Assembly: GCF_002797575.1 (NCBI RefSeq)
Contig: NZ_PGTX01000001.1
Span: 62,001 to 126,000, forward strand
From: Polynucleobacter brandtiae
GTDB taxonomy: Bacteria; Pseudomonadota; Gammaproteobacteria; Burkholderiales; Burkholderiaceae
Direction: 5' to 3'
Length of the DNA stretch: 64,000 bases
A model generated the notes under the pieces. It worked only from the letters and a program-made list of their open reading frames with translations, searched no databases and was not told where the DNA came from. Of this stretch, positions 1 through 64,000 are shown piece after piece (within the stretch, counting starts at the first letter, position 1; every line of letters begins with the position of its first letter). A program made the position numbers and the translations under genes.

Positions 1-593
1 AATTCAGGAAATTGCTGAGTAATTTCAATTAATGTTTTTTTCGCTGGTTCCCACTGCTGCATTTCAATTTGCATGCGGGCTTTTACATAGCGTAACTGCA
101 CATTACCAGGAGTCTTTTTAAGGCGTTGATTGATGAGCTCTATAGCCTCAGGGTATTGCTTGGCTTTGACTAGCCTTTCAATGTCTGCTGGAACGCCATT
201 CTTGGTCACTGGATCAGGTTCTATGATCAAAAAGGACAAAAAGGGGACGCCAATAGAGTCCGAAAGCTCGGAGTTGAATGGGTCATACCCAGAGCTATTT
301 GACGTCATTCTGGGCGGGTCATTCGGTCCATATGAGCCAATATAGGGAGCTGGGCGCTCCACTTGTGCCCCAGCAGTGCTGGAAGTATTGGCTGCAGAAG
401 TTGCAGAAGCCACATTCATACTATTGAGCGCCTTAATTTCCGCATCCGCCAGCTGCTGGCCTGGAGTACTGCAAGCACCAAGTAGAAAAGTCAGCATGGC
501 GTAGCTTAAGACCCTCAATAGGGTGGTACGGCTAGTTAGAGTCTTAGCAAGGGGGTTGGCTGGCATAGGAGATGGGGTAAGAAACGGACTCAT
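1..593 (-). CDS. TPR-type lipoprotein, 3' end outside window
   Basis: An open minus-strand frame starts at ATG 593 and runs off the left edge, giving 197 visible residues. The N-terminus has a basic stretch, a hydrophobic segment and a lipobox (LLGAC, Cys41), so it is probably an outer-membrane lipoprotein. A low-complexity Ser/Ala/Pro linker follows. From about residue 140 the sequence looks like tetratricopeptide helices (AKQYPEAIELINQRLKK, then an alternating second helix). An alternative start is the ATG at 566. It is divergent from cysS with 60 bp between them. TPR lipoproteins next to cysS are common in Burkholderiales. I do not know the specific function; the visible part suggests a protein-interaction scaffold in the periplasm. 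Confidence 0.8.
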   Translation of the reverse strand, partial: MSPFLTPSPMPANPLAKTLTSRTTLLRVLSYAMLTFLLGACSTPGQQLADAEIKALNSMNVASATSAANTSSTAGAQVERPAPYIGSYGPNDPPRMTSNSSGYDPFNSELSDSIGVPFLSFLIIEPDPVTKNGVPADIERLVKAKQYPEAIELINQRLKKTPGNVQLRYVKARMQIEMQQWEPAKKTLIEITQQFPE

Positions 594-653
594 TAGATAT
601 ACTCAGCGCTCAGTCTAACAAATTAGCAACACTTGCCCCTTTAAAGCCCCCCT

Positions 654-2078
654 ATGCTGCAAATCTATAACACTCTGAGTCGTTCAAAACAGGTCTTTAA
701 GCCTATCGAGCCTGGCAAGGTCAAGATTTACGTCTGTGGCATGACGGTTTATGACTTTTGTCACATAGGTCACGCCCGGGTGATGATCGTATTTGATATG
801 GTGGTACGGTGGCTTAGGGCTACCGGCTTTGAGGTAACGTATGTTCGCAACATTACGGATATAGACGATAAGATCATTAAGCGGGCAATTGAAAATGGGG
901 AGCCCATTGCCGCCCTAACGCAGCGTTTTATTGATGCCATGCATGCCGATTCAGATGCGTTAGGCCTCATCTACCCCGATGAGGAGCCTCGGGCTACTGA
1001 CTTTATTGCGCAAATGCAGGGCATGATTGGCAAGCTCATCGAAAAAGAGCTGGCCTACCAAGCGGAGGATGGCGATGTGAACTTTGCCGTGCGTTTATTT
1101 CCAGAATATGGTCGTCTGTCTGGTAAATCGATTGATGAGTTAAATGCCGGTGAGCGGGTTGCGGTTGGTGGTGTCAAAAGAGACCCGCTGGACTTTGTTC
1201 TTTGGAAAAGTGCCAAGCCAGAAGAGCCAGCAGATACGCGCTGGAATTCTCCTTGGGGTGAGGGTCGCCCGGGCTGGCATATTGAGTGTTCTGCGATGTC
1301 ATGTGACTTGCTTGGTAAGCATTTTGATATTCATGGCGGTGGCGCTGATTTACAGTTCCCTCATCACGAAAATGAAATTGCGCAAAGCGAAGGTGCCCTA
1401 TATGGTCAACAACATACTGCTGCGGACCAGCCCTTTGTAAATTACTGGATGCACAACGGCCACATCCGAGTCAATGAAGAAAAGATGTCCAAATCATTGG
1501 GTAATTTTTTCTTAATTCGGGATGTTTTAACGCGCTTTGATCCAGAGGTACTCCGCTTTTTTATATTGCGCGCCCATTATCGCAGCCCTATTAACTATAG
1601 CGATGTACAGTTAGAAGAAGCGCGTGCCGGCTTAGTTCGCTTGTATACCGCTTTGCTACAAGCTTCACCAGCTCAGGTTATCCTTTTGGATCCTAACTCT
1701 GCCTTAGTAAAACGTTTTTCTAGTGCGATGAATGATGACTTCAATACTTCTGAAGCCATTGCAGCCTTGTTTGACCTTGCTACTGAAGTGAATCGTGCAG
1801 AGGGTGCGGAAAAAATTCAACTAGCAAGTACCTTAAAAACATTAGCAGCGACCTTAAATTTTCTTCAGCGAGACCCAACATCGTTTTTACAATCTACCGT
1901 TCCCAGCCACGAGAGTGGCCTAACAAATGAATTGATTGAAGAGCAGATTGCAGCACGGTTAGCGGCTAAGCAAGCGAAAGATTTTTCGAAGTCAGACCTC
2001 ATTCGAAAGACTTTGCTAGAGCAGGGTGTAGTACTGGAGGATAAGCCTGGTGGCGTCACTGAGTGGCGCAGAAGCTAA
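654..2078 (+). CDS. cysS: Cysteinyl-tRNA synthetase
   Basis: Class I aminoacyl-tRNA synthetase that charges tRNA-Cys with cysteine in the cytoplasm. The Rossmann catalytic core carries the HIGH motif at residues 37-40 and KMSKS at 277-281. Cys28 in YVCGMTVYD, the Cys in [10 protein letters not shown] and the His pair in FPHHENE match the family's zinc ligands that select cysteine. The DALR anticodon-binding region and a Lys/Ala-rich C-terminal helix follow. The length of 474 residues is close to the usual 460-475. The start ATG lies directly before the conserved LQIYNTLSR beginning; no strong Shine-Dalgarno sequence is visible. Identification is secure. Confidence 0.98.
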
Positions 2079-2102
2079 TAAATCGCTATGGGTGGTGAGT
2101 AA

Positions 2103-2182
2103 TAAATGAAAAGACAATAACAAACAATAAACAATAAACAACAAACAAAAACAAACGACTAACGACAAACAATGAATTTATT
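2103..2182 (+). promoter_or_regulatory. CAA/AAC-rich leader with 4-codon minicistron
   Basis: About 70 bases made almost only of A and C, with repeated ACAAACAATAA-like words, lie directly before the DNA glycosylase gene. They end in ATG AAT TTA TTT TGA (2172-2186), a four-codon reading frame whose stop overlaps the TTG start of the glycosylase as TTGA. No Shine-Dalgarno sequence is present. The A/C-rich stretch should be unstructured in RNA and could act as a ribosome-loading site; that role is inference. Confidence 0.45.
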
Positions 2183-2857
2183 TTGACTCAAGTAGCAATC
2201 ATCGATATTGGGGCAGCTACTGCATTCTTGGAGGAAATCGCCCCAGAATATTGGGAGCAGGCCTGTACTGAGCTAATGAAGCAAGACCGCATCCTTAAAA
2301 AGTTAATTCCTAAAATTGGCCCTGGATTTTTGAGGACTCGTGGCGACGCTTTTTTGACATTAGCCAGATCTATTGTTGGACAGCAAATTTCAGTGGTGGC
2401 GGCTCAATCGGTTTGGAATAAAGTGCTCATTGCCCTGAAAAACAAAGTCAGCCCCAAGACGATTCTTGCATTGCCTATTGAGAATTTGCGTGCCTGTGGT
2501 CTGTCTGGCCGTAAGGTGGAATACATACGTGATTTGGCTGCGCATTTTGATTCTGGCCAGTTGCATGCCGGTCAATGGAAGGGCATGGAGGACGAGGCCA
2601 TCATTAAGGAGTTAAGCGCCATTCGGGGGGTAGGTCGCTGGACAGCAGAAATGTTCCTCATTTTTAATCTAGTACGGCCCAATATTCTCCCTTTAGATGA
2701 TGCGGGCTTAATTAAGGCTATTTCTCTCAATTACTTCAGTGGGGAGCCTGTTAGTAGGCATGAGGCTCGTGAAGTAGCGGCAAATTGGGCTCCTTGGCGC
2801 ACGGTTGCCACATGGTATATGTGGAGAAGTCTCGACCCCGTGCCCGTAGACCATTAA
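2183..2857 (+). CDS. AlkA-like DNA-3-methyladenine glycosylase (HhH-GPD)
   Basis: Base-excision-repair enzyme that removes alkylated bases, by family. The helix-hairpin-helix is seen in LSAIRGVGRWTAEMF, followed by the Gly/Pro-Asp loop in ILPLDDAG. The second Asp fits the catalytic Asp of AlkA. The motif TLARSIVGQQIS is typical of the bacterial 200-230-residue glycosylases. No FeS-cluster cysteines follow, so it is not of the MutY/EndoIII type. The start is TTG: upstream in-frame ATGs are absent, and the first internal ATG (residue 31) would remove the EIAPEYWEQA region, which I judge conserved. The stop is 9 bp before accA, so the genes are probably co-transcribed. Confidence 0.88.
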   Translation: MTQVAIIDIGAATAFLEEIAPEYWEQACTELMKQDRILKKLIPKIGPGFLRTRGDAFLTLARSIVGQQISVVAAQSVWNKVLIALKNKVSPKTILALPIENLRACGLSGRKVEYIRDLAAHFDSGQLHAGQWKGMEDEAIIKELSAIRGVGRWTAEMFLIFNLVRPNILPLDDAGLIKAISLNYFSGEPVSRHEAREVAANWAPWRTVATWYMWRSLDPVPVDH

Positions 2858-2866
2858 AATCAAGCA

Positions 2867-3838
2867 ATGAAAACGACTTTCCTGGATTTTGAGCAATCAA
2901 TCGCTGAATTAGAGGCAAAGATTGAAGAGCTACAGTTTGTACAAGATGAATCATCCGTGGATATTTCAGATGAAATTAAAACGCTGTCTGAAAAAAGTCA
3001 GCAACTGACTAAGGATGTCTATGCCAATCTGACTCCTTGGCAAGTCTCCCAAGTGGCTCGTCATCCGCAACGACCTTACACCCTAGACTACATTAATGCA
3101 CTCTTTACTGATTTCCATGAATTGCATGGCGATCGTAATTTTGCCGATGACCAATCTATTGTGGCCGGCCTAGCCCGATTCGATGCCAAGCCTTGTATTG
3201 TCATTGGGCATCAAAAAGGCCGTGATACTAAAGAGCGTGCTCTTAGAAATTTTGGTATGAGTCGTCCCGAGGGCTATCGCAAGGCGATGCGCTTAATGCG
3301 TTTGGCGGAGAAATTCACAATACCGGTATTTACATTTGTGGATACACCGGGAGCATTTCCTGGAATTGATGCGGAAGAGCGCAATCAATCTGAGGCGATT
3401 GGCCATAACCTGTATGTTCAGGCAGAATTAGAGGTTCCCATTATTGCCACCATCATTGGTGAAGGTGGCTCGGGTGGTGCATTAGCGATTGCCATGGGTG
3501 ATGTAGTGCTGATGCTGCAAAATTCCACCTACTCGGTCATCTCCCCTGAAGGCTGCGCCTCCATTCTTTGGAAAACAGCTGAAAAAGCGCCTGAAGCAGC
3601 AGAGCAACTTGGCTTAACTGCGCAACGCCTAAAGACACTAGGCTTAATTGACAAGATTGTGGCCGAACCTACTGGTGGAGCACACCGGGACTACGAAGTG
3701 ATGATGAGTAACCTGCGTAAGGCTTTAGCGGACTCTCTAAAGACTTTTGAAGGCATGAGGGTGGAAGCATTACTCGAGCGACGTCACGAGCGCCTGATGG
3801 GCTATGGTAAGTTCAAGGAAATCGAAGCCAAGTCCTGA
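2867..3838 (+). CDS. accA: Acetyl-CoA carboxylase carboxyltransferase alpha subunit
   Basis: Alpha subunit of the carboxyltransferase half of acetyl-CoA carboxylase, which makes malonyl-CoA for fatty acid synthesis; it acts with AccD, which is not in this window. The sequence starts with the typical [22 protein letters not shown] coiled segment. It continues with the crotonase-like core: [35 protein letters not shown] and [12 protein letters not shown]. Length is 323 residues, close to the family norm of about 320. The gene follows the glycosylase by 9 bp and its last 35 bp overlap tilS, so translation is probably coupled. Confidence 0.98.
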
Positions 3839-5129
3839 GGCGGGCAAACGAATTGCAGTTGCCTTAAGTGGCGGCCTCGATTCGGTTGTTCTTCTCGACA
3901 CCGTCTGTAGGGCCAGCAGAAATACGGGTATTCAAAACACCGCTATTGCCCCTGAAATCTGGGTATTTCACATCCACCATGGTCTGCAAAAGCAAGCCGA
4001 CCAATGGCTAGTCTTTTGTGAAAAAATAGCTAAAAAATATCAAGTGCATTTTGATTTTCGTCTGCTGCATTTTCAAAAAGCCAACGAGGGTAATGTTGAG
4101 GCGAGAGCCAGAGCAGGGCGTTATGAGGCATTGACTGAGCTATGTCTTGAGTATGGTATTGAGGATTTGCTTTTAGCGCATCATCAAAACGATCAAGCAG
4201 AAACAGTATTGCTGCAGTTATTACGTGGCGCTGGTGTTGCAGGCCTATCGGCCATGCCTGATAAGCGCCCTCTCAATGGGTCCAACAAGGTGAAGACGGT
4301 TACTTTAAAGCGCCCACTACTGAATCAAACCAGGGCCGAGCTTGAAGCGTACGCAAAAAAATATCGGCTTCAATGGATTGAGGACCCTAGTAATCAAAGT
4401 AGGCGTTTTAGACGTAACGCAATTCGTCAGGAAATCATTCCCCGGCTTGCTAAAATACAGCCTGAGGCTATTGCTAATTTAGCGCGTAGTGCAGAGCTCC
4501 TGGCTCAATCCCAACAATTATTAGATCGCTTGGCTGTTCAGGACGGTAAGTCAGTCTTGCAAAAAGAGAATTTAAAGCTGGCACCACTTTTAGCTCTAGC
4601 AAAAAAAGACTTACCAGCAGCCAACAATCTGATGCGCTATTGGCTAAAAAATAACTGCTTATCAATGCCCTCACAAGAGCGTTTGGATTCTTGGTGGCGT
4701 GACTTAATAAAGGTCGGGCTTGATGCCTCTTTGGAGTGGCAGCACGATGAAGCCAGCATTTACCTTTGGCGTGGTCTTTTGCGGGTGGCTAGAGTGGAGT
4801 CTGGTAGATGGATTTTTAAAACAATTCCGATAAAAAGTAAAAAACAGGGGTTCGCATTTGCCTGGGTAGATGAGGCGAGACAAAAAGGCCTTATTCAACA
4901 AGTCGATCGTAAGGGTGCCGAGAAGATTCAAATCAAGGCGAATACCCCGCGTAAAACGCTTAAAAACCTCTTCCAAGAATCTAACGTGCCTCCTTGGGAG
5001 AGAAATGCCCCCTTACTCTTTATTGATGACCAACTTGTTGCTGTTGCTGGTGTGGGCGTCAGTTATCCACATCTAACGGCTATGGGAATGCGGGTGCTTC
5101 CAGAGTGGTCAGTGTACAAAAACCTGTAA
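3804..5129 (+). CDS. tilS: tRNA(Ile)-lysidine synthase
   Basis: ATP-dependent enzyme that converts C34 of tRNA-Ile(CAU) to lysidine so that it reads AUA. The PP-loop SGGLDS is at residues 22-27, followed by HIHHGL and the [21 protein letters not shown] segment. [15 protein letters not shown] and EDPSNQS are typical of TilS, and a C-terminal TilS substrate-binding domain follows. The only start that keeps the PP-loop is ATG 3804, which lies inside accA and overlaps it by 35 nt; no other ATG, GTG or TTG occurs in frame before the PP-loop. The overlap suggests translational coupling. Confidence 0.96.
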
Positions 5130-5218
5130 AATAAGCTCCTTTGAGGGTCTGGTAGCTTCCTTTGCCGCATCATCGATAGAAAAATCAAAATAATCAGAAT
5201 AAATAGAAGATTGCTCGT

Positions 5219-6469
5219 ATGGCTTTAATCGTTCATAAATATGGCGGCACCTCAATGGGCTCAGTAGAGCGCATTCAAAATGTGGCCAAACGCGTCGCTA
5301 AGTGGATGCGTGCTGGCCATCAAGTTGTTGTCGTTCCGTCAGCGATGTCTGGAGAGACCAATCGATTACTCGGCTTAGCTAAAGAAATTAATCCTGACGC
5401 TAATCCGCGAGAGCTTGACCAAATTGCCTCAACAGGTGAGCAAGTGAGCTCTGGATTGTTGGCTTTGGCTTTACTCCGCGAAGGAATTGATGCTGTGAGT
5501 TACGCTGGGTGGCAGGTCACGGTGCATACCGATTCTGCATTCACCAAAGCCCGGATTAAGAGTATTGATGATCAGAAAATTCTGGCGGATCTTAACGCTG
5601 GCCGTGCTGTAGTAGTAACTGGTTTTCAAGGGGTCGACCCCAATGGAAATATTACAACCTTAGGCCGTGGTGGCTCAGATACTTCAGCAGTGGCTATGGC
5701 TGCGGCCCTCAAGGCGGATGAGTGCCTAATTTATACCGACGTAGATGGTGTTTACACCACGGATCCCCGTGTCTGTGAGGATGCCCGCCGCTTGGACAAG
5801 ATTACCTTTGAAGAAATGCTGGAAATGGCTAGCTTGGGTTCTAAGGTATTACAGATTCGCTCGGTTGAGTTTGCCGGGAAGTACAAAGTTAAAACCCGTG
5901 TTCTGTCATCCTTGACAGATCCACTGATGCCCCTCGACGTTGAGATGAAGTCGGGCACCTTGATTACATTTGAAGAGGACAGCACCATGGAAGCCGCCGT
6001 TATTTCCGGTATCGCCTTTGCGCGCGATGAAGCCAAAATTACCGTATTGGGTGTTCCTGATCGCCCTGGAATCGCTTATCAAATTCTGGGTCCGATTGCT
6101 GATGCCAATATTGATGTTGACATCATTATCCAGAATCAATCTTTTGAAGGCAAGACAGACTTTACCTTTACAGTGCCACGGGCTGACTATCAGAAAGCAC
6201 TAGATTTACTGAAAAAGAATGTGCAGACCCACATAGAGGCAAAAGAGATTACTGGTGATCCAAAGGTTTCTAAAGTCTCTGTTGTTGGTGTTGGCATGCG
6301 CTCTCACGTTGGCGTTGCTAGCAAAATGTTCCGCACCTTATCAGAGGAGGGCATCAATATCTTGATGATCTCCACTAGTGAAATTAAGATTTCAGTCGTG
6401 ATTGACGAGAAATATATGGAATTGGCTGTACGTGCCCTGCACAAGGCCTTTGAGCTAGACCAGAAGTAA
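5219..6469 (+). CDS. lysC: Aspartate kinase
   Basis: Phosphorylates aspartate, the first step to lysine, threonine and methionine. The N-terminal amino-acid kinase domain begins with KYGGTS (residues 7-12). It includes GFQGV, GRGGSDTSA and YTDVDGVYTTDPR. Two C-terminal ACT domains follow: about residue 265 onward (ITVLGVPDRPGIAYQI) and about 345 onward (VSVVGVGMRSHVGVASKMF). These normally bind Lys and/or Thr for feedback inhibition. The length of 416 residues fits the monofunctional type. An internal start for a separate beta subunit is known in this family; I did not identify one with confidence. It is the last protein gene before tRNA-Ser. Confidence 0.97.
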   Translation: MALIVHKYGGTSMGSVERIQNVAKRVAKWMRAGHQVVVVPSAMSGETNRLLGLAKEINPDANPRELDQIASTGEQVSSGLLALALLREGIDAVSYAGWQVTVHTDSAFTKARIKSIDDQKILADLNAGRAVVVTGFQGVDPNGNITTLGRGGSDTSAVAMAAALKADECLIYTDVDGVYTTDPRVCEDARRLDKITFEEMLEMASLGSKVLQIRSVEFAGKYKVKTRVLSSLTDPLMPLDVEMKSGTLITFEEDSTMEAAVISGIAFARDEAKITVLGVPDRPGIAYQILGPIADANIDVDIIIQNQSFEGKTDFTFTVPRADYQKALDLLKKNVQTHIEAKEITGDPKVSKVSVVGVGMRSHVGVASKMFRTLSEEGINILMISTSEIKISVVIDEKYMELAVRALHKAFELDQK

Positions 6470-6504
6470 ATACCGCTTTATATGCCCCCATCAAACGGAA
6501 TCCG

Positions 6505-6532
6505 TTAAACTGTGGGTCGTAGTTTGTAATAC
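6505..6532 (+). promoter_or_regulatory. Candidate tRNA-Ser promoter
   Basis: TTAAAC at 6505-6510 and TAATAC at 6527-6532 are separated by 16 bp, with TG just upstream of the -10 hexamer (extended -10 style). This places a start a few bases before the mature tRNA 5' end at 6546. A short dyad (AACGGA-A-TCCGTT, 6494-6506) overlaps the -35. Assigned by eye only. Confidence 0.4.
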
Positions 6533-6545
6533 AAAGAATGAATAC

Positions 6546-6638
6546 GGAGACGTGGCCGAGTGGTCGAAGGCACTCCCCTGCTAAGGGAGCATTTGCTCAA
6601 AAAGCGAATCGGAGGTTCGAATCCTCTCGTCTTCGCCA
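6546..6638 (+). tRNA. tRNA-Ser(GCT)
   Basis: A cloverleaf can be drawn: the acceptor stem GGAGACG pairs with CGTCTTC (one G-T pair), the anticodon stem CTCCC/GGGAG encloses loop CTGCTAA, the anticodon GCT is at 6580-6582, and there is a long class II variable arm and T-arm GGAGGTTCGAATCCTC. The discriminator is G and CCA is encoded (6636-6638). It reads AGC/AGU serine codons. Confidence 0.97.
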
Positions 6639-6650
6639 GGAAATACCTAA

Positions 6651-6687
6651 AATAAGGGTTTGTAGAGATACAAACCCTTATTGCTTA
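6651..6687 (+). terminator. Intrinsic terminator after tRNA-Ser
   Basis: A perfect 14-bp stem (6651-6664 with 6669-6682) closes a GAGA tetraloop and is followed by GCTTAGTTTTT. It begins 12 bp after the encoded CCA and probably ends the lysC/tRNA-Ser transcript. Confidence 0.9.
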
Positions 6688-6735
6688 GTTTTTCTGGCAT
6701 AGTTTTTTGCACCTTCAGCCCTAGCAAGAAAATCC

Positions 6736-7347
6736 ATGTCTCTGCCCATCTTGTACTCTTATCGTAGATGCCCCTTCGCTATGCGGGCTCGCATGGCTTT
6801 GCAGTATGCAGGTATTGCAGTTGAGCATCGAGAGATTTCATTAAGGGATAAGCCACAGTCTATGCTCCTGGTTTCTCCAAAAGGAACGGTTCCAGTGCTG
6901 TGGATTGACGACATAGTCTTGGATCAAAGTCTGGACATCATGCAGTGGGCACTCGAAAAATCAGATCCAGATGACTGGAATATGGTTGATCAACTAATAT
7001 CGCAAAGCTGGATTGAAAAGAATGACGGGCCTTTTAAAAAGATTCTGGATCAGTACAAATACCCCAATCGATATCCAGACTTTAGCCATGCAGAAGTTTT
7101 GAGAGCTGCAATGGAGTTGATGTTACGGCCAATGGAGTTAACGCTTCAGTCCAGTCAGTTTCTATTGGGAAATAAAACATCCTGGGTAGATATCGCCATA
7201 TTCCCATTTATTCGGCAGTTTTCGATGGTGAACCCATCAGAGTTTTCAGGCTTGCCATTATCAAGAACTAAAGAATGGCTTGCTCATTTTTTGCAATCCG
7301 AACTTTTTGGCTTGGTGATGCATCAACATCCTGTCTGGGTAGAGTAG
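6736..7347 (+). CDS. Glutathione S-transferase family protein (Grx2-like N-terminus)
   Basis: Thioredoxin-fold N-terminal domain with a cysteine-based motif CPFAMRAR at residues 12-19, a cis-Pro in GTVPVLWI and the adjacent DQSLDIMQW segment, then an all-helical C-terminal GST domain. Cys-Pro-Phe resembles glutaredoxin-2 and DHAR-type GSTs more than serine- or tyrosine-type GSTs, so a thiol-transfer or deglutathionylation role is likely; the substrate cannot be told. Length 203 is usual. It stands alone between the tRNA-Ser terminator and the ABC transporter operon. Confidence 0.85.
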   Translation: MSLPILYSYRRCPFAMRARMALQYAGIAVEHREISLRDKPQSMLLVSPKGTVPVLWIDDIVLDQSLDIMQWALEKSDPDDWNMVDQLISQSWIEKNDGPFKKILDQYKYPNRYPDFSHAEVLRAAMELMLRPMELTLQSSQFLLGNKTSWVDIAIFPFIRQFSMVNPSEFSGLPLSRTKEWLAHFLQSELFGLVMHQHPVWVE

Positions 7348-7577
7348 TAATCTTTCCAGGAGTGATGGAATTTTTAGCTTCAATTTAGTGCATATTTGTA
7401 GATAAATAGTACTTACGTACAAATTACTGGATTTTTGTTGAAAATAATGGGCAATCTTCCTTCGACACCATATTTTTTACAGCATCGTTGTGAGTGATCT
7501 AAATCAACATTCTCTAAATGAAATATTGCTACACTGTTTTCAGGTAGTAGTTTAGATAACGTAACGGGAGATTAGTC

Positions 7578-8729
7578 ATGAAATTCATTGTTTCCGCTTT
7601 AGCCCTTGTTTTATGTTCAGGCATATCTGTAGGCGTATCCGCTAAAGATACTGTCAAAATTGCTTATATCGGGCCTTTGACTGGTGGAGTTTCTGCCAAC
7701 GGTATCGGCGGTCGAAATTCTGCAGATCTTGCAGTCCGGCTTAAAAATCAAGATCCGAATGCAAAATATAAGTATGAATTAGTGTCTGCTGATGATGAGT
7801 GCAAGCCTAACGTTGGCGTGCAGGTAGCTACAAAGATAGCTGCTGACAGCTCTATTATCGCTGGTGTTACTCATTACTGTTCAGCAGTGGCTATGAGTAC
7901 TGTTGATGTTTATCACAAGTTTGGCTTGCCAGTAATGGTGTGGGGTGCTGTTTTGCCTGAGATTACTTATGGCAATGACTATAAAGAGGTGCATAGAGTG
8001 AATGGCACCATGATTAATCAAAACGAAGTTGCTGCTAAATTTTTGACTGGTTTAGGTTACAAGAAGTGGGTGATTATTCACGACACAACTGACTACGGCA
8101 AGGGACACAACAAGTACTTTACTCAATACCTAACCAAGAATGGCGGCCAAATTTTGGGCACATTCGGAGTAACGGCGGATCAGCAAGACTTTACTGCTGA
8201 GCTGACTAAGATTAAGGAGCTTAAGCCTGAGGTTGTTTACTTTGGCGGACTAACTCCTATTGGTATCCGTATTCGCACGCAAATGGATCGTTTAGGCATC
8301 AAAGCGGTTTTCGAAGGTACGTCTGGTATTAAGTCTGACGCTTACATTGAGGGCCTCGGTAAATTATCAGAGGGGTCTTTGTCTTTTATTGAGGGCGCTC
8401 CATGGGAGAAGTTGCCAGGCGGCTTAGCATTTACAGCTAAATACAGTCAGCAAAAATATCCTGATGCACCTGAGGCATATGGTCCATTTGCCTATGCTGC
8501 TGCCAATCTTATTATGGATGCGATTGAAAAGGCGGGGCCTAATCGCAAGAAGGTCATGGAAGTGTTAAATAAAACGAATAACGTTGAAACAATTATTGGT
8601 ACCGTAACCTTTGATGATCGTCGCCAAAACATCGTTCCTTTGATCTCTAAATATGTTGCCCAGGATGGAAAATGGGTTGTCTGGGAAGATAGCCTGTATG
8701 CCAAAAAACAGCGTAAATTAGGTCAATAA
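7578..8729 (+). CDS. ABC transporter substrate-binding protein, branched-chain amino acid type
   Basis: Periplasmic binding protein of the LivK type I fold. A signal peptide (residues 1-22, cleavage after VSA) is followed by VKIAYIGPLTGGVSANGIGGRNSADLAV, the typical start of this family. Two alpha/beta lobes follow, including VIIHDTTDYGKGHNKYF and VYFGGLTPIGI. Cys residues near 75 and 100 may form a disulfide. GGGAG lies about 8 nt before the ATG. It is the first gene of a five-gene importer operon followed by a peptidase gene. Ligands in this family include branched-chain amino acids, amides, urea and other small amino acid derivatives; the sequence does not settle which. Confidence 0.92.
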   Translation: MKFIVSALALVLCSGISVGVSAKDTVKIAYIGPLTGGVSANGIGGRNSADLAVRLKNQDPNAKYKYELVSADDECKPNVGVQVATKIAADSSIIAGVTHYCSAVAMSTVDVYHKFGLPVMVWGAVLPEITYGNDYKEVHRVNGTMINQNEVAAKFLTGLGYKKWVIIHDTTDYGKGHNKYFTQYLTKNGGQILGTFGVTADQQDFTAELTKIKELKPEVVYFGGLTPIGIRIRTQMDRLGIKAVFEGTSGIKSDAYIEGLGKLSEGSLSFIEGAPWEKLPGGLAFTAKYSQQKYPDAPEAYGPFAYAAANLIMDAIEKAGPNRKKVMEVLNKTNNVETIIGTVTFDDRRQNIVPLISKYVAQDGKWVVWEDSLYAKKQRKLGQ

Positions 8730-8791
8730 ATAGCGTAGCTTGTACCCATTTATTAATTTATTTTTAACTAAAGTAATGAGAGTGATAGTGC

Positions 8792-9724
8792 ATGTCGTTT
8801 GATATCCTTTTGCAGTATCTGCTTAACGGTTTGATGTTGGGCGTTATCTACGCGATTGTTGCGGTAGGTTTCACTCTCTACTTTGGTGTGTTAGATGTCA
8901 TCAAGTTCTCTCATGGCGATATTTTGATGGTGGGGGCCTTTGCTGGCCTCACTGCTTATATCGGCATTGCTGAGACATTTCAATCTCCCTGGTTGCAGCT
9001 TTTGATGATTGTCATCATTAGTCTTTCTGTTGCAGCTTTTTTGGGCGCCGTTATAGCGCGCTATTTAATTCTCCCATTACAAAAAGCGCCGCCGATCAAC
9101 ACATTGTTGGTTACGTTAATGCTTGGATTAGCATTGCGAGAGGCGGTACGCCTGTTTTATCCTAATGGCTCAAATCCAAAGCCTTTTCCAAGGTTGTTAC
9201 CAACTGAGGGTATTACCCTAGGCGATTTTATATTGAGGGCGGATAGCTTAATTTTGTTGTTAACCGGGATTATTAGTATTGTTGCCGTTCAACGTTTAAT
9301 TACTCGCACCAAAATTGGCTTGGCCATCAGAGCGGTCGCTCAAGACAGTGAAACCGCTCGCATTATGGGCATTAATTTTCAGAAAATTGTATTGATCACC
9401 TTTATGTTGGGCTCAGCGTTGGCAGCTTTGGCCGGAGTTATGAATGGCCTCTACTACAACGAAGTGAACTTTGGTATGGGTTTGTTGCTCGGTGTTATTG
9501 GATTTTCTGCTGCGGTAGTTGGTGGCCTAGGGAACTTCTACGGCGCTATTGTGGGCGGCTTTCTATTTGCGGCCCTGCAAACAATTGGTGCAGTGTTATT
9601 GCCCGCAATTTTGCCCAGTGTTCCCAGTGCATACAAAGACGTATTTGCATTTGCAGTGATTATTATCATTATGGGATTAAAGCCAACAGGCTTAATTTCT
9701 GAAAAATCTAGCGAACGGGTGTAA
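8792..9724 (+). CDS. livH: Branched-chain amino acid ABC transporter permease LivH-type
   Basis: Inner-membrane permease with about eight hydrophobic segments. MSFDILLQYLLNGLMLGVIYAIVAVGFTLYFGVLDVIKFSHGD is the hallmark N-terminus of LivH (long stretch shown by its residue positions 1-43). The cytoplasmic coupling segment reads AIRAVAQDSETARIMGIN (about residues 188-205), and GGLGNFYGAIVGG is the conserved late motif. Length 310 is normal. The gene lies 62 bp after the binding-protein gene and 2 bp before livM. Confidence 0.93.
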   Translation: MSFDILLQYLLNGLMLGVIYAIVAVGFTLYFGVLDVIKFSHGDILMVGAFAGLTAYIGIAETFQSPWLQLLMIVIISLSVAAFLGAVIARYLILPLQKAPPINTLLVTLMLGLALREAVRLFYPNGSNPKPFPRLLPTEGITLGDFILRADSLILLLTGIISIVAVQRLITRTKIGLAIRAVAQDSETARIMGINFQKIVLITFMLGSALAALAGVMNGLYYNEVNFGMGLLLGVIGFSAAVVGGLGNFYGAIVGGFLFAALQTIGAVLLPAILPSVPSAYKDVFAFAVIIIIMGLKPTGLISEKSSERV

Positions 9725-9726
9725 TC

Positions 9727-10875
9727 ATGAAGTTACTATTAACAACGTTTGCTGTGTGTTTAATTTATAGCAACTTATTGCTGGGCTCTGAAAATCAGAT
9801 CGAAGTAGGAGCTTTGGTTGTCTTGGCGTTTGTAATTAGTATCATCGGGAAAAAGATGGGGTTAATGGAGCGTCTTGCAGCTGCGGTGCGACAGCATCCC
9901 CAGTTTCCAGCTTACGCCTCTATTGCTGGGGTATTAATTACCATGGTGGTATTTCATGATGCACATTTTGCGTTACTAATGCTCGCAACCGTATTGATTT
10001 ATTCCATAGTATGTCTTGGCTTAAACATCCAATTTGGTTACGTCGGTATCGTGAACTTTGCTGGGGCTGCATTTTTTGGTATTGGTAGTTATACGGCTGC
10101 AGTGTTGGCAATGCATACTAATGTGCCCCACATAGCGATCTTATTTTTGGCTGCCGGTATCTCAGCTTTGATTGGTTGTATTGTTATTTATCCTGTCCTC
10201 AGGACTCGGGGTCACTATGCCGCTTTAGTGACGATTGCTTTTGGTATCTTATTCAGGAATTTTCTTGAGGTAAACGATACTCTCGGCGGTCCTCAAGGCT
10301 TAAAGATTCCTGCTTTTAATCTTTTTGGTTGGAATTTATCCGACGGATTTGATATTGGTGGATTTGAGTTTTCATTCTATATTCCATATTTATTGATTGC
10401 CTTAGTCTTGCTGATCTTTAGTTTCAAAATTACCCGAAATTTAGAGCGCTCTTGGGTTGGCTTAAGCATGGACATGGTTCGTACTGATGAGATTGCAGCC
10501 TCAACCTTTGGGGTCAACATTGCACGTTGGAAGATAGTGGCGTTTACTTTGGGTAATTTTATGGCTGGAATGGCCGGAGCGTTATACGGAATGATGACGG
10601 CTTACGTTGCCCCTAATAATTTCACCTTTGCCGATTCACTAATTCTAGTTTCCATCGTCATTTTGGGTGGCATTGGTAATCCCTGGGGGATTATTCCTGC
10701 AGCTGCGATTGTGGTGATCCTTCCGGAAAAATTGCAATTTATACAAGAATATCGTTTTCTACTTTACGCAATTGTTGTTATTCTCATTTTGCTATTCCGC
10801 CCTGATGGCTTGCTACCTCGCCGTATCCGCGCATATTTTCCAGATAAAAATAAGAGTGTGGGGGGTTCAAAATGA
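9727..10875 (+). CDS. livM: Branched-chain amino acid ABC transporter permease LivM-type
   Basis: Second permease subunit. Two extra hydrophobic segments precede the core, which starts at about residue 85 (LLMLATVLIYSIVCLGLNIQFGYVGIVNFA). The coupling helix region is around DEIAASTFGVNIARWK (about 255-270), followed by GGIGNPWGIIPAA. Length 382 is within the LivM range with an N-terminal extension. The last four bases overlap the livG start, indicating coupled translation. Confidence 0.92.
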   Translation: MKLLLTTFAVCLIYSNLLLGSENQIEVGALVVLAFVISIIGKKMGLMERLAAAVRQHPQFPAYASIAGVLITMVVFHDAHFALLMLATVLIYSIVCLGLNIQFGYVGIVNFAGAAFFGIGSYTAAVLAMHTNVPHIAILFLAAGISALIGCIVIYPVLRTRGHYAALVTIAFGILFRNFLEVNDTLGGPQGLKIPAFNLFGWNLSDGFDIGGFEFSFYIPYLLIALVLLIFSFKITRNLERSWVGLSMDMVRTDEIAASTFGVNIARWKIVAFTLGNFMAGMAGALYGMMTAYVAPNNFTFADSLILVSIVILGGIGNPWGIIPAAAIVVILPEKLQFIQEYRFLLYAIVVILILLFRPDGLLPRRIRAYFPDKNKSVGGSK

Positions 10876-11657
10876 ACCATCCTGCAAAAAAGATTTTAGA
10901 GGCTCATAACCTGACAATGCGTTTTGGTGGAGTCACTGCATTAGATTCTCTGAACCTGCATGTGAATGAAGGTGAGATTCTTGGTTTACTAGGTCCGAAT
11001 GGCTCAGGTAAAACAACCTTTTTTAACGTGATAACAGGCCTTTATCGCCCCAGTTCTGGATCAGCTATATTTCGAGGCAAGGATATTACTGGTGCCTCTG
11101 CTCAGGATGTTTATCGCGAGGCAATAACGCGTACTTTTCAGCGCTCACGATTATCTTTACCATTAACGGTCTTTGATAATATTGCCATTGGAGACAACCG
11201 TCGTTTGGATACGGGTTTGTTTTTTAATCTTTTTCAACGCAAGCAATTTAAGTCAGAATATGACCAGGTTGTTGAGCAAGTAAATCAACTCCTACTGACT
11301 TTCAATCCAAACTTAGCTGCAAAAATATTTGAACCTGTTGCTAGTCTTCCTATGATTGATCGTCGTCGTATTGAGATATGTCGCGCCTTAATCAGTGAAC
11401 CAGATCTCCTATTGCTCGATGAGCCATCGGCGGGCATGACTCATGACGAAACTGCTGAGGTTATGAACGATATCTTGCAGGTGCGAAGCAAAGTAAAGCC
11501 TTTTACGATTGTCTTAATTGAGCATGAAATGGGCCTAATTCAGCGCATGACTGAGCGCTGTATTGTTCTTAATTACGGTAAAAAAATTGCCGAGGGCACT
11601 TATGATGAGATTGTCAATAATCCTGAGGTACAAGTTGCTTATTTGGGCCAGGAATAA
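10872..11657 (+). CDS. livG: ABC transporter ATP-binding protein LivG-type, degenerate signature
   Basis: First ATPase subunit of the importer. Walker A is GPNGSGKT (41-48), the Q-loop lies in TRTFQRSRL, Walker B is LLLLDEPSAGM and the H-loop is IEHEM. The ABC signature before Walker B is odd: where LivG proteins usually have a Tyr-Gly-x-Gln version of the signature, this one reads SLPMIDRRRIEICRAL, lacking the Gly and Gln. In the LivG/LivF heterodimer this would make one of the two composite ATP sites non-canonical. The ATG overlaps the livM stop by 4 nt. Confidence 0.92.
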   Translation: MNHPAKKILEAHNLTMRFGGVTALDSLNLHVNEGEILGLLGPNGSGKTTFFNVITGLYRPSSGSAIFRGKDITGASAQDVYREAITRTFQRSRLSLPLTVFDNIAIGDNRRLDTGLFFNLFQRKQFKSEYDQVVEQVNQLLLTFNPNLAAKIFEPVASLPMIDRRRIEICRALISEPDLLLLDEPSAGMTHDETAEVMNDILQVRSKVKPFTIVLIEHEMGLIQRMTERCIVLNYGKKIAEGTYDEIVNNPEVQVAYLGQE

Positions 11658-11659
11658 TC

Positions 11660-12367
11660 ATGAATTTATTAAAAATCCAGCACCTTTACACGGCCTATGA
11701 TCGTATTGATGTTTTAGAGGATGTCTCTATTGAAGTTAGGCAAGGTGAAATTACCTGTATCTTAGGCGCGAATGGTGCTGGTAAGTCCACTTTAATTCGC
11801 TCAATATTAGGTTTAACGCCTGCAAATCGTGGGGAGATTCTTTTTAAAGATGAGGATATCTGCCGCCTTCCCTCGCACCAAATCATTGAGCGTGGAATTG
11901 CTTGTGTTCCTGAGGGGCGTAAAGTATTTCCGCGCATGACGGTCGATGAAAATTTATCGGCTGGCGCTTATCTTGTGAAAGATAAGCGGATTATTGAAGA
12001 GAGGCGTGCTCACGTTAAAGCTCTTTTTCCGAGAATGGCAGAGCGATCGACCCAGCTAGCCGGAACTCTATCTGGGGGAGAGCAAGCCATGCTTGCTATT
12101 AGCCGTAGCCTGATGAGCTCTCCTGATTTATTGATCTTTGATGAACCTTCTTTGGGGTTATCCCCCCTCTTTGTAAAAGAGAATTTTAAAATTATTAAAG
12201 AGATTAATCAGATGGGGACTACCGTTTTATTGGTCGAACAGAACGTTCGTCAAACGCTCGCTATTGCTCATCGTGGCTATGTTATTTCTAAGGGCTCTGT
12301 AGTGGCGCAAGGAAATGCTGAAGAGTTGATAGCAAATGCCGAAGTACAGGCCGCTTATTTTGGATAA
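11660..12367 (+). CDS. livF: ABC transporter ATP-binding protein LivF-type
   Basis: Second ATPase subunit, with canonical motifs: Walker A GANGAGKS (36-43), signature TLSGGEQAMLAISRSL, Walker B LLIFDEPSLGLSP and H-loop LLVEQNV. Length 235 is standard for LivF. It starts 2 bp after the livG stop and ends 3 bp before the M20 peptidase gene, so all six genes probably form one transcript. Confidence 0.94.
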   Translation: MNLLKIQHLYTAYDRIDVLEDVSIEVRQGEITCILGANGAGKSTLIRSILGLTPANRGEILFKDEDICRLPSHQIIERGIACVPEGRKVFPRMTVDENLSAGAYLVKDKRIIEERRAHVKALFPRMAERSTQLAGTLSGGEQAMLAISRSLMSSPDLLIFDEPSLGLSPLFVKENFKIIKEINQMGTTVLLVEQNVRQTLAIAHRGYVISKGSVVAQGNAEELIANAEVQAAYFG

Positions 12368-12370
12368 TTT

Positions 12371-13516
12371 ATGCTGACATCAAGATTAAATCCCGTCGAA
12401 CTTACTCAAGAGTTAGTTCGGTTCAACACAATTAATCCTCCTGGTAACGAAGATCAGATTTGTGAATATCTGCAGGGTATCTTGGAGACTGCTGGATTTG
12501 AATGCAAGAAAATTGAATTTGCCCCGCGCCGCACAAGTTTGGTAGCCAGAATTGGGGCCTGCAGCTCATCCAGCCCCAGCATTTGTTTTACTGGTCACGT
12601 TGATGTCGTTCCCTTAGGGGCTCGTGCATGGCAGTTTGAACCATTTGCTGGTTTGATTGAAGACGGTAAGTTATATGGTCGCGGCTCTAGTGATATGAAA
12701 AGTGGTGTTGCTGCCTTTGTTGTAGCAGCCGTTCAAACTGCTCAAATGACAAAATCAGGCGCTGGTGTCACTATGATCATTACTGCTGGTGAAGAGACTG
12801 GTTGCGAGGGCGCTTTTCATTTAGCCGCCAGTAAAGAGATTGTGGATTTTCTTGGTCCAGCAGGGTGCTTTGTTGTAGCTGAGCCGACGGCGAATGAACC
12901 GCTTTTGGGTCATAAAGGCGCTTACTGGCTCAAAGCTAAAACGGAAGGCATTACCGCTCATGGCTCGATGCCCGAAAGAGGTGATAACGCTTTTTATAAA
13001 TTAGCCAAAGCAGCGCTGACTCTTGAGAAATTTACTTTTGATACTCCAGTTCACCCCTTAATGGGTCAGGGTACGTTAAATATAGGTACAGCAAAATCAG
13101 GAATTAATATTAATTCTGTTCCCGATGCTGCGGAAATGACGCTGGATATTAGGACGGTTGCAGGCCAAAGCCATTCCCATATTTATGGATGTCTATGCAA
13201 AGCTTTAGGATCGGCGGTGCAGCTCGATACGATTATTGATATCGAGGGCGTGTTCACGCCGGCCAATGATCCATGGATGGAAAAGGTTTTTGAGTGCTGC
13301 ACTGCTATTAATGGGGTTCGACCAACAGAAAAGACCGTTTCATACTTTACTGATGCATCTGCTCTGAAGTCCGCTATTGGTAATCCACCAACAGTCATTC
13401 TTGGCCCTGGTCAGCCCGAGATGGCTCATCAAACTGACGAATTTTGCTATGTCAATAAAATTGAAGACGCTACAAAGCTGTTCAGTAATTTAATTTTAGA
13501 TTGGCAGCAGTCTTAA
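12371..13516 (+). CDS. M20 family metallopeptidase (ArgE/DapE type)
   Basis: Zinc-dependent aminoacylase or deacylase. Metal ligands are visible in order: His in TGHVDVVP, Asp in GRGSSDMKSG, the Glu pair in TAGEETGCEG, Glu/Asp region VVAEPTANE, and His in MAHQTDEF near the C-terminus. A dimerisation domain sits in the middle (about residues 180-290). Length 381 fits ArgE/DapE relatives. Its position as last gene of the importer operon suggests that it processes the imported compound, for example an N-acyl or N-carbamoyl amino acid; this is inference. The stop is one base from the stop of the convergent amidase gene. Confidence 0.88.
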   Translation: MLTSRLNPVELTQELVRFNTINPPGNEDQICEYLQGILETAGFECKKIEFAPRRTSLVARIGACSSSSPSICFTGHVDVVPLGARAWQFEPFAGLIEDGKLYGRGSSDMKSGVAAFVVAAVQTAQMTKSGAGVTMIITAGEETGCEGAFHLAASKEIVDFLGPAGCFVVAEPTANEPLLGHKGAYWLKAKTEGITAHGSMPERGDNAFYKLAKAALTLEKFTFDTPVHPLMGQGTLNIGTAKSGININSVPDAAEMTLDIRTVAGQSHSHIYGCLCKALGSAVQLDTIIDIEGVFTPANDPWMEKVFECCTAINGVRPTEKTVSYFTDASALKSAIGNPPTVILGPGQPEMAHQTDEFCYVNKIEDATKLFSNLILDWQQS

Positions 13517-13517
13517 C

Positions 13518-14840
13518 TTAATTGCTCCTCTTTTCAATAGAGGCCTCCACAAAGGCGGCGATATTTAATAGCTTTTCATCATCCCGGTAATTTCCGATCA
13601 ACTGAATGCCTAATGGTAGCCCTTTAGCGGATTTAGTAACGGGCAATGCAATAGCTGGCGTACCTATAAAAGACCATAAGGCGCAAAAGATAGGATTGCC
13701 AGTGAAATCTAAGCCCTTAGGGGCCTCGCCAGTTGCGGGCGCAGAGAGAATTACATCAAAGCGCTCAAAAATTTCACCAATAGATTGTCGTAATCGTTGT
13801 TGTAGTTTTTTTGCTTTGATATATTCGCTGGCGGTGTGATTATTTCCTTTTTGGGCTAACTCTTTCATATGAGTACTCATTAGCTCGGGGTATTTTTCAA
13901 AATGATGCTCGTGGATGACTGCAGCCTCACATGCCATTAATATATGTAGCGCTTGAATTCCATCCCAATAACCATCGGGCAAAGTGTAATCCTCAACAGA
14001 TGCCCCCTCCGACTTCAGATTGCTTGCGACTGATTGAAGAACATCACTTTGCTCTTGGCTTAGTAAATCATCAAACGGTGTTTTCAATAAAGCAATGCGA
14101 AGCCTTCTGTTATCAGTATATTTCTCAAGTGGTTTTAGTGAGACATCCTCAATGACGATGGCATCCTCCTCACTAGGAGATATATTTTTTAATAGATTAA
14201 ATGCGTAAACAATATCCTTAACGGATCGAGTAAAAAATCCGATATGGTCTAGCGAGCCTGATACAGGGTGTGCTCCGGCACGAGGTACGGCCCCAAAGCT
14301 AGCTTTAAATCCGACCACGCCACAAAATGATGCGGGTCGCACTATGGACCCTACGGTTTGAGAGCCGATTGCCAATGGAACAATTCCGCTTGCTACTGCC
14401 GCTGCAGAGCCACTAGATGAGCCCCCGGGTGTGTGTCCTCTGTTCCAAGGGTTGGTAGTTGCACCCGGGTGCTTCCAAGCAAACTCTGTTGTGACTGTCT
14501 TTCCAAAAACAACGCCACCAAGTGCCCGAATCTTTTGAACGATAGGGGCATCTTCCATAGGTATGTAGTTGCCGTAAATAGGCGAGCCATTCGTCGTTAC
14601 AAAATCCTTTGTAGCAAGAATATCCTTTATTGCTACTGGTATACCCTTCAATGGGCCAGCGCCAGATTCATGAAGCATTTTTAGCAGGGGGCTGCGTACA
14701 GTAAATGCCTTGAGCGTTGACTCTAAGTCATCCGCGCGTCCCACGCACTGAGACAGATATGTTTGGATCGTAAGCTGTTTCCGCTCAATGAGTTCACAGG
14801 CCTCTACTAGTCCAATAAAAGGTTTCTTCATGAGAGTCAT
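13518..14840 (-). CDS. Amidase signature family protein
   Basis: Amide hydrolase with the Ser-cisSer-Lys triad. The catalytic Lys lies in GIPVAIKDI, the cis-Ser in the Gly/Ser-rich GGSSSGSAAAVASG and the nucleophile Ser in SQTVGSIVRPASFCG. TVGS replaces the more common TGGS; similar variants exist in some amidases. Length 440 is typical. The start is ATG 14840, or ATG 14831 (residue 4). No transmembrane segment or signal peptide is seen, so it is cytoplasmic. It converges on the importer/peptidase operon with a single base between the stops. A shared substrate class, amides or amino acid derivatives, is plausible but unproven. Confidence 0.88.
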   Translation of the reverse strand: MTLMKKPFIGLVEACELIERKQLTIQTYLSQCVGRADDLESTLKAFTVRSPLLKMLHESGAGPLKGIPVAIKDILATKDFVTTNGSPIYGNYIPMEDAPIVQKIRALGGVVFGKTVTTEFAWKHPGATTNPWNRGHTPGGSSSGSAAAVASGIVPLAIGSQTVGSIVRPASFCGVVGFKASFGAVPRAGAHPVSGSLDHIGFFTRSVKDIVYAFNLLKNISPSEEDAIVIEDVSLKPLEKYTDNRRLRIALLKTPFDDLLSQEQSDVLQSVASNLKSEGASVEDYTLPDGYWDGIQALHILMACEAAVIHEHHFEKYPELMSTHMKELAQKGNNHTASEYIKAKKLQQRLRQSIGEIFERFDVILSAPATGEAPKGLDFTGNPIFCALWSFIGTPAIALPVTKSAKGLPLGIQLIGNYRDDEKLLNIAAFVEASIEKRSN

Positions 14841-15026
14841 TGGTAGATATAAGTTTATAGAGTCTTCACTTTATCACTTTTAGTGCATCCGAAGTAGTTC
14901 GGCGTTGAGAGCGTGAGCTACCTATTTCCCACTGTGATTCTGGCGCAAAACGGAACTTTTTAATAATTTATAGATTTTATATCGCTAACTAGTAGATTTC
15001 CCTAGTATTCTATTTAACTATAAAGT

Positions 15027-15063
15027 TCACAACCTCACAACTTCACAACTTGTGTAGTATAGT
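15027..15063 (+). promoter_or_regulatory. Three tandem 8-bp repeats over a candidate promoter
   Basis: TCACAACC, TCACAACT and TCACAACT follow each other without gap at 15027-15050. A TATAGT -10 hexamer lies at 15058-15063. CTCACA at 15034-15039 would be a -35 with an 18-bp spacer, so the repeats cover the -35 region. This sits 19 bp before the start of a small HTH protein and could be its operator. Confidence 0.4.
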
Positions 15064-15081
15064 AATGCCATGGGAGGTGAA

Positions 15082-15261
15082 ATGAGAAAAGTAATACCAA
15101 AAACGCATCAAGCTTTGGATTGGATAGGGAAGGGTATGTCAGCTGCACAAGCTGCTAGAAAGATGGAAATATCAGAATCTAGCGTCTATGCCGCCCTAAG
15201 AAAGATGAAGGCAAAAGATTTAGGTTGCTGTCCAACATGTGGTCATAAAGTGAAGAGATAA
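15082..15261 (+). CDS. Small HTH / zinc-ribbon protein
   Basis: A 59-residue protein. The first half looks like a resolvase- or transposase-type helix-turn-helix (GMSAAQAARKMEISESSVYAAL). The last 12 residues carry CCPTCGHK, a half zinc ribbon that could bind metal as a dimer. ATG 15070 is also in frame, but a perfect GGAGGTGA lies just before ATG 15082 and would be inside the coding region of the longer form, so 15082 is preferred. Three bases separate its stop from the next ATG. DNA or RNA binding is likely; the target is unknown. Confidence 0.7.
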   Translation: MRKVIPKTHQALDWIGKGMSAAQAARKMEISESSVYAALRKMKAKDLGCCPTCGHKVKR

Positions 15262-15264
15262 AAA

Positions 15265-15564
15265 ATGAAAAAGATTCTATTAGCCCTAGTTACTGCCTCA
15301 GTAGCTGCATTTGCGTATGCCAACAGTGCTTCTGATTCCTCGGAGTTATTAAGCCAGCAATGCAAGATTTCAGCCCAGGCCGTATCTTCCTTGAAAGAAC
15401 TGCGCTATGGCAACACCTCAATCCGAAAAGATGTAACTGGGTTGATTAATATGAGTTTAAAAGTGCAGGAAAATAGAGATGCTGCTCAACAAACCCTCAA
15501 TAAAATGGTGGACGATCGCATCAATACCATTTCCGCTTTAGAAGAAAAGTATTGCTCGGTTTAA
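15265..15564 (+). CDS. Small secreted protein, unknown function
   Basis: A 99-residue protein with a clear Sec signal peptide (MKKILLALVTASVAAFAYA, cleavage near residue 20). The mature part is helical and hydrophilic, with two cysteines (about residues 33 and 97) that could form a disulfide in the periplasm. The gene begins 3 bp after the HTH/zinc-ribbon gene, so the two are probably co-transcribed. I do not recognise the family. Confidence 0.75.
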   Translation: MKKILLALVTASVAAFAYANSASDSSELLSQQCKISAQAVSSLKELRYGNTSIRKDVTGLINMSLKVQENRDAAQQTLNKMVDDRINTISALEEKYCSV

Positions 15565-15602
15565 TTATTAGCAATTCAGCAATCAAATAATTAAGCGATC
15601 TA

Positions 15603-16064
15603 ATGCCCAATTCATTTGAGTGCTCTGAGTGCGGTAATCCAAGGGTGATGTTAGATGACTGCCAGCACTGTGGCAGCAGCACACTTCCGGCAGTATTGAT
15701 GGATACCCTCGTGCTTAACCTCAAGTTTGGTAGCCCCAGTGCCGAGGAGGCATTGGAGCGCTTGACTATTAGCTTAAGAAGAGCATCGGAAGTCGGTGTC
15801 AAAGTGATTATGTTGATACATGGCTATGGCGCCAGTGGAGAGGGTGGCTTTATCAAGCATGCCGTACATGCTGCGCTGGAGAGCAACTATTTCTCTGATC
15901 GTGTGAGCGAATACCATTATGGTGAAGAGACGGCATTTGGAAGTGAGGCCTATCACGCACTACTCAAGAGAAGACCTTCACTAAAGGGGTATCTGAAGCA
16001 CTTTAAGCAGGGTAATGCCGGTATGACTGTACTCATATTAGGTATGTATGCGATCAATGCTTAG
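15603..16064 (+). CDS. Zinc-ribbon protein with Smr-like domain
   Basis: Residues 7-24 form a four-cysteine zinc ribbon (CSEC...CQHC). From about residue 33 the sequence follows an Smr domain: a leading strand (DTLVLNLKF) in the place of the usual DLHG motif, a helix pair (EEALERLTISLRRASEVG), then IMLIHGYGASGEGG and a closing strand. Smr domains bind or cut nucleic acids. Here the DLHG motif is lost while the HGxG loop is kept, so nuclease activity is doubtful. Length 153. It sits between a secreted protein gene and the yqjD-like set. Assignment by motif reading only. Confidence 0.6.
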   Translation: MPNSFECSECGNPRVMLDDCQHCGSSTLPAVLMDTLVLNLKFGSPSAEEALERLTISLRRASEVGVKVIMLIHGYGASGEGGFIKHAVHAALESNYFSDRVSEYHYGEETAFGSEAYHALLKRRPSLKGYLKHFKQGNAGMTVLILGMYAINA

Positions 16065-16109
16065 AATAGAGTAGTTAAATCCTTTTAATATAGGCTTTGG
16101 GAGAGAAAA

Positions 16110-16448
16110 ATGACTACCAAAAAAGCAGCATTAGAGTCACACAAAGATATTGATCAAAGTTCTGAGCATTTAGTAGATGACTTTAAGGCCTTGATGGCTG
16201 ATGCGGAAGCGTTGATTAAAGCAACTGCGCAACACGAAGAGGGGCCATTAAATGCTATTCGGGCTCGGGCGATCGAGACCTTATCAAGTGCTAAACAGAA
16301 TTTAGCAACGCTGGAAGATGGCTTAATGGATAAAGCTAAGGTAGCTGCTGAAGGTGCAGATGATTTTGTTCATCACAAGCCATGGCAAGCTGTTGGTATT
16401 GCTGCTGGTGTTGGTGTTTTGATCGGCTTACTCATGAGTCGTCGATAG
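16110..16448 (+). CDS. DUF883 (YqjD/ElaB) family protein
   Basis: A 112-residue protein: a long helical soluble part (residues 1-88, rich in Ala, Glu and Lys) followed by one C-terminal transmembrane helix with a glycine zipper (AVGIAAGVGVLIGLLM) and a basic tail SRR. Family members are inner-membrane proteins reported to bind ribosomes in stationary phase. GGGAGAG lies before the ATG. It is the first gene of a three-gene yqjD-yqjE-yqjK-like operon. Confidence 0.85.
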   Translation: MTTKKAALESHKDIDQSSEHLVDDFKALMADAEALIKATAQHEEGPLNAIRARAIETLSSAKQNLATLEDGLMDKAKVAAEGADDFVHHKPWQAVGIAAGVGVLIGLLMSRR

Positions 16449-16454
16449 CTCGCC

Positions 16455-16823
16455 ATGTCACAAGAAAATATGCTTTCTGCAGTCAAAAATCTGGTCTCCA
16501 CTGCAGCCGCTATCACCCAGACCCGTTTAGAGCTTCTCTCAATCGATGTGCAGATTGCCCGTTCTCAATTTATGCGGCTGCTGGTTTTTATTAGCCTAGC
16601 CTTATTCTTTCTGTTTTTTGGCCTAGTCATGCTTGCCTTACTCATTGTGATTTATAGTTGGGAAACGAATCGTATGATGGCCCTAGGCCTTCTCAGTGGT
16701 GGATTTTTATCAGTGGGTTTAATCTTGGCTTTAGTAGTACTGCGCTCTTTAAAGACTATGCCCAAATTGTTTGAGTCATCTATTGCCGAGCTTGCTAAAG
16801 ATCGCCAGGCGCTATCGAAATGA
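16455..16823 (+). CDS. YqjE-like membrane protein (phage-holin-like superfamily)
   Basis: A 122-residue protein with two transmembrane helices (about residues 36-68 and 74-100) and an amphipathic N-terminus. This matches the YqjE family, which annotation pipelines often label phage holin family. Its place 6 bp after a yqjD-like gene and overlapping a yqjK-like gene by 4 nt shows that it is a chromosomal housekeeping gene and not a prophage remnant. The role is unknown; envelope stress or stationary phase has been suggested for the set. Confidence 0.82.
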   Translation: MSQENMLSAVKNLVSTAAAITQTRLELLSIDVQIARSQFMRLLVFISLALFFLFFGLVMLALLIVIYSWETNRMMALGLLSGGFLSVGLILALVVLRSLKTMPKLFESSIAELAKDRQALSK

Positions 16824-17104
16824 AGCATCCATCCTTAGCTGAGCTCACAGCTCGTCAACAATTGCTGCAGGCAAGGGCCGCCCAAGAACGCTCTGATTTT
16901 GCGCTACACTTTGAGCCTCTTGAGATGCCACTTTCTTGGGCGGATAAAGGGGTTGATGCCTTTCATTTCATTTCAAGCAATCCTTTTTTATGGAGCAGTG
17001 CATTTGCAGTGCTCGCGCACTACCGACCCAAATTAGCCACTAAGGCACTAGCAGTCGGTTGGGGCGCTATCAAATTATTCAAAACTGCCAAAAATCTCAT
17101 CTAG
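16820..17104 (+). CDS. YqjK-like protein
   Basis: A 94-residue protein with N-terminal helices (LAELTARQQLLQARAAQERSD) and a hydrophobic segment around FISSNPFLWSSAFAVLAHY. The ATG overlaps the stop of the yqjE-like gene (ATGA). Small proteins of this form follow yqjE in many proteobacteria. No enzymatic motif is seen. It converges on apt with 19 bp between the stops. Confidence 0.7.
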   Translation: MKHPSLAELTARQQLLQARAAQERSDFALHFEPLEMPLSWADKGVDAFHFISSNPFLWSSAFAVLAHYRPKLATKALAVGWGAIKLFKTAKNLI

Positions 17105-17123
17105 ATTTTTTCGTTGCTTTTAT

Positions 17124-17642
17124 TTAGGCAATTAGTAGCGAGCGATTCACAATCCCATTTTTACTTAAAGTAGCACTGCCATCTAAACCAGCAATCTCTA
17201 AGAGCGTTAAAGCCCCGGCTAATGTAAAGCCTGCTTTTTTAAGTAGTAGGCTGGCCGCAACAATAGTGCCCCCCGTAGCCAGTACGTCATCCACGATCAG
17301 GACGCGGGCATCAGTAGGTAGGCTGGATTGCTGCAATTCGAGGCTGTCAGACCCGTATTCCAGGCCATAAAACTCCCGATGACTTACGAGTGGGAGTTTG
17401 TTGGGCTTTCTGGCTAAAGCAAGGCCTCTATGGGCATGATGCGCCAAGGCTGACCCAAAGATAAAGCCGCGTGATTCGATGCCCAGAATGTGGGTGTAAT
17501 CCAATTGCTGTGCAAGGGTATTGAGCTGAGTAATTGCAGCCTGAAATGCCAGAGGATTGGCTAATAGCGGTGAAATATCCCTAAATAAAATACCGGGCTT
17601 GGGGAAGTCTGGGACTCCGGGTAGATAATCTAATAAATTCAT
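17124..17642 (-). CDS. apt: Adenine phosphoribosyltransferase
   Basis: Makes AMP from adenine and PRPP in purine salvage. The PRPP-binding motif VLIVDDVLATGGT lies at about residues 113-125, IESRGFIFG is the adenine-side motif, and the N-terminus DYLPGVPDFPKPGILFRDI is characteristic. Length 172 is normal. The start codon is only 11 bp from the ATG of the divergent nucleosidase-like gene, which makes adenine; see that entry. Confidence 0.96.
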   Translation of the reverse strand: MNLLDYLPGVPDFPKPGILFRDISPLLANPLAFQAAITQLNTLAQQLDYTHILGIESRGFIFGSALAHHAHRGLALARKPNKLPLVSHREFYGLEYGSDSLELQQSSLPTDARVLIVDDVLATGGTIVAASLLLKKAGFTLAGALTLLEIAGLDGSATLSKNGIVNRSLLIA

Positions 17643-17653
17643 TATTGGCCATC

Positions 17654-18211
17654 ATGAAATCGAACCTACTTATTATCACCGCTTTAGAATCCGAACTCAG
17701 CCGTGCAGTATTGCCGCCAGGGGTAGGCATTATCTATTCTGGTATTGGTAAGGTGAATGCTGCCCTGATGACTTATCAGGCTATCGAGGAGTTTGAGCCA
17801 AAAAGAATCATCAATTTTGGCACGGCAGGTAAGGTGAATCTCGACCTTCATGGTTTATTAGAAATTGGCCAGGTCATTCAGCGGGATATGCAAACTGAGC
17901 CTTTGGCACCAAGAGGTCAGACACCATTTTGCCCAAGACCCCAGGTCTATCGATCTCCAGGAGGCATTCATATGTGTGGCACGGGCGATAGCTTTGTTAC
18001 TGCTCATGATCCCTGGCTACAAGAGCAGGGGGTTGATGTTGTTGATATGGAGCTCTTTGCCATTGCAGCGACTGCCTATCAGTTTCAGATTCCGTGGCAA
18101 TCGTTTAAATATATAACAGATGATGCCAATACCCAATCTGGCAATGATTGGCAGGAAAAGGTGAATGACGGCCAAGACGCTTTTCTTCTGAAGCTAAAAG
18201 AATTACTCTGA
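17654..18211 (+). CDS. MTA/SAH nucleosidase-like phosphorylase-superfamily protein
   Basis: Purine/uridine phosphorylase superfamily fold, closest by motif to 5'-methylthioadenosine/S-adenosylhomocysteine nucleosidase: SGIGKVNAAL near residue 30, NFGTAG, VVDMELFAIA (the Glu binds ribose) and TDDAN (catalytic Asp). The 185-residue product is short compared with about 230 for MTAN. An in-frame TTG at 17645 would add three residues; ATG 17654 is preferred. The predicted product adenine is the substrate of the divergent Apt, which supports a shared salvage role. GTG of the next gene follows 7 bp after the stop. Confidence 0.8.
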   Translation: MKSNLLIITALESELSRAVLPPGVGIIYSGIGKVNAALMTYQAIEEFEPKRIINFGTAGKVNLDLHGLLEIGQVIQRDMQTEPLAPRGQTPFCPRPQVYRSPGGIHMCGTGDSFVTAHDPWLQEQGVDVVDMELFAIAATAYQFQIPWQSFKYITDDANTQSGNDWQEKVNDGQDAFLLKLKELL

Positions 18212-18218
18212 GCCTATT

Positions 18219-19904
18219 GTGACCAATCCCTTATTTCCTTGGCTTGATCATTATCCTGATGGCATTCCCCATCAGATTGATCGCGCTATGGAGTCGCTGG
18301 GATGCCATTCTTTGGTTGATCTATTTGAAGAATCCTTTTCCAGGCACCCACAGCGTACTGCCCTGGAATTTATGGGTGTATCTATGTCCTATGGGCAATT
18401 AGATAAATTATCCCAACACTTTGCGACTTATTTGCAGACTCTAAAATTAGAGCCCGGCGCACGTGTTGCCATCATGCTTCCTAATGTGCCGCAATATCTA
18501 ATTGCCATGTTGGGTACGCTGCGTGCAGCATATGTTGTTGTTAACGTTAACCCCCTTTATACCTCTCGTGAGTTAGAGCATCAATTGCGCGATAGTGGCT
18601 CTGAAGCCCTTATTATTTTAGAAAACTTTGCCGCTACTTATGACGCAATTGCTGATCAGCATTTAGTTAAACAAGTCATCGTTACCAGCGTAGGTGATGC
18701 TATTGGAGCCAAAGGTAGGGTAGTCAACTTTGTAGCGCGTTATGTGAAGAAAATGATTCCACCCTGGAAGTTTTCTCATATACGGTTTAATGCAGCAATC
18801 AAGACGGGTAAGCACCACGAATTTCATCGGCCACAAGTGAGTATGGATGATGTGGCCTTTTTACAATATACGGGTGGCACTACGGGCGTATCTAAAGGTG
18901 CTGTACTGTTGCATCGCAACGTTCTGGCAAATATCGTTCAGATTGAGCTGTGGCTAAGTCCTGCGCTTGAGCGTAAAGGAGACGAGCAGTTAGTTTTTTT
19001 GTGCGCATTGCCTATGACCCATATCTTTGCCCTAACTGCATGTGCTTTTTTAGGCATTCGTAAGGGTGGGCTCTTATTGCTTGTAGCTAATCCACGTGAC
19101 ATAGATGGGTTTATTCAATTTCTAATTAATCATCCTGGCATTCACATTTTTCCGGGTGTCAATACCCTTTTTCATGCGTTGATTCATCGACCTGAATTTC
19201 TTAAAGTAAAGCTACCGCATTTATTAGTCACTATTGGTGGTGGTATGGCTGTACAAAAAAAGACTGCCGACCTCTGGCATCAGCTAACAGGAGTGCCGAT
19301 TGCTCAGGGTTACGGCTTATCCGAAACTTCACCTGTAGTGTGCGTTAATACCCCCATCATTACTCAATTTACTGGTTCGATTGGTATGCCGCTTCCCGCT
19401 ACTGATGTCCGCATCTTGGATGACGAGGGTGCTGAGTTGCCTTTTGGTCAGGCCGGAGAAATCGCTATCAAAGGTCCTCAGGTCATGGCAGGGTATTGGA
19501 ATCAAGCCCAAGAAACACTGCAATGCATGACTGCTGATGGCTATTTTAAATCGGGTGATATTGGCATCATGACCCCTGAAGGGCATGTTCACATTGTTGA
19601 TCGCAAAAAAGACATGATTGTCGTGGCAGGTTTTAAAGTATTTCCAAACGAAATTGAAGAAATGATTTCTCAATTGGCTGGAGTACGAGAGTGCGCAGTC
19701 ATCGGCATGCCACATCGAAAGCTTGGAGAGGTGGTCATTGTTTATATCGTTAAAGATCACCCTGAGCTGTCGCAAGCGCAAGTAATTGAATACTGCAAAT
19801 TACACATGACTAACTATAAGCGACCTAGAAAAGTGATGTTTATAGATGAAATGCCTAAATCTAACGTTGGCAAAATACTAAGACGCCATCTGCGAGATTT
19901 ATAA
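18219..19904 (+). CDS. fadD: Long-chain fatty acid--CoA ligase
   Basis: Activates fatty acids to acyl-CoA through an acyl-AMP intermediate; ANL superfamily. The AMP-binding P-loop is YTGGTTGVSKGAVL (about residues 216-229), the adenine motif is GYGLSETSP, GYFKSGDIG precedes the hinge VDRKKDMIVVAGFKV, and the C-terminal catalytic Lys lies in PKSNVGKILRR. Length 561 matches FadD. The start is GTG; the TTG one base earlier reads directly into a stop. Fatty acyl-CoA feeds the PHA and propionyl-CoA genes further along. Confidence 0.93.
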   Translation: MTNPLFPWLDHYPDGIPHQIDRAMESLGCHSLVDLFEESFSRHPQRTALEFMGVSMSYGQLDKLSQHFATYLQTLKLEPGARVAIMLPNVPQYLIAMLGTLRAAYVVVNVNPLYTSRELEHQLRDSGSEALIILENFAATYDAIADQHLVKQVIVTSVGDAIGAKGRVVNFVARYVKKMIPPWKFSHIRFNAAIKTGKHHEFHRPQVSMDDVAFLQYTGGTTGVSKGAVLLHRNVLANIVQIELWLSPALERKGDEQLVFLCALPMTHIFALTACAFLGIRKGGLLLLVANPRDIDGFIQFLINHPGIHIFPGVNTLFHALIHRPEFLKVKLPHLLVTIGGGMAVQKKTADLWHQLTGVPIAQGYGLSETSPVVCVNTPIITQFTGSIGMPLPATDVRILDDEGAELPFGQAGEIAIKGPQVMAGYWNQAQETLQCMTADGYFKSGDIGIMTPEGHVHIVDRKKDMIVVAGFKVFPNEIEEMISQLAGVRECAVIGMPHRKLGEVVIVYIVKDHPELSQAQVIEYCKLHMTNYKRPRKVMFIDEMPKSNVGKILRRHLRDL

Positions 19905-19917
19905 ATTCTCCTCAGAT

Positions 19918-20808
19918 TCAGAGTCCACCCCCGAAACGATATTGCCAAGATATGCCGATGAGATCATGACTGTTATTGGTTTTAGAGTATGCCCCAGTGC
20001 TCCCTGTAAGCCGGATAGAGTTGTGCTTGCTTAATGGATAGGAAAGGGTGCTACCATAGCGCCAATTTTCCTGACTGCCGCTCACTGGATTTCCATTTAG
20101 TAAGGTCTGCCCTCCAATAAAGTAGGTGGCATCGAGAGAGAGCCAGGCAGTATTCTCAAAATAGTAAATAGCATGGGTTTGAGTCGAATAGATTGGACTC
20201 TGAGAAAGTGTATTTCCTCCTAAATAGTTGGTATTTTTACTGTAAAAAATACCTTCCCCCGCTAATTCAAATCTCCAGGGGCCGATGGCTTTAGACGCGC
20301 CTACCCCAGGCTGAATAAACCAACGATTGGCGCCAATATTGACCATTTGCTGGTCGCTATAAGTTCCCCAGGGAATAGAAGCCGCAACACTAAGGCCAAT
20401 AATCAAATCTTGTTGGTAGCTCTTAAACTGATCTAGGGTGAGCGCAGGTGCCCCGTAAAGATTAACGGATGCTTTGATTACCGGATCTGATAAGCCCTGC
20501 GCACTGGCATTCAATTGATAACCGTTAATAGTAGCTTTTTTGCTGAGCTCCCCATAAGGAATCACAATACCCAACTTCCCTGATTGACCGGCTACATCCA
20601 AAATATGTGTAAAGCCCATCACCTCACTAGTGAGTTTGTAATTATTACCCTTCAATTGCACAAGGCCAGCGCTTAAAAAATTGATGCCAATGGGCGCGTT
20701 GGAGTATGTCCGTGCTACGATCTCTTGAGCGAAGCTCATGCGCATGAGGCCAATAATGAGGGTTAAAAAAGCCCATACTTGGTTGGACTTATTACTACGC
20801 CTGCACAT
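19918..20808 (-). CDS. MetA-pathway-type outer membrane protein
   Basis: A signal peptide (about residues 1-28, ending SFA-QE) precedes a beta-rich protein with alternating hydrophobic strands and a C-terminal aromatic strand (ISWQYRFGGGL) typical of outer-membrane barrels. The start of the mature protein (APIGINFLSAGLVQLKG) and the IPYGE motif match the family named for the MetA pathway of phenol degradation, whose members are thought to move hydrophobic substrates across the outer membrane. No phenol pathway is in the window, so the substrate is open. The ATG overlaps the stop of the upstream membrane-protein gene by one base. Confidence 0.78.
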   Translation of the reverse strand: MCRRSNKSNQVWAFLTLIIGLMRMSFAQEIVARTYSNAPIGINFLSAGLVQLKGNNYKLTSEVMGFTHILDVAGQSGKLGIVIPYGELSKKATINGYQLNASAQGLSDPVIKASVNLYGAPALTLDQFKSYQQDLIIGLSVAASIPWGTYSDQQMVNIGANRWFIQPGVGASKAIGPWRFELAGEGIFYSKNTNYLGGNTLSQSPIYSTQTHAIYYFENTAWLSLDATYFIGGQTLLNGNPVSGSQENWRYGSTLSYPLSKHNSIRLTGSTGAYSKTNNSHDLIGISWQYRFGGGL

Positions 20809-21320
20809 TATTTTTTCGGAATCTCTGGTGCATCAAAAAACAATGCATCAGTAGTCTCTTTTCCAAGGGCTAGGCGCATACCAGAAAATATCAAATAGGG
20901 CCAAACGATCAACCAATACACGAACGAAATGGAAAGAAGATGTATTGGGTCAGATGCTACGAAATCGAGTAGGGCGCCCGTAAAGGAGCGCCCATGAATC
21001 AATGCTTCTAGGCCAGATTCGCATGCACTCAAACAAAGCACCACTAGTAAGTAAAAGACAGATGCACTTAATAGAGGGCGCATCATCCCTCGCCCCTGTT
21101 TGATATTGATTGGGTATACAGTTTGAGCAAGCATCATAAACTTGGCACAAATCCCAGCCTTTAGTAGTGCAAACCCAAATACTGACAGCGGAATAGGGCG
21201 TTCACGTAAAGTCGTTGCCGCTAAAAAAGCCAGAGCACAAAACCATAGGGCGAAGTAGAGGGCTAGCAGAGCTGCCTTCATTGCCTCATTTTTTAGCTTT
21301 ACTTTGAGTGTTGTTGACAT
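20808..21320 (-). CDS. Four-helix inner membrane protein, unknown function
   Basis: A 170-residue protein with four hydrophobic segments: about residues 14-36, 44-65, 81-102 and 125-148. The ends are hydrophilic. I recognise no domain. It is translationally coupled (one-base overlap) to the MetA-type outer-membrane protein, which suggests the two work together at the envelope, perhaps on transport of a hydrophobic compound. That is inference from gene order only. Confidence 0.7.
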   Translation of the reverse strand: MSTTLKVKLKNEAMKAALLALYFALWFCALAFLAATTLRERPIPLSVFGFALLKAGICAKFMMLAQTVYPINIKQGRGMMRPLLSASVFYLLVVLCLSACESGLEALIHGRSFTGALLDFVASDPIHLLSISFVYWLIVWPYLIFSGMRLALGKETTDALFFDAPEIPKK

Positions 21321-21653
21321 GGGTTCTGACTTATTGTTTTAAGCATAATTTAAAGCACTATATTTAAATTATTATTAGTTTGATCAACATTATTGCTTAG
21401 ATAAAAAATTAAAAGCGATAAGTGGCATTCTTGCCAAAAAGCTCAGCACATCCTGGCATGATTCAAGCTAAGGGAACGTGGACCGATATCCATCGTGATA
21501 GCGGTAATGAAGGGCTAAATGAGTCAGTTTTCAGTATGGATAAGCGCTTTGGCAGATGTTTTTTGATTATTTAGCGTATTCTTCAGGTTCTATTGGTAGC
21601 GCATACAGTGATTTCATCACTGAACGGCTCTTTTGCTGCCTATCACCAATTAA
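21321..21653 (+). other. 333-bp spacer without a convincing gene
   Basis: An AT-rich region between two divergent genes. It holds a perfect short hairpin (CAGTGAT-TTC-ATCACTG, 21606-21622) about 30 bp before the downstream gene. A 50-codon frame from GTG 21422 to TAG 21574 exists but has no clear ribosome-binding site or recognisable sequence. Promoters for both flanking genes must lie here; I cannot assign them with confidence. Confidence 0.5.
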
Positions 21654-21674
21654 ATGCATCCCCGAAAGTATGTA

Positions 21675-22259
21675 ATGACAAAACCAAGCTCCGTAGCGCT
21701 ACTAAAAAAAGCCAGCCTTATTTTGACGCAGGGATTTGCAAGCCCTAAAGATATTGCTTGGGCATGGGTTACCTTGCTGCTCTCGCAAGAGGAGCCTAAG
21801 CGCGATAGTGAAGATAAGCGCCATAGTCGGATTGCAGAATTCGAGGCTTGGATAGTTGGATTGGGTCTTCCCGGTGATCCTAAGAATGTCTCCGTAGTTA
21901 CTGTGAGCCCAGAAGCAGTAAAAAATTCAGCCAGGAATGTATTCGAGTGGCCTCACGAATATATTCTTCCAGCGACGCCAGCACCAAAGCATCCAGACTC
22001 AAAAGTAACCTACAGCGACACGATTACCAAACCGATTTTAGATGCTATCAAGGATGTTGGCGGGTTCGAAGATCGCCCGGCCTTAATGACCGCATTAGAA
22101 GGCTATGCAAAAGAAGGCAAGGCGCCATTTGCTAACATCACTGCAGAGGGAATTGAATGGATGGGCAGTGCCTGGTCCGAAGGCGATAAATTTAACCTAC
22201 TGACAATCAAAACATTAAACAATCGTTTGGCTAATTTAAGAAAAAAAGGCTTGATTTAG
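21675..22259 (+). CDS. Conserved-looking cytosolic protein, unknown function
   Basis: A frame of 194 residues from ATG 21675 (MTKPSSVALLKK); an in-frame ATG at 21654 would add seven residues. No signal peptide or transmembrane helix is present. The N-terminal third is helical (ASPKDIAWAWVTLLLSQEEPKR), the middle has a Pro-rich link, and the C-terminal half (TKPILDAIKDVGGFEDRPALMTALEGYAK) looks like a small helical domain that ends in a basic tail LRKKGLI. I do not recognise the family. Codon use and composition match the neighbours, so there is no sign of recent transfer. Confidence 0.65.
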   Translation: MTKPSSVALLKKASLILTQGFASPKDIAWAWVTLLLSQEEPKRDSEDKRHSRIAEFEAWIVGLGLPGDPKNVSVVTVSPEAVKNSARNVFEWPHEYILPATPAPKHPDSKVTYSDTITKPILDAIKDVGGFEDRPALMTALEGYAKEGKAPFANITAEGIEWMGSAWSEGDKFNLLTIKTLNNRLANLRKKGLI

Positions 22260-22301
22260 TTACAGCGCTTTAGATGAGCTCAATACCTGATCTCAATAAA
22301 T

Positions 22302-22340
22302 AAAAAAACCCCGTAGTGCATCAGCATTACGGGGTTTTAC
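22302..22340 (-). terminator. Intrinsic terminator of tRNA-Asn
   Basis: On the minus strand, a GC-rich stem (AAAACCCCGTA on one side, TACGGGGTTTT on the other, extended by a G-U pair and two further pairs) closes a 6-nt loop and runs into TTTTTTTATTT. It starts 4 bp after the encoded CCA of tRNA-Asn. Confidence 0.9.
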
Positions 22341-22344
22341 TTTC

Positions 22345-22420
22345 TGGCTCCTCGACCTGGGCTCGAACCAGGGACCTACGGATTAACAGTCCGGCGCTCT
22401 ACCAACTGAGCTATCGAGGA
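22345..22420 (-). tRNA. tRNA-Asn(GTT)
   Basis: The minus strand folds as a 76-nt tRNA: acceptor TCCTCGA/TCGAGGA, D-arm AGCTCAGTTGGTAGAGC, anticodon loop CTGTTAA with GTT (22385-22387 on the plus strand), T-arm with GGTTCGAGCCC, discriminator G and encoded CCA. It is divergent from thiD with 21 bp between them. Confidence 0.98.
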
Positions 22421-22430
22421 ATAAGCGAAT

Positions 22431-22439
22431 ATTATAGCA
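22431..22439 (-). promoter_or_regulatory. Extended -10 of tRNA-Asn
   Basis: Reading the minus strand, TGCTATAAT (a perfect -10 with the extended TG) ends 10 bp before the tRNA 5' end. No good -35 is seen; that region lies inside the thiD coding sequence. A TATTAT on the plus strand at 22430-22435 overlaps it and would place a thiD transcript start at or next to its ATG. Confidence 0.55.
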
Positions 22440-22441
22440 AG

Positions 22442-23326
22442 ATGAAATCATCTCTTCCCACTTCTGTAAAGATTGCCAAAATATTGACCATTGCCGGGTC
22501 TGATAGTGGCGGTGGCGCCGGCTTGCAGGCCGACCTTAAGGTCATCACAGCCCTTGGTGGATATGGCATGTCGGTCGTTACTGCGATTACTGCCCAAAAT
22601 ACCTTGGGTGTCAGCTGTATTCAAGATGTCAATCTGGACGTCATCGAGGCGCAAATAGACGCCATATTTTTAGATATTGGTGTGGATATTGTCAAAATTG
22701 GGATGTTGGCTAGCCCTGAGATTGTTCGTACGGTAGCATCTGCACTGAAGCGCCACGGGGCAAAAAGGATTGTTCTGGATCCTGTTCTTAGGGCAACCTC
22801 TGGGGCCAGTTTGGGTGGTGACGATACAGCCCAAGCCATGATGACGTATTTATTTCCGATGGCCAGTTTAATTACACCGAATTTAGATGAGGCATCTTTG
22901 CTACTGGGCCGAGAAATCACTACGGTCGCAGACTTTGCATTAGCCGCGCAAGAATTACTTGATATGGGTCCGCAAGCAGTATTAATTAAAGGTGGGCACC
23001 TAGATGCAACGCATACTCAGTTAACGGATTTTTTAATGTGGCGGACATTGGAGGACAACCTAGAAATAGTCCAGTCTAAGGAGTTTAAGCACTACCGGGT
23101 TAATACAGTCAATACCCATGGCACTGGCTGCTCTCTATCATCCGCTGTGGCGACGTATTTAGCCGATGGCCATGATCTTGCGCACTCAGTAGCTAAAGCA
23201 ATTGCTTATGTAGAGGCTGGCTTAGAAGCTGGTAGATTCTTAAGTATTGGGGAGGGTCCAGGACCCTTGTGGCACATGCACGCTTTCTATCCAACGGCTT
23301 TGCCTGAGGAAGAGGGGAAGTATTAG
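22442..23326 (+). CDS. thiD: Hydroxymethylpyrimidine/phosphomethylpyrimidine kinase
   Basis: Phosphorylates HMP and HMP-P in thiamine synthesis; ribokinase fold. [20 protein letters not shown] near residue 12, DPVLRATSG, the anion hole/catalytic motif [14 protein letters not shown] (Cys) and the ending [11 protein letters not shown] match ThiD. Length is 294 from ATG 22442. The frame is open further upstream, but that stretch is the tRNA-Asn gene and its terminator read antisense, so it is not coding. No Shine-Dalgarno sequence precedes the ATG, and the mRNA may be leaderless. A 6-2-6 dyad (AGATGA-AA-TCATCT) covers the start codon. It converges on thiE. Confidence 0.95.
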
Positions 23327-23348
23327 ACTGCAGTAAAGCGCTAATGCT

Positions 23349-24281
23349 CTAAGTTTTCATTAACTCTTGCAATCGTTTAACAACCGCCTTGGGATCACTT
23401 GATTCGCTAATGGCTCTGACTACTGCCACAGAGCCAACGCCACTTTGCGCTACTGCATGAATACTGCTTTCATCAATTCCACCGATCGCTACGAGTGGAT
23501 AGTGATTCATGAGTTTAGTGTATTGGTAGAGGCGACCTAGACCTTGTGGAGCAGTAGGCATCTTTTTGAGTTGCGTCGGAAATACGGCACCCATTGCTAT
23601 ATAGCTTGGACAATAGCGATCGGCGTAAACCATTTCAGCATAACCATGGGTGCTTAAGCCAAGGCGAAGGCCCGCAGATCTAATATCCTCTAAATCTGCA
23701 AAGTCGAGATCCTCTTGGCCAAGATGAACGCCATAGGCACCAGCCTCAATTGCTTCTCGCCAAAAATCATTAATAAATAGCAAGGTTTTGCTGCCTGCAA
23801 CGGCTTGAACCGATTGGGCGATTTGTTTGCGCAGCTCGCTTGTATCGTGTACGTCAGACTTAAAGCGCAGCTGTACTGTTGGCACCTCTGCTTCAACCAT
23901 CCTCTTAACCCAATCAGCATCTGGCATGACGGCATATAAACCTAAATGCTTAGGGCAGGGTGCAAAGGCATTGGAATTCATATCCCTAGTCCACGGCAAA
24001 AGATCAAAATACTCTGGTCTGGAGGGCCATCTTTTAGGATCAAAGCGACCGTCTTGATGCACCATGCGTGACCAGGCCTTACCCAACACCTTGGCATCTT
24101 GCTCAATAAAGCCCATGGTGATTGCTGCTAAGGTGCCAGCTAATTCGTAATGATCTGCAGCATGCTCGTTATCAATTTTAGGGGGCGGTGAGGCGATACT
24201 AAATTGAGCAATAGCAATACACAAGTCATCATGTTGATGGGCTGCAACAATTTGATCGGCTAGGTCGCGAACTAAACTCAT
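23349..24281 (-). CDS. thiE: Thiamine-phosphate synthase with N-terminal extension
   Basis: Joins HMP-PP and thiazole phosphate to thiamine phosphate. The TIM-barrel core starts at about residue 112 (HLGLYAVMPD) and carries VQLRFK, INDFWREAIEAGAYGVHLGQEDL, GLSTHGY and VAIGGI, the usual substrate and diphosphate loops. The first 110 residues are an extra, mostly helical domain with WSRMVHQDGRFDPKRWP and no motif I know. ThiE proteins are usually about 210 residues; this one has 310. It is the last gene of the thiC operon, 10 bp after thiG. Confidence 0.92.
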   Translation of the reverse strand: MSLVRDLADQIVAAHQHDDLCIAIAQFSIASPPPKIDNEHAADHYELAGTLAAITMGFIEQDAKVLGKAWSRMVHQDGRFDPKRWPSRPEYFDLLPWTRDMNSNAFAPCPKHLGLYAVMPDADWVKRMVEAEVPTVQLRFKSDVHDTSELRKQIAQSVQAVAGSKTLLFINDFWREAIEAGAYGVHLGQEDLDFADLEDIRSAGLRLGLSTHGYAEMVYADRYCPSYIAMGAVFPTQLKKMPTAPQGLGRLYQYTKLMNHYPLVAIGGIDESSIHAVAQSGVGSVAVVRAISESSDPKAVVKRLQELMKT

Positions 24282-24291
24282 CGTATGAACT

Positions 24292-25143
24292 TTATTCTTG
24301 GTGCCAGAAAGGGGTACCCACTAAAGGTGTACTTGCTTGCGCAGAAACTTGCGCTTTCATGGCCCCAGATAGATGAGCTGACCGACCGGCTTGTACAGCC
24401 ATTGCAAAGGCGTTCGCCATGGCAATCGGATCATCAGCGAGAGCAACAGCCGTATTTAATAAAACACCGTCATACCCCCATTCCATCACTGTACAAGCAT
24501 GTGAAGGTAGGCCCAATCCAGCATCTACTAATAGTGGCACTTTCAGACGATCTCGCAACAGTTGAAGTGCATAGGGGTTTAATGGCCCCTGACCTGTTCC
24601 AATCGGTGCGGCCCAAGGCATCACTGCTTGGCAACCCACATCGACTAAACGTTGGCACAAAATTAAATCTTCAGTGCAGTAGGGAAGCACCTTAAATCCA
24701 TCTCGAATCAAGGTCTCTGCTGTTGCTACTAGCCTCAGCGTGTCAGGTTGAAGGGTGTAATCATCGCCAATCAGTTCTAACTTAATCCAGTCTGTTTCAA
24801 ACACTTCCCGAGCCATCTTTGCTGTGGCAATTACTTCTTGTGGGCTATGGCAGCCTGCTGTGTTGGGTAAGACTGGTACAGCCATCTTTTTCAGGAGATC
24901 CCAGAATCCCGAGTGAGCCTCAGTAGTAGCACTACCTTGTCTGCGCAAACTTACTGTAATCATGCCGGGGTTAGCAGATCTAACAGCGTTTTCTAATACT
25001 TGTGGGGAGGGATAGCGTGAGGTACCCAGCAACAACCTGCTGGCAAATGTTTCGCCATAGAGCACGAGAGTATCGGCAGAATGAAGCTTATTTTGTAGGG
25101 GTATGGTCATAGCAGAATTTTGATAACAATCAACGGCATTCAT
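24292..25143 (-). CDS. thiG: Thiazole synthase
   Basis: Forms the thiazole phosphate ring from deoxyxylulose phosphate, dehydroglycine and the ThiS thiocarboxylate. The Schiff-base Lys lies in IKLELIGDD, with [10 protein letters not shown] at the N-terminus and the phosphate-binding VDAGLG and NTAVA loops. The core begins after about 25 residues; ATG 25143 overlaps the thiS stop as TAATG, and an internal ATG (residue 12) is possible. Dehydroglycine is supplied by ThiO encoded upstream, so this is the aerobic glycine-oxidase version of the pathway. Confidence 0.95.
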
Positions 25144-25340
25144 TAACCACCGGTGACGGGAGAAATGATTTCTAGTTGATCGCCTTCATTCAGAATATGT
25201 TCAGAATGGGTTGACTTGGGTACAAATTCAAAATTGACAGCTACCGCAAATGGCGGGGTGGCTTTAATCATTTCTAGTACATCGTCAATCGTGCTGTGAT
25301 CAGGCAGTTCTTGCTCAATTTGATTGACAATCAGACGCAT
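25143..25340 (-). CDS. thiS: Sulfur carrier protein ThiS
   Basis: A 65-residue ubiquitin-fold protein ending in Gly-Gly (SPVTGG), the C-terminus that is adenylated and converted to a thiocarboxylate as sulfur donor for Thi[12 protein letters not shown] and [10 protein letters not shown] are typical. It overlaps thiO by 10 nt and thiG by 1 nt, so translation of the three is coupled. Confidence 0.96.
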
Positions 25341-26494
25341 GTCGTTACCTCGGTCTCTATAAGATGGTGCTGGTGAATTTTTATCTGTAAGCCTAGTTCA
25401 ACAGCCGTTTGACTATTACCGACACTCAGTATTTCAAGTGCGCAATCTAAGATAGCCGGCGAAATCAGATAACCATGACGGTATAAACCGTTAATCATCA
25501 TCAGGCCTGCTGTACTAGATTGCTGATGAATATGAATTTGAGGTAAATTATCTTTTAAAGTGGGTCGGCACTGCGTAGCCATCTCTAAAATACGGGCTTC
25601 GGCAAAGCCGCTGTGAACCGTATACACCGCACTAAGTAACTCCATTGCAGAGCGCACACTCATGGGTGATCTGTCTTCAGACTCAATTTCTGTGGCACCC
25701 ACAACATAGACATCATCTTCTTTTGGGGCAATATAAATAGGATATCGCGGATGGATCAAGCGAGTAGGGCGCTGCAGTTTGACTTCTGGCGCATGCAAGC
25801 GAATGACTTCACCCCGCACTCCACGTAAATTTTCTTTAGATGCTTCCTGTGTATTCCAGCTATCTTTTGCACCTAAGCCGCGACAATCAATCACCCAATC
25901 AAAAGCATTGTGTTTTGCTCTCAATAGCTCGGGATTAATGGACTCGTGCCAATGACATGACACCTTCATGAGAGTTAGCTCAACTAATAAGGCCTCTAAG
26001 AGTTGGCGGTTATCTAGCTGGCCCTCATTAGGCAAATAGAGTCCTTGCGTAAATTGTGCTTGAATACTAGGCTCTATCGCCTGAAGAGCGTCACGATCTA
26101 GTTTCTGCGGTGCACTTAAAGCCGTATTGTTGCCACTATTTTTTTCAAGGTGCTTAGTAAAACGCGCTGCTTCACTAGCATCTTGGTGATGCCACAAAAT
26201 TAAAGTACCTTCCTGCTGAAAAAAAACAGGTTTAGCGAGTTCATTAATAATTTGTTTCCAGCGTGGCAAGCTATGGATGCCCATGCGGACTACGTTATCT
26301 TCTGTGATAGCAGATTCTGCAAGCGGGGCTAACATGGCAGCAGCAACTCGAGCAGCCGAATCTAGGGCCTCGGGCCCCCCTTTTTCATAAAGGGATACTT
26401 TGGCTCCGCGTTTCGCAAGCGCAACCGCCAGCAACCGACCGATTAGGCCGGCGCCAACGATGGCGTACTTGCGATTCGCGAAAGAACTACTCAT
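25331..26494 (-). CDS. thiO: Glycine oxidase ThiO
   Basis: FAD-dependent oxidase giving dehydroglycine for the thiazole ring. The dinucleotide-binding motif is at residues 9-28 (AIVGAGLIGRLLAVALAKRG), with the DAO family substrate domain following and a C-terminal RHGYLISPAI FAD motif. Length 387 is usual. It lies between thiC and thiS on the minus strand; the thiS overlap supports the assignment over other DAO-family enzymes. Confidence 0.92.
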   Translation of the reverse strand: MSSSFANRKYAIVGAGLIGRLLAVALAKRGAKVSLYEKGGPEALDSAARVAAAMLAPLAESAITEDNVVRMGIHSLPRWKQIINELAKPVFFQQEGTLILWHHQDASEAARFTKHLEKNSGNNTALSAPQKLDRDALQAIEPSIQAQFTQGLYLPNEGQLDNRQLLEALLVELTLMKVSCHWHESINPELLRAKHNAFDWVIDCRGLGAKDSWNTQEASKENLRGVRGEVIRLHAPEVKLQRPTRLIHPRYPIYIAPKEDDVYVVGATEIESEDRSPMSVRSAMELLSAVYTVHSGFAEARILEMATQCRPTLKDNLPQIHIHQQSSTAGLMMINGLYRHGYLISPAILDCALEILSVGNSQTAVELGLQIKIHQHHLIETEVTTCV

Positions 26495-26517
26495 GATTCA
26501 CTTTAATCAATGCTGGC

Positions 26518-28621
<2,104 letters not shown>

Positions 28622-28680
28622 TCCTTGTGTGTATTTAACCACGAAATAGCTTTCAAATAAATGGGGGTAATGCACACCCA

Positions 28681-29541
28681 TTAAGCTTTGGTATTTCGTA
28701 AGATGAAATCCGCAGTAACAATGGCGGCATCACTGGTAAATTCATCGGCTAAGATACGGGCTGCAGCCTCTGAAAGGGTGATTTCAATAAAACCACTGAC
28801 TTCACCATCGTGATTAGTAGGTACAAAATTTTCAGCTAAGGCTAAATCATAGATATAAAGAAGCTCATCATGAAAACCTCTGTTTTGGATAGGTCTTCGT
28901 AGGTGAATACGTCCTACAGGTTCAATAAAGTCAGATATTTGCGGGGGAACACCTGCTTCCTCCCATAGTTCACGTCGCACGTTTACCCAAGGGGTCTCAT
29001 CCGCTTTTATACCACCTGCGGCTAGGTTATCTAAGCGGCCTGGGTCCGCTGCTTTACTTTCACTGCGGCGACCAAACCATAGATTTCCTGTCTTGGTATA
29101 GCCATTGACATGACTTGCCATGCTTCGAAAGCCAAAGGTACGAAAAGCAGAGCGCTCCATACGGAAGTATTCATGACCATTTTGGTCAATCCAGGCAAAT
29201 TCTTCATGGCGCCAGCCGGGAATAAATCCTCCTTGCTGCATTCTGTCGGCTATCTGCGCTAGGCTCCCCGAAAGCACAGTGGGTATGGCGCTTTGAATAA
29301 TCAAACTGTCATGATTCATTTGAATGTGAGCGATTGGCTGTTTGCGAAGCGAATCTTGCAAAAAAGGGATGAATTCTGGGTTGAGATGCCCAATTACCTT
29401 TCCAGGGTTTAGGCCTCCGGCGAAATGAATGGGTAAGAAATCTTGAGGTGCTGATCTGGCTGTATTTTGAAGCATTTCCTCTAGGGCGGCTAGAGTGCTT
29501 GTGGAGATTTTCGTCATGGCTTTAGTGTAAGAGAATTCCAA
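28681..29541 (-). CDS. Nudix hydrolase, DUF4743/Tnr3-like
   Basis: Complete Nudix box at residues 176-198 (GGIKADE...RELWEEAGV). Before it stands LWFGRRSESKAADPGRLDNLAAGG, with segments typical of the subfamily that includes the Nudix part of yeast Tnr3. Those enzymes are reported to hydrolyse damaged forms of thiamine diphosphate, the oxy and oxo derivatives. The N-terminal 130 residues match the accompanying DUF4743-like domain (RHEEFAWID). Length 286. ATG 29541 or 29517 may be the start. It lies directly upstream of the riboswitch-controlled thiC operon on the same strand, which fits a role in thiamine damage control. Confidence 0.85.
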   Translation of the reverse strand: MEFSYTKAMTKISTSTLAALEEMLQNTARSAPQDFLPIHFAGGLNPGKVIGHLNPEFIPFLQDSLRKQPIAHIQMNHDSLIIQSAIPTVLSGSLAQIADRMQQGGFIPGWRHEEFAWIDQNGHEYFRMERSAFRTFGFRSMASHVNGYTKTGNLWFGRRSESKAADPGRLDNLAAGGIKADETPWVNVRRELWEEAGVPPQISDFIEPVGRIHLRRPIQNRGFHDELLYIYDLALAENFVPTNHDGEVSGFIEITLSEAAARILADEFTSDAAIVTADFILRNTKA

Positions 29542-29647
29542 AAGTCAATCGTTCTTTACTTAAATTTGAGCTATAAATGGATGCTTATTATTTAGGCAAG
29601 TAAGGTCAGTCTATACAAATCTAGGACTTACGAAAACTTTCGCCGAT

Positions 29648-29670
29648 TTATCCACACAAGTTGTGGATAA
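29648..29670. promoter_or_regulatory. Inverted pair of DnaA boxes
   Basis: TTATCCACA (29648-29656) and its exact inverse TGTGGATAA (29662-29670) flank a 5-bp spacer. Both match the strong DnaA box consensus TTATNCACA. The pair is just downstream of tRNA-Arg. It could bind DnaA as a titration or control site; alternatively, the 9-bp stem could help end the tRNA transcript, though no T-run follows. Confidence 0.6.
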
Positions 29671-29685
29671 CTATTGTGAAGGAGG

Positions 29686-29760
29686 TGGTCCCGCCGACAG
29701 GAATCGAACCTGTATCCCACGCTTAGGAGGCATGTGCACTATCCATTGTGCTACGGCAAG
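29686..29760 (-). tRNA. tRNA-Arg(CCT)
   Basis: On the minus strand: acceptor CTTGCCG paired with CGGCGGG (two G-U pairs), D-arm with AATGGATAGTGC, anticodon loop CTCCTAA with anticodon CCT, T-arm with ACAGGTTCGATTCCTGT, discriminator A and encoded CCA. It reads AGG arginine codons. Confidence 0.96.
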
Positions 29761-29871
29761 AATTGATGAATAAACTAAAACAACAATCAGAACTAGAGTA
29801 AATATCAGAATACAAAATACAATTTGCGTGCTTGACAAATTCTATTATCCACCGAACTAAAGTCGCAGTAA

Positions 29872-30009
29872 TTAACTACACCACGCCCAAACATGATTAG
29901 CAATGGCGATCATGACATTGGGCGCAAAGTAGGCGCTAAAAACAATCATCAACACTAAAACAGCGCCGCCCAGTATCAACCATTGCGATGGAACATGCTT
30001 TTTTTTCAT
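29872..30009 (-). CDS. Small single-span membrane protein (45 residues)
   Basis: ATG at 30009 opens a 45-codon frame ending in TAA, starting 7 bp after the stop of the MFS gene on the same strand. The product has a basic start (MKKKHVPSQW), one hydrophobic helix (about residues 10-29, LILGGAVLVLMIVFSAYF) and a second weakly hydrophobic tail with a C-terminal WAWCS. Composition is clearly protein-like. No good Shine-Dalgarno is seen, so it may be translated by coupling. Short partner proteins beside MFS antiporters are known; whether this is one is inference. Confidence 0.6.
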   Translation of the reverse strand: MKKKHVPSQWLILGGAVLVLMIVFSAYFAPNVMIAIANHVWAWCS

Positions 30010-30016
30010 CGATTAC

Positions 30017-31261
30017 TTATGCTGCTATCAGTCGATGAATGGACTGTTCTTTTACTGGCAGATTGGCTAAAAAAGCAATAAATCCTAGGGCAATCGCAAT
30101 ATTCCAAACAACTGCATATGAGCCCGTTTGATCAAATAGATACCCTCCAAAATAGGCGCCACAAAAGCTGCCTAATTGATGTGATAAAAAGACAAGGCCC
30201 GATAGCATTGATAGATGTTTAACGCCAAAGATCTGCGCCACAATAGCATTGGTCAAAGGGATGGTAGAAAGCCATAGGAAGCCCATGATGGCGGCAAAGA
30301 CGTAGGTAGTCACTGGGCTTAAAGGTAGCCAAACAAAGGCCATAATTGCAAAAGAACGGGTGATGTAGATGCCGGATAATAAGTAACGTTTTGGAAAACG
30401 CTGGCCTAGCACTCCAGCGCTGTAGGTACCCAAGATATTAAATAGGCCGATGAGTGCCAAGGCAGTAGTAGCGACCATGGGCGCTCCCACATCTGGATAG
30501 ATCTTTGATAAGTCCTTCAGATAGGGTGCAAGATGCACGGCAATAAATACTACCTGAAAGCCACAAACAAAATAACCTAGAGTGAGATAGCCAAAACTAG
30601 GATTGCGCATCGCTTCAGTTAAAGCCTCTCGAATAGTCTGATCGCCACGTTGATGTTGATGCTGCATTTGCGGTTCACGCAACATCCATGCAATAGGAAT
30701 TATTAAGCTAGCCATCATTGCTAATGCAAGTAATGCATCGCTTGCACCAAATTGACTGAGCAAGCCTTGCTCAACTGGGATCATTAAAAATTGCCCAAAT
30801 GACCCTGCAGCTGCAGTAATACCCATAGCCCAAACCCGTTTTTCTGGAGCAACATTGCGGCCGAGTATTCCGTAGATGACGCTATAGGTTGTTGCAGTTT
30901 GAGCCAGCCCAATCAGTAAACCACCCGCCACATAAAAATTCAAAGTATCTGTAGAAATGGCCATACCTACTAAGCCCAATGCGTAGAGTACGCCACCAGC
31001 AATCATGATTTTTAGTGCGCCATAACGATCGGCGACTGCACCGGTAATAGGTTGGACAATGCCCCATACTAAGTTTTGTAATGCGATGGTTAGGGCAAAG
31101 GTTTCTCTGCCCCAGCCATTAGCCGAAGTGATGGGTAAATTAAAGAGGCCAAATCCATGGCGTATACCCATGGATAGCGTCACCATGAGTCCAGCGAAAA
31201 TGAGTAATTGCTTGAGTGACAGTTTTTGGCCTGCTACCAAATGACGCATAGCTTTAAACAA
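30017..31261 (-). CDS. MFS transporter
   Basis: Twelve hydrophobic segments in two halves of six, with the MFS loop motif GAVADRYGALK between helices 2 and 3 and its counterpart GVLGQRFPKR in the second half. The N-terminal stretch (MGIRHGFGLFNLPIT) resembles the monocarboxylate and oxalate/formate-type MFS carriers. Length 414; ATG 31249 (residue 5) is an alternative start. It overlaps the CoA-transferase gene by 8 nt, which suggests uptake of an organic acid that is then activated to its CoA ester. The substrate is not determined. Confidence 0.86.
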   Translation of the reverse strand: MFKAMRHLVAGQKLSLKQLLIFAGLMVTLSMGIRHGFGLFNLPITSANGWGRETFALTIALQNLVWGIVQPITGAVADRYGALKIMIAGGVLYALGLVGMAISTDTLNFYVAGGLLIGLAQTATTYSVIYGILGRNVAPEKRVWAMGITAAAGSFGQFLMIPVEQGLLSQFGASDALLALAMMASLIIPIAWMLREPQMQHQHQRGDQTIREALTEAMRNPSFGYLTLGYFVCGFQVVFIAVHLAPYLKDLSKIYPDVGAPMVATTALALIGLFNILGTYSAGVLGQRFPKRYLLSGIYITRSFAIMAFVWLPLSPVTTYVFAAIMGFLWLSTIPLTNAIVAQIFGVKHLSMLSGLVFLSHQLGSFCGAYFGGYLFDQTGSYAVVWNIAIALGFIAFLANLPVKEQSIHRLIAA

Positions 31262-32474
31262 TGCCCTTGGCGTGCAGTGCTGCTATACCAGCCTCATCTA
31301 ACTGGAGGCGCTCACGCAGAATCTCGTCAGTATGTTGGCCTAAAGTGGGGGGTGCTAAGCGAACTTCTACCGGAGTCTCGGACAGCCGCATCGGGCTAGC
31401 CACCAATCTCATGGTGCCGGCTGTGGGGTGAGGCACATCAATTTGTACGCCCCGTGCCAAGACTTGTTCGTTTTCAAATACCTCTTTAAAGTTGTTGATA
31501 GGACCACAGGGGACGCTGACAGCCTCTAACAGCGCAATCCACTCGGCCTTTGTCTTCTTGCGCGTCATTACCTCTAAAAGCGGAACAAGTACCTTGCGGT
31601 GCTCCACACGTAGAGGGTTGGTGCAGTAATCTGGGTGATTTGCTAAGTGGGCTTGGCCACCTGCAGTGACAAAGTGCTTAAATTGTCCATCATTACCCAC
31701 GCCAACGATCATCCAGCCGTCAGCTGTAGGGAAGGTTTGGTAAGGAACAATAATGGGCGAAGCATTGCCCCAGCGTTGCGGGACCTGATCAGAGCATAAA
31801 TAGGCGCTAGAAACGTTGGCCATGACTGCAATTTGTGTATCCAGCAAAGCCATATCAATGTATTGCCCATCACCTGTTCGATCTCTGTGGATAACAGCGG
31901 CCAAAATTGCTGTGCTGGCGTACATTCCGGTAAAAATATCTGCAATGGCTACACCAGCCTTTTGTGGCGAGGCCCCCGGAACATCGTCTGCCTCCCCTGT
32001 GACGCTCATAAAGCCACCCATTCCTTGGACAATAAAGTCATAACCAGGGCGCTGGGCATAGGGGCCATTTTGACCAAAACCAGTGATAGAACAGTAAATT
32101 AAATCTTTTTTGACCTTTTTGAGACTTTCGTAGTCGAGTCCATATTTTGCTAAATCACCTACTTTGTAGTTCTCAATGACGACATCAGAGTCTTTGGTCA
32201 ACTGGCGAATGATTTCTTGGCCATCTGGTTTGCTGATATCGACCGTGATTGAGCGTTTATTGCGGTTAATGCAAATAAAATAGGCTGATTCTTTGGTGTC
32301 TGCTCCGTTGGCGTCTTTTGCAAAGGGAGGACCCCAATGCCGTGTATCGTCACCAGCGCCAGGCCGCTCGACTTTAATGACATCTGCACCCAAATCCGCT
32401 AGATTTTGAGCGCACCAAGGACCTGCAAGCACACGGCTGAGGTCTAAAACGCGAATATGACTTAAGGCTCCCAT
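31254..32474 (-). CDS. CaiB/BaiF (class III) CoA-transferase
   Basis: Transfers CoA between organic acids. The N-terminus LSHIRVLDLSRVLAGPWCAQNLADLGADVIKVE, seen at residues 4-36, is the family signature. The catalytic Asp is Asp179 in VAIADIFTG. FGQNGPYAQRPGYD and MGGFMSVTG follow the formyl-CoA and succinyl-CoA transferase pattern. Length 406. Acceptor and donor cannot be read from the sequence; dicarboxylates such as glutarate or itaconate, or oxalate, are options. It is the first gene of a CoA-transferase/MFS/small-protein operon. Confidence 0.9.
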   Translation of the reverse strand: MGALSHIRVLDLSRVLAGPWCAQNLADLGADVIKVERPGAGDDTRHWGPPFAKDANGADTKESAYFICINRNKRSITVDISKPDGQEIIRQLTKDSDVVIENYKVGDLAKYGLDYESLKKVKKDLIYCSITGFGQNGPYAQRPGYDFIVQGMGGFMSVTGEADDVPGASPQKAGVAIADIFTGMYASTAILAAVIHRDRTGDGQYIDMALLDTQIAVMANVSSAYLCSDQVPQRWGNASPIIVPYQTFPTADGWMIVGVGNDGQFKHFVTAGGQAHLANHPDYCTNPLRVEHRKVLVPLLEVMTRKKTKAEWIALLEAVSVPCGPINNFKEVFENEQVLARGVQIDVPHPTAGTMRLVASPMRLSETPVEVRLAPPTLGQHTDEILRERLQLDEAGIAALHAKGIV

Positions 32475-32548
32475 TCCTCAATTTTGGCATGAATAGAGGG
32501 GTATTACCGGAAAAAATACGAAAATTTTGGTTTCGATTCAGACATGAC

Positions 32549-32554
32549 TACAAT
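32549..32554 (+). promoter_or_regulatory. Candidate -10 of parE
   Basis: TACAAT ends 8 bp before the parE ATG. A -35 is poor (TTTTGG, 18-bp spacer). If real, transcription would begin at or within two bases of the start codon. No Shine-Dalgarno is seen there, so a leaderless mRNA is possible. Confidence 0.3.
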
Positions 32555-32562
32555 TTGCGCGC

Positions 32563-34551
32563 ATGGCTACCCGTAAAACATCCGAATACAGCGAATCATC
32601 TATTCAGGTCCTAAAAGGACTTGAACCCGTCCGTCAGCGGCCGGGAATGTACACCCGCACTGATAATCCCTTGCACATCATTCAAGAGGTGCTTGATAAC
32701 GCATCGGATGAGGCTTTAGGGGGTTTCGGTAAGCAAATTATTGTCACTTTACATGCCGACAGCAGCGTCAGTATTGAGGATGACGGGCGCGGTATTCCAG
32801 TAGGCATGCATCCTACGGAAAAATTACCTGTTGTAGAAATCGTCTTTACGCAACTCCATGCCGGCGGTAAGTTCGAAAAAGGCAGTGGTGGCGCCTATGC
32901 CTTTTCTGGTGGTTTGCATGGGGTTGGTGTTTCTGTCACGAATGCCTTATCTAAACGGCTGGAAGTCACTGTTTGGCGTGAGGGCAAAGTATCTACCTTG
33001 ACCTTTGCTGATGGCCAGGTTGTCGAGAAGCTGAAGACAGTTACCGCCGCGAAAGAAGATAAATCACATGGCACGCGCGTTCGTGCTTGGCCTGATGGAA
33101 AATATTTCGATAGCCCTGCAATTCCGATGCCGGAGCTGATTCGTTTATTGCGCTCTAAGGCAGTCCTATTGCCGGGCGTTAAAGTGACCTTAATTCAAGA
33201 GAAGTCTGGTGAGAGCCAGACCTGGCAATATGCGCAAGGCTTGCGCGGTTATCTGAATGAGGCGATGGCTCAAGCGGGCCATGGTGCAGAAGTGATTCCA
33301 CCGTTTGAGGCCGAGCAATACGCAACGGGTAACAGTGAAGATGATTCATTTGCAGAAGGGGAGGGTGCGGCATGGGTCGTTACCTGGACTGAAGACGGTC
33401 CACCAGTACGCGAAAGCTATGTGAACTTAATTCCAACTCCGGCAGGCGGAACTCATGAGAGTGGTCTGCGAGAAGGTTTATTTAATGCAGTTAAAGGTTT
33501 TATTGAAATGCATGCGTTGCAACCTAAAGGTGTGAAGTTAATGCCTGAAGACGTCTTTGCTCGTGCTTCCTTTATTTTGTCGGCTAAAGTGTTGGACCCA
33601 CAGTTTCAGGGGCAAATTAAAGAGCGTCTCAACTCAAGGGATGCTGTACGCCTCGTTTCGGGCTACGCTAAATCTGCCTTAGAGCTTTGGCTCAATGAGC
33701 ATGTCGACTACGGACGAAAATTAGCTGAGCTTGTGATTAAGCAGGCTCAAGCGAGAACGCGTGCCGGTCAAAAAGTAGAAAAGAAAAAATCTTCGGGTGT
33801 GGCTGTTTTGCCTGGAAAACTCACCGATTGCGAGAGTGAAGATATCAGTCTGAATGAGATCTTTTTAGTTGAGGGAGATTCCGCTGGTGGATCTGCCAAG
33901 ATGGGACGTAATAAAGAGTATCAAGCGATCTTACCTCTGCGTGGAAAGGTCCTCAATACTTGGGAGGCAGAGCGCGACCGCCTTTTTGCCAATAATGAAG
34001 TTCACGATATCGCGGTAGCCATCGGGGTTGACCCTCACGGCGCTAATGACAGCCCAGATTTAACAAACTTACGTTATGGAAAAGTCTGCATCTTGTCTGA
34101 TGCTGATGTGGATGGTGCGCATATTCAAGTTTTACTATTAACCTTGTTTTATAAGCATTTTCCGAAGCTGATCGAGCTGGGTCATATTCATATTTCTAGG
34201 CCACCCTTGTTCAGGGTGGATGCACCAGCACGGGGTAAGAAGCCTGCGCAAAAAATCTACGCTTTAGACATCAATGAACTGCAGGCTATCGAGGATAAAT
34301 TACGTAAAGATGGTGTCAAAGAATCCGCTTGGCAGATATCACGCTTTAAAGGCTTGGGTGAGATGAGTGCCGAGCAGCTGTGGGATACCACTTTAAATCC
34401 AGATACTCGCCGTTTGTTACCGGTGACCTTAGGTACCTGGACTGAAGATGAAACAATTAAAACAATGGATATGTTGATGGGTAAATCCGAATCGGGTGCT
34501 CGCCGCGATTGGCTAGAAGAGCGTGGCAATGAAGTCGAGGCAGATATTTAA
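32563..34551 (+). CDS. parE: DNA topoisomerase IV subunit B
   Basis: ATPase subunit of topoisomerase IV, which separates replicated chromosomes. The GHKL ATP-binding domain has LDNASDEAL and [10 protein letters not shown]; the TOPRIM domain shows [10 protein letters not shown] and DADVDGAHI; and [19 protein letters not shown] is the conserved C-terminal part. Length 662 and the lack of the long GyrB insertion mark it as ParE. Its stop overlaps the parC ATG (TAATG), so the two are made together. Confidence 0.96.
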
Positions 34552-37013
34552 TGGCTACTAAAAAACCTTCCGCAGATACCTCTGCAATTGAGCAAGTAGA
34601 TTTATTTTCAAATATTGCAGATGGTTCTGAATCTACCGAACTAGATATTGTGCAATTAGATCTCAGCAAAGTACCATCATCAGGCGGACCTAATGACCCG
34701 CATGATCCAAAAGTAGTAGAGCTAAACGAAGACGATAAAGATAGCCTAACTTTAGCGGTTTATGCCGAGCGAGCCTATCTAGATTACGCTATTAGCGTAG
34801 TTAAAGGGCGCGCACTACCTGATGTGTCTGATGGTCAAAAGCCGGTTCAGCGTCGCATCTTGTTTTCTATGAGTGAGATGGGTTTGCGCGCAGATGCCAA
34901 ACCCGTGAAGAGTGCCCGTGTGGTGGGTGATGTACTTGGTAAGTTTCACCCTCACGGCGATCAGTCTGCTTACGATGCTTTAGTGCGTTTAGCGCAGAGC
35001 TTTTCGCTACGCTACCCGTTAATTGATGGCCAGGGAAACTTTGGTTCTCGCGATGGGGATGGCGCTGCGGCAATGCGTTATACCGAGGCGCGCCTAACAA
35101 AAATTGCCGGATTATTACTCAGTGAAATTGATGAAGGCACTGTTGATTTTGCTCCCAACTACGATGGTTCCTTTCAGGAGCCGAAGTTACTTCCTGCTCG
35201 ACTACCATTTGTACTATTAAATGGCGCCTCAGGAATTGCGGTCGGCATGGCAACAGAGATTCCTTCGCACAATCTGAGAGAAGTAGCTGCCGCTGCCATT
35301 GCATTGATGAAGTCTCCGAAGATGACTACGCATCAGATTTTAGAGATTATTCCTGGCCCAGATTATCCTGGCGGCGGTCAAATTATTTCCTCAACGGCTG
35401 AGATTGCGCAGATTTATGAAGTGGGTCGGGGCAGTTTAAAAGTACGTGCCCGCTGGTCAGTAGAAGAATTGGCGCGTGGACAATGGCAAATTGTAGTTAA
35501 TGAGTTGCCTCCTTCGAGCTCTTCTCAGAAAGTCTTGCAAGAGATTGAAGAGATTACCAATCCTAAAGTAAAGATTGGCAAAAAGACGCTTACACCAGAA
35601 CAAAGCAATCTTAAATCTACCATTCTTAATGTATTAGATGGTGTTCGTGATGAATCAAGTAAGGATGCTGCCGTACGCCTGGTATTCGAGCCAAAAAGTA
35701 AAAATATTGATGTCAACGAGTTTGTAAATTTATTACTTGCGCACACATCCCTTGAGTCCAATGCGCCAATGAATTTAGTCATGATTGGTACAGATGGTAG
35801 GCCGCGCCAAAAAGGCTTGAGAGAAATTATTTCAGAATGGATTTCATTCAGATTCGCAACAGTGACTCGCCGAACGCAATATCGCTTAGGTAAAGTCAAA
35901 GATCGTATGCATATTTTAGAGGGGCGTTTAACCGTTCTTTTAAATATCGATCAAGTCATCAGAATCATTCGTAACAGTGATGAGCCTAAAGCAGACTTAA
36001 TTAAAGAATTTAAATTGAGTGATCGTCAAGCTGAGGATATCTTAGATATTCGATTGCGACAGCTGGCAAGACTTGAAGGCATCAAGATCGAGCAAGAGCT
36101 CAAATCACTTGCAGTTGAACGCGATGATTTGGATGGCTTATTGCAAAGTGATTCCGTATTAAGCAAGCGCATTATCAAAGAAATTGAATCGGATATGAAA
36201 GAGTTTGGCGATGATCGTCGTACTTTGATCTTGGAAGATAAGCGTGCTGTTGCCGAGGCAAAAGTGCTTGATGAGCCAGTGACCGTCATTGTTTCTCAAA
36301 AAGGGTGGGTACGAGTGCGTCAGGGTCATGAGCACGATGCTACTCAGTTTGCCTTTAAATCAGGCGATGCCCTCTACAGTACCTTCGAGTGTCGAACAGT
36401 GGATGTCATGCAAGGCTTTGGTAGTGATGGGCGTGTCTACACTGTGCCCGTCAGTGATTTACCGGGTGCGCGCGGTGATGGCTCGCCATTAACTAGCTTT
36501 GTCAATTTGGCGGCTGGATCACAAATGGTTGCCTACTATGCGGGCCAATCAGATGATTTGGTATTGATTTCCACTAGAGCGGGTAATGGATTCTTAGCCA
36601 ATGTTTCTGACATGACAACACGCAACAAGGCTGGAAAGTCTTTTGTGGGCATTGATAGTAAATTCCCAGGTGGTGATGCTCCTCTAGGCGCGGCTAAAGT
36701 TACTGCCGGTATGAAGCAGGTGGCTTGCCTTTCTGAAGGCGCTAAACTGCTTGTTTTTGGATTGGATGAGCTCAAGCGCTTACCAACGGGTGGTAAAGGC
36801 GTCATTCTGATGGGTCTAGACGATAAAGAGAAATTGTCCTCAGCTATTGCAGTGGGCGCTGATGGAGCCACTTATTCTGGTGCAGGGCGAGCTGGAAAGC
36901 CAACGGAGTTAAATCTAGACGCCAAGACCCTAAAGTCGTTTGCTGGTAATCGAGCCCGCAAAGGGCACTTTGTTGAGCCTCGCCTCAAGGACGGTAAGCT
37001 TAAGGCTAATTAA
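34551..37013 (+). CDS. parC: DNA topoisomerase IV subunit A
   Basis: DNA cleavage subunit of topoisomerase IV. An extra N-terminal acidic segment of about 60 residues precedes the winged-helix domain. The catalytic Tyr is Tyr177 in MRYTEARL. The quinolone-determining stretch reads [11 protein letters not shown]: Gln138 stands where E. coli ParC has Ser80, and Asp replaces Glu84. The C-terminal beta-pinwheel (about residues 560-800) lacks a GyrA box, which agrees with ParC. Length 820. Confidence 0.96.
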
Positions 37014-37034
37014 TTAATGGCCTCGCAGTAGAAT

Positions 37035-37068
37035 AAAAGCCTGATTACCGTTTGCATCTGGCTTTTTT
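37035..37068 (+). terminator. Intrinsic terminator after parC
   Basis: AAAAGCC (37035-37041) pairs with GGCTTTT (37060-37066); one mismatch and three more pairs (GAT/ATC) extend it inward around a 10-nt loop. Six T residues follow the GGC. It lies 21 bp after the parC stop and just before the 3' end of the convergent xdhC-like gene. Confidence 0.8.
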
Positions 37069-37079
37069 CTTTCAGAAAA

Positions 37080-38045
37080 TTATGTGAACTTTTTTGCTGG
37101 AGTGGGAATGGCATATTTCACGGCTATTACTTCAGCTAAGATGGCAATGGCAATTTCAGGAGGGGTGAGAGCGCCAATATACAGACCAATTGGCCCATAG
37201 AGCTTATCCAACTGCGCTTGGGTTAAATCAAACTCCAGTAGGCGAGCTTTGCGTTTTACTGTATTGGTATGGCTACCCAAGGCGCCAACATAAAAGGCGG
37301 GGGATTTTAAAGCTTCCATTAAAGCCATGTCATCTAATTTGGGGTCATGCGTTAGCGCCACAACTGCAGTATGCGAGTCTACGCCAATCTCAAGCAATAC
37401 ATCGTCCGGCATACCGCGCATAAACTGAATATGCTCACGATCAATGCCTTCTGCGTATTCCTCGCGTGGGTCAATGACGATCACTTCAAAGTCGGATGCC
37501 AGAGCAAAATCAGCGGTGTATAGAGAAAGTTGTCCAGCGCCAATAATCACCATGCGCCAGCGGGGGCCATAGCTGGTTTTCATGATGCTTTTATTGCAGA
37601 TGAAAGTATCGTTGCGACCTCCATCGGACAAAGTTGACTTGCCGCTACTTAAATCAATCGTACGACAAGTAATGGCGTGATTTGAAATAGATTGCAGAAT
37701 TTGCTCAAGCACTAGGAGCTCTGGCCTGGGCTCAACGAGTAATCTTAACGTTCCTCCGCAGGGTAAGCCAAAGCGTGATGCTTCTTGTTGGCTGACGCCA
37801 TAAATTACCATCTCGGGTAAGTCTCGACTCAGAATTTCTGTTTGCACTCTACGAATCAGATCATCCTCAACGCAACCACCAGAAACTGAGCCCATGACTT
37901 GCCCATCACTACGAATCGCCAGCCATGATCCAACAGGCCTTGGAGCAGAGCCCCACGTTTGGACTACTGTGGCAATGGCGACCCGATGCCCTTCTTTAAG
38001 CCAATGTACGGCAGCCTTAAGTACGCTTAGATCCGTGCTATTCAT
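37080..38045 (-). CDS. XdhC/CoxI family protein
   Basis: Accessory protein for molybdenum hydroxylases; family members handle sulfuration and insertion of the molybdenum cofactor. The N-terminal XdhC domain shows TWGSAPRPVGSWLAI and GSVSGGCVEDDL with Cys residues. The C-terminal Rossmann half has VIIGAGQLSLYTADFA and the VALTHDPKLDDMAL region. Length 321. It is divergent from a MocA-like gene (64 bp apart), a frequent pairing. No molybdenum hydroxylase gene is in the window. Confidence 0.9.
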   Translation of the reverse strand: MNSTDLSVLKAAVHWLKEGHRVAIATVVQTWGSAPRPVGSWLAIRSDGQVMGSVSGGCVEDDLIRRVQTEILSRDLPEMVIYGVSQQEASRFGLPCGGTLRLLVEPRPELLVLEQILQSISNHAITCRTIDLSSGKSTLSDGGRNDTFICNKSIMKTSYGPRWRMVIIGAGQLSLYTADFALASDFEVIVIDPREEYAEGIDREHIQFMRGMPDDVLLEIGVDSHTAVVALTHDPKLDDMALMEALKSPAFYVGALGSHTNTVKRKARLLEFDLTQAQLDKLYGPIGLYIGALTPPEIAIAILAEVIAVKYAIPTPAKKFT

Positions 38046-38109
38046 TTGTGGTCTTTTTCTTTAATTTACTTTTGCTGCATTTTTACTGAATCGTTTTATT
38101 ATCACGCTA

Positions 38110-38760
38110 ATGACTAATCTGAGCATTCAAAGTGGGACTCCTACAACACGCGTTGCTGTTTTATTGCTTGCGGCAGGCGAGGGCAGTCGTTTAGGCGGTT
38201 ATCCCAAGGCTTTATTGAAGAAAGATGACCAAACCTTATTAGAGCATTTGGTGATCTCGACTAAGTCTATGGCGCCCATAGAGTTTGTAGCAGTTACGGG
38301 ATTTTATGCGGAGGCAATTGAGGGTGAAATCGATCGCCTTAATAGGGCGCATGACCTGAATATCAAAACTTGCTTGAACCCATATCCCGAAAAAGGCCAA
38401 TCCTCTTCCATTCGCCTGGGTCTAGAGTCGCTCCAAAGTGCATTTGACGTTCTATTCGTGGCTCTTTCTGATCAACCAGAAATAGGCTGTATGGAGATCA
38501 GTGAATTATTGGAGGGATTTACTAATCGACCTCCTGGAACTCAAATTGTTTTGCCTATGGTGGGCAAGCAACGGGGTAATCCAGTGTTATTTTCTAAGGG
38601 GGCAGTCGATGAAATCTTGGCGATTAGCCAAATGGTTTGCCGATCATATATGGATGCAAATCCAGCGTTAATTTATCGTCTAGACACAAATCGCCAGGCT
38701 TTCATACAAGACGTTGACACGCCAAAAGATATCAGCAAATATCAATTATCAAAAAGCTAG
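38110..38760 (+). CDS. MocA-like molybdenum cofactor nucleotidyltransferase
   Basis: Nucleotidyltransferase of the MobA/MocA fold, which adds CMP (or GMP) to molybdopterin. LLLAAGEGSRLGGYPKALL (about residues 18-36) is the NTP-binding start, ALSDQP is the metal-binding Asp motif, and GNPVLFSKG matches the MocA GxP(V/A)LF motif. GGYPKAL rather than GGxDK argues for MocA over MobA. Length 216. Probably works with the divergent XdhC protein on a Mo-hydroxylase. Confidence 0.85.
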   Translation: MTNLSIQSGTPTTRVAVLLLAAGEGSRLGGYPKALLKKDDQTLLEHLVISTKSMAPIEFVAVTGFYAEAIEGEIDRLNRAHDLNIKTCLNPYPEKGQSSSIRLGLESLQSAFDVLFVALSDQPEIGCMEISELLEGFTNRPPGTQIVLPMVGKQRGNPVLFSKGAVDEILAISQMVCRSYMDANPALIYRLDTNRQAFIQDVDTPKDISKYQLSKS

Positions 38761-38782
38761 TAGCGACTTTGCCACCATAAAA

Positions 38783-38836
38783 TTACTTAGGCTACCTAGG
38801 TAACTTAGGTAACTTAGGTAACTTAGGTAACTTAGG
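38783..38836. repeat. Six tandem 9-bp units (TAACTTAGG)
   Basis: Units read TTACTTAGG, CTACCTAGG and then four perfect TAACTTAGG copies, 54 bp in all. The array fills most of the gap between the convergent MocA-like and RidA genes and supplies the RidA stop codon. Length differences between strains are likely, as for other short tandem arrays. Confidence 0.95.
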
Positions 38837-39293
38837 CAATCTCGGCAATTAACTCGATTTCTACGCAAGCACCCAGCGGAATTTGGGCAACACCAAATGC
38901 ACTGCGGGCATGTTTGCCGACTTCTCCAAAGACCTCAAGCAAAAGCTCTGAGCAACCATTGATCACTAAGTGTTGCTCTGTGTATTGCTCTGTGGAATTT
39001 ACAAGCCCCATTACCTTAACGATGCGCTTTACTTTATCTAAAGAGCCTAAGTGCTCTTGCAGTGTTGCAATCAAATCAATAGCAATCGTTTTTGCGGCAG
39101 CTTTACCTGTTTCAGTGTCCATATCTAAACCCAATTTTCCGGCCCATGCCTTACCGTCTCTTTTGGCGATATGACCAGAGAGAAATACCGTATTGCCGGT
39201 AGTAACGGCCATTACATAAGCTGCTGCAGGCGGTCCAGGTGGGGGTAGGTTGATACCGAGAGTTTTGATTCTATCGCTAATGAAATTGGTCAT
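38832..39293 (-). CDS. RidA/YjgF family protein
   Basis: A 153-residue protein of the RidA (YER057c/UK114) fold. Family members hydrolyse reactive enamine/imine intermediates. VFLSGHIAKRDGK, LKVKRIVKVMGLVNST (about 80-100 region) and the C-terminal GVAQIPLGACVEIELIA fit; the canonical RidA Arg before a hydrophobic (ARSAFGVAQIPLG) is present. The frame can be extended to 39413, but this would overlap the upstream VWA gene, and the N-terminal part is not RidA-like. ATG 39293 is preferred. Confidence 0.88.
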   Translation of the reverse strand: MTNFISDRIKTLGINLPPPGPPAAAYVMAVTTGNTVFLSGHIAKRDGKAWAGKLGLDMDTETGKAAAKTIAIDLIATLQEHLGSLDKVKRIVKVMGLVNSTEQYTEQHLVINGCSELLLEVFGEVGKHARSAFGVAQIPLGACVEIELIAEIA

Positions 39294-39387
39294 GGGTTCT
39301 GTGTGGGTAGAAATAAAATTTAAGAAGTAAAAAGTAGAAAATCGGGAAATAAAAAAGCCACAAGTAAAAAAAGCTGATAGATCAATA

Positions 39388-40566
39388 TTACTTCGAAAGT
39401 TGTCGCATGGCACTCTCTAGGCCCTGTAATGTGACTGGATACATACGATTTTTCATGAGGCCCTGCAAGATGTCAATCGATTGCCGATATTGCCAAACAG
39501 ACTCAGGCTCTGGGTTTAACCAAGCAAAATTAGGAAAATGATCAATTAGTCGATGAATCCAATTTGCACCAGGTTCTGAATTATTATTTTCAACTGAGCC
39601 ATTCACGCTCAGTATTTCATATGGGGACATGGTGGCATCGCCAATAAAAATAAGTTTGTAGTCTGAGCTGTATTTATTAATGATGTCCTGAGTTAGCAGG
39701 ATCTGATCCCTTCTGCGGCGGTTACTCTGCCACAGATGCTCATAGACGCAATTATGAAAATAGTAATATTCAAGATGCTTAAATTCGGTTCTTACAGCTG
39801 TAAATAATTCAGAGATGCGCTGTATGTGGTCGTCCATTGATCCACCAACATCCATTAGCAGTAAAACTTTGACTTGGTTATGTCGCTCTGGCCGCATCTG
39901 AATATCTAGTATCCCAGCATTAGCTGCTGTTGAGTGGATGGTTTTGTCCAAGTCTAATTCAAGATTAGAGCCTTCTCTTGCAAAACGTCGTAAGCGACGC
40001 AGTGCCATTTTGAGATTACGCGTTCCAAGACTGACATTGCTGTCATAGTCTTTGAACTCACGCGCCTCCCATACCTTAATAGCAGTTCTATTTCCAGCGC
40101 TCTCGCCGCCAATACGGATGCCCTCGGGGTGGTATCCGCTGTGACCAAAAGGAGAAGAGCCTCCAGCGCCTATCCATTTATTACCGCCGCCATGCCATTC
40201 TTTTTGCTCTTTTAACAGCTCCTGTAAGCGCTTCTGTAGCGCTTCTAGTCCACCTAACTTCTTAAGGGCTGATTTTTCTTGAGCACTTAATACGCGCTGC
40301 AGTTTCTGTTCGAGCCAATCTAGGGGAATCTCTGGTGCCAGAGAGATGATGCGCTCTATTCCTTTAAAATACGCGCCAAAAACTTGGTCAAATCGATCAA
40401 AATATTGCTCATCTTTGACTAGAGTCATTCGGGCAAGTTGATAAAACTCATCAATCGAGGGGTTGATGACGTTCTGCTTTAAGGCATCTAACAGCGTGAG
40501 AAATTCTCGGACGGATACCGGTATCTTGGCTTCTTTTAAATTAAGAAAAAATTGAATAAGCATCAA
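39388..40566 (-). CDS. VWA-domain protein, CoxE-like
   Basis: A von Willebrand factor A domain at about residues 225-392 with MIDAS motif DVGGSMD (DxGxS) and the Thr/Asp loop IFIGDATMSP. The N-terminal half (residues 1-120) is helical with MLIQFFLNLKEAKIPVSVREFL, the start seen in CoxE-type proteins. Such proteins work with a MoxR/CoxD ATPase to mature metal enzymes; the ATPase gene lies 24 bp upstream. Length 392 is normal for CoxE-like proteins. Confidence 0.85.
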   Translation of the reverse strand: MMLIQFFLNLKEAKIPVSVREFLTLLDALKQNVINPSIDEFYQLARMTLVKDEQYFDRFDQVFGAYFKGIERIISLAPEIPLDWLEQKLQRVLSAQEKSALKKLGGLEALQKRLQELLKEQKEWHGGGNKWIGAGGSSPFGHSGYHPEGIRIGGESAGNRTAIKVWEAREFKDYDSNVSLGTRNLKMALRRLRRFAREGSNLELDLDKTIHSTAANAGILDIQMRPERHNQVKVLLLMDVGGSMDDHIQRISELFTAVRTEFKHLEYYYFHNCVYEHLWQSNRRRRDQILLTQDIINKYSSDYKLIFIGDATMSPYEILSVNGSVENNNSEPGANWIHRLIDHFPNFAWLNPEPESVWQYRQSIDILQGLMKNRMYPVTLQGLESAMRQLSK

Positions 40567-40590
40567 ATGCTAACGTTTTGATTTTAAATA

Positions 40591-41442
40591 TTAGCGATGA
40601 TTGCGATTCATGGTGATTAAACGCTCAAACAAATGAACGTCTTGCTCATTCTTCAGTAGTGCCCCATGCAAGGGCGGTACTGAAATCTTTTCCTCCGAGC
40701 TATAAAGGGCCTCAGCAGGAATATCTTCAGCAAGTAAAAGCTTTAACCAATCGATTAATTCAGAAGTGGATGGTTTCTTTTTTAGTCCTGGAAGGGATCT
40801 GATTTGATAAAAGGATTTGAGCGCCGCTTCTAAAAGATCGTGTTTTATGTGGGGATGATGCACATCCACAATGCTTTGCATGGTTTGCGCGTTGGGAAAG
40901 GAGATGTAATGAAAAAAGCAGCGACGCAAAAAAGCGTCAGGAAGCTCTTTTTCATTATTCGATGTAATGATTACTAAAGGACGGTGTTTTGCTTGAATGA
41001 GTTCACGGGTCTCATAGACATAAAATTCCATACGATCGATTTCTCGTAAAAGGTCGTTTGGAAACTCAATATCTGCTTTATCAATTTCATCAATTAGAAG
41101 GACGACTGGTTCATCCGCTTCGAACGCCTGCCATAACACCCCTTTAATGATGTAGTTCGCAATATCTTTCACCTTTGCATCGCCCAACTGCGAGTCACGC
41201 AAACGGCTCACGGCATCATATTCATACAAGCCCTGTTGTGCTTTTGTAGTGGATTTAATGTGCCATTGCATCAGCGGCATATTGAGAGCTTGAGCTACTT
41301 CTTCCGCCAGCATTGTTTTGCCCGTTCCCGGCTCGCCTTTAATGAGAAGAGGGCGTCCAAGCGTGATGGCCGCATTGACGGCTAATTTAAGATCTTCCGT
41401 TGCTACATAGCTCTGGGATCCATCAAAGCGGGATTTGTTCAC
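40591..41442 (-). CDS. MoxR-family AAA+ ATPase, CoxD-like
   Basis: AAA+ chaperone ATPase. Walker A GEPGTGKT is at residues 36-43, Walker B is VLLIDEIDKAD, sensor 1 is ITSNNEKELPDAFLRRCFF with the Arg finger pair. Length 283 with the compact MoxR C-terminal lid. CoxD uses this fold in assembling the active site of CO dehydrogenase. It heads a two-gene unit with the VWA protein gene. Confidence 0.9.
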   Translation of the reverse strand: MNKSRFDGSQSYVATEDLKLAVNAAITLGRPLLIKGEPGTGKTMLAEEVAQALNMPLMQWHIKSTTKAQQGLYEYDAVSRLRDSQLGDAKVKDIANYIIKGVLWQAFEADEPVVLLIDEIDKADIEFPNDLLREIDRMEFYVYETRELIQAKHRPLVIITSNNEKELPDAFLRRCFFHYISFPNAQTMQSIVDVHHPHIKHDLLEAALKSFYQIRSLPGLKKKPSTSELIDWLKLLLAEDIPAEALYSSEEKISVPPLHGALLKNEQDVHLFERLITMNRNHR

Positions 41443-41561
41443 AGTGATCTTTCGGTATTTAATTCGGTGTCGGCAAGGCTAAAGTATAGGGAATGAAGCT
41501 CAAATTTTGATACTTTTGTTGATTTAAGAGCTTTGGATGCAGGTTGAATTGCGCTCTCCGC

Positions 41562-41567
41562 TATAAT
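41562..41567 (+). promoter_or_regulatory. Candidate -10 for cytochrome genes
   Basis: A perfect TATAAT lies 43 bp before the ATG of the first cytochrome c gene (41611). No convincing -35 is found at 16-18 bp. The start would be near 41574. Assigned by eye. Confidence 0.4.
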
Positions 41568-41610
41568 CGTGGGCAATTGATCCATATCGAACTCGTTAAT
41601 GATGATTTCC

Positions 41611-41976
41611 ATGAAAAAACACTTACTTCTTACTCAATTAGCCCTTTGTGCTGGTTTTGCTTTAGCTAGCTTGTCTGTTCAAGCTGCCGATGTTCAGGGC
41701 TCGGCTAAAGCAGGTCAAGGCAAAGTGTGGCTTTGCGTCGGCTGCCATGCAATCCCTGACTATCGCGCTGACTATCCTTTTGTATACAAGGTTCCCATGA
41801 TTGGCGGTCAAAATGCTGCCTATATTGCAAGTGCACTAAGCGCCTACAAAAAAGGCGAAAGAAAGCATCCAACGATGCGTGCAATTGCGGGTAGCTTGTC
41901 GGATCAAGATATGGCCGATATTGGCGAGTACTACGCTGCACAAACTGCCGCCACACCACCCAACCCATTGAAGTGA
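41611..41976 (+). CDS. Secreted c-type cytochrome
   Basis: A signal peptide (about 25 residues, ending VQA) is followed by one heme-binding motif CVGCH. A distal Met is likely from KHPTMRAIAG. At 121 residues it is a small class I cytochrome c of the periplasm; ATG 41599 would add four residues, but the Lys-rich signal start argues for 41611. It is followed after 17 bp by a second cytochrome gene. Confidence 0.9.
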   Translation: MKKHLLLTQLALCAGFALASLSVQAADVQGSAKAGQGKVWLCVGCHAIPDYRADYPFVYKVPMIGGQNAAYIASALSAYKKGERKHPTMRAIAGSLSDQDMADIGEYYAAQTAATPPNPLK

Positions 41977-41993
41977 TATTCAGAGACATATTT

Positions 41994-42347
41994 ATGAAAT
42001 TCGCCCTAATTACTACTTTGTTGATCTCAAGTCTTGGCTTGGCTACTGTTTCTAATGCTGCTAGCGTTGAAAAAGGCAAGGCTCTTTCTGAAACGGGCAA
42101 TTGCGCATCTTGCCATGGGGCAGGTTTAAATGCGCCAATTTTGCCCGCTTATCCTAAGCTTGCTGGCCAATACTCTGAATATGTTTATTACGCGCTTCGG
42201 GCTTACAAGGTCGGCAATAGCAATCCTCAATTTGGTCGCAATAATGCCATTATGACTAGTCAGGTTCAACCTTATTCAGACCAAGATCTGCATGATTTAG
42301 CTGCTTATGTTGGCTCTTTGCCTGGGAATTTCGTTATTAAGAAGTAA
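41994..42347 (+). CDS. Secreted c-type cytochrome
   Basis: A signal peptide (about 21 residues, ending SNA) precedes a CASCH heme motif; the likely distal Met lies in NNAIMTSQVQPYS. Length 117. The upstream in-frame GTG 41973 overlaps the previous gene, and ATG 41994 starts directly at the signal peptide, so the latter is used. Together the two cytochromes probably carry electrons in the periplasm; paired small cytochromes accompany some molybdenum hydroxylases, which fits the neighbouring accessory genes, but this is inference. Confidence 0.9.
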   Translation: MKFALITTLLISSLGLATVSNAASVEKGKALSETGNCASCHGAGLNAPILPAYPKLAGQYSEYVYYALRAYKVGNSNPQFGRNNAIMTSQVQPYSDQDLHDLAAYVGSLPGNFVIKK

Positions 42348-42383
42348 TGCAAGCTTACTTCAGCCCCTAGGCTGAGGATACTC

Positions 42384-42428
42384 AAAAGCTTAGCCTGTTG
42401 GTTTGCCCAATAGCTAAGCTTTTTTCTT
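42384..42428. terminator. Bidirectional terminator between cytochrome and gntR genes
   Basis: AAAAGCTTAGC (42384-42394) and GCTAAGCTTTT (42413-42423) form a perfect 11-bp stem; TTGG/CCAA adds an inner helix. T-runs flank both sides, so it can end transcription of the plus-strand cytochromes and of the minus-strand gntR. Confidence 0.88.
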
Positions 42429-42430
42429 TT

Positions 42431-43069
42431 CTATTTTGTGGCTTCGAGCCCATAAGCAAGGTGATTTCGCATCGCTGCCTCGGCGGCAATAGGGTCTCTT
42501 TTTAAGATCGCTTCCAAAATAGCCCGGTGCTCTACTAGCGAGCTAAGCAATCGCCCTGATCTACTCAGCGAATCTCGGCGCTGGAGTTTGAGCACCTTTC
42601 TAAGGTCGTTAATGACGCCATTCATCCAGGTATTTCCGGCTATTTCTTGTATTAGCTCATGAAATTTGACATTTATTTCAAAGAATTGCTCTAAATTTCG
42701 GTCTGCAGCAGCTGTTTCTAAGCGTTGGTGCAAGTCATCAAGTTGGGTAAGCTCATTCTCAGTGGCTTTTAAAGCGGTTTCTTTAGCTGCCTGACCCTCA
42801 AGTAAGGACAGGACAGTAAAGATTTGCTCTAAGTCACTGCGCTCAACCTCGGTTACATAGGCCCCACGATTCATTTTGGTAGTAACAAGGCCTTCCGAGG
42901 CCAACACCTTTATTGCTTCTCGCATTGGTGTGCGACTAATGCCAAATTCTATGGCCAGGCTTTGTTCATCCAACCAACTTCCTGGCGTGATTTCATGGGC
43001 GAAGATTTGCGCCCTTAGCCGTTCCGCTACCTCTTCATATAAAGGCCTGTTTAGTAACTTTGTATTCAT
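42431..43069 (-). CDS. GntR-family (FadR/FCD) transcriptional regulator
   Basis: An N-terminal winged helix (residues 8-75: PLYEEVAERLRAQIFAHEITPGSWL, EFGISRTPMREAIKVLASEGLV) is followed by an FCD-type all-helical ligand domain (to residue 212). FCD regulators usually bind organic acids. It is divergent from the methylmalonyl-CoA mutase operon. A perfect 10-bp palindrome 4 bp before its own start codon is a candidate operator, so it probably represses itself and the mutase/carboxylase genes. The inducer is not known. Confidence 0.9.
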   Translation of the reverse strand: MNTKLLNRPLYEEVAERLRAQIFAHEITPGSWLDEQSLAIEFGISRTPMREAIKVLASEGLVTTKMNRGAYVTEVERSDLEQIFTVLSLLEGQAAKETALKATENELTQLDDLHQRLETAAADRNLEQFFEINVKFHELIQEIAGNTWMNGVINDLRKVLKLQRRDSLSRSGRLLSSLVEHRAILEAILKRDPIAAEAAMRNHLAYGLEATK

Positions 43070-43073
43070 AATT

Positions 43074-43094
43074 ATGTATACATTATGTAGACAA
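43074..43094. promoter_or_regulatory. Two candidate GntR operators
   Basis: ATGTATACAT (43074-43083) is a perfect palindrome of the type bound by GntR/FCD proteins (TnGTnnACnA-like). A near copy, ATGTAGACAA, follows at 43085-43094, one helical turn away. Both lie in the leader of gntR, upstream of the mutase gene. Confidence 0.6.
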
Positions 43095-43172
43095 ACATCA
43101 ATAAGTCAAGCAAAATAGATCAACTATTGAATAAATTTATATAAGTGCAGTAAAGCCAACTAGGAGTGCTTT

Positions 43173-45386
43173 ATGAGTAGTAGCGACAACACATCTAACA
43201 AGAAGTCCGATAAATCTCATTTTCAGAATAGTGTTTGGCCGGACGTTCCAGAAAGCAATTTAGAAGACTGGGTGAAGTCAGCTCAAAAATCAGCACCCAA
43301 TGGCGACGTCAGTCAGCTGGGATGGGAGACGCCAGATGGCATCCATCTCAAAGCGCTTTATACCTCTGAGGATATTGAGGGCCTGCAATATGCCAATTCC
43401 TTACCGGGATTTGAGCCATTCGTGCGCGGCCCGCAGGCTACTATGTACTCGGTTCGCCCCTGGACTATTCGTCAGTACGCTGGATTTTCGACAGCAGAAG
43501 AATCTAATGCTTTCTATCGTAAAGCTTTGGCCGCAGGCGGACAAGGGGTTTCCGTTGCATTTGACTTGGCGACCCATCGGGGTTATGACTCTGATCATCC
43601 GCGTGTTACTGGAGACGTAGGGAAGGCCGGTGTTGCTATAGATTCTGTGGAGGATATGAAAATATTGTTTAACGGCATTCCGTTAGACAAAGTATCTGTT
43701 TCTATGACTATGAATGGTGCAGTACTGCCAGTCTTGGCGGGCTACATCGTTGCTGGTGAGGAACAAGGCGTAAAGCAAGAGCTACTCTCAGGAACAATTC
43801 AGAACGATATTCTGAAAGAGTTCATGGTGCGCAATACTTATATTTATCCACCAGAGCCTTCAATTCGCATCATTGGCGACATTATTGAGTACACCGCAAA
43901 GCATATGCCGAAATTTAATTCCATTTCAATTTCGGGTTACCACATGCAAGAGGCTGGCGCAAATCAAGTACTCGAGCTCGCATTTACTTTGGCTGATGGT
44001 AAGGAGTATGTCAAGACAGCGCTAGAAAAAGGTTTAGATATTGATGGCTTTGCCGGCAGACTATCGTTCTTCTTTGCGATTGGAATGAATTTCTACCTTG
44101 AGGTTGCCAAGCTTCGCGCGGCGCGTTTGTTATGGTGGCGCATGATGAAATCCTTCGAACCAAAAAATCCAAAGTCTCTCATGTTGCGCACACACTGCCA
44201 AACTTCTGGTTGGTCATTAACAGAGCAGGATCCCTACAACAATGTGGTTCGGACTACGGTAGAGGCAATGGCGGCAGTCTTTGGCGGAACACAATCACTG
44301 CACACCAACTCTTTTGATGAGGCGATTGCATTGCCTTCTCAAACTTCTAGTCGCATCGCCCGCAATACTCAACTGATCTTGCAAGAAGAGACCCATATTA
44401 CTAGCGTGATTGATCCATGGGCTGGCTCATACATGATGGAAAATCTTACCCAAGAAATGGCCGACAAAGCCTGGGAAATTATTCAGGAAGTCGAGGCCAT
44501 GGGTGGTATGACCAAGGCCGTACAAAGTGGTTGGGCTAAGTTAAAAATTGAAGCTGCTGCTGCTGAAAAACAAGCCAAGATTGATTCTGGATCGGATGTG
44601 ATCGTTGGCGTAAATAAATACAAGTTGGAAAAAGAGGATCTTGTTGATGTATTGATGATTGATAACGATCGTGTTCGTGAAAGTCAGATTGCGCGTTTAA
44701 AGGATATTCGCGCCAAACGAGATCCTAAAAAAGTAGAGGCTGCATTAGAGGCCATCACGCAGGCTGCACAATCAGGTACTGGTAACTTATTAGAATTATC
44801 GGTACAGGCAATTCGTTTACGGGCAACAGTTGGTGAGGTATCGGATGCTTTAGAAAAAGTATACGGGCGTCATCGTGCCGATACTCAAAAGGTGACAGGT
44901 GTGTATGCAGCCGCTTATGACTCAGCAGAAGGCTGGGATAAATTGAAGGTTGAGATTGCTGACTTTGCCAAAGACTTCGGTCGGCGCCCACGTGTGATGA
45001 TTGCTAAATTAGGTCAGGATGGTCATGATCGCGGCGCCAAAGTGGTTGCTACTGCTTTTGCTGACTTGGGTTTTGATGTGGATATTGGACCGTTGTTTCA
45101 GACGCCTGAGGAGTGTGCGCGTCAAGCGATTGAAAATGACGTGCATGCATTGGGCGTCTCTACCTTAGCCGCTGGGCATAAAACTTTAGTTCCGGCCATT
45201 ATTGCTGAGCTCCGGAAACAGGGTGCAGATGACATCATCGTTTTCGTTGGCGGAGTAATTCCTAAGCAGGATTATGAATTCTTATATGAATCTGGCGTGA
45301 AAGGAATCTACGGCCCCGGTACTCCGATACCTGCCTCAGCCAAGGATGTTCTTGAGCAAATTCGTAAATCAGCAAAACCAATCTGA
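43173..45386 (+). CDS. mcm: Methylmalonyl-CoA mutase
   Basis: Adenosylcobalamin enzyme converting (R)-methylmalonyl-CoA to succinyl-CoA. The catalytic barrel spans about residues 40-560 ([53 protein letters not shown]). The C-terminal B12-binding domain has DGHDRG at 616-621 with His618 as lower axial ligand and the GGVIP loop. Both halves are in one polypeptide of 737 residues, the usual single-chain form. An AGGAG stands about 7 nt before the ATG. Followed by its GTPase chaperone gene. Confidence 0.97.
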
Positions 45387-45401
45387 GTTTGATAGGTGAT
45401 C

Positions 45402-46427
45402 ATGCTTAGCAATGTTGACCGAACATTAGTGGATGACTTGACTGGAGGTCCTTCGTACGCCCAACGTAGAGCCTTAGCCAAAATCATCACCTTATTGGAG
45501 TCGACACGCTTAGACCATCGCCATCGTGCGGATGATGTCTTAAACACCTTGTTACCTAAAACTGGGAATTCCTTTAGGTTGGGTATCTCTGGTGTGCCTG
45601 GTGTTGGTAAATCTACTTTGATTGAAACGCTTGGACTTTATCTGATTGAGCAAGGTCATCGGGTTGCTGTGTTAGCAATCGATCCATCGTCAAGCCTATC
45701 TGGCGGCTCTATTTTGGGTGACAAAACTCGGATGGAAAGACTTTCTGTTTTAGATAACGCCTTTATTCGGCCTAGCCCATCCTCTGGGACTTTAGGCGGC
45801 GTTGCCGAAAAGACCCGTGAGGCAATGTTAGTTGCCGAAGCTGCAGGTTTTGACGTAATCATTGTTGAGACGGTAGGTGTAGGGCAAAGCGAAATTGCTG
45901 TTGCTGGAATGACTGATCTGTTTTTATTGTTACAACTACCGAATGCTGGCGACGATCTTCAAGCAATAAAAAAAGGCGTGATGGAGTTGGCTGATCTGAT
46001 CGTGATTAATAAAGCAGATATCGATATGGATGCTGCTATGCGTGCGCAGTTATTTATATCTAGTTCTTTACGGTTATTAGGATTTCAAGGTAACCCTGAT
46101 CACGCTTCTCATGATCAAGCATTTTGGCACCCCACAGTGATGACGATGAGCGCATTACAGGGTCAAGGTATCCCTGAATTATGGGAAAAAATATGCCACT
46201 TTCAAACCATACAACAGGCCAATGGCCAATTGCAATCTCGTCGCCAACAACAATCTGGCGCCTGGATGTGGGACAGAATTGATGCAGGGCTGAAAAACGC
46301 CTTTCGTAATCACCCTGAAGTACAAAAACTCTTACCTAGCTTTATTGCTCAGGTCAATCAAGGAACGATGGCTTCATCTGTCGCTGCGCGACGTTTGCTG
46401 GAAGCCATGGGGCACGAATTTTTCTAA
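45402..46427 (+). CDS. meaB: MeaB/ArgK GTPase, mutase chaperone
   Basis: G3E-family GTPase that loads and protects the cobalamin of methylmalonyl-CoA mutase. P-loop GVPGVGKST lies near residue 63, with AIDPSSSLSGGSILGDKTRM, VETVGVGQSE and the base motif NKAD. A C-terminal dimerisation arm is present (QSGAWMWDRID). Length 341 from ATG 45402; an in-frame GTG at 45396 would add two residues, but AGGTGAT precedes the ATG. Lies 15 bp after mcm. Confidence 0.95.
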   Translation: MLSNVDRTLVDDLTGGPSYAQRRALAKIITLLESTRLDHRHRADDVLNTLLPKTGNSFRLGISGVPGVGKSTLIETLGLYLIEQGHRVAVLAIDPSSSLSGGSILGDKTRMERLSVLDNAFIRPSPSSGTLGGVAEKTREAMLVAEAAGFDVIIVETVGVGQSEIAVAGMTDLFLLLQLPNAGDDLQAIKKGVMELADLIVINKADIDMDAAMRAQLFISSSLRLLGFQGNPDHASHDQAFWHPTVMTMSALQGQGIPELWEKICHFQTIQQANGQLQSRRQQQSGAWMWDRIDAGLKNAFRNHPEVQKLLPSFIAQVNQGTMASSVAARRLLEAMGHEFF

Positions 46428-46436
46428 GGAATCGAC

Positions 46437-47969
46437 ATGAAAGAAATTATTGAGCAGCTAGCAGCAAAGCGCGAGTTAGCTCGCCTAGGTGGTGGGCAAA
46501 AACGGATTCAGGCTCAGCACTCTAAGGGCAAGCTCACGGCACGCGAACGCATTGAGTTACTGCTTGATGCTGGCACCTTTGAAGAGTGGGATATGTTCGT
46601 TGAGCATCGCTGCCATGACTTCGGTATGGATGATCAAACTATCCCTGGAGATGGTGTAGTTACTGGCTATGGCATGATTAATGGTCGCTTGGTCTTTGTT
46701 TTCTCGCAAGACTTTACGGTACTAGGCGGCTCTCTCTCTGAGGCCCATGCCGAGAAGATTTGCAAAATTATGGATCAGGCCCTAAAAGTAGGCGCCCCGG
46801 TCATTGGTTTAAATGATTCTGGAGGCGCGCGTATTCAAGAGGGTGTCGCCTCTTTAGGTGGTTATGCGGAAATTTTCCAGCGTAACGTTACTGCGTCTGG
46901 TGTGATTCCACAGATCTCTCTCATTATGGGCCCCTGTGCCGGTGGCGCTGTGTATTCGCCTGCGTTGACTGACTTTATTTTTATGGTTAAAGATAGTTCG
47001 TATATGTTTGTTACGGGTCCTGAGGTAGTCAAGACGGTGACCCATGAAGAAGTGACTGCTGAGGAATTGGGGGGTGCTATTACCCATTCCACTGTATCTG
47101 GCGTTTGCGATTTAGCCTTTGATAATGATGTTGATGCCATCATGATGCTGCGTCGCTTTTTTAACTATTTGCCTTTATCGAATCGAGAGAAGCCGCCGAT
47201 GATTAAAGGGGCAATGCGATCTGTAGAACCTGATTTTTCTTTAGATACATTGGTTCCTAGCAACCCAAATCAGCCATACGATATGAAGGAATTAATCAAA
47301 AAAATAGTCGATGATGGCGAGTTTTTTGAACTTCAACCTGACTATGCGAAAAATATTCTGATTGGTTTTGCTCGCATTGAAGGACGATCGATTGGTATTG
47401 TTGCCAATCAGCCTTTGGTATTGGCTGGTTGTTTGGATATCAAGGCCTCTATTAAAGCTGCGCGTTTTGTCCGGTTTTGTGACGCTTTTAATATTCCGGT
47501 AATCACCTTGGTGGATGTTCCTGGATTTATGCCCGGTACTGCACAAGAGTACGGTGGCATCATTAAACATGGCGCTAAGTTACTGTATGCCTATGCTGAC
47601 TGCACCGTACCAAAGGTAACTTTAATTACACGTAAGGCTTATGGCGGTGCTTATGATGTGATGGCCTCAAAGCATTTACGAGGTGATGTGAATTTTGCTT
47701 GGCCTTCTGCGGAAATTGCAGTGATGGGCTCAAAAGGTGCTGTAGAGATTATTTTCCGAGAAGAAAAGACGGATCCTGCAAAAATTGCTGCCCGCGAGGC
47801 GGAGTACAAGGCAAAATTTGCCAATCCATTTGTGGCAGGTCGTCGTGGTTACATCGATGACGTGATCTTGCCTCACGAGACTCGCAAACGTATTGCCCGC
47901 TCTTTAGCCATGCTCAAAGATAAAGAATTATTAAATCCTGTGCGTAAGCACGGCAACATCCCCCTGTAA
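46437..47969 (+). CDS. pccB: Propionyl-CoA carboxylase beta subunit
   Basis: Carboxyltransferase subunit giving (S)-methylmalonyl-CoA from propionyl-CoA. The two crotonase-like halves show [33 protein letters not shown] and [16 protein letters not shown], then [28 protein letters not shown] and [16 protein letters not shown]. Length 510 is standard. AAGGA precedes the ATG by 6 nt. It lies between meaB and pccA in one operon. Confidence 0.96.
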
Positions 47970-47982
47970 GGCGAGAGTAAAT

Positions 47983-50019
47983 ATGAAAACAAATATGTTT
48001 AAGAAAATACTCATAGCGAATCGCGGTGAAATTGCTTGCCGCGTAATCAAAACCGCCCAAAAAATGGGAATTAAAACGGTTGCCGTTTATTCAGAGGCGG
48101 ATAAAGAAGCGCTGCATGTTCAAATGGCAGATGAATCTGTCTGCATTGGCCCAGCGCCTTCGCGTGAATCCTATCTTGTAATGGATCGAATCATTCGAGC
48201 CTGCAAAGACACGGGTGCCCAAGCGGTGCATCCTGGTTATGGATTTCTTTCTGAGAACGAAGAGTTTGCCCGCCGTTGTGAGGAAGAGGGCATTGTATTT
48301 ATAGGACCCAAACATCAGTCGATTGCTGCAATGGGCGATAAGATTGCTTCTAAGAAATTAGCCCTTGCAGCTAAAGTCAATACGATTCCTGGTTTTAATG
48401 AAGCAATCGCAAGCACCGAAGAGGCGGTGAAGATCGCTCAAGATATTGGCTACCCTGTCATGATTAAAGCATCGGCGGGTGGTGGTGGTAAGGGGCTACG
48501 CGTTGCTGCAAATGACAAGGAGGCAGCTGAAGGCTTCGTTGCTTGTAAAACAGAAGCAATGAACAGTTTTGGCGATGACCGAATTTTTATTGAAAAGTTT
48601 GTTGAGGGGCCGCGTCATATTGAAATTCAGGTGCTAGGCGATGCCCATGGAAATGTAGTCTACCTAGGTGAGCGAGATTGCTCAATTCAACGTCGTCATC
48701 AAAAGGTGATTGAAGAAGCGCCTTCTCCTTTTATTGATCCAGTAACTCGCAAAGCCATGGGTGAGCAGGCTGTCGCTTTGGCGCAAGCGGTTAATTATCA
48801 ATCTGCCGGTACAGTCGAGTTTGTTGTCGGAAAGGATAAGTCTTTCTACTTTCTGGAGATGAATACTCGCTTGCAAGTAGAGCACCCTGTTACCGAAAAT
48901 ATTACTGGACTCGATTTAGTAGAGCAAATGATTCGGGTAGCCGCTGGTGAAAAGTTAGCATTTAAGCAGGAAGATATTAAGCTCAATGGCTGGTCTATGG
49001 AGTGTCGCATCAATGCTGATGATCCATTTCGAAACTTTTTGCCCTCCACAGGCCGCTTAGTCAAGTATCAACCACCTCAAGAGGGAAATGGCGTCAGAGT
49101 GGACACTGGTGTCTACGAAGGTGGAGAAATTCCGATGTATTACGACTCCATGATTGCAAAGTTAATTGTGCATGGGAAAGATCGTACTGAAGCGATTGAA
49201 AAAATGCGTGCAGCCCTCAATGATTTTGTGATTCGGGGAATTCATTCCAATATTCCTTTTCAGGCCGCACTGCTTCAGCATCCCCGTTTTGTATCAGGAG
49301 ATTTCACGACAGGCTTTATTGCGGAAGAATATCCCGATGGTTTTAAATTAGATTCAGTGCAGCCAGCAGACCCTAAACTGCTTGCTGCTCTAGCTGCTTT
49401 TATTCGCTATCGTTATTTAGAGCACATTCAAATGATTGATGGTCAACTGGCCGGTCATGAAATGCTGATTGCGAAAAAGTTTGTCGTTGTGACAGGTACC
49501 CGCGTTGGCTCAAATGAGACGATGCAAGAGATAGCGATGCGAGTAGAGCTTAAGGAAGGTATTTACTCGGTCTATATTGAAGAGGCCCATGATATTAGTC
49601 GTTATGACATCGTGAGTCATTGGCGCCCGGGTCAGCTTTGCCTGCGTGCAACAATTAATGGAACTCAGCAAATCACTGCGCAAGTTGAGCGGCGCGGTGT
49701 GAAGTATCACCTTGTCTTAGATGGTGCTCATTTTGAATGTATGGTGTTAAGTTCACTTGGTGCGGAGCTTCAACGCCGTATGCCAGTCAAACTTCCTCCG
49801 GATACCTCAAAGTTAATTATGTCGCCTATGCCAGGCTTGCTCACGAATATTTCTGTTCAAGTTGGTGAAGCAGTGATTGCCGGTCAAAAGTTAGCTGCTA
49901 TTGAAGCGATGAAGATGGAGAATGTATTGTTAGCAGCCCAAGATGGTGTTGTGGTAGAAATCTGCGCTACTGTTGGTGAGAGTTTGGCCGTCGATCAATT
50001 GATCATTCGCTTGGAGTAG
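47983..50019 (+). CDS. pccA: Propionyl-CoA carboxylase alpha subunit (biotin carboxylase/BCCP)
   Basis: Biotin-carrying subunit. The biotin carboxylase domain (about residues 5-450) starts FKKILIANRGEIACRVI and contains HPGYGFLSEN, KASAGGGGKGLR and EMNTRLQVEHPVTE. A BT domain follows (about 500-600), then a biotinyl domain with EAMKMEN, whose Lys carries biotin. Length 678. ATG 47983 is closer to the Shine-Dalgarno-like GGCGAGAG; ATG 47995 starts at the conserved FKKIL and is possible. Confidence 0.95.
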   Translation: MKTNMFKKILIANRGEIACRVIKTAQKMGIKTVAVYSEADKEALHVQMADESVCIGPAPSRESYLVMDRIIRACKDTGAQAVHPGYGFLSENEEFARRCEEEGIVFIGPKHQSIAAMGDKIASKKLALAAKVNTIPGFNEAIASTEEAVKIAQDIGYPVMIKASAGGGGKGLRVAANDKEAAEGFVACKTEAMNSFGDDRIFIEKFVEGPRHIEIQVLGDAHGNVVYLGERDCSIQRRHQKVIEEAPSPFIDPVTRKAMGEQAVALAQAVNYQSAGTVEFVVGKDKSFYFLEMNTRLQVEHPVTENITGLDLVEQMIRVAAGEKLAFKQEDIKLNGWSMECRINADDPFRNFLPSTGRLVKYQPPQEGNGVRVDTGVYEGGEIPMYYDSMIAKLIVHGKDRTEAIEKMRAALNDFVIRGIHSNIPFQAALLQHPRFVSGDFTTGFIAEEYPDGFKLDSVQPADPKLLAALAAFIRYRYLEHIQMIDGQLAGHEMLIAKKFVVVTGTRVGSNETMQEIAMRVELKEGIYSVYIEEAHDISRYDIVSHWRPGQLCLRATINGTQQITAQVERRGVKYHLVLDGAHFECMVLSSLGAELQRRMPVKLPPDTSKLIMSPMPGLLTNISVQVGEAVIAGQKLAAIEAMKMENVLLAAQDGVVVEICATVGESLAVDQLIIRLE

Positions 50020-50026
50020 ATAAAAA

Positions 50027-50491
50027 ATGACTAAGCCATTTAAGATATTGGGTATTCAGCAGATCGCTATTGGCGGTGAGCATAAAACTCGCTTGCGTAA
50101 GTTATGGGTCGATTTATTGGGCTTTGAATATAAAAGTACCTTTGTATCAGAGCGTGAAAACGTAGATGAAGATATATGCGCAATTGGCCAAGGCATTTAT
50201 GAAATTGAGGTAGATCTCATGCAGCCATTGGACGTCGATAAAAAACCTGCAGTGCATCAAACCCCTTTAAACCACATCGGCCTTTGGGTTGATGACCTTC
50301 CTAAAGCAGTTGAGTGGTTATCGGCACAAGGTCTACGCTTTGCTCCTGGCGGCATCCGTAAGGGGGCTGCAGGGCATGATATTACCTTTGTGCACCCTAA
50401 AGGGAATGCAGAGTTTCCCTTATGCGGGGAGGGCGTATTGATTGAGTTAGTACAGGCAACACCCGATATCATTCAGGGGTTGGGTTCGTAG
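50027..50491 (+). CDS. VOC-family protein, methylmalonyl-CoA epimerase-like
   Basis: A glyoxalase-fold (VOC) protein of 154 residues, 7 bp after pccA. By context it would epimerise (S)- to (R)-methylmalonyl-CoA between PccAB and the mutase. Metal-ligand positions read IQQIAIGG (Gln where epimerases usually have His), NHIGLWVDD (His) and LIELVQA (Glu). The first-ligand change could mean a divergent epimerase or another lyase of the fold, so no gene symbol is given. Confidence 0.75.
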
Positions 50492-50541
50492 CCTCAACCC
50501 CCCTAATAGCAATAAGAAAAAAAGAAAAAAGAGAAGCGCAG

Positions 50542-51282
50542 TTGACCCGAATTTTAGCGATTGATACTTCATCTGCCTGGTGTTCTGTGGCTTTATCTAT
50601 GGATGATGCCCCAAACCTGGTTCGTCATCAAAAAGTCTCAGCTGGCGCTAGCCAATTCCTTTTGCCGTGGATAGACGGGCTTCTGATGGAGGCTAATATC
50701 AAACTGGCATCTCTGGACGCAATCGCTGTTGGGGTGGGTCCTGGTGCCTTTACCGGTGTTAGATTGGGGGTTGCTGCTGTCCAAGGTTTAGCATTTGCTG
50801 CTGGTCTGCCTGTAATTCCGGTTGCTAGTTTGGATGCAATTGCCGCTCAATTGCTCTTAAAGCCCACATTTTTGCAAGTCGCCCCCTCAACCTTTCTCAT
50901 TGCCATGGATGCCAGAATGGGCGAAGCCTATTGGGCTAAATATCGCGTCTTACGGGGCCAATCGCTAGCGTGGGCCGAGCGTATCGGAGAAATTCAGTTA
51001 TCCGCTCCCGAGGCAGTTGATTTGGATGGTGTTCAATACATAGCTGGAAGTGCTATCGGAGAATTTGGTGATCGTCTATTGGCTTCTCAAAGTACATTCT
51101 TGCAAGGAAAAACTTTCTTGGATAGTCATTTAGATGCAGAAATCGGTATTGAGTCACTTGGCGTTTTAATCTGCGCCCAGAAGTTATGGGCTCAAGGGCT
51201 GCACCAAGATGTGCGCTTATTAGAGCCGCTCTATGTGCGTAATAAGGTGGCATATACGGCTGCAGAGCGAGCATTACAATGA
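50542..51282 (+). CDS. tsaB: tRNA threonylcarbamoyladenosine synthesis protein TsaB
   Basis: Partner of TsaD in making t6A37 of ANN-reading tRNAs. The ASKHA-fold start ILAIDTSSAWCSVAL (residues 4-18) and GVGPGAFTGVRLGVAAVQGLAFA are the TsaB hallmarks. Length 246. The start is TTG, directly before the conserved TRILAIDTS; no in-frame ATG is nearer. It overlaps rimI by 4 nt. Confidence 0.94.
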   Translation: MTRILAIDTSSAWCSVALSMDDAPNLVRHQKVSAGASQFLLPWIDGLLMEANIKLASLDAIAVGVGPGAFTGVRLGVAAVQGLAFAAGLPVIPVASLDAIAAQLLLKPTFLQVAPSTFLIAMDARMGEAYWAKYRVLRGQSLAWAERIGEIQLSAPEAVDLDGVQYIAGSAIGEFGDRLLASQSTFLQGKTFLDSHLDAEIGIESLGVLICAQKLWAQGLHQDVRLLEPLYVRNKVAYTAAERALQ

Positions 51283-51794
51283 ATGAAGGTATTGCTGAGC
51301 TATCGTTTATGCCGATGGTTTCTGCTGATCTAGGGGCAGTTCTTGCGATTGAATCTGTGTCACATTTACACCCTTGGACCAGGGGAAATTTTTCTGACTC
51401 TCTTGCTGCTGGGCATTGGGCTTATTGTGTTCGCCCCCAAATCGAAGATCCTGTGAAGGGTAGTTATTTAGACCCAGACATTCTCTGGGCTTACTGCATT
51501 CTGTTTCCCGCGGTTGATGAATTACATTTATTAAATATTACTGTAGCTCCAAAGCTGCGTAATCTGGGTATCGGCGTCAAAATGATGGGCGCTATTGAGG
51601 GGGTAGCAGTACAGCAAAAGATGCCCCGCATCATTTTGGAAGTCAGGCCCAGCAATGTTTCGGCACTCAAGCTCTATGATCGTTTAGCTTATGAGCAGAT
51701 TGGCTTACGAAAAAATTACTATCCGGCTGATTCTTTAACCGGATCACGGGAAGATGCTCTGGTTATGGCTAAATCGATTAAGCTAGGGGAATGA
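51279..51794 (+). CDS. rimI: Ribosomal protein bS18 alanine N-acetyltransferase
   Basis: GNAT acetyltransferase. The acetyl-CoA motif lies in LLNITVAPKLRNLGIGVKMM, followed by LEVRPSNVSALKLYDRLAYEQIGLRKNYY, the RimI pattern. Length 171, slightly long owing to an insertion in the first half. ATGA overlap with tsaB and again with the next gene. The tsaB-rimI pairing is common. Confidence 0.93.
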   Translation: MNEGIAELSFMPMVSADLGAVLAIESVSHLHPWTRGNFSDSLAAGHWAYCVRPQIEDPVKGSYLDPDILWAYCILFPAVDELHLLNITVAPKLRNLGIGVKMMGAIEGVAVQQKMPRIILEVRPSNVSALKLYDRLAYEQIGLRKNYYPADSLTGSREDALVMAKSIKLGE

Positions 51795-52330
51795 ATATGC
51801 ATTCCAACACAGCCTTCCTAAAAGAAATGGGTATTACCGAATGGACTTCGCGTGATACAAAAGCTGACATGACATCCGAGGCTCCTGAAATTGCCAAAGC
51901 CATCACTGCACCACCAGCCTCAGCCATAGCCATCGATCGGTCCCCGGCGGCTTTATGGTGGTTTTTTGGTAATCCACCGCAAGGCGATACTGAGTTACTG
52001 TTTCAGGGCATTGTTCGTGCTTTGGGCTTATCTCCACAAGAATGGCTTTGGAAAAATCCAAGTGATGCAGTAGAGGTTGAGGCATTAATGCAAACCGGTA
52101 TTCCGATGGTTGCTTTGGCTTTTGGTGGCTCAGTGGCACAAAAATTGTCTGGTGAGCGAGATGCGTTGCCACAGCTGCGTGAGACAGTACTGGCATTTAT
52201 GGAAGAGGGGGCCCAAGAGCTACCCTTGATAGCGACTTTTGAATTAAATCACCTTGTTTCGAGACCAAAAGATAAGGCATTATTTTGGCAGGATGTATTG
52301 CTTGCCAAATCAGTTCTACAAAATACTTAG
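51791..52330 (+). CDS. HolD-like (DNA polymerase III psi) or UDG-fold protein
   Basis: A 179-residue protein. LKEMGITEWTSRD near the start resembles the chi-binding N-terminus of psi (LGITQW). WWFFGNPPQGDTELLFQGIVRALGLSPQEW and the ending FELNHLVSRPKDKALFWQDVL follow the small UDG-like fold of psi. It lacks catalytic motifs of an active uracil-DNA glycosylase. rimI next to holD is a known order in enterobacteria. I therefore favour psi, with a glycosylase relative as the alternative. ATG overlaps rimI by 4 nt, and its 3' end overlaps the convergent lplT by 4 bp. Confidence 0.6.
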   Translation: MNMHSNTAFLKEMGITEWTSRDTKADMTSEAPEIAKAITAPPASAIAIDRSPAALWWFFGNPPQGDTELLFQGIVRALGLSPQEWLWKNPSDAVEVEALMQTGIPMVALAFGGSVAQKLSGERDALPQLRETVLAFMEEGAQELPLIATFELNHLVSRPKDKALFWQDVLLAKSVLQNT

Positions 52331-53646
52331 TGTTTATGTTCGCCAATCAGATGCATTGAGTCACGCTCAGCCTGATTTGCTTTGTGTCTTTTGATGACAA
52401 GCCACATGATGATGCTGACAAACACGCCAAAACCAATAATCACATACTGAATGGGAATATCAAGCCAGATTAAACCTGAATACAGTAGGAGCATGATCAG
52501 AACGGATATATTTTCATTGAAGTTCTGAACTGCAATCGAGTGGCCAGCAGACATCAGGACGTGTCCACGATGCTGTAGTAGGGCATTCATAGGCACTACA
52601 AAATACCCGGCTAACCAGCCAACTAAAATAAGTAAAAAGTAGGCGGGTACTAGATTGAGGGAAACCTCAAGTTTGCCGATGCTGAACAGCGCAACATTAG
52701 GCAACATGTCTGAGTTATAAATGGCCATGACACAAACAACTAGGCCCATTGCGATGCCATAAGGCAGCACCTTTAAGGAGCTACGCAAGGGAATACGCCA
52801 TGCAGCCCAGACAGCCCCGCCAGCAACCCCAAATGCAGAGATAGCCTGCAGAATTGCGCCTTGAGATAGCGTCATATGCAGTGCGACTTGTGCCCACTTG
52901 ATGACGATGAACTGCAGTGTTGCACCAGCACCCCAGAATAACGTAGTGACCGCCAGTGAAATCTGACCAAGACGATCATCCCACAAGGTTCTGAAACAAA
53001 TAGAAAAATCTTTAATAAGCTCGATTGGATTTGTTTTTTGAGAAACGTAGCGAGCACCCGTATCAGGAATGCGTAAGTTAATTAATGCAGCTATGACATA
53101 AATTATCATAATGATAAGAATGGCTGATTCTGAAGCGGTATCAATACCGGTTTCTAGTAAAGGGATATCAAAGCTCAGTAGACTTTGCGAGACCGAGGCG
53201 CTGATTAACACGCCCCCAAGGACTGTGCCTAGGATGATTGAACCTACCGTGAGACCCTCAATCCAGCCGTTGGCCGCTACCAATTTTTCTGGGGGTAATA
53301 ATTCAGTCAAAATGCCATACTTAGCAGGAGAATAGGCCGCTGCGCCTAAACCCACTATGGCATAAGCGAGCAAAGGATGGCTGCCAAAGAGCATTACTAC
53401 GCAGCCTACAAACTTAATAGTATTGGTGATGAACATGACATTGCCCTTGGGGCGGGAGTCTGCAAAGGCCCCCACAAAAGCAGCCAGTACTACATACGAG
53501 AGAACAAAGAATAATTTGAGTAAAGGTGTCATCCAAGCCGGAGCTTCTAGCTGGACCAATAGGGCTATAGCCGCAATGAGCAATGCATTGTCGGCAAGCG
53601 ACGAAAAAAATTGCGCCGCCATAATGGTGTAAAAACTACGGTTCAT
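52327..53646 (-). CDS. lplT: Lysophospholipid transporter LplT
   Basis: MFS-type inner-membrane protein of about 12 helices that flips lysophospholipids inward for re-acylation. The N-terminus NRSFYTIMAAQFFSSLADNALLIAAIALL and the motifs AFVGAFADSRPKG, YSPAKYGILTELLPPEKLVAANGWIEG are those of LplT. Length 439 is slightly over the E. coli protein. It is divergent from alr with 51 bp between starts. Confidence 0.93.
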   Translation of the reverse strand: MNRSFYTIMAAQFFSSLADNALLIAAIALLVQLEAPAWMTPLLKLFFVLSYVVLAAFVGAFADSRPKGNVMFITNTIKFVGCVVMLFGSHPLLAYAIVGLGAAAYSPAKYGILTELLPPEKLVAANGWIEGLTVGSIILGTVLGGVLISASVSQSLLSFDIPLLETGIDTASESAILIIMIIYVIAALINLRIPDTGARYVSQKTNPIELIKDFSICFRTLWDDRLGQISLAVTTLFWGAGATLQFIVIKWAQVALHMTLSQGAILQAISAFGVAGGAVWAAWRIPLRSSLKVLPYGIAMGLVVCVMAIYNSDMLPNVALFSIGKLEVSLNLVPAYFLLILVGWLAGYFVVPMNALLQHRGHVLMSAGHSIAVQNFNENISVLIMLLLYSGLIWLDIPIQYVIIGFGVFVSIIMWLVIKRHKANQAERDSMHLIGEHKH

Positions 53647-53697
53647 TCGTACAATCTAGTCATATGCGTCAATTAAAACATGAAAGGGAGGTTAGAT

Positions 53698-54819
53698 ATG
53701 GTGTCCATGGCTATTCCATCTATTAATAGACCAATTTCGGCAGTTATTGATACTAAAGCCTTCCGCCACAATTTAAACCGCATTCGGGAGTTGGCACCAG
53801 AATCTAAAGTCTGGTCTGTTATCAAAGCTAAGGGTTATGGGCACACCCTAGAGGCAGCCTTGCAGGGATTAGGGGCGACAGACGGCTTTGCATTACTCGA
53901 TATTGCTGATGCGCAATGGCTGAGAGACCATGATTGGAATGGGCGTATTTTGCTATTAGAGGGATTGTTTCATCAAGCCGAGCTTGAGCGGGCGGTTGCT
54001 TTAGGTTGCGATATGGTGGTTCATAGTGAAAAACAAGTGGCCTGGTTAGAGTCCTACGCCAACCATGCTGGGCATTCCATCAATATTTTTTTGAAGCTCA
54101 ATTCTGGAATGAATCGCCTGGGCTTTAGGCCGGAGCAATATCGCAATGCTTTTCATGTGCTGCATTCAGCGGGGTATCGCCTGCATCATATGACCCATTT
54201 TGCGAATGCTGACCAAGTAGATCGTTACCCCAGTGTTGGCGAGCAAGTAGATTGTTTTGAGCAAGCCATTCAGGGCTTAGAGGCGGCCACCTCTTTAGGT
54301 AATTCAGCAGCTATTTTGTGGCATCGAAATTACTTGGGTGACTGGATCCGCCCTGGAATCATGTTGTATGGAGTCTCGCCAACCGGTGTGTTTGCAGATA
54401 TTGTTCGATCTGATCTTCAGGCAGTAATGACGCTTAATAGTGAAATCATTGATATTCAGCATTTAAAAAAAGGTGAGCACGTAGGATATGGTGGTCGTTT
54501 TGAGGCGCCAGAAGATATGAAAATTGGTGTAATTGCCTGTGGTTATGCAGATGGCTATCCTAGGCAGGCCTCCGATGGAACGCCAGTTTGGGTGCAGAGT
54601 GCCGGTGGTGATGGCGGAGTCATCTGTCCAGTCGCTGGTCAAGTTTCAATGGACATGATTACCATCGACTTAAGAGGGGCTCCCCAGGCGATGATTGGTA
54701 GCAAGGTAGAGCTTTGGGGGAATGAAGTTCCGGTGGATGATGTCGCGCACATGAGTGGCACCATTGGCTATGAACTAATTTGCGCTCTTACTGCCAGGGT
54801 CCCTGTGGCTGTTACCTAA
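53698..54819 (+). CDS. alr: Alanine racemase
   Basis: PLP enzyme making D-alanine for peptidoglycan. The PLP-binding Lys43 lies in VIKAKGYGH. The second-half catalytic Tyr is in GYGGRF, and VAGQVSMDMITID is conserved. Length 373 from ATG 53698. An in-frame ATG at 53680 exists, but GGGAGG stands six bases before ATG 53698 and would be inside the longer frame, so the shorter form is chosen. Confidence 0.95.
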   Translation: MVSMAIPSINRPISAVIDTKAFRHNLNRIRELAPESKVWSVIKAKGYGHTLEAALQGLGATDGFALLDIADAQWLRDHDWNGRILLLEGLFHQAELERAVALGCDMVVHSEKQVAWLESYANHAGHSINIFLKLNSGMNRLGFRPEQYRNAFHVLHSAGYRLHHMTHFANADQVDRYPSVGEQVDCFEQAIQGLEAATSLGNSAAILWHRNYLGDWIRPGIMLYGVSPTGVFADIVRSDLQAVMTLNSEIIDIQHLKKGEHVGYGGRFEAPEDMKIGVIACGYADGYPRQASDGTPVWVQSAGGDGGVICPVAGQVSMDMITIDLRGAPQAMIGSKVELWGNEVPVDDVAHMSGTIGYELICALTARVPVAVT

Positions 54820-54842
54820 ATTCCGATAGCGAACACCAGCAC

Positions 54843-55667
54843 TTATTTATTCCAGATCTGCCACCACTTACGCTCTTTAATAACGCGTTGACCGGTCGTC
54901 ATCATTTGGCTATCAGGGAAATTAAGTTTGTAGACGCGCAAAGAATCATTGGCTAAATCTGTCATGCCTAATTTTTCATAAGACTTCACTAGGATATACA
55001 AAGCTTCCTCTACGGCAGGAGCTCTGTCATAGTCACGAATAACCAGTTGCGCGCGGTTCGCCGAGGCAAGGTAGGCGCCACGCTGAAAGTAGAAGCGAGC
55101 AACAATGACATCGGCTTCGGCCAAAGAGTTCACGATGTAGCGCATTCTGTCTAAAGAGTCAGGCGCATATTTACTATCGGGAAATCGTTCTACAACTACT
55201 TTGAATGATTCAAAAGCCTCTTTTGCTGCCTTTGGGTCACGCTCGCTTAAGTCTTGACCAGTAAATTTCCCGAGCCATCCTAAATCATCGTTGAAGCTAA
55301 TAATCCCCTTAAGGTAGTAGCCATAATCTAAATTGGGACTGCCTTGGTGCAACTTGATAAAACGATCAATAGCAATCTGAGCTAGAGCGGTTTCTTGTGC
55401 TTTCCAGTAGCAGTAAGCAGCGTTAATTTGTGCCTGCTGAGAGTAGGGGCCAAAAGGGAAGCGACCCTCTAACTTGTCAAAATATTTTCCACATTTAGCA
55501 AAATCACCGTCATTTAGCTTTTCATTTGCTTCGGAGTACAGTTTGGTTTCCGACCAAATATCAGTGTCATCTTTTTGGCCGTCACTACCAGCGCACCCAC
55601 TGAGTAGGAGACATGCTGAGACTGCAGCAATCAAAAGGGCGGATAGTGAAGCTCTGCGAATCGACAT
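54843..55667 (-). CDS. bamD: Outer membrane assembly lipoprotein BamD
   Basis: Essential TPR lipoprotein of the BAM complex that inserts beta-barrels. A signal peptide with lipobox LLSGC (Cys near residue 21) is followed by five TPR-like repeats: LYSEANEKLNDGDFAKCGKYFDKL, then FPFGPYSQQAQINAAYCYWK and further copies. The C-terminus ends near VIKERKWWQIW. ATG 55667 directly precedes the signal peptide; the frame runs back to 55763, which would add 32 residues with no signal-peptide character. It is divergent from rluD, a conserved arrangement. Confidence 0.95.
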   Translation of the reverse strand: MSIRRASLSALLIAAVSACLLLSGCAGSDGQKDDTDIWSETKLYSEANEKLNDGDFAKCGKYFDKLEGRFPFGPYSQQAQINAAYCYWKAQETALAQIAIDRFIKLHQGSPNLDYGYYLKGIISFNDDLGWLGKFTGQDLSERDPKAAKEAFESFKVVVERFPDSKYAPDSLDRMRYIVNSLAEADVIVARFYFQRGAYLASANRAQLVIRDYDRAPAVEEALYILVKSYEKLGMTDLANDSLRVYKLNFPDSQMMTTGQRVIKERKWWQIWNK

Positions 55668-55756
55668 TAATTTTCCAGTGGGCGCTTCAATAATCCCAGC
55701 AAGCCTTAAACTGGTAGTTGTATTTACTTCTGACATAACTAAAAGGCTCTCTAAGC

Positions 55757-56797
55757 GTGGCATTGCTGAAAACTCCGGATTCGAATCCCATTGATTATAT
55801 CGATGAAGAGGATTTCATTACCTTAGAAATTCCCCATGAGGTGGATGGGGAGCGTTTAGACAAGTTTCTGGGGGGTGCTTTGCCTGATTACTCCCGTGCC
55901 CGCCTTAAGACATGGGTCGAAGAGGGCGCTGTTATGGTTGACGGCGTTGTGGTGACAAAATCCCGCCACTTGCTGCGTGGCGGTGAGAATATTAAGGTAT
56001 TTCCGCAAGAAATGCCCGAGCAATACGCTTTTGCGCCTGAAAACATCCCTTTAGATATCGTCTATGAGGATGAGGCAATCATCGTGGTGAATAAGCCGGC
56101 GGGTCTTGTAGTCCATCCAGCCGTAGGTAATTGGACAGGAACCTTGCTAAATGCGCTGTTATTTCACTTTCCCGAGCTTAAACACTTGCCAAGGGCCGGA
56201 ATTGTTCATCGCCTAGATAAAGATACCTCCGGATTAATGGTGGTTGCCCGCACAGATGTGGCTCAGACTGCCCTGGTTAGGCAGTTACAGGAGCGAACTG
56301 TAGGGCGACGATATTTGGCTTGGGTTTGGGGTGAGGCTCCTACGCAGGGTAAGGTGTTGGCCTCAGTTGGTCGAGATCAGCGTGATCGACTGAAGATGGC
56401 TGCAGGCTCTGCACAGGGTAAACCGGCTGCTACATTGTTTCGTCGCCTCGCTAAAGGCGAGTTTGCTGCTAGTCCGGTTACGCTTTTGGAGTGCAGGCTT
56501 GAGACGGGAAGAACACATCAAATACGGGTGCATCTAGAGTCTTTGGGTCTGCCTTTATTGGGTGATCCGGTGTATCGCAAGAGAACCCCCGGCGTTGCTA
56601 AATCCCTCCCATTTGAGCGTCAAGCACTTCACGCTTATGCTTTAAGTTTGCAGCACCCCACGTCACTGGAAATCATGACCTGGTTTAGGTTGCCGCCAGA
56701 AGATTTAATTCAACTGCAATCACTTACCGGCATGAATGAGGAAGATCTTCCCAAAGAGGCTGCTTTAATGGCTTCAATTAAAAATGATCAGCGTTAG
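55757..56797 (+). CDS. rluD: 23S rRNA pseudouridine synthase RluD
   Basis: Makes pseudouridines 1911, 1915 and 1917 in 23S rRNA, by family. An S4 domain occupies about residues 25-90 (ERLDKFLGGALPDYSRARLKTWV). The RluA-type catalytic core shows the catalytic Asp154 in HRLDKDTSGL, then YLAWVWG and CRLETGRTHQIRVHL. Length 346. The start is GTG 55757; no in-frame ATG lies near the beginning. Its last 14 nt overlap pgeF. Confidence 0.94.
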   Translation: MALLKTPDSNPIDYIDEEDFITLEIPHEVDGERLDKFLGGALPDYSRARLKTWVEEGAVMVDGVVVTKSRHLLRGGENIKVFPQEMPEQYAFAPENIPLDIVYEDEAIIVVNKPAGLVVHPAVGNWTGTLLNALLFHFPELKHLPRAGIVHRLDKDTSGLMVVARTDVAQTALVRQLQERTVGRRYLAWVWGEAPTQGKVLASVGRDQRDRLKMAAGSAQGKPAATLFRRLAKGEFAASPVTLLECRLETGRTHQIRVHLESLGLPLLGDPVYRKRTPGVAKSLPFERQALHAYALSLQHPTSLEIMTWFRLPPEDLIQLQSLTGMNEEDLPKEAALMASIKNDQR

Positions 56798-57569
56798 CAG
56801 CCTGCCAGGGCATTATCTTTTACCTGACTGGCAACCCCCAGTTACTATCCACTCTTTTTGTACAACCCGTTTTGGTGGGGTTAGTAAACCCCCATTTGAC
56901 CAAATGAATCTGGGGTTAAATGCTGGTGACGAACCGCAAGCAGTCTTGAAAAACAGAGCCATTCTTACTCGGCAGCTTTCGTCCCAACCCACTTGGTTAA
57001 AGCAAGTCCATGGCACAGAGGTAAGTACGCCCATACTCAGAGATGCTCTGCCTTTAGAGCCCATTGTGGCCGACGCTATTGTTAGCGATAGGCCCGGCGA
57101 GGTCTTGGCTATTTTGACGGCGGATTGTATGCCAGTATTGTTTACTACTGTTGCGGGTGACGTTATTGCTGCCGCTCATGCTGGCTGGAAAGGTCTGAGT
57201 GGCGGCGTTTTAGAAAATACTGTACAAGCAATGCTTTCCTTAAAGCCTTCCTTAACTCCTGAAGCAATTTTAGTTTGGATGGGGCCTGCCATTGGGCCAA
57301 CAGCATTTGAAGTGGGGTCGGATGTTTTGGATGCTTTCTCCAATCAATCCGAATCCGTCTTATGCGATGCTTTTATACCGATTCCAGGCAGACGCGGTAA
57401 ATATTTGGCCAGCTTAGAGGTGTTGGCCGCGGACCGTCTTCGGTCTTTGGGCATTCTATCTATCGCAAGAAGTGGCCTATGTACCTACACCGACCCACAA
57501 CGCTTTTACTCTTATCGTCGCGAGGGTGTGACTGGGCGCTTTGCCTCATTAATATGGATTGCCCCATAG
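56784..57569 (+). CDS. pgeF: PgeF/YfiH family multicopper-type oxidoreductase
   Basis: The YfiH (DUF152) fold with the conserved Cys/His set: KQVHGTEV, LTADCMPV, AAHAGWKGLSGG. The C-terminus carries CTYTDPQRFYSYRREGVTGR. The family has been called laccase-like and is linked to peptidoglycan muropeptide editing in E. coli. Length 261. Starts inside the rluD 3' end and shares the bamD-rluD-pgeF neighbourhood seen in many proteobacteria. Confidence 0.93.
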   Translation: MISVSSLPGHYLLPDWQPPVTIHSFCTTRFGGVSKPPFDQMNLGLNAGDEPQAVLKNRAILTRQLSSQPTWLKQVHGTEVSTPILRDALPLEPIVADAIVSDRPGEVLAILTADCMPVLFTTVAGDVIAAAHAGWKGLSGGVLENTVQAMLSLKPSLTPEAILVWMGPAIGPTAFEVGSDVLDAFSNQSESVLCDAFIPIPGRRGKYLASLEVLAADRLRSLGILSIARSGLCTYTDPQRFYSYRREGVTGRFASLIWIAP

Positions 57570-57669
57570 ATTTTGCAGCTTCACTAAGGGCTACAGGGCT
57601 AGGGTTAGTGCGTATAACCATCTACAGCATATAAAGGCAGAATAGGATTATTCAATTAATGGGATAACT

Positions 57670-59301
57670 ATGTTTGCTGGCATGAATTCTGGAGTAGCTC
57701 CATCTTTAGCACCCCAACACATGGCATTAATCCCATCAGAGCGTTTAGCAGAAATTCAGAAAGAATATTTTACGCAGTGGGCGCACCTCGCTGCGAATCC
57801 TCAGGCCATTGAGCTAAAAGATCGGCGCTTTGCGGGCAATGCATGGCAAGCATCCTGGAGCAAGTTTATTGCTGCGAGCTATCTCTTGAATTCCAGGCAT
57901 TTGTTGGCTCTTGCTAAAGCAGTTGATGCCGATGAAAAAACAAAGGTCAAAATTTTGTTCACAACAGAGCAAATGATTGACGCATTATCGCCATCTAATT
58001 TCATCGCAACAAATCCTGAAGTTTTAGAAAATATTATTAGCTCGCAAGGGCAGTCCATTCAAAACGGGATCGTTAATTTATTGGGCGATTTGAAAAAAGG
58101 CAAGGTTTCTCAGACGGATGAAAGCGCCTTTGAGCTTGGTAAAAATATTGCGATGACAGAGGGTCAGGTGGTGTTTCGCAATGCCCTCTTTGAGCTCATT
58201 CAATACAAGCCCTTGACCGAGACAGTCTTCGAGCGTCCTTACTTGATGGTTCCACCATGTATCAACAAATATTACATCTTAGATTTACAGCCAGATAATT
58301 CAGTTGTACGGTACATGGTCGAGCAAGGCCATACGATTTTTTTAGTTTCCTGGAAAAATCCTGATGAAGCTATGGCTCAAGTGACATGGGACGATTATGT
58401 TGGCGAGGGTGTTATTAAGGCTATTGAAGTTGCCAAAGAAATTGGGACCACAGAGCAAATTAATGTTTTAGGTTTTTGTGTTGGCGGTACGCTTGTTTCT
58501 ACTGCCTTGGCGGTTCTCGCTGCACGCAAAAAGGACTGGGTTGCCAGCTTAACTTTACTAACCACTTTATTGGATTTTAGTGACAGCGGCATCTTAGATG
58601 TATTCATTGATGACAGTATGGTGAAGTTGCGCGAAGAGAGCATTGGCGGCCAAGCTGGAAAATTCGGCATGATGTCAGGATTAGAACTTGGTAATACTTT
58701 CTCCTTTTTGCGCCCTAATGATCTTGTTTGGAATTACGTTGTAGAAAATTATCTCAAAGGAAAGTCTCCGCCTCCTTTTGATCTCCTCTATTGGAATGGC
58801 GACTCTACTAATTTACCGGGCGCTATGTATTGCTGGTATTTACGCCACACTTACCTTCAAAACGAATTGATTGAGCCGGGTAAGCTCACTGTTTGTGGTG
58901 AAAAAATTCATCTTGAGAAAATCACCATACCCGCCTATATATATGCATCACATGATGATCATATTGTTCCGTGGAAATCAGCTTATGAGTCCACGCGAAT
59001 TCTGAAGGGTAAAAACCGATTTGTTCTTGGTGCTTCAGGCCATATTGCTGGAGTGATTAACCCCCCAGCTAAAAATAAACGACATTATTTTGAAAACAAT
59101 GCATTGGCTAAAACTGCCGATGCATGGCTGTCAGCAGCGAAAGATATTAAGGGCAGTTGGTGGCCTAATTATGCGGCTTGGTTAAAGCCGTTTGGGGGTA
59201 AAAAGGTTAAAGCGAGCAAGCTCTTTGGCAATAAAAAATATAAGGCGCTGGAGGCTGCTCCGGGTATGTATGTAAAAGAAAAAATAACAACAGCGGTTTA
59301 A
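57670..59301 (+). CDS. phaC: Poly(3-hydroxyalkanoate) synthase, class I
   Basis: Polymerises (R)-3-hydroxyacyl-CoA into storage granules. The alpha/beta-hydrolase core has the lipase-like box GFCVGGT with nucleophile Cys270; the Asp lies in ASHDDHIVPW and the His in GASGHIAGVINPP. The N-terminal domain shows WQASWSKFIAASYLLNSRHL. Length 543, slightly short of the 589 of Cupriavidus. Followed after 22 bp by phaB. Confidence 0.96.
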   Translation: MFAGMNSGVAPSLAPQHMALIPSERLAEIQKEYFTQWAHLAANPQAIELKDRRFAGNAWQASWSKFIAASYLLNSRHLLALAKAVDADEKTKVKILFTTEQMIDALSPSNFIATNPEVLENIISSQGQSIQNGIVNLLGDLKKGKVSQTDESAFELGKNIAMTEGQVVFRNALFELIQYKPLTETVFERPYLMVPPCINKYYILDLQPDNSVVRYMVEQGHTIFLVSWKNPDEAMAQVTWDDYVGEGVIKAIEVAKEIGTTEQINVLGFCVGGTLVSTALAVLAARKKDWVASLTLLTTLLDFSDSGILDVFIDDSMVKLREESIGGQAGKFGMMSGLELGNTFSFLRPNDLVWNYVVENYLKGKSPPPFDLLYWNGDSTNLPGAMYCWYLRHTYLQNELIEPGKLTVCGEKIHLEKITIPAYIYASHDDHIVPWKSAYESTRILKGKNRFVLGASGHIAGVINPPAKNKRHYFENNALAKTADAWLSAAKDIKGSWWPNYAAWLKPFGGKKVKASKLFGNKKYKALEAAPGMYVKEKITTAV

Positions 59302-59323
59302 TTCGATTTACAAGGGGATATAA

Positions 59324-60064
59324 ATGACTCAAAAGATTGCATATGTAACTGGTGGTATGGGCGGCATTGGTACTGCTATCTGCCAGCGTTTGGCAAAAGA
59401 TGGCTACAAAGTCATTGCAGGTTGCGGTCCTAATTCCCCAAGAAAAGATCGATGGCTGGGTGAGCAAAAAGCCCTGGGCTATGATTTTATTGCTTCGGAG
59501 GGCAATGTCTCAGATTGGGATAGCACCGTTCTTGCATTTGATAAAGTCAAAGCGGAAGTAGGCCGTGTTGATATTTTGGTGAATAATGCCGGCATAACCC
59601 GAGATAGCGTATTTCGTAAAATGACTCCAGAAGCCTGGAAGGCTGTTATTGATACCAATTTAAATTCCCTCTTTAATGTCACTAAGCAAGTTGTCGATGC
59701 AATGGCTGATAACGGTTGGGGGCGCATTATCAATATCTCCTCTGTAAATGGTCAAAAAGGGCAGTTTGGTCAATCGAACTACTCGACTGCAAAAGCAGGC
59801 TTACATGGATTTACCATGGCTTTGTCGCATGAATTGGCATCTAAGGGCGTGACCGTTAACACGGTTTCCCCAGGCTATATCGGCACAGATATGGTCAAGG
59901 CTATCCGAGATGATGTTTTAGAGAAGATCGTTGCCGGCGTTCCCGTTAAGCGTTTGGGCACCCCAGAAGAGATTGCATCCATTATTTGCTGGATTGCGTC
60001 TGAAGACGGTGGATATGCCACTGGGGCTGATTTTTCCTTAAATGGCGGTCTGCATACAGGTTAA
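59324..60064 (+). CDS. phaB: Acetoacetyl-CoA reductase
   Basis: NADPH-dependent short-chain dehydrogenase giving (R)-3-hydroxybutyryl-CoA for PhaC. The cofactor motif TGGMGGIG is at residues 8-15, NNAG follows and the catalytic Ser/Tyr/Lys lie in ISSVNGQKG and YSTAK. Length 246 and the adjacent phaC support PhaB over FabG, which has the same fold. An AGGGG precedes the ATG. Confidence 0.95.
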   Translation: MTQKIAYVTGGMGGIGTAICQRLAKDGYKVIAGCGPNSPRKDRWLGEQKALGYDFIASEGNVSDWDSTVLAFDKVKAEVGRVDILVNNAGITRDSVFRKMTPEAWKAVIDTNLNSLFNVTKQVVDAMADNGWGRIINISSVNGQKGQFGQSNYSTAKAGLHGFTMALSHELASKGVTVNTVSPGYIGTDMVKAIRDDVLEKIVAGVPVKRLGTPEEIASIICWIASEDGGYATGADFSLNGGLHTG

Positions 60065-60092
60065 AAAAATCCATATTTTTACAGCTTTAAGG

Positions 60093-60138
60093 TCGGCATA
60101 TTTACTCTTGGTCAAAAACTAGGAATAAACTATGCCGA
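60093..60138 (+). promoter_or_regulatory. Inverted repeat before phaR
   Basis: TCGGCATA (60093-60100) and TATGCCGA (60131-60138) are exact inverse copies; TTTA/TAAA extends the stem past one bulged base. The 30-nt middle lacks a T-run that would make a clear terminator. It sits between phaB and phaR and may be a PhaR operator or an RNA stem that sets relative expression. Confidence 0.4.
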
Positions 60139-60172
60139 TGTTGTTTTGCAGTGATGATCGCAAGGAAAAACC

Positions 60173-60733
60173 ATGGCTACACGTGCTAAAAAATCCGGTG
60201 AAAGCCGTTTAATCAAGAAATACCCCAATCGCCGTTTATACGACACGCAAACCAGCACCTATGTGACATTAGCCGATATTAAAAATTTAGTGATGTCTAG
60301 CCATCCATTTACTGTTGTCGATGCAAAAACAGACGATGATCTAACGCGAAATATCTTGCTGCAAATTATCCTAGAAGAAGAAGCTGCTGGATCACCTGTT
60401 TTTTCTTCTCAGATGCTGTCACAGATTATTCGCTTTTACGGAAATTCAATGCAAGGGCTCATGGGGAATTATTTAGAAAAGACCATGCAATCGTTTGTAG
60501 ATATTCATAGTAAGTTAGGTGATCAGACGCAAGGCTTAGGTGCTGCGAGCACCCCTGAGGCATGGGCTAACATGCTCAATCTCCAAAATCCAATGATGCA
60601 AGGATTGATGGGGAGCTTCATGGATCAAAGTAAAGACCTATTTGTTAAAATGCAAGAGCAAGTGCAGGGTACACCGTCCGTGTTCAGCGGTTTCCCATTT
60701 GTGCAGCAAACAAATAAAACAGAGAAAGAATAG
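60173..60733 (+). CDS. phaR: PHA synthesis repressor PhaR
   Basis: DNA- and PHA-binding regulator. The N-terminal domain [29 protein letters not shown] (from residue 12 onward) is the phaR DNA-binding motif; a second domain (about 60-120) is the PHB-accumulation regulatory region. The C-terminus is Gln/Met-rich and amphipathic, suited to granule binding. Length 186. AAGGA precedes the ATG. The rimO GTG follows two bases after its stop. Confidence 0.94.
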
Positions 60734-60735
60734 TC

Positions 60736-62094
60736 GTGGTCGGAAAAGTTGGTTTTGTATCCTTGGGATGCCCCAAGGCATTAGTAGATTCTGAACTCAT
60801 ATTGACGCAGTTAAGTGCTGAGGGTTATGAGACATCAAATGATTATTCAGGCGCAGATTTGGTGGTGGTCAATACCTGCGGCTTTATCGATTCTGCGGTT
60901 GAGGAGAGTCTTAATGCCATTGGTGAGGCTTTGGCAGAAAACGGTAAAGTGATTGTGACGGGATGCTTGGGTGCGCGTAAGAACGCCGACGGTAGTGATC
61001 TTATACAAAGCATTCATCCTAAAGTTCTTGCTGTGACAGGCCCGCATGCCACTGCAGAGGTGATGCAGGCAATTCATCTACATCTACCTAAGCCACATGA
61101 TCCTTTTATCGATCTGTTGCCACCCATTGGAATAAAGCTTACCCCTAAGCACTATGCTTACCTGAAAATTTCTGAAGGCTGTAATCACCGTTGCACTTTT
61201 TGCATCATTCCCAGCATGCGGGGAGACCTCGTATCTCGCCCGATCGGTGAGGTGTTGCTCGAAGCAAAACGATTGTTGGAGTCTGGTGTTAAAGAGCTAT
61301 TGGTTGTTTCGCAAGATACCAGCGCCTACGGTGTGGACATTCAATACCGAACGGGATTTTGGGATGGTAAACCGGTCAAAACCAAGATGTATGACTTGGT
61401 CAATGCGCTCAATCAAATTGCTCGTGAACACCAAGCTTGGGTACGCCTGCATTATGTTTATCCATATCCCCATGTCGATGATGTTTTGCCGCTAATGGCT
61501 GAATTTTCCGATCATGGTTATGGTGTGTTGCCTTATCTAGATATTCCTTTGCAGCATTCTCACCCAGACGTTCTTAAACGCATGAAGCGTCCGGCAAGTG
61601 GTGAAAAGAATTTGGAGCGTATTCAGGCTTGGCGTGCTGCTTGCCCGGACTTGGTCATTCGCAGTACCTTTATCGCCGGCTTTCCGGGAGAGACAGAGGC
61701 AGAATTTGAGCACTTACTGCATTTTCTTGATGAAGCACAGATCGATAGGGCGGGTTGCTTTGCCTATTCGCCAGTAGATGGCGCAACCGCTAATGTCCTT
61801 GATAATCCGGTGCCTGAGTTGGTTCGCGAGGAACGTCGGGCTCGGTTTATGGCTAAAGCAGAAGAAATTTCTATTAAGCGCCTAAGCAAAAAAACAGGTA
61901 AGCGGATACAGGTTCTTATTGATCGCGTAGACGAGTCAGGTGGAATTGGTCGTAGTATTGGTGATGCCCCTGAAATTGATGGTTTGGTTCGGGTTTTACC
62001 AGCCAATAAGCCTTCCAAGCGCTATCGTGCTGGTGAGATTATTAAGGTAACGGTTATTAGCACCCAAGGGCATGACCTAATAGCTGAAACTTGA
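60736..62094 (+). CDS. rimO: Ribosomal protein uS12 methylthiotransferase RimO
   Basis: Radical-SAM methylthiotransferase that modifies an Asp of ribosomal protein S12. The N-terminal MTTase domain has three cluster cysteines ([27 protein letters not shown]). The radical-SAM motif is [15 protein letters not shown], and a C-terminal TRAM domain starts near residue 385. Length 452. GTG start, directly before [13 protein letters not shown]. It is placed between phaR and a PHA thiolase gene, with only two bases after phaR. Confidence 0.95.
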
Positions 62095-62175
62095 TTATTC
62101 GAATAAAAACGTTATGAAGAGTAGCTTTCAAGATGAACTAATTTAGCCAGAAATGGCTTTGCTAAGGGGATTAAT

Positions 62176-63360
62176 ATGAGTCGTGAAGTCGTTGTTTTAA
62201 GTGCTGTTCGCTCTGCCATTGGTAGCTTTGGAGGCGCCCTTAGCTCTATGGAACCCTGTGAGCTTGGCGGTATTGTGATGAAGGAGGCGGTTTCTCGCTC
62301 TGGTGTCGATCCGGCATTGATTAACTACATTACTGTAGGTAATACGATTCCTACAGATAACCGTTATGCCTATGTCGCCCGCGTAGCTTCGATCCAGGCT
62401 GGGTTGCCGATGGAGTCGGTTGCCATGGGGCTCAATCGTTTATGCAGCTCTGGCTTGCAAGCAATTGTCACTACAGCCCAAGCCATCATGCTGGGTGATT
62501 GTGATTATGGTATCGGTGGCGGCGTTGAGGTAATGTCCCGCGGCATGTATGGCTCCCCAGCAATGCGTAGTGGTGCTCGTATGGGCGACACCAAAATGCT
62601 CGATTTGATGGTTTCTGTTTTGACGGATCCATTTGGCGTTGGTCATATGGGTGTTACTGCAGAAAATTTGGTTGAAAAGTGGAAGTTGACCCGTGAAGAG
62701 CAAGATGCGTTTGCCATGGAATCACATCGTCGTGCTGCACACGCCATTAAAGAAGGTCGCTTCAAATCCCAGATCGTTCCTATCACCATCAAATCCCGTA
62801 AAGGTGATGTGGTATTTGATACTGATGAGCACTGCAAGCCTGATACCACGATGGAAACCTTAGGCAAGATGAAGGCCGTCTTTAAAAAGGAAGGCGGTAG
62901 CGTTACTGCAGGTAATGCTTCTGGTATTAATGATGGCGCTGCTTTTTTTGTATTGGCAGAAGCGCAAGCTGCGCAGAAAGCCGGCTATAAGCCGATTGCT
63001 CGCCTTGTATCCTATGCTATTGCCGGTGTTCCAAACCACATCATGGGCGAAGGTCCGATTCCTGCGACTAAAATCGCGCTTGAGCGTGCCGGTTTAACGT
63101 TAGATCAAATTGACGTTATTGAATCTAATGAAGCGTTTGCTGCTCAAGCTTTGGCAGTGACTAAAGGCTTGGGATTAGACCCAGCTAAGACAAACGTGAA
63201 TGGTGGCGCTATTGCATTGGGTCATCCAATTGGTTGCTCAGGCGCTGCGATTGCAACAAAGGCCATTCATGAATTACAGCGGGTGCAGGGCAAATACGCG
63301 CTAGTAACTATGTGCATTGGTGGCGGTCAAGGCATTGCGACGATCTTTGAGCGCCTCTAA
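62176..63360 (+). CDS. Acetyl-CoA C-acyltransferase (PHA beta-ketothiolase)
   Basis: Condenses two acyl-CoA molecules for the first step of PHA synthesis, or splits them in beta-oxidation. The catalytic Cys90 lies in NRLCSSGLQA, the His in GHPIGCSG and the second Cys in CIGGGQG. NEAFAAQALAV is conserved. Length 394 is standard. By sequence alone phaA and bktB cannot be separated; the place after phaC-phaB-phaR-rimO supports a PHA role, and a broader acyl range would link it to propionyl-CoA. Confidence 0.93.
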   Translation: MSREVVVLSAVRSAIGSFGGALSSMEPCELGGIVMKEAVSRSGVDPALINYITVGNTIPTDNRYAYVARVASIQAGLPMESVAMGLNRLCSSGLQAIVTTAQAIMLGDCDYGIGGGVEVMSRGMYGSPAMRSGARMGDTKMLDLMVSVLTDPFGVGHMGVTAENLVEKWKLTREEQDAFAMESHRRAAHAIKEGRFKSQIVPITIKSRKGDVVFDTDEHCKPDTTMETLGKMKAVFKKEGGSVTAGNASGINDGAAFFVLAEAQAAQKAGYKPIARLVSYAIAGVPNHIMGEGPIPATKIALERAGLTLDQIDVIESNEAFAAQALAVTKGLGLDPAKTNVNGGAIALGHPIGCSGAAIATKAIHELQRVQGKYALVTMCIGGGQGIATIFERL

Positions 63361-63397
63361 TGGCGTTGTGTAATTCCCAAAGTAGTTACAGGCAGAC

Positions 63398-64000
63398 TTA
63401 GGTAATTAGCATTAGCACAGCATCTAAGCCGACTCGGTCAAAAGCCGCGTCGGCTTTTTCTTTGACAATTGTTTTTGCTCTATAGGCAACACTAACACCA
63501 GAGCCGTGCATCATCAGTAAATCATTAGAGCCGTCACCCATGGTGATTGCATTGTATTTATGGCAATCCATTGCAACGCAGACTTGATCCAGATAGCTTG
63601 CTTTGGCAGCGCCATCCACTATTTCACCGAGCACTTTGCCAGTGAGCTTTCCATCAATTATTTCCAAGGTGTTGGCTTGGGTTTGCTTAAAGCCAAACTT
63701 GCGTTGTAACTTTTCGGTAAAAAACGTAAAGCCACCTGAAACCAAAAGGGTATAAAGCCCTTGTTCATTGGCGCCAGCAAGTAATTCTGTGGCACCTGGA
63801 TTGGGTTGGAGGCGCTCTAAATAGACTGATTCAAGTACATTAGCAGATACACCAGCAAGTAGTGCTACACGCCTACGTAGACTCTCTTTAAAATCTTTGA
63901 TCTCACCACGCATAGTGGCTTCAGTAATTTCAGAGACGGCTGCCTTCTTACCGGCGAAGTCTGCAATTTCATCGATACACTCAATATTAATCAAGGTCGA
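63398..64000 (-). CDS. serB: Phosphoserine phosphatase, 5' end outside window
   Basis: HAD-superfamily phosphatase for the last step of serine synthesis. The visible 200 residues begin STLINIECIDEIADFAGK; the preceding Asp pair of the DxDST motif is beyond the window edge. Motif II is seen in LLVSGGFTFF, the catalytic Lys region follows, and motif III reads TMGDGSNDLLMM. The open frame continues through the right edge, so the TTG near 63994 is not the real start. It converges on the thiolase gene. Confidence 0.95.
   Translation of the reverse strand, partial: STLINIECIDEIADFAGKKAAVSEITEATMRGEIKDFKESLRRRVALLAGVSANVLESVYLERLQPNPGATELLAGANEQGLYTLLVSGGFTFFTEKLQRKFGFKQTQANTLEIIDGKLTGKVLGEIVDGAAKASYLDQVCVAMDCHKYNAITMGDGSNDLLMMHGSGVSVAYRAKTIVKEKADAAFDRVGLDAVLMLIT

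Follow-up and report, generated by a model that had tools for sequence, protein, structure and literature searches.

Gene content and variation of the locus

The window analysed here is a stretch of 64,000 nucleotides from Polynucleobacter brandtiae, and within it the following genes lie close together:

37080-38045, minus strand: XdhC (PF13478, 119 bits; PF02625, 77 bits)
38110-38760, plus strand: MocA-like NTP transferase (PF12804, 79 bits), divergent from XdhC
38832-39293, minus strand: RidA/YjgF-like gene (PF14588, 63 bits; PF01042, 56 bits), between MocA and VWA
39388-40566, minus strand: VWA protein with a VWA_CoxE match (PF05762, 38.3 bits), start codon TTG
40591-41442, minus strand: MoxR-like AAA+ ATPase (PF07728, 54 bits; PF00004, 52 bits), start codon GTG
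41599-41976, plus strand: small c-type cytochrome 1, cytochrome c4-related (6q2u cytochrome c4, E 1e-16), divergent from MoxR
41991-42347, plus strand: small c-type cytochrome 2, cytochrome c4-related (PF00034, 49.6 bits; 1etp cytochrome c4, E 2e-18)

A preliminary description of this DNA had listed clustered genes for XdhC, a MocA-like protein, a VWA protein, a MoxR-like ATPase and two small cytochromes c, with no hydroxylase large subunit among them; profile matches confirm that gene content, and both of the PF02738 matches found in a profile search of the genome, two in total, fall outside the window. The RidA-like gene at 38832-39293 is absent from that description. Cytochrome 1 has no Pfam match at E 0.001, CVGCH being present all the same, and for cytochrome 2 the frame is open from an alternative GTG start codon at 41973 as well.

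In a sample of 80 loci, comprising the closest relatives of the window VWA only, 34 extend to parC, and the gap between RidA and parC holds XdhC together with MocA in 26 of these, XdhC alone in three and neither in five. Because 26 of the 34 parC-reaching loci carry XdhC and MocA in this position, the gene order is not due to chance. The XdhC-MocA and MoxR-VWA modules are also found one without the other. In five genomes (G049, G080, G051, G067 and G108) XdhC-MocA is kept and MoxR-VWA is gone, so that RidA lies beside cytA; in G058, G081 and G097 it is XdhC-MocA that is gone and MoxR-VWA that is kept, as also in G107, in which VWA is broken. The RidA-like gene is retained whichever module is lost. 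All 40 of the long stretches that lack parC, and are outside this arrangement, contain the cytochromes, MoxR and VWA, and neither XdhC nor MocA.

The MoxR and VWA proteins

The MoxR-like ATPase has the Walker A sequence GEPGTGKT and adjoins the VWA gene, as it does in the Burkholderiaceae loci that were read, the module being widespread among Burkholderiaceae relatives. The VWA protein is the only VWA_CoxE match in a profile search of the genome, and its PF05762 match, although above the cut-off of 26.4 bits, covers only profile positions 7-100 of 222. Alignment of the VWA family (56 rows) has a mean column identity of 82%, with the motif DVGGSM at 239-244 invariant in the 56 rows; its third position is thus a Gly and not the Ser of DxSxS, the metal site motif of VWA proteins.

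The preliminary description regarded these two proteins as CoxE-like and CoxD-like. In the part of PMC4240915 available to us, the CO dehydrogenase maturation proteins CoxD, CoxE, CoxF and CoxG are MoxR AAA+, VWA and XdhC-type proteins, and proteins of these kinds are likewise found in the window; the window MoxR and VWA, however, come from other families and have no neighbouring coxL. In 10 Burkholderiales genomes there are 13 matches to true CoxE at 143.7-235.3 bits, whereas the window-type VWA matches in the same comparison (n=9) score 22.2-35.6 bits; used as a query, the window VWA reaches one of the 13 true CoxE loci at E 1e-5, with 24% identity, and the window MoxR is about 30% identical to the CoxD of cox clusters. 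Among the matches listed, a PF02738 match is 3.5-4.2 kb away for five of the 13 true CoxE genes, and two of the 13 loci have no MoxR match. Judged by score, by identity and by the absence of a coxL alongside, the MoxR and VWA proteins are not CoxD and CoxE, and true CoxE is a different family, beside coxL where this is readable. The misleading link to Mo-hydroxylases suggested by automatic 'CoxE/CoxD-like' names in Burkholderiaceae is thereby removed.

Known MoxR/VWA pairs include NorQ/NorD, RavA/ViaA and CbbQ/CbbO, as given in the portions of the literature available to us, and the window shares with these an AAA+ ATPase gene adjacent to that of a VWA protein but differs in having no client gene beside it. 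The solved structures, searched by profile and by sequence, yielded no VWA relative with E below 0.24. Structure models of the VWA protein have mean pLDDT values of 48.1 (12 rows) and 58.4 (56 rows), and Foldseek comparison of the models with the PDB gave nothing at E 0.001, the weak match to NorQD chains (E 0.07) coming from a low-confidence model. At ten loci in other families (L121, L123-L129, L132 and L133) the VWA gene adjoins an aldehyde-dehydrogenase-like gene, and MoxR was not found in the 16-19 kb at these loci. The very conserved MoxR/VWA pair stands out as lacking a known client. In the favoured explanation, MoxR and VWA are a chaperone pair of the AAA+/VWA kind from a different family, encoded divergently from two cytochrome c4-like genes, and most likely remodel, or insert metal into, a protein that is not a Mo-hydroxylase and is perhaps respiratory.

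A more specific version of this is a single unit for respiratory maturation, made up of MoxR, VWA and the two cytochromes, in which the pair matures an oxidase or a dehydrogenase whose electron carriers are the c4-like cytochromes; we would put the odds of this somewhat short of even. NorQ/NorD and RavA/ViaA act on respiratory enzymes, according to the accessible parts of their descriptions, and the divergent block of cytB-cytA and MoxR-VWA is kept in 78 of the 80 loci (the other two end at a contig edge) and is present in loci of families f4, f7, f9, f10 and f47. However, the 78 of 80 refers to the loci closest to the window VWA only; five Polynucleobacter genomes keep the cytochromes without MoxR-VWA, and in more distant families MoxR-VWA is present without these cytochromes, neither of which was found at any of the 20 loci read (L117-L135 and L148), 10 of them having MoxR.

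XdhC, MocA and the Mo-hydroxylases of the genome

The preliminary description placed the target enzyme elsewhere or supposed it to be of a new type, and proposed a search for coxLMS/xdhAB-type genes. That search identifies two operons elsewhere in the genome, one CoxG-M-S-L-like and the other encoding a Tat-signal IorA-IorB pair together with paralogues of SoxX, SoxY, SoxZ and SoxA. The genes can therefore be explained without any new type of hydroxylase, and the need for one is rejected, although one of the two targets stands out by its fusion into a sox-like operon. Both are intact and conserved in relatives, at loci picked from the matches listed and not at random. Neither comes with a full accessory set of its own, which the preliminary description had named as one of two findings that would overturn its reading: tblastn of the 20 kb around either operon found no relative of the window XdhC, MocA, MoxR or VWA, and XdhC_C, like VWA_CoxE, has a single match in the genome, such that the window XdhC is the sole copy. 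The large subunit of the CoxL-like enzyme scores 450 bits against TIGR02416 (cut-off 991) and has the active-site loop CQYRGVGH, not the AYXCSFR loop of form I CO dehydrogenases; copper insertion is therefore not expected.

XdhC contains both the XdhC_CoxI and the XdhC Rossmann domains, its nearest solved chains are 2we7 (deposited as xanthine dehydrogenase; 6e-39) and 3on5 (6e-22), and it is 49-54% identical to XdhC homologues in the cox and IorAB clusters of relatives, with a full range of 44-55% and with 44-54% for the homologues beside CoxE, at loci picked from the matches listed rather than by random draw. The MocA-like protein has its best NCBIfam match to TIGR03310 MocA, at 102.6 bits and under the cut-off of 186.45, and is weakly conserved, with about 48-59% identity in close relatives compared to 70-85% for XdhC. 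From their characterised relatives, XdhC is probably a chaperone that binds sulfurated molybdenum cofactor and inserts it into apoenzyme, and the MocA-like protein is probably a molybdenum cofactor cytidylyltransferase; the pair probably helps to build Mo enzymes encoded elsewhere in the same freshwater bacterium. A stand-alone xdhC-mocA pair has already been described on pAO1 of Arthrobacter nicotinovorans, where, in the part of that account available to us, it is proposed to serve several molybdoenzymes and the proposal is called speculative. There too a single XdhC is found with MocA at a distance from the hydroxylase genes; in Polynucleobacter, by contrast, the divergent genes sit between ridA and parC, and Sox paralogues accompany one of the likely targets. 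A search of one open-access library found no publication on xdhC in Polynucleobacter.

A test of co-occurrence, also proposed in the preliminary description, shows that XdhC is near one-to-one with Mo-hydroxylases in the genus. Among 111 genomes, in raw counts ignoring phylogeny, 83 have both PF02738 and XdhC_C matches, two have PF02738 only, one has XdhC only and 25 have neither; the two without XdhC (G022 and G052) are 83% and 78% complete, and the exception of the other kind (G020) retains both XdhC and MocA, with no PF02738 match detected. An XdhC match of 20.6 bits in G009 is under the cut-off and was scored as absent (the raw XdhC tally is 85). MocA is present in 81 of the 111 genomes, all 81 of which have XdhC.

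VWA lies 0.6-1.5 kb from MocA and XdhC, yet is far more discordant with Mo-hydroxylase, at 18 of the 111 genomes as against three for XdhC. Raw counts, again ignoring phylogeny, are 72 genus genomes with both, 13 with Mo-hydroxylase only, five with VWA only and 21 with neither, and in the order 100, 38, 18 and 94 respectively; we ascribe the correlation to shared ancestry, genome reduction and, within the genus, position. Intact MoxR/VWA pairs without a PF02738 match are present in three Polynucleobacter genomes (G058, G081 and G097), and the order supplies four more such genomes (G352, G257, G120 and G338); this is the second of the findings that the preliminary description had named as overturning its reading. 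In the order as a whole, 18 of 118 VWA-family genomes lack PF02738, and the MoxR partner was confirmed in four of the 13 such genomes that were read.

We therefore favor, with a probability of about 0.83, the explanation that the locus contains two modules, separate in function and brought side by side by locus history, with XdhC and MocA acting for Mo-hydroxylases encoded elsewhere and MoxR and VWA being another chaperone pair. Because the modules are separate, are lost reciprocally, and the MoxR/VWA pair occurs without Mo-hydroxylase, the earlier idea of a single accessory set with its target elsewhere holds for XdhC and MocA, for which targets and co-occurrence were found, and fails for the VWA protein, the ATPase and the cytochromes. 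An apparently incomplete accessory set is thus replaced by two testable assignments. XdhC and MocA would be the shared finishing pair of the genome for Mo-hydroxylases of the xanthine oxidase family: MocA would add CMP to the molybdenum cofactor, and XdhC would bind the CMP-bearing cofactor, keep or help make its sulfur ligand, and insert it both into IorB, a periplasmic protein with a Tat signal, prior to export and into the large subunit of the cytosolic CoxG-M-S-L-like enzyme.

It seems improbable that XdhC and MocA serve just one of the operons and that the other is a relic; some genomes do have a single kind of Mo-hydroxylase, but XdhC is present with either kind alone (10 of 10 genomes with a single PF02738 match in the IorB score range, and four of four in the CoxL-type range), and the two operons are each intact and conserved. 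Still less credible is that all of the genes form one Mo-hydroxylase accessory set, with MoxR and VWA as CoxD and CoxE and the cytochromes accepting electrons, in that the genes are adjacent, the PF05762 match exceeds its cut-off and VWA correlates positively with Mo-hydroxylases in genus and order, but the modules are lost reciprocally, the 40 long parC-free stretches hold cytochromes-MoxR-VWA alone of the two modules, MoxR/VWA is intact in PF02738-free genomes, relatives have a CoxE that belongs to a different family and the form I loop is absent from the CoxL-like enzyme of this genome. A single set of the CoxDEF type is rejected on the grounds of reciprocal loss, discordant co-occurrence, the pair without PF02738 and the separate CoxE family.

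The IorAB-Sox operon

The stand-alone xdhC-mocA pair being already known, the linkage of IorAB with Sox paralogues is the less expected part of these findings. The operon has the order IorA-IorB-SoxX-SoxY-SoxZ-SoxA, and the IorAB-SoxXYZA arrangement also turns up in another eight families of the order, with a SoxY unlike true SoxY in its carrier arm. SoxX (69.5 bits, cut-off 61) and SoxA (221 bits, cut-off 110) exceed their profile cut-offs, and the SoxZ-like protein scores 75.8 bits against a cut-off of 76. The SoxY relative fails the true SoxY profile (82.6 bits, cut-off 125) and matches TIGR04487, the 'AACIE arm' kind, at 194 bits (cut-off 172), with SACTEMI in place of GGCGG at its end. 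The operon thus shares SoxX, SoxA, a SoxZ-like protein and a SoxY relative with the Sox thiosulfate-oxidation system, but differs from it in the carrier arm of SoxY and in having no SoxB, SoxC or SoxD, as read by eye.

We tentatively suggest, while thinking it unlikely to hold in full, that XdhC and MocA chiefly serve IorAB as a periplasmic Mo hydroxylase forming a single system together with the Sox paralogues of its operon, in which IorAB would oxidise a substrate that the SoxYZ-like carrier with its AC(T/L)E arm either binds or releases, and electrons would pass to the SoxX and SoxA cytochromes. If so, the sulfur-carrier chemistry of Burkholderiales would have a branch that runs through a Mo-hydroxylase, in place of the SoxCD of the ordinary pathway. 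Searches of one open-access library, for isoquinoline 1-oxidoreductase with soxA and for SoxYZ with isoquinoline, gave no description of the operon in the material available there. The comparison highlights a conserved operon of Mo-hydroxylase and Sox paralogues. Three SOX clusters are named in a Polynucleobacter strain in the available part of PMC3308952, one of them of four genes, Pnuc_1154-1157. The genome examined here also contains a complete sox operon, at locus L197.

Layout of the locus

The locus is flanked by parE/parC on one side and by a GntR gene, methylmalonyl-CoA mutase and MeaB on the other; in order from parE/parC, its genes are:

37080-38045 (-), XdhC
38110-38760 (+), MocA-like
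38832-39293 (-), RidA-like
39388-40566 (-), VWA
40591-41442 (-), MoxR
41599-41976 (+), small c-type cytochrome (cytA)
41991-42347 (+), small c-type cytochrome (cytB)

The gene content named in the preliminary description is right. The closest VWA relatives are in Polynucleobacter genomes (84-89% protein identity), and each cytochrome is a single-domain protein whose best match is the two-domain cytochrome c4. The reading of all these genes as one molybdenum (Mo)-hydroxylase accessory set stands only in half: XdhC and MocA most likely have their targets elsewhere, and MoxR/VWA and the other neighbours are a separate module.

XdhC/MocA and the hydroxylases elsewhere in the genome

The 2.0 Mb assembly (99.98% complete), searched for Mo-hydroxylases as the preliminary description had proposed, contains two matches to the large-subunit profile PF02738, both outside the window, and a single match each to XdhC_C and VWA_CoxE. 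No relatives of the window's XdhC, MocA, MoxR or VWA were found by tblastn (E 0.001) in the 20 kb around either Mo operon. The first operon encodes a CoxG-like protein, FAD, 2Fe-2S and large subunits, and a short-chain dehydrogenase, an arrangement that recurs in each of the five CoxL-type loci read from Polynucleobacter. Its large subunit scores below the cut-offs of CO dehydrogenase models, and its active-site loop, CQYRGVGH, differs from that of form I CO dehydrogenase. The second operon encodes a 149-residue IorA-like 2Fe-2S protein, then an IorB-type subunit of 752 residues whose start (SRRHFVVG) is twin-arginine-like, and then Sox relatives; it and the main sox operon are located as follows:

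L006:6693-11546 (contig C6, near 24 kb), IorA-IorB-SoxX-SoxY-SoxZ-SoxA
L197:8090-14771 and 15221-16986, main sox operon (SoxB, X, A, Z, Y, D and C, assigned by reading and from two NCBIfam matches) with the molybdate ABC transporter-like genes beside it

Among 111 genomes drawn evenly across the genus, PF02738 and XdhC are both present in 83 and both absent from 25; PF02738 occurs alone in two (G022 and G052, 83% and 78% complete) and XdhC alone in one, so that co-occurrence of XdhC with Mo-hydroxylases holds with three discordant genomes. MocA is present in 81, all with XdhC, and is absent from the XdhC-containing G017, G032 and G069. VWA is present in 77, including broken or partial copies (G017, G102, G107) and copies at contig ends (G052, G088); it is found with PF02738 in 72 and alone in 5, with 13 having PF02738 only and 21 neither. 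Fisher tests give small p-values for all pairs, including that with VWA, but they ignore shared ancestry, and we therefore rely on how many exceptions there are, on their kind, and on locus structures. We note that G020 (L139), reported as 100% complete, retains XdhC and MocA at the locus and has no PF02738 match, and that MocA matches in six genomes (G003, G015, G043, G046, G077, G099) fall inside open frames, about 595-633 residues long, that may be fusions.

Most likely, by analogy with characterised relatives (PMC2997495), MocA would convert the molybdenum cofactor to its cytosine form, and XdhC would take it from that step, loading IorB before it is exported and, in the cytosol, the CoxL-like subunit. 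The pair belongs to an already known kind: a stand-alone xdhC with mocA has been described, and the review that notes it calls a shared service speculative (PMC2997495).

MoxR/VWA as a separate module

The two modules are separable at the locus. Five genomes (G049, G080, G051, G067, G108) have lost MoxR-VWA and kept XdhC-MocA and the cytochromes, with RidA adjoining cytA; conversely, G058, G081 and G097 lack XdhC-MocA and have MoxR-VWA intact, with RidA adjoining parC, a layout shared by G107, in which VWA is broken. Seven VWA-less genomes (G110, G016, G068, G032, G091, G109, G100) carry XdhC with none of the genes that flank this locus in the 18-19 kb read. Among the 80 loci of the closest relatives of the window VWA, 34 reach parC, with XdhC and MocA in 26, XdhC alone in 3, and neither in 5, where RidA and parC matches are only 21-128 bases apart. 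XdhC is found in none of the 46 that do not reach parC; those at least 20 kb long have MoxR and both cytochromes in 40 of 40 cases. Four copies of the locus are decaying (L241-L244, from G107, G105, G102 and G017, genomes of 1.6-1.9 Mb), the broken genes being VWA, XdhC, MocA, MCM or MeaB.

The window MoxR/VWA pair is distinct from CoxD/CoxE. The VWA_CoxE profile PF05762 splits the two types: in ten Burkholderiales genomes, all with the window's VWA family by profile search, 13 matches score 143.7-235.3 bits and nine of window type 22.2-35.6 bits, with three other VWA genes in addition. For at least five of the 13 high-scoring genes (G119, G245, G321, G112, G310), the PF02738 matches listed include one on the same contig at a distance of 3.5-4.2 kb; a MoxR gene (about 30-41% identical to that of the window) is present in the 3.6 kb stretch at 11 of these 13 loci, and XdhC (44-54%) at five.

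Of 250 genomes of the order with a completeness of 95% or more, 118 have the VWA family and 138 have PF02738 (both 100, VWA only 18, PF02738 only 38, neither 94). The surroundings of VWA were read in 13 of the 18 VWA-only genomes; MoxR was found in four, beside VWA in G352, G257 and G120 and 3.3 kb away in G338, and was not found in nine. The MoxR/VWA pair therefore exists in genomes without Mo-hydroxylases, contrary to its proposed tie to them, and the VWA family also includes genes without a neighbouring MoxR. The pair is like NorQ/NorD and RavA/ViaA in kind. The VWA metal motif is DxSxS, in whose place the window family has an invariant DVGGSM. VWA relatives of 49-58% identity adjoin an aldehyde-dehydrogenase-like gene at ten loci (L121, L123-L129, L132, L133), with MoxR not found nearby; eight of these also have GMC-oxidoreductase-like and signal-bearing proteins.

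The Sox-linked hydroxylase

The unexpected part is the Sox-linked target, outside the window. Within the genus, 15 IorB-type loci were read, and 13 have the complete IorA-IorB-SoxX-SoxY-SoxZ-SoxA order, the exceptions being G105, which has lost part, and G043, without any Sox gene. Thirty further loci, from other genomes or paralogues, were chosen from the listed matches. IorB is at least 49% identical to that of this genome in 22, of which 18, spanning eight other families of the order, have SoxY and SoxZ relatives alongside (all four Sox relatives in 12); one of the four without them is a 71% identical second copy in Polynucleobacter G035. At 37-46% identity none of eight loci has SoxY/SoxZ relatives beside IorB, and three have XdhC instead. 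The operon SoxY, in most copies with a terminal SACTEMI or AACLEE-like arm, is assigned to NCBIfam TIGR04487 ('SoxY-related AACIE arm protein') and is thus of an already known family; a link between this family and IorAB was not found in the open-access literature searched. Besides this operon the genome carries the complete main sox operon, which encodes SoxB, SoxC, SoxD and a SoxY of the GGCGG type and is adjoined by molybdate ABC transporter-like genes (permease, ATPase).
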